In this document: one piece after another, positions 1 to 35,139 of the stretch
Layout: every line of letters begins with the position of its first letter
Position numbering within the stretch: the first letter of the stretch is position 1
NCBI GenBank assembly: GCA_002727675.1
Contig: PBXQ01000079.1
Coordinates: 1 to 35,139, forward strand
Length of the DNA stretch: 35,139 nucleotides
From: Thermoplasmata archaeon
Lineage (GTDB): Archaea > Thermoplasmatota > Poseidoniia > Poseidoniales > Thalassarchaeaceae
Direction: 5' to 3'
Translations under genes and position numbers: made by a program
The notes under the pieces: generated by a model
The model's database searches: none
The model's input: only the letters and a program-made list of their open reading frames with translations
Told to the model about the DNA's origin: nothing

Positions 1-108
1 ATAATTTCGGCACTAGATGCAACAAGTTATGATGGCTATCGTCCGATAGTGAAATGGGATGAGCATGGCCGTGTAATTCTCGACTTTGATCCAATTAATA
101 GTGATTAG
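1..108 (+). CDS. C-terminal tail of an unidentified protein (5' end outside window)
   Basis: An open frame runs from base 1 to a TAG stop and encodes 35 residues ending VILDFDPINSD. The start lies outside the window. Codon use is like the neighbouring AT-rich genes. I recognise no domain in so short a tail, so no function is assigned. A TATA-like promoter for the next gene follows directly. Confidence 0.55.
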   Translation: MISALDATSYDGYRPIVKWDEHGRVILDFDPINSD

Positions 109-120
109 AATCACATAATG

Positions 121-129
121 TTTATTTAG
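121..129 (+). promoter_or_regulatory. TATA-like box, probable leaderless promoter
   Basis: TTTATTTAG is centred about 25 nt before the ATG at 150. That is the usual archaeal spacing from TATA box to transcription start, so the mRNA probably begins at or next to the start codon. No Shine-Dalgarno sequence precedes the ATG, which fits. Confidence 0.4.
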
Positions 130-149
130 CGGCCCCATTTCTATATTTC

Positions 150-962
150 ATGGACTTTCTTAGGTCATTGTATGTATTGGTTCTTGGATTATTGTTTGTT
201 TTATCTGGTTGTTTTGGTTTATCATCCGATAGTTCAGCAGATGATGATTCATCAAATGAAAATAATTTAGCACCAGTAGTTACTGCTTCTTGGATGGGCG
301 ATTCAACTCCAACTTTTGGTTCAATAAATCCTGGTTGGAATGTTACTGTTTATCATGCAATGACTGATTGGGATGGCAGCATAACTAATGCCGGTTGGGA
401 TATTAACCTAGATGGTACAATAGATTATCCAATTTATAGCGCCCAGGGTTTAACAACCATCTTTATTCCAGAAAATAGTGTTGTTAATTCATCATTAACA
501 GGTCCAATGACTAGCATCTTATTTGGTGCTTTAGATGATGACGGTGCTTGGAGTTCTTCGCCTTTAATTACATTGAGGTTATCTTCTCTTCCATCTATTA
601 ATTTAGGTAATTACAATACTTACACAGCAGAGGATGCAGCAGACGATGCAAATGATGCAACTGGATCTGATGACACATTGATTAAGATGCAAATGACAGG
701 CTCCGACACCCTAGCATGGTCATTCGTAGATATCACACTAAGTGTCGGTGACAATTACTACACCTGCAGCGTAGCAGCAGGCGACGACTGTGTCATCTCC
801 CAGCAAGCTGGAGACAACGACAATGCATGGGAACCTGGTGAGTACATCTTCCTAAGTGAAGCTGATGCAGAAATCTGCAGTTCATCTGGATGCATGGTAG
901 ACATCTCCGTAACCTCCAGTGGAAACACTGTTGCTGGTGACGGCGCTGTTGCAGTTAACTGA
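150..962 (+). CDS. Secreted lipoprotein with PKD-like and pilin-like C-terminal domains
   Basis: The protein starts with a hydrophobic signal and a lipobox-like VLSGC (Cys about residue 21), followed by an Asp/Ser/Asn-rich linker, so it is probably lipid-anchored outside the membrane. Residues about 43-145 look like a PKD-type beta-sandwich (DWDGSITNAGWDINLDG, ALDDDG). The last 120 residues contain DTLIKMQMTGSDTLAW and WEPGEYIFLSEA, which resemble the beta-domain of archaeal type IV pilins/archaellins (family-level resemblance, not proven). Codon use changes sharply inside the gene, from AT-ending to C-ending codons near base 685. It is a single gene closed by a strong terminator hairpin. A surface adhesin or binding role is inference. 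Confidence 0.75.
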   Translation: MDFLRSLYVLVLGLLFVLSGCFGLSSDSSADDDSSNENNLAPVVTASWMGDSTPTFGSINPGWNVTVYHAMTDWDGSITNAGWDINLDGTIDYPIYSAQGLTTIFIPENSVVNSSLTGPMTSILFGALDDDGAWSSSPLITLRLSSLPSINLGNYNTYTAEDAADDANDATGSDDTLIKMQMTGSDTLAWSFVDITLSVGDNYYTCSVAAGDDCVISQQAGDNDNAWEPGEYIFLSEADAEICSSSGCMVDISVTSSGNTVAGDGAVAVN

Positions 963-1006
963 GCCCTTAAACCGGTTTTAGATAACAAATCAAGTAATGC
1001 GAACAC

Positions 1007-1055
1007 GGCCTTCGTTGGGCTGCCTTAGGGCGCCCAACGGGGGCCATTTTTTTTT
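1007..1055 (+). terminator. Hairpin plus T-tract terminator
   Basis: The arms CGTTGGGC (1013-1020) and GCCCAACG (1032-1039) pair perfectly. They are flanked by a further GGCC/GGCC pair, and nine T follow. It lies 45 nt after the stop of the plus-strand lipoprotein gene and just beyond the 3' end of the minus-strand GT2 gene. Orientation favours terminating the lipoprotein transcript. Confidence 0.75.
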
Positions 1056-1058
1056 CGA

Positions 1059-2336
1059 TTATTTCTTCATTTTACTTTTATCATATAATACAATTGAATC
1101 TCTAATTTCTTTTATGGGCTTCCAAATATGTGATTTTAATCCAATAGAAATTCTAACATGAACCCATACTAATACAAACATAGAATGAACATAAGAGATT
1201 AATGAAGAAGAAAACCTTCTTCTTTTTTCTGTTGGTGTTTTTGCAATCAAATATAGATAATATTGGATTACAGCATATATCAACAAAAATGAATTGATTA
1301 TAGAAAATGTGAATGATAATGGGGTTGTAGGAAACCCTAAAATTAATGTTAACAATAATCCCAATGAGCAAGCAATAGATGAAACAAATAGAAATGGAGT
1401 AATTACATGAATTAAGAATAATGATCTGATAGTAATCATCATAGCAATTCCTAATTTATTATTGAACATCAAATCTGAATTACGCCAAAGGTGTCTAACA
1501 AGTCCTTGTGCTCTCCTAGTTTTTTGTGTATGAATTGCTAATGCTGAATATGGGGTGGCTTCATAGAATATTAAATCTGAATCATGAATAGTTCGTAATC
1601 CCTGCCTTCTAGCTTCTAATGCTAATTGTGAATCATCAGCATTTGAATCTGCTATTACACCAGAATTAACTAATTTCCTTCTGTATGCTGCTAATGAGCC
1701 TTCAAATATAGGAGTTGAATCTATACGACTTTCAGCATCTCTAGCCCTATTGTAATAGTCACGATATGAATCAGGATTTTCCATAATTTTCCCATCATAA
1801 TCTATTGGTTGCTGGTGTCCACAAACAGCGCCAATTTCTGGATTAGCAAACCAACTAGTTATTTTCTTTAATGAATTTTCAGCCAGTCTTGAATCAGCAT
1901 CTGTTAGGATAATTACTTCACTATCAATATGTGATTCAGCTAACCCCAAGTTAACAGCAGCAGATTTTCCTGCGACAGTTGTAGTAGATAATAAGCGAAC
2001 TAATCTACCAAATTCAGGAGCTTTTTCAATCCAATCTTCAACAACATACATTGTTTGGTCAGATGAGCCCGTATCAATAACCAAAACCTCCATTTTATTT
2101 CTAGGGTAATTGCAAATTGCAAGATTACTTAATTTTCCAGCAATTACTTTTTCTTCATTTAAAACACAAATAATAACAGTAATCATTGGTAATTCTTCAT
2201 CTACAACCAAAGGCCTTTTTGGCAATTCATTTCTTTTTATCCATCTGCGATTTAATTTATCTTGAATTAATATTGGTGTAATTGCAAGAGCACCAAATCC
2301 AATTTCACCTAATGTTAACCAGTCTGCGAGAATCAA
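1059..2336 (-). CDS. Membrane glycosyltransferase, family GT2
   Basis: This is a GT-A fold processive-type glycosyltransferase that probably extends a lipid-linked or surface glycan at the cytoplasmic face of the membrane. Visible motifs are ITVIICVLNEE (about 52-62), VLVIDTGSSD, the metal-binding DAD at about 146-148 (LTDADSR), DSQLALEARRQG and a QxxRR-like QKTRRAQG near 261-268. An N-terminal hydrophobic stretch and about three C-terminal membrane helices (about 292-365, 383-400) frame the domain. The start is a TTG that overlaps the TGA stop of the upstream GT4 gene (TTGA), with GAGGTGGGG just before it, so the two are translationally coupled. Substrate is unknown. Confidence 0.88.
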   Translation of the reverse strand: MILADWLTLGEIGFGALAITPILIQDKLNRRWIKRNELPKRPLVVDEELPMITVIICVLNEEKVIAGKLSNLAICNYPRNKMEVLVIDTGSSDQTMYVVEDWIEKAPEFGRLVRLLSTTTVAGKSAAVNLGLAESHIDSEVIILTDADSRLAENSLKKITSWFANPEIGAVCGHQQPIDYDGKIMENPDSYRDYYNRARDAESRIDSTPIFEGSLAAYRRKLVNSGVIADSNADDSQLALEARRQGLRTIHDSDLIFYEATPYSALAIHTQKTRRAQGLVRHLWRNSDLMFNNKLGIAMMITIRSLFLIHVITPFLFVSSIACSLGLLLTLILGFPTTPLSFTFSIINSFLLIYAVIQYYLYLIAKTPTEKRRRFSSSLISYVHSMFVLVWVHVRISIGLKSHIWKPIKEIRDSIVLYDKSKMKK

Positions 2337-3358
2337 TTCCCCACCTCATTTAATGCCTTTTCATATAGTTTAGACCACTTTTTACCCAATACTTCCGGTG
2401 TTTGTTGTGCTATTGCTGAGGGGCCATTCAAAGCCATTTGATGCCATTTATATACATCATTTAATATTTCAGATATTGTATTAGCCCATACCTCTGAATC
2501 CAATTTTTCAACAATAATACCGCCATCACCTAATATTCCTTCACAAGCAGATGAAGCAATAACTGGCAGGCCACATGACAATGCTTCCATTGCACATACA
2601 GGCATACCTTCAAAAACCGAAGGAATCAATAAAACTCCAGCCTTATGTAACAATTCATTTTTTTCTTTTCCTGATAACCACCCCCTTGCATGAATTCCAT
2701 CTGTTTCGTCTAAGTTTCTAACCCATCGGTGAGATGATTCTATTCCAGAAAGGTGTAAATTCAGATCTTGTCCTCTATTTCGTAATTTTTGAACAGCCTC
2801 AATCGCCAATTGGTGGCCCTTAATTGGTGAAGGACGTGCAAGTAAAATTAACAGATTTTTTTCCCTAGTTTTTGGATCAATTTTTGTTATTGAAGGGGCC
2901 GGCGATCCTATTACTTCCATATTTGACAGCCCAATTTCTCTTTTATGACGGGGTGTTAATGCAACAGGAGTAACTAATTTATGTTGAGTTAAATGAAAAA
3001 ACTCTCTTGCTGCTGGTGGTTTATTCAATAAAAACATATGAAAATTACCTGCATGAATTTGTAAAATAACGGGCACTTGAAATTTTATGCACATTTTCAC
3101 TGCTCTAAGCTTGCGCCACCAAGAAAAATTAGTTGCTGTATGGATATGAATAATATCTGGTTTATTATCCATTAATCGTTTTTTTAACTTCTTCTTTGCA
3201 CCCCTCCATGCATTAATTTTAGCAAAAACGGAGCCATCGACATGAGTATTGATTGATTCAGTAATCCATCCATTCGGTGGGTGTTTGAGGTGGTGTCGAA
3301 TAGTGGCTTGCATACCACCTTTACTTTCTACAGGGCCAATGTGTAATACCGTCCTCAA
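2333..3358 (-). CDS. Glycosyltransferase, family GT4
   Basis: This is a GT-B retaining glycosyltransferase. The N-terminal half opens with RTVLHIGPVESKGGMQ, the usual acceptor-side start. The C-terminal half has LLARPSPIKGHQLAIEAV and the EX7E signature in FEGMPVCAMEALSCGLPVIAS. The ORF track starts at a GTG at 3367. I prefer the TTG at 3358, because GAGGTG sits six bases before it and the protein then starts MRTVLHIG, as GT4 proteins do. It overlaps the GT2 gene downstream. A divergent GT4 gene starts about 60 bp away, so both probably belong to one surface-glycan locus. Sugar specificity cannot be read. Confidence 0.88.
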   Translation of the reverse strand: MRTVLHIGPVESKGGMQATIRHHLKHPPNGWITESINTHVDGSVFAKINAWRGAKKKLKKRLMDNKPDIIHIHTATNFSWWRKLRAVKMCIKFQVPVILQIHAGNFHMFLLNKPPAAREFFHLTQHKLVTPVALTPRHKREIGLSNMEVIGSPAPSITKIDPKTREKNLLILLARPSPIKGHQLAIEAVQKLRNRGQDLNLHLSGIESSHRWVRNLDETDGIHARGWLSGKEKNELLHKAGVLLIPSVFEGMPVCAMEALSCGLPVIASSACEGILGDGGIIVEKLDSEVWANTISEILNDVYKWHQMALNGPSAIAQQTPEVLGKKWSKLYEKALNEVGN

Positions 3359-3392
3359 CACGCCCACCTCATGTCGGGGGAGTGTAGCAACG

Positions 3393-3399
3393 ATATAAG
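3393..3399 (+). promoter_or_regulatory. TATA-like box for the plus-strand GT4 gene
   Basis: ATATAAG is centred about 24-25 nt before the ATG at 3420, within only about 60 bp of divergent intergenic DNA. The spacing implies a leaderless transcript. No clear Shine-Dalgarno sequence precedes this ATG. Confidence 0.5.
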
Positions 3400-3419
3400 A
3401 GACAGTTCATCGAGGTACC

Positions 3420-4541
3420 ATGAAACTGCTCTGGGTGACAGCAAAGAGATTAGCGAGCGACCTCGCTAGCACCACCCAATTATCCGTTTCAAACACTTTA
3501 TCTGAACGCGGTTGGGAGGTAACAATTATGGCCCCCAATGATTCCAATGCCAAAGAAATTGTTGACAATAATGGGCATAATTTTATTGGAGTAAAACGTT
3601 CGCAAAAAGCAGGATTAGGTTGGTTAACTTTTGGGAAATCTGTGAAACAAAAATTACCACAAGTGATAGATCAATTTGATGTTGTATTAGTTGATTGGCA
3701 AGCAGTGGCTGGGGCATCAAAAACATTGAATAATCATAAAATTCCTTGGTTAGTTGTTGATCGTAGTCCTCCTGTATTTAATTCAATTATTGGTAAACTT
3801 CAATGGCTTGAATATCTTCGTGCTTGGAGGATTGCAAAAAAGAAAAAAGCTAGTGGTTCGGTTTTAAAGTCTCAAGCCTTAGCAGATTTTCATCGTACAA
3901 AATATCGTGCAATTAACCCAATTACTATTATGGAAGCTGGAGTTGATGTGAGTAAATTTACGCCAACTAATTTTTCTGGAACTACAGTAATTGTTCATCA
4001 TGGCCAGTTAGATCAAGAAAGAGATATACTAAAATTGGTCAGTATAGGAGAAATCCTGTATTCTAGAAAGATTGATTTTATCATGAAAATTGCAGGCAGG
4101 GGCAATAAATTATCATCATTACAGAAATTATCCTATCTTCATGATTGGTTAGATGTATTAGGACCATTACCACAAAAAGAAATCCCAAAATTTCTCGCAT
4201 CGGGGCATTTAGCAATTTTTCCGTTGCCTGATAATAATATATGGAGATTAGCCAGTCCATTAAAAGTTAGAGAATGGGCGGCAGCAGGGTTACCTATGAT
4301 TTTATCAGATATTACTCCACATCAATCAATAGGTGAAAGAAATTGGATAAACTTGGTTCCTCCAAATTATCCATTAGATAAATGGGCAGATCAAGTTGAA
4401 TCATTCATTAGCCAAGATTTGCATTCTATAGGTGCACAAGCTAGAAAAGATGCAGAATTAGAATTTGATTGGAAGAAAACAACTGAACAATTACATATTC
4501 AATTAATGAAATTAAAGGGGTTAAGAAATGACAAAACGTAA
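3420..4541 (+). CDS. Glycosyltransferase, GT4-like (GT-B fold)
   Basis: The N-terminus MKLLWVTAKRLASD and the early GWEVTIMAP segment match the N-terminal Rossmann domain of GT4 enzymes. The C-terminal part has HHGQLDQERD (nucleotide-sugar domain start), DWLDVLGPLPQKEIPKFLASG and SPLKVREWAAAGLPMILSD, the equivalent of the EX7E region. At 373 residues the length is usual. There is no signal peptide, so it is cytoplasmic. It overlaps the next gene by 14 nt, tying it to the flippase. The role is probably assembly of the same surface glycan as the minus-strand GT genes (inference from position). Confidence 0.85.
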   Translation: MKLLWVTAKRLASDLASTTQLSVSNTLSERGWEVTIMAPNDSNAKEIVDNNGHNFIGVKRSQKAGLGWLTFGKSVKQKLPQVIDQFDVVLVDWQAVAGASKTLNNHKIPWLVVDRSPPVFNSIIGKLQWLEYLRAWRIAKKKKASGSVLKSQALADFHRTKYRAINPITIMEAGVDVSKFTPTNFSGTTVIVHHGQLDQERDILKLVSIGEILYSRKIDFIMKIAGRGNKLSSLQKLSYLHDWLDVLGPLPQKEIPKFLASGHLAIFPLPDNNIWRLASPLKVREWAAAGLPMILSDITPHQSIGERNWINLVPPNYPLDKWADQVESFISQDLHSIGAQARKDAELEFDWKKTTEQLHIQLMKLKGLRNDKT

Positions 4542-5787
4542 AGTTGCGCCCCATCGTGATACACTATGGCTATCAACTGCAGATGCAATTAATTTAATCT
4601 TTGGAATAATAATTCATGTCATCCTTACTCGAGTTTTACTCAGTAGTGATTATGGACTTTTCATATTATTACTAGATTTTTTCCATGTATGTGTAATAAT
4701 AATAGATTTAGGAATGCCAACATTAATTGGTAGAGATGGTGAACGTTTAGGAATTCATCTGAATAAGGTTATTAGAAAAATCATTAAGATTCAGATAGTA
4801 CCATTTTTAATTGGGATATTTCTTTTTTCTTTCATTGGGGTCTATCTATTTGGTGGTTGGATTGAAGTTGCAATAATACTATCAATTAGTGCAGGATTAC
4901 TAGTTTTAACATACTCTTATCGTTCTGCTTTGCGTTCTTTAGGTGAGGCTCGTATTGAAGCTATAATAAGAATCATCGATAGAGGTGTGGTAGCATTTCT
5001 AATGATTACTTGGTCTAGTACCATACTTGAATTTGCAATTGCTACTCTTATCGGACCAATTTGTTCTTTTGTTATAGCATATACAATTTTCAAATTAAAA
5101 GTTTCACCTCAACTATCTGTCCCAAGTGAAGAAATTCCTGAGATTTCTGAATATGATAATTATAATTTGATAAAAGCAGGATTGCCATTTCTATTTGCTT
5201 CCGCAGCATTAGTAATTAATGTCAGAATTGAAAAATTATTGTTAGGCTTTATTGCTGGCCCTAACGATGTTGCTATCTATCAGATTGCATGGTTGGGTTT
5301 TATTGCGGGTTATGGGCCTATTTTATCTTTAAGGGCAATTTTACTGTCTTGGTTTGGGGAAGTTCGCGACGACTTAGAGAAAGTAATCTATCGTTTCAAA
5401 AGAGCAATGTACGCTACTATAATTGTAGCAATATTAGGAGCAATAATTGCTTTCTTAATCTATCCCTTTGTGTATGATATATTATTCCCAGAATATACTG
5501 ATTCTGTAAATTTACCATTTCGTATTTTACTTATTTCTTGGATATTACATACTATTTCTAGTCCGTCGTTATCATTAATTCAAACATCTACCACACCTTG
5601 GAAATACACTAGAATTCTATGGTATGGTATTACAGTTAGCGGTGTAGTTTGCCTATGCCTTATCTACAGTCTATCAAATGCAGTAATTGGGGCAACAATA
5701 GGAACAGTTTGTGGATCAACGATCGTATTCATTTTATCTATTTATAATTCTAGAACTATGATAAATAAATCAGAAATTAATGTTTAA
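4528..5787 (+). CDS. Wzx-type polysaccharide/lipid-linked oligosaccharide flippase
   Basis: The protein has 419 residues with about 12 hydrophobic segments and a short basic N-terminus, the layout of the MATE/MVF polysaccharide transporter family (RfbX/Wzx). The opening DTLWLSTADAINLIFGIIIH with SSDYGLFILL is typical of helix 1-2 in this family (normally G..ly..). Such proteins flip lipid-linked glycans across the membrane. It overlaps the GT4 gene by 14 nt, and its TAA overlaps the stop of the convergent lipoprotein gene. The substrate is unknown. Base composition is about as AT-rich as the glycosyltransferases. Confidence 0.85.
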   Translation: MTKRKVAPHRDTLWLSTADAINLIFGIIIHVILTRVLLSSDYGLFILLLDFFHVCVIIIDLGMPTLIGRDGERLGIHLNKVIRKIIKIQIVPFLIGIFLFSFIGVYLFGGWIEVAIILSISAGLLVLTYSYRSALRSLGEARIEAIIRIIDRGVVAFLMITWSSTILEFAIATLIGPICSFVIAYTIFKLKVSPQLSVPSEEIPEISEYDNYNLIKAGLPFLFASAALVINVRIEKLLLGFIAGPNDVAIYQIAWLGFIAGYGPILSLRAILLSWFGEVRDDLEKVIYRFKRAMYATIIVAILGAIIAFLIYPFVYDILFPEYTDSVNLPFRILLISWILHTISSPSLSLIQTSTTPWKYTRILWYGITVSGVVCLCLIYSLSNAVIGATIGTVCGSTIVFILSIYNSRTMINKSEINV

Positions 5788-7193
5788 AATGAGAAATCGG
5801 AGAATTCTTCATCATCATTTATGTCTGGTCCACTTTTTTCATTTCTGGTTTTAGGTTCAGGCTCTGCCTCTGCTTTTTGCTTTTGTTTAACAGTTCTAGT
5901 TTTTCTAACCTTTCTTGGTACAGGTTTAGGCTCTGAAACATTACTAGGAATAATTGTGTTTTCTGGTTTATAACCTCTACTAGGTACTGTAACTCCCCCC
6001 TCGTTAAGGTCTTCTACCACGTTAATTTCTTCAATTTCACCTAAATCATCTTGCATTTCTTTTGCTTCATCAGTTACAATGACTCCACCACTAGTGCCTG
6101 ATGTTACAGACCGAGCACTCGGTCTATGAGCGCCATAGATTGCAGAATCAATGTCAAAATCATCTAATTCAACACTTGTTGTTTCTACATCAACATCAGG
6201 TTTTTCGATTTTAGTTTTCGTCTTTTCAAATTCAGCTCGTTCTTTTTGAATAGTACCTTCTGCTTTTCTTACTTCTTTCTTTACTCCACGAGCAGCAATC
6301 ATTTGTGTTTCAGTCATTAATTCTCTTGCACTTAATGTAGCGCCGCGTCGGATAATTCCAGAAATTGCAAAGAATAACAATACTGATCCACCAATTGAAA
6401 ATAATATTGATGTTGAATATAACCATCCACCAATAAATGGTACGGAGTAAGAACTGTAAGAATTTTCTTCATTAATCAATCCGTGATTACCTAGTTTAAT
6501 TTCAGTAACTAATAGGGTTCCGGAAAAGCCAGCATTGCTTGTTGGATACCCCCCGCTAATTATACGACATTCATCTTTTGATGAGTATACTATGTCATCA
6601 GGAATTTCTTCTAAAAACCATCCTTTAATGGCGATTTCCTGATGCCATTCAAGTCCATGAAATCCTTCAAGAACTTCTTCATTTCCTGGGATTAAACCTA
6701 CCACACCCCATCCTTGTTGAGGGAATGATGAACCGGTACTTCCAGGCGGTGAGGCTTTTAATCCGGGGGCATTTGGTGTATTCCAAGAACTTAATTTGAC
6801 ATTTATGTTTCCACCATCTGGTAATTTGGCATCATTGAACCTATTTAATTTAATGACAGCGGCACTAACTGCTAATGATTCTGAACCCATTACATCCCCT
6901 GGTTCTTGATTAAAATGCTTACTAGCACTCAGCCATCCCTCGATTGTAACAGGTGTTTTATTAGTATTATTTGCTATGTCTATTGCGTTTTCATCATTAC
7001 AGCCAACCATAGAATATTCCTGATTCTCAATATTTACATCATCTTTTGATATTGTGGCATTCATTGTTAATTCGTCAATATCCACTTCAATTCCATCAGA
7101 ACCCCATTCTTGAATTTCTGGGGATATACAACCGGAAAAAGTTAGACTTAGGGCTAAAAGCAAGGCAAATGCTGCTCGGCGCCCCCCTTTCAT
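5784..7193 (-). CDS. Membrane-anchored lipoprotein with long charged cytoplasmic tail
   Basis: I do not recognise a family. The N-terminus is a signal peptide with a lipobox (LTFSGC, Cys about 22). Residues 23-255 form a secreted domain with few Cys. One membrane helix follows (about 259-281, STSILFSIGGSVLLFFAIS). The remaining roughly 185 residues are charged, with a Lys/Glu coiled-coil stretch (ERAEFEKTKTKIEK) and a basic Pro/Lys segment near the end (PRKVRKTRTVKQKQK). A lipid anchor outside plus an intracellular tail suggests a tether or sensor, which is inference. It stands alone between the flippase and SCO genes. Its stop overlaps the convergent flippase stop. Confidence 0.75.
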   Translation of the reverse strand: MKGGRRAAFALLLALSLTFSGCISPEIQEWGSDGIEVDIDELTMNATISKDDVNIENQEYSMVGCNDENAIDIANNTNKTPVTIEGWLSASKHFNQEPGDVMGSESLAVSAAVIKLNRFNDAKLPDGGNINVKLSSWNTPNAPGLKASPPGSTGSSFPQQGWGVVGLIPGNEEVLEGFHGLEWHQEIAIKGWFLEEIPDDIVYSSKDECRIISGGYPTSNAGFSGTLLVTEIKLGNHGLINEENSYSSYSVPFIGGWLYSTSILFSIGGSVLLFFAISGIIRRGATLSARELMTETQMIAARGVKKEVRKAEGTIQKERAEFEKTKTKIEKPDVDVETTSVELDDFDIDSAIYGAHRPSARSVTSGTSGGVIVTDEAKEMQDDLGEIEEINVVEDLNEGGVTVPSRGYKPENTIIPSNVSEPKPVPRKVRKTRTVKQKQKAEAEPEPKTRNEKSGPDINDDEEFSDFSF

Positions 7194-7258
7194 GTTATAT
7201 CGAAGTAAGGCAGAGTTGATGACGCTTACGAGTAAATTGACAAAATAATTTTATTAAA

Positions 7259-8434
7259 TCATGAATTATCCAACAAAGTTTCTATATCTTCTAAGAATTC
7301 AGTAGTAGACCAATCATACCCAACCCAAGCAACTCTTTTGTTTCCATTATTATCTACAATGTAAGTTACAGTACTATGCCCAACGTCGTATTCCTCTTCT
7401 GCCATGTTAGAATCTTCATGTTCATCATGGGTTTCGTGCTCATTTACCATAATGCATGACATGTGGTCATCTCCATCCCATTGATACCCATCATCACACA
7501 TACAATGAGCACCGCTTCCTTCTCCCATTACCCAGCCATGCCCATCACATTGTTCAGAGGTAGGAGTTGGTAGATTGGAGGCGTTTGCATTACTTGCAAC
7601 CCAAGCAATATGTTGTTGGTGTGTGGAAATTTCTACGCCATCAATACCTACTTGACTTTCTTCCCATGATGAGTTTGTATCGTTCCAGATGTATAACGCC
7701 CACCACCATGACCAGTCACTGGGCGAATCAAAACCATTGATTCCAGTTACACCGTGACCATATTGTTCGTCCACAGTATAATTCAGTGACACATTGTTCA
7801 TTTCCATTGTCGTTTCAGTCAAATTCCATCCAGTTGCATTTTCTGGCAAGTGAGATCCATTGATTTGATATTCTGAAGTGGTATTATCTGGCATCATGGT
7901 GATAAGGGAATGCGTCATGTAACTATTACTCATGTCATGATCCATGTTCATGCCTCCATTAACATGAGAATCAATCATTGAGGAATTTACAGCCACGCCC
8001 CAACCATTCCATACTTCTTTGATCATGTCATAATCAGTTGAAGTCAGGTGAGGCCAATCATATCCATTATTAGCAACATAGTCGGCAAGAACCTCTTGAG
8101 TATCTCTCAAAGGATCTATTGATATTGAAAGGAAAACAACCTCTTCACCATAAGTATCCCCCAATTCTGCTTTCATGAATTTCATGTTTGCCTCAATTAC
8201 AGGGCAGACATCAGGACAGTGCGTGTAAGTGAAAGCTACAACTATTGTTTTCCCATCAAAATCAGAAAAAGAAACATTGTTTCCATCATGGTCTGTTAAA
8301 TTAAAATCAGGGACAGACACAGGGGGTTGATACATTAAACCATTAAATGACAAATCTTCAACTTCTGAATCTCCCAAACAACCGGCAAAAAGAAGTATTG
8401 TAGTTAAGAAGACCACTGCTATTTTATTGCGCAT
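7259..8434 (-). CDS. SCO1/SenC-type copper chaperone lipoprotein with large insertion
   Basis: SCO proteins deliver copper to the CuA site of cytochrome oxidase subunit II. Here a lipobox (FAGC, Cys 19) is followed by a thioredoxin-like domain with the copper motif THCPDVCP (Cys 73 and 77), ISIDPLRDTQEVL and a C-terminal GHSTVTYIVD (His 353) with DNNGNKRVAWVGYD. SCO proteins are usually near 200 residues; this one has 391 because of an insert at about 152-350. The insert contains a Met/His-rich stretch (GGMNMDHDMSN), a DUF4430-like segment (GHGVTGINGF, WWWALYIW) and a four-Cys EGF-like segment (CDGHGW, HCMCDDGYQWDG). It lies downstream of the cox genes, which supports the role. A TATA box 26 nt upstream of the ATG suggests its own leaderless transcript. 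Confidence 0.88.
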   Translation of the reverse strand: MRNKIAVVFLTTILLFAGCLGDSEVEDLSFNGLMYQPPVSVPDFNLTDHDGNNVSFSDFDGKTIVVAFTYTHCPDVCPVIEANMKFMKAELGDTYGEEVVFLSISIDPLRDTQEVLADYVANNGYDWPHLTSTDYDMIKEVWNGWGVAVNSSMIDSHVNGGMNMDHDMSNSYMTHSLITMMPDNTTSEYQINGSHLPENATGWNLTETTMEMNNVSLNYTVDEQYGHGVTGINGFDSPSDWSWWWALYIWNDTNSSWEESQVGIDGVEISTHQQHIAWVASNANASNLPTPTSEQCDGHGWVMGEGSGAHCMCDDGYQWDGDDHMSCIMVNEHETHDEHEDSNMAEEEYDVGHSTVTYIVDNNGNKRVAWVGYDWSTTEFLEDIETLLDNS

Positions 8435-8456
8435 ATTTTATGGCATGAAATTACAT

Positions 8457-8464
8457 TATTATAT
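8457..8464 (-). promoter_or_regulatory. TATA-like box for the SCO gene
   Basis: Read on the minus strand this is AATATAAT, centred about 26 nt upstream of the ATG at 8434, consistent with a leaderless archaeal promoter. It suggests the SCO gene can be transcribed separately from the cox operon, whose last gene lies beyond the tRNA. Confidence 0.5.
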
Positions 8465-8557
8465 TTTGTCAATTAAATCTTCATCAATTTATTTAGTTCT
8501 CAAAAACCATCTTCGCCACGCACTTTCAAGAACAAGGAGCAGGTCGGCTCATTTGCT

Positions 8558-8640
8558 GCGGACGTCGCATAGCCTGGTATCGCGCCGGATTTGAAATCCG
8601 GTGACCTTGTGTCGCGGGAGTTCGAATCTCTCCGTCCGCG
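8558..8640 (+). tRNA. tRNA-Ser (anticodon TGA)
   Basis: The acceptor stem GCGGACG/CGTCCGC pairs perfectly with discriminator G at 8640. The anticodon arm is CCGGA-TTTGAAA-TCCGG, placing TGA at 8592-8594, which reads UCA serine codons. The 14-nt variable arm contains a GAC/GTC stem, as expected for type II tRNA-Ser. The T arm is GGGAG-TTCGAAT-CTCTC. The D loop has AGCCTGGTA, but the D stem is weak (two clear pairs, then A-C and T-T). No CCA is encoded. It lies antisense to the cox-SCO block, one base from the stop of cox4. Confidence 0.9.
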
Positions 8641-8641
8641 C

Positions 8642-8968
8642 TTAGAACCTACACCAAGCAGGCAATGAATCTGGTGCGCCTGGTACAGTAATAGCAATAA
8701 AAATGAACATCATCAAAATGAAGAATGAGGGGAACAAAGCAGTTAGAGTTAGAATATTACTATCAGGCTCCATTCTCAAATGCATGAAGATGAAAGCAAT
8801 ACCTAGGAATTTAACTACTCCAATGCTAACAAGAATAAATATCACCATTTGTTCACTAATATCTCCATTCACAGATGAAGCAACCGCGCCGACTTCTACA
8901 GCAGTCAATATCATTAGCATTGCAAAATTCATGTTATAAGCGTCTTTTCCAAATATAGTATGACCCAT
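8642..8968 (-). CDS. Cytochrome c oxidase subunit IV-like membrane protein
   Basis: This is a small protein (108 residues) with three membrane helices: about NMNFAMLMILTAVEVGAVA, MVIFILVSIGVVKFLGIAFIFMHL and LTALFPSFFILMMFIFIAI. The KFLGIAFIFMHLRME segment resembles the prokaryotic COX4/caa3 subunit IV family. The ORF track start at 9016 overlaps cox3. I prefer the ATG at 8968, because GGGGGGAG lies four bases before it and it follows the cox3 stop by 11 nt. It is the fourth gene of the oxidase operon and probably stabilises subunits I and III. Its stop lies one base from the opposite-strand tRNA. Confidence 0.8.
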   Translation of the reverse strand: MGHTIFGKDAYNMNFAMLMILTAVEVGAVASSVNGDISEQMVIFILVSIGVVKFLGIAFIFMHLRMEPDSNILTLTALFPSFFILMMFIFIAITVPGAPDSLPAWCRF

Positions 8969-8979
8969 TTTTCTCCCCC

Positions 8980-10158
8980 CTAATACAGATAAAATGCTGG
9001 GAATACCAACACCCAAACCAAATCAACAAAGTGCCAATAAAGTCCGAAATACTCTATAGATACTGAATTATCTGGATTATAACTACCTTTGTGGGCTTTG
9101 TAGGTCATGTATGTTAATCCAATAATCCCTGCAAGTACGTGAGCCCCGTGAGTGCCAGTTGCAACAAAGAAGGTTGCAGCTGAAAGTCGTAAATTTACAT
9201 CAATATATTCGCCACCGTGTCCTCCAAAATGATACAACTCATTGTGGATTGTGTATCCATCGCTCATTAAACTTGGAGCGTAGAATGGTCCAATACTGAA
9301 ACCGACAAACCATTCAACCATTTTTAATATCAAGAACAGAGTTGCTAGTACTAAGGTGGCACCTAGATAATTACGAACTTTCCTTGATCTTTCTGTTGGT
9401 TCCAAATCCGTGCGCTTTGCTGTCTTTAGAGCTAAAACAACTGTAAATGATGAGATAATCAAAGCAAAAGTATTGATTGCGCCAGGTACTAGTGTATCAG
9501 GTAATAGTACTAATGTCCAAGATTCTGCATGTTCTCCTGCAATGAAGTAAGACGCAGGAACCCAGCAAGCATCGCCGGGAGAGAATGGTAGTCCGTTAGA
9601 ATAAGTAGCATGGTTGTCTAGAATTGTTTGACATGATTCAGTACCCATACGGTAACGGATATATGTAGTAAACAAACTTGAGAAGACCATCATTTCTGAC
9701 ATTAAGAACACCCACATTCCAACTTTACGAATATCGATGTTCTGGAATGGTGCTCCTGCAGACTTAGGTTCGTAATGACCATCAAATGAAAGATCTTGTC
9801 GCCACCAAATCAACAAACCAGAACAGATTACAGCTAAACCAACTAAAATCATAGATAGGTAATTTCCATTGTATACTGTATTATTCATATCATCATTCAT
9901 AACAAAAGTAGATGCGAATCCGAATAGGAAAATTGTAAAACCGAATGACATTATTATTGGTGCCCAACTATTGTGTGGCGCTCCATGCTCCCAGTCATGG
10001 GGCCCCCATGCACTGCCATGGTGGTCATCGTGGTGGTCATCATGGTGATCATCATGAGATGGAGGTGCGTGGTTTCTTTTCTTCACCACATATTCTTTCA
10101 TTTTTTCCTCAATAATTTCAGCAATTCGTTCCTCTGTTAGTTCAATATTTGCCTTCAA
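8980..10158 (-). CDS. Cytochrome c oxidase subunit III with His-rich N-terminal extension
   Basis: Residues about 68-392 carry seven membrane helices typical of subunit III: KVGMWVFLMSEMMVFSSLF, THGAHVLAGIIGL and YWHFVDLVWVLVFPAFY (the C-terminal signature). Before them is a 65-residue extension with a charged helix (ELTEERIAEIIEEKMKEY) and a His/Asp repeat (DDHHDDHHDDHH) that could bind metal (inference). The start is TTG overlapping the cox1 stop (TTGA), supported by GGAGGTG five bases upstream. At 392 residues it is longer than the common 190-260. It is part of the terminal oxidase in the cytoplasmic membrane. Confidence 0.92.
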   Translation of the reverse strand: MKANIELTEERIAEIIEEKMKEYVVKKRNHAPPSHDDHHDDHHDDHHGSAWGPHDWEHGAPHNSWAPIIMSFGFTIFLFGFASTFVMNDDMNNTVYNGNYLSMILVGLAVICSGLLIWWRQDLSFDGHYEPKSAGAPFQNIDIRKVGMWVFLMSEMMVFSSLFTTYIRYRMGTESCQTILDNHATYSNGLPFSPGDACWVPASYFIAGEHAESWTLVLLPDTLVPGAINTFALIISSFTVVLALKTAKRTDLEPTERSRKVRNYLGATLVLATLFLILKMVEWFVGFSIGPFYAPSLMSDGYTIHNELYHFGGHGGEYIDVNLRLSAATFFVATGTHGAHVLAGIIGLTYMTYKAHKGSYNPDNSVSIEYFGLYWHFVDLVWVLVFPAFYLY

Positions 10159-11567
10159 TGAATCACCTCCTCTTCATCATTAGGGACCATTAGTTTAGTC
10201 AACCAATTTTCTTTTCTCTCTCCGTGTTCATTTACATCAATCAAAGTGGGTATTTCGTCGAATGAAGGAGTTGGTGGTGGAGATGAAACAAGCCACTCAA
10301 ATGACCAGCCACCCCATGGGTCAGCAGGTGCCTTCTTTCCTTTGACAAGCGTGATAATCATGTTATAAACCATGATTATTGTTGAAAGTCCAAATATAAA
10401 TCCATTAATTGAGATAAACATGTTCCAACTTGCTATTTCCGCGGGCAATGTTCCAACGACATCAGAGTATTCATTTGCTTGAATGAAGTAAGTGTGGTGT
10501 CGGCGAGTCATTCCTAGTAATCCTAATTTGTGCATTGGCCAAAATAGGCCATTATACGATATGAAAGCAATTAAGAAATGCAACATTCCTAATTTTTCGT
10601 TCATCATTTTCCCAGTCATCTTAGGGTACCAGTAGTAAATTGCTGAGAACAAGCCAAACACTACACCACCAACTAAAACGTAGTGGAAATGTGCAACGAC
10701 GAAATAAGTCTCAGTCAAATGTGTATTCATTGCAATTGAAGGGAAAAACATTCCCGAAATTCCACCAAGTGTGAAGGTAATTAAGAATCCTAGTGACCAA
10801 AGCGTGTGAGTACGATATACTAATGATCCACGATGCATGGTTTTTAACCAATTAAATATCTTAATTCCTGTAGGAACAGCAACAAGCATTGTTGTGAGCA
10901 TCATAACGAATCTAAGCCATGGTGCCATTCCACTTGTTAACATGTGGTGTCCGTATACAACAAATGAAAGTATACCGATTCCTGCTAATGCATAAACCAT
11001 TGATTTGTATCCAAAAATAGCTCGCCTAGAACTAGTAGCAAGAACTTCCGAAACTATCCCAAATGCTGGAATAATTACAACATAAACTTCGGGATGTCCG
11101 AAATACCAAAACAAATGACTCCAAAGAAGAGGATCTCCACCGGCGGCTGTATTGAAAAACGCGGTTGCAATTGTTCTATCAAGGATAGCCTCAATTAAGC
11201 CTACACCAAATGCAGGTATTGAAATGAATAAACACATCACTGATACTAATATTGACCATGTAAATAGCGGCATCTGCATCCATCCCATACCAGGTGCGCG
11301 CATTGCAGCAATGGTGGTAATAAAATTAATTCCAGCAAGTGTTGAAGAGGCAACCAACATTAATTGCCCTGCTAGCCAAAAGGTTGTGCCGGGGTGAGTT
11401 GTAACCCAAGATGTGATTGGTTGGTATCCCGTCCACCCAACATCAGCACCAGTTCCTGAGAAAACCCCCATCATAATAAGAATTGAGCCCGCAGGGTTAA
11501 GCCAAAATGCCATTGCATTGATGCGAGGGAATGCCAAATCTTTTGCCCCAATTTGAAGAGGTACAAT
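10155..11567 (-). CDS. Cytochrome c oxidase subunit I, part after the in-frame TGA (helix III to C-terminus)
   Basis: This part continues in the same frame as the 5' part, directly after a TGA codon, beginning IVPLQIGAKDLAFPRINA. It holds the catalytic core: HPEVY with the CuB His and cross-linked Tyr (YFGHPEVYVVIIPAFG), the CuB His pair (VVYGHHMLTSGM), and HFHYVLVGG in helix X with the haem a3 and haem a ligands. The GHPEVY motif indicates an A-type oxygen reductase. All key ligands are intact, so the TGA is either recent, tolerated by readthrough, or a sequence error. The ORF track's TTG start at 11537 corresponds to the Leu in DLAFPR and is unlikely to be a real start. Its stop overlaps the cox3 start. 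Confidence 0.9.
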   Translation of the reverse strand: MVPLQIGAKDLAFPRINAMAFWLNPAGSILIMMGVFSGTGADVGWTGYQPITSWVTTHPGTTFWLAGQLMLVASSTLAGINFITTIAAMRAPGMGWMQMPLFTWSILVSVMCLFISIPAFGVGLIEAILDRTIATAFFNTAAGGDPLLWSHLFWYFGHPEVYVVIIPAFGIVSEVLATSSRRAIFGYKSMVYALAGIGILSFVVYGHHMLTSGMAPWLRFVMMLTTMLVAVPTGIKIFNWLKTMHRGSLVYRTHTLWSLGFLITFTLGGISGMFFPSIAMNTHLTETYFVVAHFHYVLVGGVVFGLFSAIYYWYPKMTGKMMNEKLGMLHFLIAFISYNGLFWPMHKLGLLGMTRRHHTYFIQANEYSDVVGTLPAEIASWNMFISINGFIFGLSTIIMVYNMIITLVKGKKAPADPWGGWSFEWLVSSPPPTPSFDEIPTLIDVNEHGERKENWLTKLMVPNDEEEVIH

Positions 11568-11570
11568 TCA
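11568..11570 (-). other. In-frame TGA interrupting cox1
   Basis: The frame reads GGC TTT GCA AAT TGA ATT GTA CCT, or GFAN-stop-IVPLQIGA. Homologous sequence continues without frameshift on both sides. A single G-to-A change from TGG (Trp) would produce it. TGG is the normal Trp codon elsewhere in the window, and TGA ends several genes here. Confidence 0.85.
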
Positions 11571-12482
11571 ATTTGCAAAGCCATTAATTAAAGGCATAGC
11601 AGCTAAGAAAATCATAACAGTTCCGTGTAATGTAAAGAATTGGTTATATTGGTCTCTAGTCAAGAAATCATTTCCTGGTACGGCAAGTTGAACACGTATT
11701 AATAGTGCAATTACTCCACCTACAATGAAATAAAATAGTCCTGCTACGAAATAAAGAGTCCCGACCTTCTTGTGATCCGTGCTAGTCAACCAATCTGCAA
11801 TCCATGGAGCAAATGATTCCCAACTAAATGATTCAGGGTTCATTCTATAAAATACATAAACTAAACTAATTACTAACAAAGAAATAACTAGTAATAATGC
11901 TGAGAATAAAACAGTCATTGCATCTGCTGGTTCCACATTCGAAACTTCTTCTCCACCTATGGCGGCGATTGAATAAGTTGATTGAGCCCAAGCGTCATCT
12001 CCATTGATATCTGGTTCTCCATTTCCATTAACTGAATTTACTGATAATAGGAAACTTACTTCGCCACTACTAGGGGCTGTCCATTCTACAGACCAATTCA
12101 TTTGGTCATTGCCTGTAGTTGAATGAGTAAGCTCTCCTGCAATCATCTGGGTTGTGTCGTCTAGTATAGTAAAAGTTCCAGAACTAGAAACAAGGTTGAA
12201 TCCACCAGTATTTATTCTGTTTTCGTCAACAACAGCCCCGGGTCCACCAGAAAATCCGAATGATAATGTGTATGTTTCACCAGCATTGTATTCAGAAGGT
12301 AAAGCACTACCATTTCCTAATGTCATAAATGGCGATACATCTCCACTTGGACTGCCTCCATGACAAGTACATCCCATCTGAACATTATTGATTCCCCCGG
12401 ACCTCGCTTGAAGGCTAGGGGCAAACATTAACGATGCGATTAACAAAGTAGTAATTACAATAATTTTTTTGTTTATTTGCAT
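11568..12482 (-). CDS. Reeler-like extracytoplasmic domain fused to the N-terminus of cytochrome oxidase subunit I, up to the in-frame TGA
   Basis: A signal peptide (IIVITTLLIASLMFAPSLQA) leads into RSGGINNVQMGCTCHGG and a beta-rich domain of about 170 residues, like Reeler/choice-of-anchor V type domains that start with a Cys-His motif. The motif here is CTCH rather than the haem-binding CxxCH. A membrane helix (VLFSALLLVISLLVISLVYV) links it to the first two helices of subunit I: STDHKKVGTLYFVAG and FFTLHGTVMIF, whose His is the low-spin haem ligand. The frame then meets TGA. The ORF track starts at TTG 12509. The ATG at 12482 (MQINKK) fits better, eight bases after GAGG; 12488 is the alternative. 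The preceding cox2 stop is 10 nt upstream. Confidence 0.85.
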   Translation of the reverse strand: MQINKKIIVITTLLIASLMFAPSLQARSGGINNVQMGCTCHGGSPSGDVSPFMTLGNGSALPSEYNAGETYTLSFGFSGGPGAVVDENRINTGGFNLVSSSGTFTILDDTTQMIAGELTHSTTGNDQMNWSVEWTAPSSGEVSFLLSVNSVNGNGEPDINGDDAWAQSTYSIAAIGGEEVSNVEPADAMTVLFSALLLVISLLVISLVYVFYRMNPESFSWESFAPWIADWLTSTDHKKVGTLYFVAGLFYFIVGGVIALLIRVQLAVPGNDFLTRDQYNQFFTLHGTVMIFLAAMPLINGFAN

Positions 12483-12492
12483 AATCATCGCC

Positions 12493-13137
12493 TCACTCGT
12501 GCACCTCAAGAATTGCAGTCATATATGCGTGGTCATCTCCACAATATTCAGCACAGTCTATGAAGAATTCACCAGTAATATCAGGAGTCAACCACATTGA
12601 AGTGTATAGCCCAGGAACAGCATCTTCTTTAGCACCCCATTGAACAACGAAAGGAGCGTGTGTAACATCTTCTGCAGTAATATTGAATCTGTAAATTATA
12701 TCTTTCTTGACACTCAAAAGAGTCAATCCTGTTTCATTATGAACACCTACATCACATAGATCACTGCTTAAGTCACGACAATCAAAGTCCCAATACCATT
12801 GCTTTCCTGTAAGGCCGATTTCGAAGTAATCTTCTCCTTCAACCCCTACTGAAGATGGGTCTGCCCAGACATCAGATGCGGGTGTTAATGAAATATATGT
12901 CAAGTATAAAATCAAAATAGTTGGAACAATAATCCAAGCCAATTCTAATTTAAAATTGTCATTATGGCGGGGAAACTCGCCCACAGTTATGTCATCAATA
13001 TTTGGGACTTCACCATCTTTAGACACGTAGAAGAATGAATGGTGTAAAAGCCACCCAAAAACAATAACACCTACTACGATAGACCAATCCCAAAATATAG
13101 CAAATAACTCATTGTATGCCTCTCCGCCTACGGCCAT
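12493..13137 (-). CDS. Cytochrome c oxidase subunit II (CuA)
   Basis: Two N-terminal membrane helices (ELFAIFWDWSIVVGVIVFGWLL and LELAWIIVPTILILYLTYI) precede a cupredoxin domain. The CuA ligands are all present: DVTHAPFV (first His) and DCAEYCGDDHAYM (CxxxCxxxHxxM). QWYWDF is the aromatic electron-entry stretch. The best start is the ATG at 13137 (MAVGGEAYNEL), preceded by GAGAGGAA at proper distance, giving 214 residues; the ORF track start at 13200 lacks a ribosome site. It accepts electrons from a soluble or membrane cytochrome/cupredoxin and passes them to subunit I. It is the first gene of the oxidase operon. Confidence 0.93.
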   Translation of the reverse strand: MAVGGEAYNELFAIFWDWSIVVGVIVFGWLLHHSFFYVSKDGEVPNIDDITVGEFPRHNDNFKLELAWIIVPTILILYLTYISLTPASDVWADPSSVGVEGEDYFEIGLTGKQWYWDFDCRDLSSDLCDVGVHNETGLTLLSVKKDIIYRFNITAEDVTHAPFVVQWGAKEDAVPGLYTSMWLTPDITGEFFIDCAEYCGDDHAYMTAILEVHE

Positions 13138-13233
13138 GCCTATTCCTCTCAACCCTCCGGTAAAGCAGTCCGTAGTTAAGCGTTGGCAGATGCTATACAA
13201 CTGTGGTTAATTTATCAACTCAAAAAAATCAAT

Positions 13234-13255
13234 CAATTATACTTGCTTTAAGCAA
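13234..13255 (-). promoter_or_regulatory. Candidate promoter/operator of the oxidase operon
   Basis: The perfect palindrome TTGCTTTAAGCAA (13243-13255) abuts a TATA-like GTATAATTG on the minus strand, about 100 nt before the cox2 start. The position suits an operator or BRE/TATA pair. Overlap of palindrome and promoter is seen; the regulator is unknown. The rest of 13138-13370 shows no gene. Confidence 0.3.
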
Positions 13256-13370
13256 TTTTTTTCATTTTATATTGACAGAAGTCAAATAATTTAGAAAGTC
13301 ACAATTTTCTGCATTGAGAATGAGTTATTTACGCCAAAGGTTGAATTGGTAAGGCTGTCTCAGGGTACCA

Positions 13371-13751
13371 ATGAACCCCCGAGCACTGATTGTTGAAGAT
13401 AACAAAACCAATGTGAGATTGTTGCTAGCATTGCTTAAAGGAAAGGGCATTACTGATATCGAAGTTGCAGAAGATGCGAATCAAGCATTTGAAGCATTAC
13501 AAACAGGATTTTTTGATTTAATTTTCATGGATATCCAACTACCTTGGACTGATGGTCTACAACTAACTACTGCTATCCGTGATCATCCTTTAGTAAGAGA
13601 AAGCAAAATCATTGCAGTTACTGCATTTTCAACCCCCGAAGATCGTAGAAAAGCAGATTCTGCTGGTTGTGATGCCTTTGTCCCAAAGCCAGTAAGGCGT
13701 GAAGAATTATACAAGATAATTGATGAGCAATTAGCTGCCAGGAATAATTAA
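13371..13751 (+). CDS. Single-domain response regulator (CheY/DivK-like receiver)
   Basis: The 126-residue protein is one receiver domain. The acidic pair is E9/D10 (LIVEDN), the phospho-acceptor is D54 (IFMDIQLPWTDG), the switch Thr is T84 (AVTAF) and the Lys is K106 (FVPKPVRREEL). No output domain follows, so it must act by protein-protein contact, as CheY, DivK or Spo0F do. No histidine kinase is in the window. It is transcribed away from the oxidase operon. The residue pattern is complete, so phosphorylation is expected. Confidence 0.9.
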   Translation: MNPRALIVEDNKTNVRLLLALLKGKGITDIEVAEDANQAFEALQTGFFDLIFMDIQLPWTDGLQLTTAIRDHPLVRESKIIAVTAFSTPEDRRKADSAGCDAFVPKPVRREELYKIIDEQLAARNN

Positions 13752-13768
13752 TTTAAATTAATAATTCC
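13741..13768 (+). terminator. Inverted repeat after the response regulator gene
   Basis: GGAATAATTAATTT (13741-13754) and AAATTAATAATTCC (13755-13768) form a 14-bp inverted repeat with one mismatch and no spacer. It includes the TAA stop, and CTTTCTATTTTAT follows. It may end the response-regulator mRNA or serve as a site for a DNA-binding protein. Confidence 0.4.
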
Positions 13769-13789
13769 CTTTCTATTTTATAGAAATTA

Positions 13790-14371
13790 ATGACGGGTTA
13801 TGATTGGAATAATGGGCTGAAAATTGAGGGGTTAAGATTGTCCACTAAGAAAAAATTACCTAATAGGGATAATAAACGTGAACAAAAAGACGGCCCAGTA
13901 AGTAGAGAATTACGTTTCGAAAAGGTAGGAAAGGCATTATCTAATATAAGAATTAGAAACAGGAAAATAGAAGATGGTGGGTGTTTTTGTCCAATAATTG
14001 TTGAGGGATTAAAAGACAAATCAGCATTAATAAAATTAGGTTTTTCTGGGCCAATTGAGATAATAAATAGGGGCTGGGATCGTGGAAAACTAGTCACATA
14101 TTTATTTGAGAAATATGGTGTTGTTAATCCGATAGATGGAGGCCCCGCTCTAATTTTGTTGATGGATTGGGATAGGACGGGGGGGAGGATTCAAAACAAT
14201 CTAGTTATGTTGTTAAAATCTATGGATATCTCGATAGATGAACATACAAGAATAGAGCTAATACGTTCAATGAAACCAGAGGGAAAAACGGTTGAAACAT
14301 TGGCTCCATTCTCTGAACAACTTTGCAAAATAATGGATTATTATGATCCGTTCAGAATTGAACAAGAATAA
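13790..14371 (+). CDS. Toprim-domain protein
   Basis: A basic N-terminus of about 60 residues leads to a Toprim fold. The first acidic motif is IIVEGLKDKSAL (Glu about 72) and the DxD motif is ILLMDWDRTGGRI (D126, D128). Toprim domains occur in RNase M5, primases, topoisomerases and OLD nucleases, where these acids bind Mg2+. The small size and the lone domain are closest to RNase M5-like/UPF0292-type proteins. The substrate (rRNA, DNA) cannot be told. Its stop is one base from the stop of the convergent helicase gene. Confidence 0.75.
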   Translation: MTGYDWNNGLKIEGLRLSTKKKLPNRDNKREQKDGPVSRELRFEKVGKALSNIRIRNRKIEDGGCFCPIIVEGLKDKSALIKLGFSGPIEIINRGWDRGKLVTYLFEKYGVVNPIDGGPALILLMDWDRTGGRIQNNLVMLLKSMDISIDEHTRIELIRSMKPEGKTVETLAPFSEQLCKIMDYYDPFRIEQE

Positions 14372-14372
14372 A

Positions 14373-17363
14373 TTATTCTAATTTAATTATAATCCTTGCA
14401 CTTAATTCTGCTTGCATCCCTTCTCTAATTTTTTCTAAGTGATTCATTCTTTCATCTAGTTCTAATCTTAATTTTTCTATTAGACCTCTTTTCATTCTAG
14501 CCCAACGTTGGTCAACGATTTGCCCACCCATACTTTCTCTAATTGATGCCGCTCGTAATTGTTCTCTTTCTCTTTCTATTCTCTCCATCCATGATCGCTG
14601 AATATTATGTCGTAATTCGTCAAGCAAGGGGGTGAGTCTAGCATTTTCATCTTCTAATAACCAACCATGTAATCTATCAAGGAAATTGTCAATTTTCAAA
14701 TCTAAATCATTATCAAAAATGGTTCTATTTAGTTCATTGAATTCAGCCCATGGTTGCTTTGGTTGGTTAATTATGGGGTATCCCTTATTGTCAAGTAGTA
14801 ACCATCTACGAACCGAATGATCTGATAGCCCAGCCACAACCCAATCTAAACAGATTAATATTGAACTTCTTTCATCCCATTCTTCAGGTCTTTTTGCACT
14901 TAATTGAATTAAAGGAGAAATACCAGAATCACGCCAACCAGGTAGTGTGGCATCTTGATTTGCTTCACCACTAATTGAATCACGAAGCCATTGAACAATT
15001 GGATGCCAAGGTGCCAAATATTCGAATTCATTGTTTGCCCTTGCTTCTTCTCTTTCAATTACAAATGGAATTATGTGTGGTGGTGCAGCGTTATACAATT
15101 TATTAATCCTTATTTCCCAGTCTTTCAATTGATAATCAGGATTGTTTTTATCTGCACATCTGTTAACCAATTCTGACACACTTTCAGAACTTAGAATTAA
15201 TTGCCAGTAACCTCCGATGTGATGTAAGCGTGATTGCTGATCTTTCAATTCTAATCTTTTTCTAACCCATTTAATCAATTGCTCAGGTTCTATTCCGAGT
15301 TCCATTTTTATAGAATCTTCCCTTAATTTTCGGATACCTGGGTCATTACCCAACCATTCTCGTTCTTCATTGGCCCTTTCATCCAACCACCTCTCCCTCT
15401 TTTCCAACAACGTTTCTAAATTATCATCAGAGTTATGTACACTGTTTACTTGCAATTCTTTTGCATCAACAATGCTAAATCCACTATCACCCAATCTTCT
15501 AGCACGAGGGGAATTTAATTCGTTTTGAGCAACCATTTTCATGGCCTTACCAAGTAACGGATCTAACATACCAATGGAATCTTCAAATAGACGAATCCTG
15601 TAAAATAAGCGACCTAAAATTGCAGCGTCAATAGTCCCTTCAACAGCAATATTGAGAATTGTAATCACTTCAGCTTGTTGTCCGAAACGGTCCAATCGGC
15701 CAATACGTTGCTCTATTTTCATTGGATTCCATGGTAAATCGTAGTTAACTAATCTATGGCAATGTTGCTGATCTAACCCCTCGCTTCCTACTTCACTAGA
15801 TAACAATACATCTATTTCTCCATTTGCAAATTTATTACGTAAATCTTCTCTTTCAATCATGGGGGTAAGTCCATTCAAAACTTCACATCTGACTCCTTCA
15901 TTTAGAAGACGATCTTTCAGATAATTTAGTGTCCCACGGAAATGACTGAAAAGAAGAATACCCCCCTCAGTATCTTTAGTTAAGGAATCTAGAATCCATA
16001 ATTTCAAAGCTTCAAATTTAGAATCAAAACTCCCTAGATCTTCAGCAGCTATAACCAATTCATCTAAGTCGCCAAATCGGCCAAGAAGTCGGTGCTCTGC
16101 TTCTTCAATTGTTACTTCTAATACTTCTTCATCACCTTCGGTATCAAAATCAAATGCATTTATTGCAGTATCTCGAAGTTGAGTTCGTACATGATTGGCA
16201 AATGCAGGTAAACAACTACTCGCCATTCTTTCAGGAACTACTAATGCCCAATCAAAACGTTCAGAATCGGGGTGACGTAATTGCATTAATCTCCATGTCC
16301 AACGCCTAGCAGCTTCGTACAATCTCCATTCTGCTTTTGTCAATTGAACATCTAATGTAATCGCATCTCTTCTTGCTAAATTCAAATCAAGGTCACGCCT
16401 CCTAGTTCTTACAATTATCTCGTTCAATGGCCTAATTTCTCTTAATAAATCAGCAACACGTTGCCTATGGTTTGATACTTCAGTCCAACCCAGCGGGTCA
16501 CGACAGATTTCTATGGCTTCTTTTAATCTTAAATCAGTAGAAAAACCAGGTGTAAATTCTAATCTCTCAAGTGCTGTAATCGCACTTTGTAAATCTGGTA
16601 TTTTTTTAGATGTGGCATCTAATGCCGTATTCAAATTACGCATGGGGCCCATTGTACTCTGAAATGATTGAAAATCCGGCCAACGATCAGGGGCGAGCAA
16701 AGATAGTTGAACCCATAATTCTTCATTAGAAAGATTAACTGGAGTGGCAGTTAAGAAAAGAATATTATTACTATGTAGGGTTAATAATTGAATTGCATCG
16801 TGTAACCTACTTCTAGGATTTCGGCAATGATGTGCTTCGTCTACAATTGTTAGAAGTAATTCTGGAATACCATCTTCCATTAACTGCCTCAATAATTTTG
16901 GTTGACGGAGAATACCATGGCTCGTCACAACGACTAATGATTCCCCTTGCCTAATTCTCTCTATTGCATGTAGAAGCTTCGCACCAGTATTTGCCTCAAA
17001 ACCCACTAAGTCGCATCGATGAAACATTTCTTGTAACCATTTGATTCTCAAACCACTTGGGCAAGCAATAATCGCTCCACCTTTTTCACCTATTGAATGT
17101 AGTCTACGTAATACATGAAGGGCGGAGATTGTTTTTCCTAAACCTACTTCATCAGCAATCAGTAAACCATTCCAATTACTCGATGCCAATCTTGCAGCAG
17201 GCAAATGTTGGTGGGGTTGGTCCTGCCACCGCCCGAATCGTAATAGCGGGCAGAAGTCTGTAGGGGGGTAACGAATGTCTAAATCACATCTCAAAAGTGC
17301 CCACTCTTCTTGACTCAAAACTGAACCAATGGGCTTCACTCCACCTCCGCTCAAATCTTTCAA
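14373..17363 (-). CDS. SNF2-family helicase/ATPase (RapA/HepA-like)
   Basis: This is a 996-residue SF2 enzyme. Lobe 1 has Walker A in IADEVGLGKTISALHVL (about 69-85), Walker B in TIVDEAHHCRNPRSR (about 175) and motif III FLTATPVNLSNEE. Lobe 2 has ILLFSHFRGTLNYLKDRL, LLSSEVGSEGLDQQHCHRLVN (motif V) and IEQRIGRLDRFGQ (motif VI). The last roughly 400 residues are helical and charged, without a nuclease motif I can name. The SEVGSEGLD and GRLDRFGQ forms match the RapA/HepA branch, which remodels RNA polymerase or nucleoprotein complexes. Some members work in phage defence, but no defence partners are adjacent. Confidence 0.9.
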   Translation of the reverse strand: MKDLSGGGVKPIGSVLSQEEWALLRCDLDIRYPPTDFCPLLRFGRWQDQPHQHLPAARLASSNWNGLLIADEVGLGKTISALHVLRRLHSIGEKGGAIIACPSGLRIKWLQEMFHRCDLVGFEANTGAKLLHAIERIRQGESLVVVTSHGILRQPKLLRQLMEDGIPELLLTIVDEAHHCRNPRSRLHDAIQLLTLHSNNILFLTATPVNLSNEELWVQLSLLAPDRWPDFQSFQSTMGPMRNLNTALDATSKKIPDLQSAITALERLEFTPGFSTDLRLKEAIEICRDPLGWTEVSNHRQRVADLLREIRPLNEIIVRTRRRDLDLNLARRDAITLDVQLTKAEWRLYEAARRWTWRLMQLRHPDSERFDWALVVPERMASSCLPAFANHVRTQLRDTAINAFDFDTEGDEEVLEVTIEEAEHRLLGRFGDLDELVIAAEDLGSFDSKFEALKLWILDSLTKDTEGGILLFSHFRGTLNYLKDRLLNEGVRCEVLNGLTPMIEREDLRNKFANGEIDVLLSSEVGSEGLDQQHCHRLVNYDLPWNPMKIEQRIGRLDRFGQQAEVITILNIAVEGTIDAAILGRLFYRIRLFEDSIGMLDPLLGKAMKMVAQNELNSPRARRLGDSGFSIVDAKELQVNSVHNSDDNLETLLEKRERWLDERANEEREWLGNDPGIRKLREDSIKMELGIEPEQLIKWVRKRLELKDQQSRLHHIGGYWQLILSSESVSELVNRCADKNNPDYQLKDWEIRINKLYNAAPPHIIPFVIEREEARANNEFEYLAPWHPIVQWLRDSISGEANQDATLPGWRDSGISPLIQLSAKRPEEWDERSSILICLDWVVAGLSDHSVRRWLLLDNKGYPIINQPKQPWAEFNELNRTIFDNDLDLKIDNFLDRLHGWLLEDENARLTPLLDELRHNIQRSWMERIEREREQLRAASIRESMGGQIVDQRWARMKRGLIEKLRLELDERMNHLEKIREGMQAELSARIIIKLE

Positions 17364-17437
17364 CAGTAACCTACGGTAAAACGACTGTACTTGAACTCAC
17401 GCGAAATTAATAGTGATAATTGGTAAAAAACCCATTT

Positions 17438-17884
17438 TTATGGCAGTGTGACGCCTGTCTCTTTTACGGTATTTAGTACAACATGTGTCGTCGATCGTTC
17501 TACCCCTTCTGTTGAAAGCACAGTTTTAGTAAAATCATCAAGATCATCTCTATCTTTAACTCGTGCGAATACTAAACTATCCATATCTCCAGTGACATCA
17601 TAAACAGCAAAAACACGCGAGTCAGAAGCGATTAACTCTTGAATTTCAAGTAATCTTCCCTTTACAATTCTTAACCCAACCACAACAGTCATTTCCCAAC
17701 CAATTTTATCAGGATTAAGGTTAACAGTATATCCAGTAATTACTCCATTTTCTTCTAGTTTATTCAAACGGTTTGATACTGTTCCTAAAGCAACACCAAC
17801 AATATCAGCGAGAGCTCGCATAGAATATCTCCCATCTTCTTGTAGGGCTACTAACAATGATTTGTCTATATCATCTAACTCCAT
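17438..17884 (-). CDS. Lrp/AsnC-family transcription regulator
   Basis: The N-terminal winged HTH reads LDDIDKSLLVALQEDGRYSM, ALADIVGVALGTVSNRLNKLEENGVITGY. A RAM/AsnC effector domain follows (about 65-145; VYDVTGDMDSLVFARVKDRDDL). At 148 residues it is full length. GAGGCG lies seven bases before the ATG. Such proteins sense amino acids and act as local or global regulators. The effector is unknown. The AT-rich spacer upstream contains an inverted repeat that could be an autoregulatory site. Confidence 0.92.
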   Translation of the reverse strand: MELDDIDKSLLVALQEDGRYSMRALADIVGVALGTVSNRLNKLEENGVITGYTVNLNPDKIGWEMTVVVGLRIVKGRLLEIQELIASDSRVFAVYDVTGDMDSLVFARVKDRDDLDDFTKTVLSTEGVERSTTHVVLNTVKETGVTLP

Positions 17885-17983
17885 TTTATCGCCTCGGATT
17901 TATGGCGCTCGACAGAGGGTTATTGAACGTTATTGTTGATTATTGCGTGCAGGGTGAACGAATGAACATTAAATAAGTATATA

Positions 17984-18008
17984 ATGAAATATTATTCAAT
18001 ATATTCAT
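17984..18008. repeat. AT-rich inverted repeat between Lrp and the 366-residue protein gene
   Basis: ATGAAATAT and ATATTCAT flank a short AT-rich centre, next to ATAAGTATATAATG. It lies at the stop of the minus-strand gene and about 100 nt upstream of the Lrp gene. It could be a weak terminator or an Lrp-type binding site. Confidence 0.25.
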
Positions 18009-19108
18009 TAGTCATTAATTGGCAGATTTAAATCAAGTACCCAACCACCTAATTCATCAACATCCACTTTCCAATGAGTTGGAACTGTGTCACCAATAAT
18101 ACCAGAACATTTCATTTTTACAGTGAAACTACGACTTGTTTCTGCTGGGATTAATTGTTGAGTGGGTACCTTGCCCATCTTCCAAGGTTCATTTGCGAAA
18201 GCACCTTTCAATGTTACATCAAAAATCCCGGCAGTAATCATTACTTTAGCATACCAACTATCATTGTTGTTTTGATAAAGAGTACCGCGCAATCGTGGTA
18301 AACCAATTTCTCTCCTTTGGTCTTGACGAACAATAATTAGTAGTCCCACAATTACAACAATTCCAATCAAGATTGTAGGGAACTTTTCAGCTGTAGAATT
18401 TGGAACATTTGTTGGAGCCTCCAATTGTATTTTGTCGGCGCCATAAATTGTATGGTTTAAATCATCAACAAACAGAATAACAACCTCCATCCTCCATAAT
18501 TCGTCTTCAGAAGTTGGGAGTCCATCTTCTTGTAATCTTTCAATACTAACCTCATGAGTCCAATTAGTTATATTTCCTTCTTCGTGATAAAATGAAGATG
18601 TCCAACCATAATGTTTCACCAGATCATGAACTATTACATCCCCAATTGAATCATAATCAACAGTGATGTACCAACGCATATTCAATGATTCTGATAAGTT
18701 TTCAAGTGGCAGTATGCTAGTAGAAAGTTGCAATCCTGAGAAGGTTAATTCAGAGGAATTTTTCCCATCATTTCCAAGAGCATGATTCCAAAGTAGGGTT
18801 ACTTGAAGGTCTGTTTCAACTAATTTTGTAATTCCATCTACATTAGAATTAGATGTAGGGGCACCATTTATCCAAGTGGAGCAATTTTCTGCTCCCAAAT
18901 TTTCTGCTCGTTGTTTAGCAGCAAGGGTACTATCATTGCTATGAATCCAATTTAATCTTACATTTGAATTATAATCATAATCAAAACCACACCCTGAATC
19001 ATCAACAAATGACTCGTAAACATGATTTTCTTGACTATTTGAGGAGGCTTGAACAAGAGTAGAACAGATGAATATTAACAGAATTAATAAACATCTGATG
19101 AACTTCAT
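18008..19108 (-). CDS. Secreted protein with one membrane anchor and cytoplasmic domain
   Basis: I do not recognise a family. A signal peptide (CLLILLIFICSTLVQA) precedes a Cys-poor extracellular domain of about 215 residues with several N-glycosylation-type sequons (NDST, NCST, NHT). One helix follows (about 243-261, FPTILIGIVVIVGLLIIV), then a basic, beta-rich domain of about 100 residues (RLRGTLYQNNNDSWYAKVM). GAGGTG precedes the ATG, which overlaps the stop of the upstream 44-residue ORF (ATGA). It is the last gene of the NSUN operon. Its function is unknown. Confidence 0.75.
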   Translation of the reverse strand: MKFIRCLLILLIFICSTLVQASSNSQENHVYESFVDDSGCGFDYDYNSNVRLNWIHSNDSTLAAKQRAENLGAENCSTWINGAPTSNSNVDGITKLVETDLQVTLLWNHALGNDGKNSSELTFSGLQLSTSILPLENLSESLNMRWYITVDYDSIGDVIVHDLVKHYGWTSSFYHEEGNITNWTHEVSIERLQEDGLPTSEDELWRMEVVILFVDDLNHTIYGADKIQLEAPTNVPNSTAEKFPTILIGIVVIVGLLIIVRQDQRREIGLPRLRGTLYQNNNDSWYAKVMITAGIFDVTLKGAFANEPWKMGKVPTQQLIPAETSRSFTVKMKCSGIIGDTVPTHWKVDVDELGGWVLDLNLPIND

Positions 19109-19239
19109 TCAATCACCTCTAAACCCAAATCATGAGAGAGTAAGAAACGTTCGGAATCAGGAATCATCAAAGTGAGTTTATTTCCTAACCATGCAGGCAG
19201 CCACCATTCATGCCCATCCAATGTTAAGTGTAAAATCAC
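19105..19239 (-). CDS. Small ORF of 44 residues, too short for the ORF track
   Basis: On the minus strand a GTG-initiated frame reads VILHLTLDGHEWWLPAWLGN through to DLGLEVIE and stops at TGA, sharing ATGA with the start of the 366-residue gene. It begins 36 nt after the NSUN stop, in the same frame. GGGAGG lies immediately before the GTG, rather close, so the exact start is uncertain. The coupled stop, lack of internal stops and a sensible folded-like composition (two Trp pairs, hydrophobic alternation) argue for a real gene. It could instead be the separated C-terminus of the methyltransferase. No function is assigned. Confidence 0.6.
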   Translation of the reverse strand: MILHLTLDGHEWWLPAWLGNKLTLMIPDSERFLLSHDLGLEVIE

Positions 19240-19275
19240 GCCTCCCTTTCTTTCAGATTTAATGCCTGGAATTGT

Positions 19276-20736
19276 TTATGCAACTTCTTCAATGTTAGAT
19301 CCGCCTTTGAGTAATATATTTGTTAGAAGGCTGGATGAAATTTCATGAACATGTTTAGTACATTTTGGGGCTGTAATAAATATCCCTTTAGATGTAGGTC
19401 TTTGAAGAATTCCTTTTCGTAACTCCCATGTTGGAAGCCCTGCTTGTACTACTTGGAAAGGGTGCCAATGCCCCCCGGGTAATTTCCCTCCCCTTCGTAG
19501 CATTCTTTCTCCTGCCCATAACCATTCAATTTCATGACTTGTAGTGTATAATTTACTTCCACGAGAATACATTTTATTATATTCAACACCCCAATCTTTT
19601 TGAATAAATTTTAGCATTTCATCCGATGCAACCACTTGATGATTACTATTCGTCGGAGGAGGTGTCTTGATGTGCTTGTCCTTCATTTCTTCATTACTTA
19701 GTAATGATTTTGCCACATTAGAATCTCCAATATGTTTGAATGCAGCAACAAAAAATCCACCCGTGTCGTTTTCATCATTCCAGATTCGTTTGCAAAGATG
19801 TAATGAATTTATGATTTCATTATCATAACTGAATTCATTGTTCTCTTTAACCCAATTATCCATGCCTGGCCTAGAAATTAGGTTTGGGCATTTTGTAGAA
19901 ATATCCGTATCTTCAAGAATTAGGAATTCACAAATTCTTAAAATTTCTGCAACGACTAATTCATTTTCAACAGGATCTAATGAACAAGTAGAATACACCA
20001 TCCTGCCACCAGGTGCAAGTAACATCGCAGCTTTTTTTACAAGCGAAATTTGCAATTTCTGTAAATTATATCCCGCTTTTTGAGTCCAGTTTTGCCAGAT
20101 TTCTGGATTTTTTCTAGTAGTACCACTACCAGTGCAGGGGGCATCTACTAGTATCCTATCAAATCCTGGATTAGGGCAACGTGGTAAGTGTCGCCCATCA
20201 TGGCGGACGATTACCATAGAAGTAACACCGACTCTTTTAGAATTCGATACTAACAGATTTGCTCTTCCGGGGTTCGATTCATTGGCAATTACAATTCCTT
20301 CATCATTAATTGCTTCACATAATTGAGTTGCTTTGCTACCTGGCGCAGCGCACATATCTAATACGCGATGTCCAGGTTGACAATCTAGTAATTTCACTGG
20401 TATCATTGAAACAGCTTCTTGGCGTGTTATTCTACCACTATCATGTAGGGCTCTGATTAGCAATTCAGCTAATTTGTCCTCACATTTACCACGTTTCCAA
20501 GGCATCTCCCATCCTTGACCTCCACCCCCCTCTGGCAACCAAGGGATTGTTTTTCCACCTAATTCACGCAAAATTTTATTCGTCCAATCGCAATCATATC
20601 TAAGTGGATTAATTCTTAATGATTCGGTTAAGCGAGGTTGTGCTAGTTCTAACCATCCCATAGAATCTTTACGCCAAGATTGGACAGCAGCCCACAAAGC
20701 ACTTTCTTCAGCAGAGGGCCATATTTCGCTACTCAT
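19276..20736 (-). CDS. NOL1/NOP2/Sun (NSUN) family RNA cytosine-C5 methyltransferase
   Basis: This SAM-dependent enzyme makes m5C in tRNA or rRNA. Motif I is RVLDMCAAPGSKATQLCEA (about 125-142), motif IV with the release Cys is DRILVDAPCTGSGTTRKNP, and motif VI with the nucleophile Cys is YSTCSLDPVENELV. Both catalytic Cys are present. The N-terminal roughly 100 residues are the usual RNA-binding lead. The C-terminal part (about 370-486) looks like a divergent PUA-type extension (GRMLRRGGKLPGGHWHPFQV is similar in NSUN proteins). It heads a minus-strand operon with the 44-residue ORF and the anchored secreted protein. The RNA target cannot be told from sequence alone. Confidence 0.92.
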   Translation of the reverse strand: MSSEIWPSAEESALWAAVQSWRKDSMGWLELAQPRLTESLRINPLRYDCDWTNKILRELGGKTIPWLPEGGGGQGWEMPWKRGKCEDKLAELLIRALHDSGRITRQEAVSMIPVKLLDCQPGHRVLDMCAAPGSKATQLCEAINDEGIVIANESNPGRANLLVSNSKRVGVTSMVIVRHDGRHLPRCPNPGFDRILVDAPCTGSGTTRKNPEIWQNWTQKAGYNLQKLQISLVKKAAMLLAPGGRMVYSTCSLDPVENELVVAEILRICEFLILEDTDISTKCPNLISRPGMDNWVKENNEFSYDNEIINSLHLCKRIWNDENDTGGFFVAAFKHIGDSNVAKSLLSNEEMKDKHIKTPPPTNSNHQVVASDEMLKFIQKDWGVEYNKMYSRGSKLYTTSHEIEWLWAGERMLRRGGKLPGGHWHPFQVVQAGLPTWELRKGILQRPTSKGIFITAPKCTKHVHEISSSLLTNILLKGGSNIEEVA

Positions 20737-20835
20737 TGACTACCCCCCTGACAATTCACAAGCATTCCTGAAAGGCATATCACTCAAGGATTGTGGATGC
20801 GCTAATCCCATGAACCACCTACTGTTGGGGGTACT

Positions 20836-22263
20836 ATGGCTGTGGGTGGTGGCGATGCATTTAGCCTATCTGCAACCCTTTTGACAATCATATTATTGTG
20901 GTCATTCATTCAATGGACAGCCCCTTGGTGGCTCCATGAAATTAGTAAACGTAATTCCATCGATGTACAAAGAATTAGGCAGTTAGATCGGGCTTTAACA
21001 TTACTTCCATTGGTTCTTTTATTCGCTGTTATGACAAACTTAATTTTTTCACATATTACACTTGATTATTCTAATGCACATGTAGCAAATTTTGGAGGTG
21101 GACATCTTTCAATTATAGAGAGGATTTTTGCAACTATGTTTTCAGAAGAAGGTCCTTGGTTAGCAATCCCCCTATCTTTTGCAATTAGTTCAATAATATG
21201 TGAGTATTTTTGTGGAAATCAATATCACATTATTGACGGTGGTATTTCATTTGTTAGAAGATCAAGTGCATTAAGATTACACGGATTTCTTTGGCCTTTT
21301 ATGTTAGTTGCCTATTTATCATCAGAATCTTTTGCAGTTTATTCTATTCCACAACCAGTTGGTGAATCCACTTTGATTGCACCTTTGTATTGTATATTCC
21401 AAATTATATCCGGTGCTTCATTAGCCGTATGGATTTATTTCACCAGTCGTCTTTCTCAAGAATCAGAAATTAGGCCCAAGCAAATTTATCCTGTATTGAT
21501 TTCAGGTTTATTTTCAATTATGCCAATTATTGTTTCCTTAGGTGTATATCCTAATCCAATTGAAGGTCCATCTTTATCTCATTTTGTTGCACTTGAAATG
21601 GCTGATTCACTGGCGTTATGTATTTCATTAGGTGTTCTTTTGATTGGGTGGCCATTGTTTCTATATATTCTCTCACACATACATTCGATTAGGGGTCAAG
21701 CAAGAGAAAGAAAATGGCTTGGGTTATTATTCATATTTTCTCACACTCTAATTATTACATGGATTTCAGGTGTTGTAATTTTGGAAACACTACCCAATGT
21801 TTCTGGATGGGATTCAGCTATGTGGCTTGCTCTTACCCTAATGTTGCCATTATCTGTGGTTGGATTAATTGGTACGTTATTACCTATGGCTGGATTTGAT
21901 GCTCGTCCTAGGCCAGAGATTTGGGGTTTTTATCTAATGACATCGTTGTTGATTCCTTTTCTTACCATCAAGTATCCTCTTACAGCAGCATTAGCCCCTG
22001 GATTGTTTATTTCAATGGTATCTTCTCCATTATTAGCAACTCATGTAGAAAATCGTCCTTCATTATTAGCCTCTAGAAGGGTAATTGAATCGCTTGTAAT
22101 TGTAATATTGAGTATTATTGGATTATATTGTTTGCACCAAGTTATGACTTGTGGAATATTGTATATGTTGGGTGCAATTGTAATAATTATTTGTATTCCA
22201 TTGTCAACGATTATGTTTACTAATTCAGTATCTAATGAAATTGAAATTGGTGAAGAAGAATAG
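20836..22263 (+). CDS. Polytopic membrane protein, possibly distantly CcmF-like
   Basis: The 475 residues hold about 12 hydrophobic helices with short loops and an acidic C-terminus (NEIEIGEEE). The first 110 residues have a layout slightly like the CcmF/CcsA cytochrome c maturation family: a Tyr-Ser-Asn segment, HLSIIERIFATMFSEEGPW (compare the tyr-rich/EGS segment of CcmF), then a helix. The WWD haem-handling motif of that family is missing, so I hold this as a weak resemblance. A transporter is the alternative. The start at ATG 20836 follows GGGGGT, and a downstream ATG at 20866 is possible. No partner gene is adjacent. Confidence 0.6.
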   Translation: MAVGGGDAFSLSATLLTIILLWSFIQWTAPWWLHEISKRNSIDVQRIRQLDRALTLLPLVLLFAVMTNLIFSHITLDYSNAHVANFGGGHLSIIERIFATMFSEEGPWLAIPLSFAISSIICEYFCGNQYHIIDGGISFVRRSSALRLHGFLWPFMLVAYLSSESFAVYSIPQPVGESTLIAPLYCIFQIISGASLAVWIYFTSRLSQESEIRPKQIYPVLISGLFSIMPIIVSLGVYPNPIEGPSLSHFVALEMADSLALCISLGVLLIGWPLFLYILSHIHSIRGQARERKWLGLLFIFSHTLIITWISGVVILETLPNVSGWDSAMWLALTLMLPLSVVGLIGTLLPMAGFDARPRPEIWGFYLMTSLLIPFLTIKYPLTAALAPGLFISMVSSPLLATHVENRPSLLASRRVIESLVIVILSIIGLYCLHQVMTCGILYMLGAIVIIICIPLSTIMFTNSVSNEIEIGEEE

Positions 22264-22278
22264 GGTTGGTAAAAGGCA

Positions 22279-22291
22279 TTTTTTTCTTTTT
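22279..22291 (+). terminator. T-rich terminator tract
   Basis: TTTTTTTCTTTTT lies 16 nt after the stop of the polytopic membrane protein gene. Oligo-T runs terminate archaeal RNA polymerase without needing a hairpin. The orientation and position fit the upstream gene. Confidence 0.45.
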
Positions 22292-22372
22292 ATCAGATGA
22301 AACGGTTATAGCACCGACAGCGCGCCTGCATCTCAGTTGACTGCTTTTGCAGACGGCTAGATGGGATGCGAA

Positions 22373-22798
22373 ATGAGTGAAGAAGGAAAGCACGTAGTAA
22401 AGCGACAGAAGAGAATTAGTCCATTGGCTAAAGCGAATAGAGAGGCGTTTAAAGCGGCAAGAAATCGGGCTGAAAACACCACTCAGAAAATCGAAAAAAC
22501 TAGAGAGGTACGAGAGCGTTTTAGAGATATTCATGAACGTGCTCTTGGCAGCCAGGTTGAGCAAGGGCCATTAGTTCCAGTAGAAGCACAAATGGAAGTT
22601 GAAGAGGATTCTTGGGTTTATCAAACTGTAGATGAAGATACTTTGAAAGAATTAAGCCATAGGGTTGTTTTACATACTAGTGCAGGTAGTAGAAAAGTAT
22701 TGTTTGAAACCCAAAATCTTGATGAAGCAATGGATTGCGCAGCACGAATTGTAGAATTTAGCGATGGTTGTGTATTAGTGGAAACCATTGATCCTTGA
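22373..22798 (+). CDS. Small protein of unknown function
   Basis: I do not recognise this family. From the ATG at 22373 (MSEEGKHVVKRQKR) it has 141 residues; the ORF track begins four codons earlier at 22361. The first 70 residues are basic and helical (NREAFKAARNRAENTTQKIE, VRERFRDIHERALG). The last 65 are an alpha/beta unit (SHRVVLHTSAGSRKVLFETQNLDEAMDCAARIVEF). It has no membrane helix. It lies head to tail before Sec61-beta but has its own spacing, so an operon is uncertain. Confidence 0.7.
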   Translation: MSEEGKHVVKRQKRISPLAKANREAFKAARNRAENTTQKIEKTREVRERFRDIHERALGSQVEQGPLVPVEAQMEVEEDSWVYQTVDEDTLKELSHRVVLHTSAGSRKVLFETQNLDEAMDCAARIVEFSDGCVLVETIDP

Positions 22799-22821
22799 AT
22801 TAATACCTTATTCGTCGCGTT

Positions 22822-22829
22822 CATATATG
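22822..22829 (+). promoter_or_regulatory. TATA-like box for the Sec61-beta gene
   Basis: CATATATG is centred about 26 nt before the ATG at 22852, which fits a leaderless archaeal transcript. Confidence 0.5.
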
Positions 22830-22851
22830 CGAGGCAGGTCGGGCGTTTTGT

Positions 22852-23070
22852 ATGGCAGTCAAGAAAGACAAGAAGTCCAAGGGGCCAAATATCCAGCAAG
22901 CAGCTGGTTTAATTCGCTACTTCGATGAAGAGTCTGAGGAAGCTTGGCAAATTAGTAAAGGAATGATTTACGCAGTCAGCATCGTTTTTTCCGTTGTTAT
23001 CTATATCGCCAACCAACCCACACAATGGGATAATACTTGGATGTGGATGTGGGACAACCTCTTTGGTTGA
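22852..23070 (+). CDS. Preprotein translocase subunit Sec61-beta
   Basis: The 72-residue protein has the archaeal Sec61-beta plan: a basic Lys/Gly-rich N-terminus (KKDKKSKGPNIQQAAGL), the conserved IRYFDEESEEAWQI segment and one C-terminal membrane helix (GMIYAVSIVFSVVIYIANQ). It is the small third subunit of the SecYEG/Sec61 channel, next to SecY in the membrane. The extra Trp-rich tail (WDNTWMWMWDNLFG) is longer than usual and would lie on the outer face. The gene is apart from secY and secE. Its stop is three bases from the convergent gene. Confidence 0.85.
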   Translation: MAVKKDKKSKGPNIQQAAGLIRYFDEESEEAWQISKGMIYAVSIVFSVVIYIANQPTQWDNTWMWMWDNLFG

Positions 23071-23073
23071 TTC

Positions 23074-24063
23074 TTATTCTGATTCTGTAAGATCGACAAA
23101 TGGAATGTCGTCACCTGTTTCGTTATCTAATCCATTTAGAAGGTCATCTGCAGTAACTCCTGTGGTAGATATTGCAGTTTCTACCGGAGTGATTCGTTCA
23201 ACATCATCAGGTAATTCTTCATGAACAAGAATCTGTTCTTTCAAAATATCTTCATCAATTTCAATAGCAGACTCTAGTAATAAGTCATCAGCTTCTTGAA
23301 AAGGTGTTCTGGTAACTTCGGTGGTTGGATCTGCCTCAATTAAAGACGCTTCTGCTCGGGCTAATGCCCTTTCAAATCCTGCAGCATTGTTATCATGTAA
23401 GGCATTACGAGCAATTTCAATTTGCGTCTTTGCTTCTTCAACAGATTTTGTTGCTGTGTTTATGTCCCAATTTTTGAATTCACTTTTAGAAAAGTCTTCG
23501 AATTTTTTCTCAAGTGCTTCTAGGCGTTGAACATATTTGTGTGCTTCTTCACTCATTTGTTCACGAGCATAATTAATGAGGCCTTCCCATGCTTCACGAT
23601 GTTCATTATGGGTTGCTTTAGTTGCTTTTTTCCACATGAAACCTAAAGCAGGTTCCCAAGGGTTGCGTCCCAAAGAAGCAACAAGATCGAAAATAAATCG
23701 TGCTCTTCTTTCGAGTGGTCCTTCAATAATTAATTCATTTAGAAAACACGAATCAAATAATCCAAATCCCCAATATGATTTGCTGTGAATTTCAACTCTC
23801 ATTGTTGAATCTTTTAGCACCATTGTCCATTTCTGTTGATCAAAACCAGGTGGTTTTGTTAATATTGGCGGCTCGTGTGCACCAAAACAACGTAACAAAG
23901 CATCTACCACATCTCCTAAGAAAAGAGTCGTTGCCTTATCGGGCCAATTCATATGCCGAAGTCTTTGTTCAGAGTCAATTTTCATCTCTGGTTTACCACG
24001 TTTAACTTGGCACCAAAGGTGGCTACTTAGTGCGTCAACTCCAATTACAGATTGAATAGTCAA
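23074..24063 (-). CDS. Cytoplasmic protein with coiled-coil/helical region, function unknown
   Basis: I do not recognise a family. Residues 1-150 form a globular part with an odd Trp/Cys-rich start (SSHLWCQVKRGKPEM, FGLFDSCFLNELIIEG). Residues about 165-240 are helical and charged (QRLEALEKKFEDFSKSEFKN, VEEAKTQIEIARNALHDN), likely a coiled coil. The C-terminal 90 residues are acidic and low in structure (DDLLNGLDNETGDDIPFVDLTESE). There is no signal peptide or helix. It is convergent with Sec61-beta. The 143 bp upstream, shared with the histone-like gene, shows no further gene. Confidence 0.7.
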   Translation of the reverse strand: MTIQSVIGVDALSSHLWCQVKRGKPEMKIDSEQRLRHMNWPDKATTLFLGDVVDALLRCFGAHEPPILTKPPGFDQQKWTMVLKDSTMRVEIHSKSYWGFGLFDSCFLNELIIEGPLERRARFIFDLVASLGRNPWEPALGFMWKKATKATHNEHREAWEGLINYAREQMSEEAHKYVQRLEALEKKFEDFSKSEFKNWDINTATKSVEEAKTQIEIARNALHDNNAAGFERALARAEASLIEADPTTEVTRTPFQEADDLLLESAIEIDEDILKEQILVHEELPDDVERITPVETAISTTGVTADDLLNGLDNETGDDIPFVDLTESE

Positions 24064-24180
24064 GTCACCCCCTCCTATGTGCTCGGAAATAGCACTAAAG
24101 CATGATTGTTGCTTTAGTTTGATTCCAAAAACATGCTAAATTATTAATTTCTAATTATGTCGGTTTAATCGTAAGACTGA

Positions 24181-24187
24181 ATAAAAG
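24181..24187 (+). promoter_or_regulatory. TATA-like box for the H1-like gene
   Basis: ATAAAAG is centred about 24 nt before the ATG at 24208, consistent with leaderless transcription. The rest of the 24064-24207 spacer shows no gene. Confidence 0.4.
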
Positions 24188-24207
24188 ACACGCTCCGTAG
24201 GCCTTCC

Positions 24208-24972
24208 ATGGCGAAGAAGGCGGGGTCGGCTAAGAAGAAGTCAGATAGTGCTGCAGCAAAGAAAAAATCAGCGGCGGCAAAGAAGGCAGCAGAGACAAGA
24301 AAGAAGAATGCAGCAGCCAAGAAAAAGGCAGCAGCAGCGAAAAAAGCAGCAGAAACTCGCAAAAAGAATGCAGCAGCCAAGAAAAAGGCTGAAGCAGCAG
24401 CAGCCAAGAAAAAGGCAGCAGCAGCGAAAAAAGCAGCGGAAACTCGCAAAAAGAATGCAGCAGCCAAGAAAAAGGCAGCGGAAGAAGCAGAAGCAGCTGC
24501 AAAAAGAAAGGTTGCAGCAGCTAAGGCGGCAGCCACAAGAGCTGCTAAAAAGGCAGAAAAAGCGGCTGCAGAAAAAGCAGCAGCGAAAAAGGCAAAAGCG
24601 GCAAAGGCAGCAGCAACTCGTAAGAAAAACGCAGCTGCTAAAGCTAAAGCAAAGGCAGACGCAGAAGCAGCGGAAGCAGCTCGTTTAGCCCTTGAAGCAA
24701 AGCGTAAACCCGGTTTGTTACTTGCTTCAGATCAAAAAGATGCAAATGTTGCTAAAAAGTTGCGAGCAAGAGCAGCCACATCAACAGCAGCTACTCACGT
24801 TGATTCACGCCAAGAAGTTTCTAAAATCATGTCAAAGGCAGTTAAATCCGGTTCTGGCAAGAAAGAAACTGCAGAAAAGAGGAAAAAGGCATTTCATAAG
24901 CGCTGGCTCGAAGGTGGTAATGCAAAAACGATTGAAGAGTTTGCCTGGCAAAGAGAGTTTCTTAATTCATAA
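24208..24972 (+). CDS. Lys/Ala-rich histone H1-like DNA-binding protein
   Basis: The first 165 residues are almost only Ala and Lys in repeats such as AKKAAETRKKNAAAKKKA, like eukaryotic H1 tails and bacterial HC1/HC2-type proteins. Such tails bind DNA without sequence preference and compact or neutralise it. The last 85 residues (KPGLLLASDQKDANVAKKLR, KRKKAFHKRWLEGGNAKTIE) are less repetitive and may be a folded unit. It has no signal peptide. The role is inferred from composition; ribosome or RNA binding is also possible. Opposite-strand ORFs here are shadows of the repeats. Confidence 0.75.
   Translation: MAKKAGSAKKKSDSAAAKKKSAAAKKAAETRKKNAAAKKKAAAAKKAAETRKKNAAAKKKAEAAAAKKKAAAAKKAAETRKKNAAAKKKAAEEAEAAAKRKVAAAKAAATRAAKKAEKAAAEKAAAKKAKAAKAAATRKKNAAAKAKAKADAEAAEAARLALEAKRKPGLLLASDQKDANVAKKLRARAATSTAATHVDSRQEVSKIMSKAVKSGSGKKETAEKRKKAFHKRWLEGGNAKTIEEFAWQREFLNS
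24321..24476 (+). repeat. Two 69-bp direct repeats within the H1-like gene
   Basis: 24321-24389 and 24408-24476 are nearly identical (one visible A/G change), giving an 87-bp period. They begin GAAAAAGGCAGCAGCAGCG. A third, more diverged unit precedes them. Repeat number may vary between strains by slippage or recombination. Confidence 0.8.
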
Positions 24973-25011
24973 TCAACATCTTCATTGACTTTCTTCCCAT
25001 CACAGACTATC

Positions 25012-25197
25012 GTGCCAAGGCGAAAGTATGGGAAACTGCGCAAGGCAGTTGAGTTACCTAAGAAGGATAATTGTTCGCGTTGCCGTTCAGGAAAATTTTG
25101 CCCAATATTAGGTCATTCGGGTAATGAGGTGACTCCAGAAAAAGAGTGGAAGGGTCCAGAACAAGTTAAGCGTAGAGATGCTAAAAAAAACAAGTAA
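25012..25197 (+). CDS. Small basic Cys-containing protein of unknown function
   Basis: The frame encodes PRRKYGKLRKAVELPKKDNC then SRCRSGKFCPILGH, with three Cys and one His that could form a small zinc site, followed by a basic tail. I prefer the GTG at 25012 (61 residues); the ORF track uses a TTG at 24985. It is basic throughout, so nucleic-acid binding is plausible. It follows the H1-like gene by 40-90 nt on the same strand and may share its transcript. Its stop lies one base from the convergent recombinase stop. Confidence 0.6.
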   Translation: MPRRKYGKLRKAVELPKKDNCSRCRSGKFCPILGHSGNEVTPEKEWKGPEQVKRRDAKKNK

Positions 25198-25198
25198 T

Positions 25199-26245
25199 TT
25201 ATTCGATTTCTCCGAATAAATCAGGCTCTTGTGCTCTATGATATACTTCTCTTAGGGTTTGATCAGTTATGTCAAGATAAACACGAGTTGTGCTGATATC
25301 AGCGTGTCCGAGTAGTCTCTGAATACTAACAATATCTGCGCCACGCTCAAGTAAGCCAGTTGCAAAATTATGCCTCAATGTATGAGGTGAAAGGCGTTTT
25401 CTTGGAATGTGCGCCTCATCTGCAAGTTTGTCCATCATTTTTTGTACGTTTCTTTGAGTAAGTCTGTGCCCTCGCGAATTTATGAATAATGCTTCTTCAT
25501 CTGTAGTATTTCGTGTGGTCTTATGCAACATCCATTTTTCCATTACTGATTTACTCAGTTTAGTGAATAAAACTCGGCGGTCTTTGTTTCCTTTTCCAGA
25601 CCATACTGTTGCAGATAAATCATTAAAATCAATATCAGAGATATTCAATGCACATAATTCACCAACCCTCAGACCTGTTTCTAATAATACAACAACGATT
25701 ACTTCTGCAAGAGGATTTTCTGATTGACGGCAAACTTTGATTAAATCATTCAGTTCTTGACGAGTTAAAGTACGGGGTAATTTTTTACTTCTCTGCGGGC
25801 GTACAATCCATTCAGGAATAGTATGTCCAATCCATTTCAATAAATGTGTTATTGCAGCCAATCGGGCATTAATTGTTGATGGCTGTAAATGAGAGATGGA
25901 TTGCAACCAAATATCAAGTCGGCCGTTATTTGGATCAAGATGACCAACTGATTTAATCATGGTAAAATCTTCGATTTCCTCGTCAGTTAATTTTTCTTCA
26001 CATGGTAAATTAGTTGCAATTAGTTGACGGGAAGCAATAAAATATGCTCTTGATGTGTGTTTACTCTTCTTTTCTGAAACTAATTGTTGTTTATAGCAAC
26101 CAAGCATTGGCAAGTCTCTGAGCCGAGATAATCTGGCTGGTAATGTGAAACCATGACCTACTACTTCATCACTAAAACGCTCAAGATATTGGCGATTACC
26201 AGAATCAGCCCATGTCTGTTTTTCATCATTATTTTTCTGCGACAT
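25199..26245 (-). CDS. Tyrosine recombinase, XerA/XerD-like
   Basis: This 348-residue enzyme cuts and rejoins DNA via a 3'-phosphotyrosine. The catalytic set is complete: Arg 193 (TGLRVGELCAL), Lys 218 (SGKGNKDR), His 298/Arg 301 (SPHTLRHNFATG), His 324 (LLGHADISTT) and Tyr 333 (TRVYLDIT). A SAM-like N-terminal core-binding domain (about 45-150) precedes it. Its size and layout fit archaeal XerA, which resolves chromosome dimers at dif, though a mobile-element integrase cannot be excluded. No mobile-element genes are nearby, favouring a housekeeping role. The upstream leader can form a hairpin covering its ribosome site. Confidence 0.88.
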   Translation of the reverse strand: MSQKNNDEKQTWADSGNRQYLERFSDEVVGHGFTLPARLSRLRDLPMLGCYKQQLVSEKKSKHTSRAYFIASRQLIATNLPCEEKLTDEEIEDFTMIKSVGHLDPNNGRLDIWLQSISHLQPSTINARLAAITHLLKWIGHTIPEWIVRPQRSKKLPRTLTRQELNDLIKVCRQSENPLAEVIVVVLLETGLRVGELCALNISDIDFNDLSATVWSGKGNKDRRVLFTKLSKSVMEKWMLHKTTRNTTDEEALFINSRGHRLTQRNVQKMMDKLADEAHIPRKRLSPHTLRHNFATGLLERGADIVSIQRLLGHADISTTRVYLDITDQTLREVYHRAQEPDLFGEIE

Positions 26246-26247
26246 AC

Positions 26248-26315
26248 TAACCTCTCTTCATCGTTAGCGCCACGCATGACGCCTTATCCCATCCCCTTAC
26301 AGGGAAGCGAGGTTA
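26248..26315 (-). promoter_or_regulatory. Long-range hairpin over the recombinase ribosome site
   Basis: On the minus strand TAACCTCGCTTC and GAAGAGAGGTTA pair over 11 bp with one mismatch, enclosing about 44 nt. The 3' arm contains GAGAGG, the Shine-Dalgarno candidate five to six bases before the ATG at 26245. Folding would hide the ribosome site. Whether it acts as a switch is inference. Confidence 0.45.
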
Positions 26316-26358
26316 GACCCATTTGACTATCAATGCTTCGCGTGTCAAGGTGTATTAT

Positions 26359-26376
26359 CCGTCTAACGTTAAGCGG
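26359..26376. repeat. Imperfect palindrome upstream of the recombinase gene
   Basis: CCGTCTAACGTTAAGCGG is an 18-bp near-palindrome (seven of nine pairs) in the RimK-recombinase spacer. It could be a binding site for a dimeric protein, part of a recombination site or a terminator stem. There is no T-run directly after it on either strand except the nearby CTTTTTC on the minus strand before it. Confidence 0.3.
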
Positions 26377-26391
26377 TTTAGAAAAAGCCAC

Positions 26392-27597
26392 TCACAAATA
26401 ATCACTGCTAAATTCTACAGTTGATGGATTGAAATTATCATTCTGTGAATGGGAAATCCAAGGTTCAAGTTGTTCGTGAATTTTGTTTAATTCTCCATAA
26501 CAAATTATTTCATCACCTTTTCTCAGAATAAATGTTCTTCTTGGTTTCCAAATGTGCATACCTTCACGTGCAATTGCAAATACCACATTGTGTTGTTCTA
26601 TATCTGTGAATAAATCACCAATTTGTTTGCCATTAAGGATTTGGTGCCTTGCTGTTGAAAAACTCACCACTCCATGTCCTGGTCGGCTTCGTAATAGTTG
26701 GTCCAATCCAACTTTACTAAACCCTTGATGGGCTATACAATAATCAATTATAGCACCAGCAACATTAATTCCAGATGCAGACTCAATTCCTTCTAATCCG
26801 GGAGATGAATTTACTTCTAAAACCAAAGGTCCTCGATTGCTTTCTAACAAATCAACACCAGCCACATCTAAATTTAACAAACGCGCAGCACGTGTAGCAA
26901 CTTCTGCGTATTCTCGTGGTAAGTCTATTTTTTCGACTGTCCCATTAAGGTGGAAATTTGAACGAAATTCCGTCCCTCTAGCTTTTCTTCGCATTGCTGC
27001 AACTACTTCGCCACCCACTACTAATACACGTACATCCCGCCCATGACTTTCTTCTATGTATTCCTGAACAAGTACGTGATGGCCTTCTGATAGTAATTTG
27101 TAAGTCAATTCTCTTGCTCTGTCTTCAGAATTAACTAAGAATACTCCACTACCTTGTGTGCCTTCTGTAACTTTAATCACAATTGGCATACCCCCTACTT
27201 GATGCAATGCTCTTTCCACATCTTGCCAAGCGCGAACATGGCAAGTAGTTGGGACAGGTATTCTGTTTTTTGTCAACAATTGTGTTGCATGTAATTTATC
27301 TCTACTTTGACTAATGCCATCACCGCTGTTAGCTACATAAATTCCAAGACGCTCAAATTGACGAATTAAAGCAACTCCATGATGGGTGATAGAATAACCA
27401 ATTCTTGGGATTACAGCATCAACTTCAACAGGCCAACCTGAATTTAGTATTCTTGGTTCTTCATTTCCAACGGTAATACTGAGTCTCATTGGATCTAATA
27501 CCTCAACGTAACAATCACGTTTCTCAGCCTCCTCAACCAGACGACGGGTACTGTACAAACGAGGGCCACGTGAAAGGATAGCTAGGCGCACCGTCAT
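26392..27597 (-). CDS. rimK: RimK-family ATP-grasp glutamate ligase with C-terminal RCK_C-like domain
   Basis: Residues 1-290 are a RimK/MptN/LysX-type ATP-grasp ligase: an N-terminal domain (MTVRLAILSRGPRLYSTRRL), Lys 142 in PIVIKVTEGTQGSGV, the QEYIEES hinge, GRDVRVLVVGGEVVAAMRR and the metal/ATP site LVLEVNSSPGLEGI. It joins Glu or similar amino acids to a protein or cofactor: S6, F420 and tetrahydromethanopterin are known substrates in the family. RimK is usually about 300 residues; here about 100 more form a TrkA-C/RCK_C-like domain (HQILNGKQIGDLF, FAIAREGMHIWKP, LRKGDEIICYGE). That domain often binds a regulatory ligand. The start at the minus-strand ATG is well placed. Confidence 0.88.
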   Translation of the reverse strand: MTVRLAILSRGPRLYSTRRLVEEAEKRDCYVEVLDPMRLSITVGNEEPRILNSGWPVEVDAVIPRIGYSITHHGVALIRQFERLGIYVANSGDGISQSRDKLHATQLLTKNRIPVPTTCHVRAWQDVERALHQVGGMPIVIKVTEGTQGSGVFLVNSEDRARELTYKLLSEGHHVLVQEYIEESHGRDVRVLVVGGEVVAAMRRKARGTEFRSNFHLNGTVEKIDLPREYAEVATRAARLLNLDVAGVDLLESNRGPLVLEVNSSPGLEGIESASGINVAGAIIDYCIAHQGFSKVGLDQLLRSRPGHGVVSFSTARHQILNGKQIGDLFTDIEQHNVVFAIAREGMHIWKPRRTFILRKGDEIICYGELNKIHEQLEPWISHSQNDNFNPSTVEFSSDYL

Positions 27598-27756
27598 GGC
27601 CGGCGGTCCAACCCATCATTTTTGAGACCTATGGAGGAAATCCCATAAAATGCCGACGAAATGTTACCTTTTAGTGTAAAAAAGCCGCTTTGTTAATTAT
27701 TTCAAAATTAATGGTATTGTCGGCGCTTTCATAATCAAACCCGTACTGCCGTAATC

Positions 27757-29070
27757 ATGGAAACAGGCCCCTCAGGACCGCCCGCTTCAGGACCGACCGG
27801 TCCCCCTACAGTGGGTCCATCTGGTCCACCTTCATCAGGCCCTTCAGGCCCTCCTGCGACAATTAAAGGCCCACCAACCAAAGTAAAAGGCCCTCCTGTT
27901 AAAGTCAAAGGACCTCCTAAATCCTTAGCAACTCCTTTTTCAAAGAATGAGATGAAAGAAGAAGATTATGAGGGTCTTGCTGAACAAAATATTGTTCGCC
28001 AAAAGGAATTAGACCGTCGTGATAAAGAAATTGAATTAAAAAAAGAGAAAAATGAAAAGCGTAACAATGTAATATTATTGCTTCTTTTCATGGTCATTTT
28101 TGGCATTGCTGCTTTGTGGCCTATTTCTCATGGAGATATTTCAAGAAATCCACACCAGAACGGTGAAGAGCATGTAATTGTACAACGTTATGCTCAACAA
28201 ACATGGACAAAAGATGATTTGGAATTAATGGATTCAAAGATTTGGGATGGGAATGATGTTTCATCAGGTTCCTTTCAATATGATTTATCTCTTCCAGGAA
28301 TTCCAGTAGCAATTAATGGCGTTACCACTGTATCAATTGAAGTCTCACTCATTAGTTATCGTTCTGATAGCGCTGGTACGGGTTTCAGACTAGGTTTATT
28401 CTCTTCAACTTGTATTGATAATATGGGTGTATCAATGGATGATCTTGATGCTAATTATATCCGTGAAAAAGATTCAATGATTATTGGGGATGAAGTAAAG
28501 GTTGAATTTGAAGTTCCCGCTGGTAAATATTGCTTAATATTTGAATATACAGATCCAGTACCATCGGATGAGCGAGGTTACCGTGCAACAATTGATGCAG
28601 AGATTATAGCACATTGGAATACTCCACTTTTTGCTCCATTATCTGGATTAATGGGTCTTTTAGCAATTTTTGCTGCTGTTGGTGCCCATAAAGTTGGTAA
28701 GGCTTGGAAGGCGGTAGCACAACCGGAAAATCCCGATAAGCAATCTACTGCAGAAGAAGTTTTAGAGCAAGCAGAAAAAGAACGTGGAGCAATGTCTGAA
28801 ACTGGAGTTGATGACGCCCTAGATGAAGAAGAACCCTCATCCGAATCTTCAGAGGAATCAGCAATTGAAACTCCCGAAGAGACACCAACTACTGAAATAC
28901 CAGTAGAGTCACCTCCAGAAGAATCTGTAGCAGAAGAACAAACGGATTCAACTGAACAAGAAGAGTCTGAAAAAATTTACACAGATGATGAGTTACGTGC
29001 ATTTGGTTGGACTGAAGAACAGATAGAATGGCAAAGACAGGCAGAGGCTATTCAAGATAATCAAGAATAG
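27757..29070 (+). CDS. GPP-repeat membrane protein with acidic C-terminal tail
   Basis: The first 56 residues are a low-complexity Gly-Pro repeat (GPSGPPSSGPSGPP, then KGPPTKVKGPPVKVKGPP), collagen-like in composition. A charged helix (QKELDRRDKEIELKKEKNEK) follows, then a membrane helix (about 104-121). An extracellular beta-rich domain of about 165 residues comes next, then a second helix (SGLMGLLAIFAAVGAH). The C-terminal roughly 120 residues are Glu/Ser/Pro/Thr-rich and end with YTDDELRAFGWTEEQIEWQR. There is no signal peptide, so the GPP segment probably lies in the cytoplasm. It lies upstream of the SAP protein and parA on the same strand. The function is unknown. Confidence 0.75.
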   Translation: METGPSGPPASGPTGPPTVGPSGPPSSGPSGPPATIKGPPTKVKGPPVKVKGPPKSLATPFSKNEMKEEDYEGLAEQNIVRQKELDRRDKEIELKKEKNEKRNNVILLLLFMVIFGIAALWPISHGDISRNPHQNGEEHVIVQRYAQQTWTKDDLELMDSKIWDGNDVSSGSFQYDLSLPGIPVAINGVTTVSIEVSLISYRSDSAGTGFRLGLFSSTCIDNMGVSMDDLDANYIREKDSMIIGDEVKVEFEVPAGKYCLIFEYTDPVPSDERGYRATIDAEIIAHWNTPLFAPLSGLMGLLAIFAAVGAHKVGKAWKAVAQPENPDKQSTAEEVLEQAEKERGAMSETGVDDALDEEEPSSESSEESAIETPEETPTTEIPVESPPEESVAEEQTDSTEQEESEKIYTDDELRAFGWTEEQIEWQRQAEAIQDNQE

Positions 29071-29155
29071 GACTCAAATTGATTTTGGGGTTTGCTTTAA
29101 TGTCTTGCAAATTACCAATTCCATAACAAAAGGCCGAAGATGTTGAAAGCCTCTA

Positions 29156-29179
29156 GTGTCCCCTATCATCTTGGGACAC
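29156..29179 (+). promoter_or_regulatory. Hairpin directly before the SAP-protein start
   Basis: GTGTCCC (29156-29162) and GGGACAC (29173-29179) pair perfectly over a 10-nt loop, ending three bases before the ATG at 29183. It could limit ribosome access or mark an operator. If translation began at the GTG 29156 the hairpin would lie within the coding region. Confidence 0.4.
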
Positions 29180-29182
29180 AGA

Positions 29183-31261
29183 ATGGTTGCTGATTCATCG
29201 CCTACTGCTTCTGAGCTAAAATCTATGAATGTGGCCACTTTGAAAGAAATGTGTAAAGAACATGGTTTGAAGGTTTCAGGTAAAAAACAGGAACTTATTG
29301 ACAGGTTATTAGAGGCGACAGCATCTGATGATGATATTTTTCTCTTAGAAGAGGAAGATGATGTAGATGTAATCTATGAAGCTGAAATTGAAGAAGAGGC
29401 TTTTGAACCCTCTATAATTGAAGAAGTAGAAGACGAAATTTTAGATGCTGAAGTTTTCGAAGCAGAACTCTTCGAAGATGAAGAAGAAGATTTTTTCCAA
29501 GAATCTGAACCCAAGGCTGTTAGGAAAACAAGATTACAAGGAGAATCTATATTTTCATCATTATCTAAACCTAATGTAATTGCAACTTTATTAGTTGTAT
29601 TAATTATTGCAGGTGGTGGATATTGGTATTGGAGTAGTCATCTAGATCCGTTTGTCTCTAAGCCCATAGAATATGGAGATCAAATGGAATTTACTATATC
29701 TAGTGGTACATTTGAGGTCGAGGGCGAAGAAATGATTAGAGAGATTGACAATCGTCTTAATGGTGCTCTTGCAGAAATTTGTGAAAAAATTAATGTTGAA
29801 TTTTATGGTTCCGGGGATATTTCTGTTAAGAAGGGAACTAGTAGTGAATTACTAGATTCATCAGACACAAAATTACTCGGGACAGTACAGGCAAAAGATG
29901 CCTATGGGTTGACATTTCTTGCAGTTGAACAAGAATTGACACACCAACTTACTGCAAACATAGAATCTAAAACTTGGTTTGGTGATTCTTCAGAAGGACA
30001 TTGTTCAGTAGAGGGTTCAGTTCCTGGTTATTCTTTATCTCAAACATCTAAATCATGGACTGAAATTGGTAGTAAAGCATTGCTAAGTACTGATTCCTCA
30101 TTAACTTTAGAAGATCCACAAGGTGCTGAAACCTCAATCAATGCAGTATCATTTGGCGTTCCTGATGATTCTTTATCTGATATCATGCCTGAATTATTAC
30201 TTCCCTTAAAACCCGTTGAACTAACTCCTTTATTTGGTAATTCATTACTTGAAGAAGGAAGTAGTGGAACTAGTGGATATTGGGATTGGGTGGTTAGTGG
30301 TTCAGTATCTGTTGATGGAGTAAAGGGATTACAAATCAATATGCAACATACAGAAATTGAAGATTGTATAGGTAGAGCAAACATGGTTCTCTATGTTGTA
30401 CCTTCATCTCCTTGGGCTGTAGAACAACGTGTTGATATTAATCTTGAAAAAAGTCGTTACGATTCATCTGGTTGTGGAGTTTTTGCTGAATATTTAATCG
30501 ACCAAACATTGCCAGAAGGGTCCATAAGTATTCAATATACATTGGTTAAATCATCTATTAATGAGGGTGATGGCATGATTAATTGGCTAGAAGGTTACAA
30601 TCATCGCCCCGCTTCAAATTCAGGTGCAATATCAGCAAATCAAAACTGGGGTAATTCTGGCACGCATATGCCTGACCTAAGCGAATCAAGAGATTGGACA
30701 TTAGATGATGCTGTTGCATGTATAATTAACAAAACAGTTGAGGCTAATGATGCTGCAATTTCTCTAGCATCAGGGGGGTATGTATTCAAAGCTACAGATG
30801 ATAGAAGTAATGGCAATACTCAATGGAATGTTTCGTGGGTGGATGACAATAATGCAGGATGGGTAATAGTTGAAAGTAGGACAGAAAATTGTTCAGTATT
30901 AAGTTTAGATTCTCTTAATGAAGCCGATAGCCCAGCACATAGAAGAGAGAGCATTCCGAAATCAGCCACGATTAAAGAAATTGAAGATAGGATTATCGAT
31001 CCAGAAAGGTATCCTTCATTGGTATCAGATATCACGTCTAATGGTAAATTAACCAGTGATACAACAATTGGGTATTTCTTGACAGTGCCACCCGAAGCAA
31101 ATGATTTGTTAGATTTGATAGATGGTTATCAAGATGGAACAATTGGTGTTACAGGACAACGTGAATGGACTGAAAATGGATTAGATCATTCACTAAATTA
31201 TGCAATTGATGGCACAAATGGCAGAATGGTTGGCTGGATCAAAACTTCTTCAAATTCCTAA
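29183..31261 (+). CDS. SAP-domain single-pass membrane protein
   Basis: The N-terminus carries a SAP motif (SELKSMNVATLKEMCKEHGL, KVSGKKQELIDRLLEA), a helix-extended-helix fold that binds AT-rich DNA in known proteins. An acidic Glu/Asp stretch (about 55-115) and a basic hinge (KAVRKTRLQGES) follow, then one membrane helix (IATLLVVLIIAGGGYWYW). The remaining roughly 535 residues lie outside, beta-rich with few Cys (EDCIGR, SGCGVF). Thus DNA binding faces the cytoplasm and a large domain faces out. I prefer the ATG at 29183 (MVADSSPTASEL, 692 residues); the ORF track uses GTG 29156. It directly precedes parA, so a membrane-DNA tether is an attractive but unproven role. Confidence 0.78.
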   Translation: MVADSSPTASELKSMNVATLKEMCKEHGLKVSGKKQELIDRLLEATASDDDIFLLEEEDDVDVIYEAEIEEEAFEPSIIEEVEDEILDAEVFEAELFEDEEEDFFQESEPKAVRKTRLQGESIFSSLSKPNVIATLLVVLIIAGGGYWYWSSHLDPFVSKPIEYGDQMEFTISSGTFEVEGEEMIREIDNRLNGALAEICEKINVEFYGSGDISVKKGTSSELLDSSDTKLLGTVQAKDAYGLTFLAVEQELTHQLTANIESKTWFGDSSEGHCSVEGSVPGYSLSQTSKSWTEIGSKALLSTDSSLTLEDPQGAETSINAVSFGVPDDSLSDIMPELLLPLKPVELTPLFGNSLLEEGSSGTSGYWDWVVSGSVSVDGVKGLQINMQHTEIEDCIGRANMVLYVVPSSPWAVEQRVDINLEKSRYDSSGCGVFAEYLIDQTLPEGSISIQYTLVKSSINEGDGMINWLEGYNHRPASNSGAISANQNWGNSGTHMPDLSESRDWTLDDAVACIINKTVEANDAAISLASGGYVFKATDDRSNGNTQWNVSWVDDNNAGWVIVESRTENCSVLSLDSLNEADSPAHRRESIPKSATIKEIEDRIIDPERYPSLVSDITSNGKLTSDTTIGYFLTVPPEANDLLDLIDGYQDGTIGVTGQREWTENGLDHSLNYAIDGTNGRMVGWIKTSSNS

Positions 31262-31296
31262 TTATTAGGGTGAATTGTCCCGTCACCCTCAATAAT
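31261..31296 (+). repeat. Strong inverted repeat immediately upstream of parA
   Basis: ATTATTAGGGTGA (31261-31273) pairs with TCACCCT-C-AATAAT (31283-31296) over 13 bp with one bulge and a 9-nt loop. It overlaps the SAP gene's TAA region and ends about 18 nt before the parA start. It has no T-run, so it is not a typical terminator. It may be an operator or a partition site. Confidence 0.55.
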
Positions 31297-31314
31297 GCTT
31301 GAGGTGCCGCTGAC

Positions 31315-32271
31315 ATGGGTGAATCGATGAGAGGCGAAGAAAATAGCATCCCTGCTGCTGCTCCCGCACCTTTTGTAATCGATGTTGAATTTGTCGAGGA
31401 GGAGATAATTAGTCCTGAGCCACAAGAAGTTGGCCAAGCACAAATTCGTGAACCTCTAGACTTACCTCGTGCAGCTCCTACGCCTAAAGGAAGGGCCAGG
31501 GTTGTAACTGTAATCAATCAAAAAGGTGGAGTAGCAAAAACTACTACAGTAATCAATGTAGCAGCCCACCTTGCTATTCAAGGAGTAAAGGTTCTTGTGA
31601 TTGATTGTGATGCTCAGGGTAATTGTGCTACAGGTTATGGTATTGATAAATCAAGGATTAATTATGGTACAAGGACACTAATGGTTTCGCCAGAAGATGC
31701 AATTAGGGCAAGACATGCAACAGCCATAGAAAACCTCCATTTGATTGTAGCAGATAGGAAACTAGTTGGTATTGAAGAAGAATTAATTTCTCAACTTGGC
31801 CGGGAAAGAAGATTAGCAGAAGGCATAGAGATTCTCCTGCCTCATTATGATTTAATTCTAATTGACACCCCCCCTTCTCTTGGATTAGTTAGTATTAATG
31901 CATTAGTTGCTTCAGATGCTGTTGTAATTCCAGTTCAAACTGAATATTTTGCCTTAGAAGGATTAGCACTTCTATCTTCAACTATTAGAGAAATACGTCG
32001 CCGGCTTAATCCAAAACTGGGGGTAGATGCAGTGATTTTAACAATGCATGCCCCAACTCTTCTCAATGGCCAAGTAGCGTCTCAAGTAAGAGAAACATTC
32101 CCTGATTTAGTTTTAGATCCTCCAATCCGCAGAAACATTAGAATTGCAGAAGCACCGTCACATGGAACTCCAATTCATATTCATGCTCCAAAAAGTGCCG
32201 GAGGTCAAGATTATTTGCATTTGTCAAATTCTTTGATGAAATTATGGAATTTTGGTGAAGATAATGGGTGA
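31315..32271 (+). CDS. parA: ParA/Soj-family partition ATPase
   Basis: The deviant Walker A is INQKGGVAKTTTVINVAAHL (signature Lys about 70, catalytic Lys about 75). Walker A' is VLVIDCDAQGNCATGYG and Walker B is YDLILIDTPPSLGLVSINAL. The C-terminal DPPIRRNIRIAEAPSHGTPI is typical of chromosomal ParA/Soj, which move DNA through ATP-dependent nucleoid binding. A 60-residue acidic, Pro-rich N-terminal extension precedes the domain, unusual for Soj-type ParA. GAGGTG lies eight bases before the ATG. It overlaps the mini-ParB gene by 8 nt. Its operon-like position after the SAP membrane protein suggests a DNA-segregation or positioning role. Confidence 0.92.
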   Translation: MGESMRGEENSIPAAAPAPFVIDVEFVEEEIISPEPQEVGQAQIREPLDLPRAAPTPKGRARVVTVINQKGGVAKTTTVINVAAHLAIQGVKVLVIDCDAQGNCATGYGIDKSRINYGTRTLMVSPEDAIRARHATAIENLHLIVADRKLVGIEEELISQLGRERRLAEGIEILLPHYDLILIDTPPSLGLVSINALVASDAVVIPVQTEYFALEGLALLSSTIREIRRRLNPKLGVDAVILTMHAPTLLNGQVASQVRETFPDLVLDPPIRRNIRIAEAPSHGTPIHIHAPKSAGGQDYLHLSNSLMKLWNFGEDNG

Positions 32272-32734
32272 AAAAACAAACAAGCCAAAGAAGGGGCTTG
32301 GGCGTGGTTTGGGTGATTTACTTGCTCAACATGATACTGATTTACCGTTTCTTTCAGCATATGGGGAAGCAACAGGAGAACATGAAAAAGGAGTTCCTGC
32401 ATCAGCAGGTCAAGATAATTCCGATGAATTATTTGATGTGTGTCATAGATTTCTAATTTCTACATCAGGTTCTGAAAATCTCAAATTACACAAAAAGAAA
32501 ATCAGTGTGGGGGATTGGCTTGTAGTATCAAAGTCAAAAACTAATGGAATTGAATTGCATGTAGTCGGGATTAATTTACCCCTTGTCCCATCAGATTTAG
32601 TTACACCCGGAATGGTTGATGGTGCATTATCTGAAGATAGAAGCGAGGCAACAGTATGTATTATTCAGTGGGGAATAGAGTCAAGGAGATTACTTAGTCG
32701 TCTTTGTGAACATTTTACATTATTATCAAACTAA
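32264..32734 (+). CDS. Small ParB-like protein with only the ParA-activating N-terminal motif
   Basis: The start KPKKGLGRGLGDLLAQHD matches the N-terminal KxGLGRGL peptide that in ParB/Spo0J stimulates ParA ATPase. ParB then usually continues with a ParB/CTPase domain and an HTH; neither is visible. Instead a short linker leads to a roughly 100-residue beta-rich domain of unknown kind (FDVCHRFLISTSGSEN, VGDWLVVSKSKTNGIELHVV). I take ATG 32264 (MGEKTNK, 156 residues), because GGTG lies seven bases before it and the ATG overlaps the ParA stop. Its 3' end overlaps the convergent peptidase gene by 9 nt. It is probably the partner of ParA. Confidence 0.7.
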   Translation: MGEKTNKPKKGLGRGLGDLLAQHDTDLPFLSAYGEATGEHEKGVPASAGQDNSDELFDVCHRFLISTSGSENLKLHKKKISVGDWLVVSKSKTNGIELHVVGINLPLVPSDLVTPGMVDGALSEDRSEATVCIIQWGIESRRLLSRLCEHFTLLSN

Positions 32735-34093
32735 GTCATTTTCTTGTCCACAGTGTGAACAAGCAAGTGATCCCATTGGATCCCATGCAGGCAATACAAT
32801 TGGTTTGGTATCAAGAGCAGCAATCATTTCTTTTGAAAGGTAAGATTTAGGTGCAGCAATTTCAAACATATATTCGTCAAACCACGAGTCGTTCATAATG
32901 TAATATCCATCAATTCCACCCTTTGTTCCCCAAGAATTCTCAACTCTCCACCTTCTTGTTCCATTCTTATCTACATCTACTCCAGTAAATAACATGGCAT
33001 GAGTCATCAATGAATGGTGGTAATCAAGTCTGCTTTGTTTGTCAAGTCCAAATTTAATCCCGTACATCTCTTCGTATTCAAACATTTTAGCATCCCATAA
33101 CCCAAGTTTTCGGTGCATTTGTTTTCCAACGTCACAGCCCATCCATACTGGTATTCCATCTTCCAAGATTTTTCTAGTGATATTTTTCATTTCATCTATT
33201 GAAATATTGAGATATTCTACTGGTGGACCTCCAACAACATTTTGTAGAAAATCTACGGTATATGTTTGCATCTGAGGGTTTCTTGGATCATTAACTAAAC
33301 AAACATAATCGTTGAAATCTATGGTTACAAACTCATCCTTAAATTCATGGGGAGTCATTGTACCACGTGAATGAAATTTCTTATCATTGTCTCTCCATTG
33401 CCAATCAAACTGAGTAGGGGGTGTTCCAAGATGAATGCAAAGAAGCCTCCAAACATCTTCCATTCTCTTAGTTTTATGTTCACGAGCATCCTTAACTGAT
33501 CCACCATCTTCTATAATTCCACGAAGTTCAGATGCTATTGAGCGGATTAGTAACCGCAGATTCATGTTCATTCTAGCAGTTGCAGATGATGATTGAGATT
33601 CAGGATATGCTGATTTAGGGACTAGGCCATATTTGTTTATGACATTAATAGCCATATTCCACTGGCCACCATCCTCACTTGGATGATCAAGAATAAACCC
33701 TATTGTCCTATCATCTAGAGGTCTATCAGCTGTAGCAATCATAGCCTCAAGGTTGTGATTTGCACGCTCAAATTTATCCCAAAAATGAACAAATGCTTGA
33801 GAAAATTCGAAATCTTTCAAACCCATTTTTTCCATGGCTCCCGGGCGTAATAAATTCAATGTGGCAAAAAGCCAACATCTGCCCGATGCTTTTTGGTTTG
33901 TGACCTTCCAATCATCAATTTTGGTTGAAAACGAGTTGTCAATATTAGCAATTATTTCACGTGAAAGTGCAATTTCTGATGCAGTTGTAGTAGTTACTGC
34001 GTTCTGAATTATACGTGCATTTGCATCAGATGAAAAGTTCTTTCTCAACGTATCAATTTCTTTTTTTGTTATCTTTCCAGCCATGTTGACCAT
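32726..34093 (-). CDS. Bleomycin hydrolase/aminopeptidase C-type Cys peptidase (C1B)
   Basis: This is a papain-like intracellular aminopeptidase that trims short peptides. The catalytic Cys is C73 in NQKASGRCWLFATLNLLRP, His in HHSLMTHAMLFTGVDVD and Asn in WRVENSWGTKGG. At 455 residues it matches PepC/BLH length, and it lacks a signal peptide. In homologs six subunits form a barrel with the active sites inside. The start may be MVNMAGK (34093) or MAGK (34084). It is probably part of peptide use by a protein-degrading heterotroph. Confidence 0.92.
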   Translation of the reverse strand: MVNMAGKITKKEIDTLRKNFSSDANARIIQNAVTTTTASEIALSREIIANIDNSFSTKIDDWKVTNQKASGRCWLFATLNLLRPGAMEKMGLKDFEFSQAFVHFWDKFERANHNLEAMIATADRPLDDRTIGFILDHPSEDGGQWNMAINVINKYGLVPKSAYPESQSSSATARMNMNLRLLIRSIASELRGIIEDGGSVKDAREHKTKRMEDVWRLLCIHLGTPPTQFDWQWRDNDKKFHSRGTMTPHEFKDEFVTIDFNDYVCLVNDPRNPQMQTYTVDFLQNVVGGPPVEYLNISIDEMKNITRKILEDGIPVWMGCDVGKQMHRKLGLWDAKMFEYEEMYGIKFGLDKQSRLDYHHSLMTHAMLFTGVDVDKNGTRRWRVENSWGTKGGIDGYYIMNDSWFDEYMFEIAAPKSYLSKEMIAALDTKPIVLPAWDPMGSLACSHCGQENDLV

Positions 34094-34135
34094 CCCGTTA
34101 GAATGCTCGCTTACTCGGGCGGGTCTAAGAGATTA

Positions 34136-34687
34136 CTATTGTCTGCGATTCATAGTTACTATTGCTACAACGCCTAAAACTGTGATTGCAACGATTGCAG
34201 TAAATCCTGGTAATCCCAAAAATCCGCCTTCACTATTACAACCGTCGCCTCCAGTTTCATCACCAGAAATCCAGCAATCAGACCACACTTTTCCACCCCA
34301 TCCAGATTCAGGGTAAGTGGTTGAATTTCCATCTTCAAAATCTAGAGTAATTCTAAAATTAATATAAGAATGGTCATCAACAGGTGTCATACTTGTTGTC
34401 CAGGTCTTACCATCGTCTGATGATGTTAAATCCTCGGGCGTGGGGGCAAGGCATACTCCGCTATTGAGGCATATCTGCCATGTCCATGCAACATTAGTAA
34501 CATTGTTTTCTTCATTTAGTGTTAAAGTAATGATGAAATTTTTCCCATCAGCAGATGTAGAAGGAATATCAATTGCAGATATTTGGGTTCCTTCAATATC
34601 AAATTCTTTGTTTTCGCCACCATCACTTGCTGAAACTGGGGGAATTATGAAAATCAAGCATAGCAAGAGAACGATGACCTTTCTCAT
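34136..34687 (-). CDS. Secreted surface protein with PGF-CTERM-like sorting signal
   Basis: The signal peptide is MRKVIVLLLCLIFIIPPVSA; I take the ATG at 34687 instead of 34717 for that reason. A beta-type domain of about 125 residues follows with four Cys (WQICLNSGVCLAP, SDCWIS, GDGCNS). The C-terminus GLPGFTAIVAITVLGVVAIV then NRRQ matches PGF-CTERM: motif, membrane helix, basic end. Such proteins are cut by archaeosortase A and lipid-linked on the cell surface. No archaeosortase is in the window. The ligand and role are unknown. Confidence 0.75.
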   Translation of the reverse strand: MRKVIVLLLCLIFIIPPVSASDGGENKEFDIEGTQISAIDIPSTSADGKNFIITLTLNEENNVTNVAWTWQICLNSGVCLAPTPEDLTSSDDGKTWTTSMTPVDDHSYINFRITLDFEDGNSTTYPESGWGGKVWSDCWISGDETGGDGCNSEGGFLGLPGFTAIVAITVLGVVAIVTMNRRQ

Positions 34688-34741
34688 ATTAATCCCTAGT
34701 ACCTTTTCCTTCATCAAACCTAACCTTAATTGTTCTCAAAT

Positions 34742-35139
34742 TCAACTGTATGTGATGGTATGCTCAATCTCCATCATGGACAACTCGTAGCCGCTGTAGG
34801 TGCCTTTCGACTCGAAGTACAGGCGTGTGTCCATGACCGTGATGTAGTTCGCATACCCACTTCCGCCTCCGCTGTAGATGTCTGCAACCTGCCATGTACA
34901 ACCACAAATCGTCTCGTGTACCCACAGTTCGTAGCCAGTGACCCCATCTATCGCCTCGAAGTACAGCCGTGTGCCCATGGCCGTGATGTCGGTCGGATAC
35001 CCACTACTGCTGCCACTGTTGATGTCTGCTGCTTGCCAAGTCGAGCCGTTTGTGGTTTCGTGTACCCACAGTTCGAAGCCGCTGTTGCCGTCGACCGCCT
35101 CGAAGTACAGTCGCGTGCCCATGACCGTGATCTCGTTCG
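34742..35139 (-). CDS. C-terminal part of an ELW-repeat (hyalin-like) surface protein, 5' end outside window
   Basis: The frame is open to the window edge and starts before it (first visible residues NEITVMGTRLYFEA). It shows repeats of 48 residues (144 bp): TRLYFEAVDGNSGFELWVHE, then GYELWVHE, then a degenerate last copy ending ITYS. These are like ELWxxD/E beta-propeller-like repeats found in secreted archaeal and bacterial proteins. The region is much more GC-rich than the rest of the window. Upstream domains such as signal or propeller blades are not visible. A calcium or glycan surface role is inference. Confidence 0.75.
   Translation of the reverse strand, partial: NEITVMGTRLYFEAVDGNSGFELWVHETTNGSTWQAADINSGSSSGYPTDITAMGTRLYFEAIDGVTGYELWVHETICGCTWQVADIYSGGGSGYANYITVMDTRLYFESKGTYSGYELSMMEIEHTITYS

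Follow-up and report, generated by a model that had tools for sequence, protein, structure and literature searches.

Conserved ParA gene clusters of Poseidoniales in which a ParB-type peptide is borne by a small novel protein or by an EamA-family transporter

The four-gene locus and its genomic neighborhood

The window (the entire stretch of 35,139 nucleotides that was analyzed) comes from a Poseidoniales MAG that is 71% complete. Between positions 27757 and 32734 it contains four tandem plus-strand genes, the last two of them overlapping, just as the first-pass annotation had described. These encode GPP (27757..29070; 437 aa), SAP-TM (29156..31261; 701 aa from a GTG start, with the ATG at 29183 as the alternative), ParA1 (31315..32271; 318 aa) and MPB (32264..32734). 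The start of MPB is likely to be the ATG at 32264 rather than the TTG at 32252, because its near relatives begin at the same ATG, which creates an 8-nt overlap with the ParA1 stop.

Upstream of the cluster and divergently oriented lie the genes for a RimK-type ATP-grasp ligase (26392..27597, minus strand) and a XerA-type tyrosine recombinase (25199..26245, minus strand). This arrangement recurs almost everywhere, with XerA found in 66 of the 67 RimK-holding loci, and the larger ORF145-ORF329-XerA-RimK block is likewise conserved upstream of the cluster. The RimK-type ligase of the window is extended at its C-terminus by about 110 residues that weakly match TrkA_C. Close to XerA there is a very Lys/Ala-rich, histone-H1-like protein (24208-24972), and similar proteins occupy the same place in loci of genera 20 and 22 (6532-6996 of L184 and 2349-2825 of L186). 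Further afield, the window contains a cluster of heme-copper (cytochrome) oxidase subunit genes with an adjoining tRNA-Ser (8642-13200), and at 34742-35122 the C-terminal part of a tandem-repeat protein (ADINSGSSSGYPTDITAMGTRLYFEA), which is probably a surface beta-propeller-like repeat.

Architectures of the membrane proteins GPP and SAP-TM

GPP comprises a Gly/Pro-rich N-terminal tail, a hydrophobic segment (aa 105-123), a beta-rich outer domain with two invariant cysteines, a second hydrophobic segment (aa 291-309) and an acidic C-terminal tail. The first-pass annotation was thus right in regarding it as a membrane protein, but not in assigning it a single membrane segment; with two such segments, both tails should be cytoplasmic.

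The N-terminal SAP domain of SAP-TM is unequivocal (PF02037, E 1.2e-12; 47.5 bits against a gathering cut-off of 23.9) and is matched in 28 of 31 aligned members, the other three rows being without the N-terminus. SAP domains bind DNA, usually without strong sequence specificity. The domain is followed by an acidic linker with a conserved EAEI-type motif, one transmembrane helix (approximately residues 139-159) and an ectodomain of about 530 aa, whose six invariant cysteines make it consistent with a location outside the cell. The combination of a SAP motif, a membrane helix and a large outer domain in one polypeptide, as read in the first pass, therefore stands. Predicted-structure matches of the ectodomain to LolA/RseB/ApoB-like folds had low TM-scores, and no fold was assigned on their basis. 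The SAP-TM profile matches 292 of the 293 genomes of the class, and the protein is present in all Poseidoniales genera. The full-length protein is confined to this order: the sister order (21 genomes) yields only matches of E 1e-6 to 1e-10, and a phylum-wide search recovered no full-length match outside Poseidoniales.

ParA1 is a Soj/ParA-type ATPase

ParA1 matches PF13614 (E 2.1e-53) and displays the deviant Walker A sequence QKGGVAKTTT, which is kept in 96 of 97 aligned members, the remaining one being without that stretch. Its nearest solved relative is the Myxococcus xanthus ParA (8RAY; E 3.7e-53), while the archaeal Soj/SegA-type 7DUT is recovered at E 7.7e-16, and its score with the archaeal MinD model TIGR01969 (46.1 bits) falls below the cut-off of 201.75. 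Thus, judged by sequence, it is a genuine ParA of the chromosomal Soj/ParA type, far from both SegA and MinD. The DNA-binding arginine of the M. xanthus protein (R238) corresponds to R276 of ParA1, which is Arg or Lys in all 97 aligned members, and R273 is invariant among them; both residues map to the DNA-binding site of the M. xanthus protein. Four of the six ParB-pocket positions (L189, L191, I194 and L231) are hydrophobic across the order; the other two, and most of the site that accommodates R13 in M. xanthus (Y81, D110), are not conserved. E156 (equivalent to M. xanthus E117) is otherwise common and is replaced by Val in genus-16 sequences, which also have a degenerate MPB peptide, a single case that is suggestive.

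The N-terminal extension of ParA1 carries a conserved I-D-x-E-F-x-E-x-E signature. In its fuller form, (I/V)-(I/V)-D-x-E-F-x-E-x-E, at aa 19-30 (31369-31410), it resembles the EAEI-x-EAE motif of the SAP-TM linker, and the two motifs might bind the same partner. A second ParA, unlinked to the window and overlapping a gene for a MoxR-type AAA ATPase (L114, 5209-7312; G000:C44), is about 40-47% identical over the matched part and is present almost throughout the order. A literature search for ParA of Poseidoniales gave no paper.

MPB combines a ParB-type peptide with a distinct C-terminal domain

The N-terminus of MPB contains the peptide KKGLGRGLGDLL at aa 9-20, with LGRGL at aa 12-16. A DLPFLxxYG motif follows, and then a predicted alpha-beta domain (aa 53-155); the pLDDT of the predicted structure is low (45-55) for aa 1-50 and about 90 for aa 51-150. 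In M. xanthus ParB, ParA binding depends on residues L11, L15, L18 and I19 and stimulation of the ATPase on R13 (PMC12462528); L12, R14, L16, L19 and L20 of MPB show a spacing identical to that of L11, R13, L15, L18 and I19. The ParA-binding motif of ParB has been defined in a survey as (L/F/I)G(K/R)G(L/F/I) (PMC12704722). Among the 1,295 ORFs of at least 150 aa at the Poseidoniales loci (401,168 aa) it occurs 51 times, of which 19 are in MPB, 29 in the EamA proteins described below and 3 elsewhere.

No Pfam or NCBIfam model matched MPB, and neither the ParB CTPase domain (PF02195) nor an HTH was detected in it with these collections, which rules out that MPB is a ParB. The designation "mini-ParB" used in the first pass hence holds for the peptide and not for the protein as a whole. 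A consistent ParB-domain gene was likewise not found by PF02195 searches across 24 genomes, with none in G000 and scattered weak matches in others. Foldseek comparisons of the predicted domain recovered the C-domain of T4 MotA (E 0.011, TM <0.55) and type III secretion chaperones (E 0.08), both too weak to assign a fold, and no confident structural match to a DNA-binding fold. In ParA systems that position cargo, a charged disordered N-terminal peptide of the partner activates the ParA and the remainder of the partner serves the cargo (PMC10241942); MPB, with a charged disordered N-terminus and a separate remainder, has this organization, as do the EamA fusions.

Conservation and variation across Poseidoniales

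A ParA1 search of genome contigs recovered 80 Poseidoniales loci; in every one whose sequence extends far enough, ParA1 is immediately preceded by SAP-TM. The four genes are conserved across the order far beyond chance, and for this reason the possibility entertained in the first pass, that their order is unique to this genome, fails. Three architectures can be distinguished. The first, GPP-SAP-ParA1-MPB, is seen in the window's family in genera 1, 3 and 7, to which component searches add genus 2, and in the other family in genera 16, 17, 19 and 21. The second, without ParA1, typifies genera 12-15, 18, 20 and 22, all seven of which belong to the other family. In six of them (13, 14, 15, 18, 20 and 22) SAP-TM and MPB adjoin directly and, save in genus 20, where MPB is present and GPP is not detectable, are preceded by GPP; in the seventh, genus 12, MPB has relocated to a site about 100 kb from SAP-TM. 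The loss of ParA1 in these seven genera is accompanied by no replacement at the locus. The third, SAP-ParA1-EamA, is found in genera 4, 5, 6 and 8-11 of the window's family, in which both GPP and MPB are absent from the genome. Of the order's 22 genera, 14 possess GPP. In each family 7 of the 11 genera are missing part of the set, namely ParA1 in the other family and both GPP and MPB in the window's family. The four-gene module proposed in the first pass is accordingly a conserved set with a membrane SAP protein, a ParA and an activating-peptide protein, but not an obligatory quartet, as ParA1, GPP and MPB are variably lost.

The MPB peptide is intact in six of the eight genera with ParA1 and in two of the seven without it; these lineages are not independent, and the difference lies only in the expected direction and is not significant. 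Strict co-evolution of the peptide with ParA1 is ruled out: genera 20 and 22 are without ParA1 yet keep a peptide-like MPB start (LSKGFEDLF and LGRGLDELL, respectively), and genera 16 and 19 possess ParA1 with a degenerate peptide. In genera without ParA1 that keep the peptide, the second, unlinked ParA could be the partner of MPB.

Replacement of MPB by an EamA transporter in Thalassarchaeaceae

In 55 of the 80 loci, all on a monophyletic Thalassarchaeaceae branch, ParA1 is followed by a gene for an EamA-type transporter with two stretches each matching PF00892 (E 1.3e-25 to 5.3e-22). In 35 of these 55 loci (including L113 and two read by eye, L089 and L092) the peptide is present in frame at the N-terminus of the transporter, starting at the ParA1 stop codon; in one example the N-terminus reads MTSKGLGRGLESIAELAKDGPDLSSYVS and then enters the first transmembrane helix. 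The DLSSFV sequence after the EamA peptide resembles the DLPFL of MPB, which suggests that the first part of MPB was retained in its entirety. The fourth gene overlaps or abuts ParA1 in both the MPB and the EamA versions. In a ParA1 tree that includes 54 of the EamA loci, with one extra MPB row for the window and the cut locus L113 left out, all EamA loci form one clade (support 99/98), which places the exchange of MPB for EamA as a single event in this phylogeny.

The same tree indicates three to five losses of the peptide within the EamA clade, in lineages that retained ParA1. The motif was not found elsewhere within the loci of peptide-less genomes, and a comparison of ParA1 pockets between the groups with and without the peptide revealed no fixed differences. 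Across 33 fusions the L, G, R and L of the motif are invariant, and the equivalent of L18, which was not among the criteria used to select them, is always V, I, L or M, while the linker is variable; this pattern indicates selection on the EamA peptide where it is retained. EamA is immediately followed in this clade by a nitroreductase-like gene on the opposite strand (L044, 9909-10670), which was apparently gained together with it. With the peptide on a polytopic membrane protein in one clade, the membrane link suspected in the first-pass annotation is stronger than could be seen from the window. A literature search gave no description of a transporter with a ParA-binding motif, and no transporter is known to us as the partner of a ParA.

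Potential functional mechanisms

The above architectural and contextual observations suggest that the cluster might couple the nucleoid to the membrane in the manner of ParA systems that position cargo, with a membrane-linked partner, a reading that we consider as having an even chance of being correct. As predicted from these sequence features, ATP-bound ParA1 would coat the nucleoid, and the partner with the LGRGL peptide would bind ParA1 dimers and stimulate ATP hydrolysis, whereby it would move along, or spread over, the nucleoid. In the ancestral version MPB would contact GPP and/or SAP-TM in a membrane complex that holds the partner; in the derived clade the EamA transporter itself would be the membrane partner. 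Independently of ATP, SAP-TM would link DNA to the membrane a second time.

This reading is favored because the ParA-binding motif is concentrated in MPB and EamA, the MPB residues coincide with those experimentally required in ParB, and ParA1 is closest to 8RAY and keeps pocket residues and the DNA-binding arginine. It is further favored by the single nature of the exchange, with the first part of MPB kept in frame, by the residues maintained in the 33 fusions, by the adjoining of SAP-TM and MPB after ParA1 loss in most such genera, by the joint absence of MPB and GPP from all seven EamA genera, and by the overlap or abutment of the fourth gene with ParA1. Against it count the repeated losses of the EamA peptide with ParA1 staying, the discordant genera 20 and 22 on one hand and 16 and 19 on the other, the lack of conservation of Y81 and D110, and the distance between SAP-TM and MPB in genus 12. 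The co-loss of MPB and GPP is largely confined to one clade, and genus 20 runs counter to it. Adjacency of the genes by itself is weak evidence, because the upstream neighbors are also syntenic. A more specific version of this proposal, which we advance tentatively, is that the ParB-type peptide, once borne by a soluble adaptor, was transferred to EamA, such that ParA may couple the nucleoid directly to a membrane transporter, with the membrane-anchored SAP protein as a second DNA tether, in a system that extends across the order.

The first-pass annotation had also considered chromosome segregation, in which ParA1 would move sister chromosomes apart, its DNA-bound partner would be MPB or SAP-TM, and the membrane would provide a fixed anchor. 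We regard this as unlikely. The chromosomal type of ParA1 would suit such a role, as would the DNA-binding capacity of SAP domains and the conserved proximity of XerA, but no canonical ParB lies beside the ParA: MPB is without the ParB domain and its predicted domain without a confident DNA-binding match, the 24 genomes are without a consistent ParB-domain gene, and the ParB survey concluded that archaea generally lack chromosomal ParABS (PMC12704722). If the peptide is attached to a membrane protein, the nucleoid would likewise be pulled with respect to the membrane, yet ParA1 is dispensed with in seven genera. In the one closed contig (G036), which itself has no ParA1, about 290 kb separate SAP-TM from the closest Orc1/Cdc6 gene; the sampled GC skew of this single contig is flat and shows no origin. 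In sum, nothing found here favors segregation over the positioning of a membrane complex.

SAP-TM might instead be a membrane-spanning one-component sensor whose ectodomain perceives a signal from outside the cell and whose SAP domain regulates DNA, with ParA1 and MPB being separate and adjacent by chance. Its near-universal presence even without ParA1 agrees with this, but the SAP-ParA1-MPB order, the short gaps and the SAP-MPB adjacency after ParA1 loss suggest a link between these genes. RseB is a periplasmic stress sensor; the likeness of the ectodomain to LolA/RseB-like beta folds is nevertheless weak, and the limited sequence specificity usual in SAP domains fits poorly with such regulation, making this explanation quite improbable. 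It is decidedly unlikely that the cluster is merely a slowly rearranging region of functionally unrelated genes with the EamA peptide as a fusion relic, an idea that could account for the conserved upstream block, the repeated loss of the peptide and the displacement of MPB in genus 12, but not for the overlap or abutment of ParA1 with either fourth gene, nor for L, G, R, L and a hydrophobic L18-equivalent being kept in 33 divergent fusions.

Relationship to known systems and general implications

As a nucleoid-membrane coupling system, the Poseidoniales cluster would be comparable to ParC/PpfA of chemotaxis clusters, McdA/McdB of carboxysomes and PomXYZ, in which a ParA ATPase is likewise combined with a partner bearing an N-terminal activating peptide. 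Unlike these, it is archaeal, the role of partner would fall either to MPB, a small new domain, or to a transporter of the EamA family, and its locus includes a membrane-anchored SAP protein. With bacterial chromosomal ParABS it shares a Soj-type ParA with the DNA-binding arginine and a partner peptide LGRGLxxLL of experimentally defined spacing (PMC12462528), but the peptide is on a different protein, MPB having neither the ParB CTPase domain nor the HTH. Like SegAB of Sulfolobus and AspA-ParB-ParA of pNOB8, it pairs an archaeal ParA-family ATPase with an archaeal partner; however, in contrast to SegAB, its ATPase resembles bacterial ParA far more closely than 7DUT, and family searches, which gave no match, point to MPB being unrelated to SegB or AspA. 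MinD4 of Haloferax, an archaeal member of the same ATPase superfamily as ParA1, positions a surface machine, namely the archaellum (cited in PMC7617429); ParA1 differs from it in scoring 46 bits against the 201.75 cut-off for archaeal MinD and in keeping the DNA-binding arginine of ParA.

The positioning and segregation of archaeal chromosomes are largely an open question, and the observations presented here describe, in an order of abundant archaea of the ocean, a ParA of bacterial type whose candidate partners are not ParB proteins yet bear a textbook activating peptide. The swap of a soluble protein for a transporter amounts to a natural experiment, in which two unrelated partners bear one peptide. 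If the proposed coupling is true, an integral membrane transporter would itself act as the partner of a ParA in these archaea.
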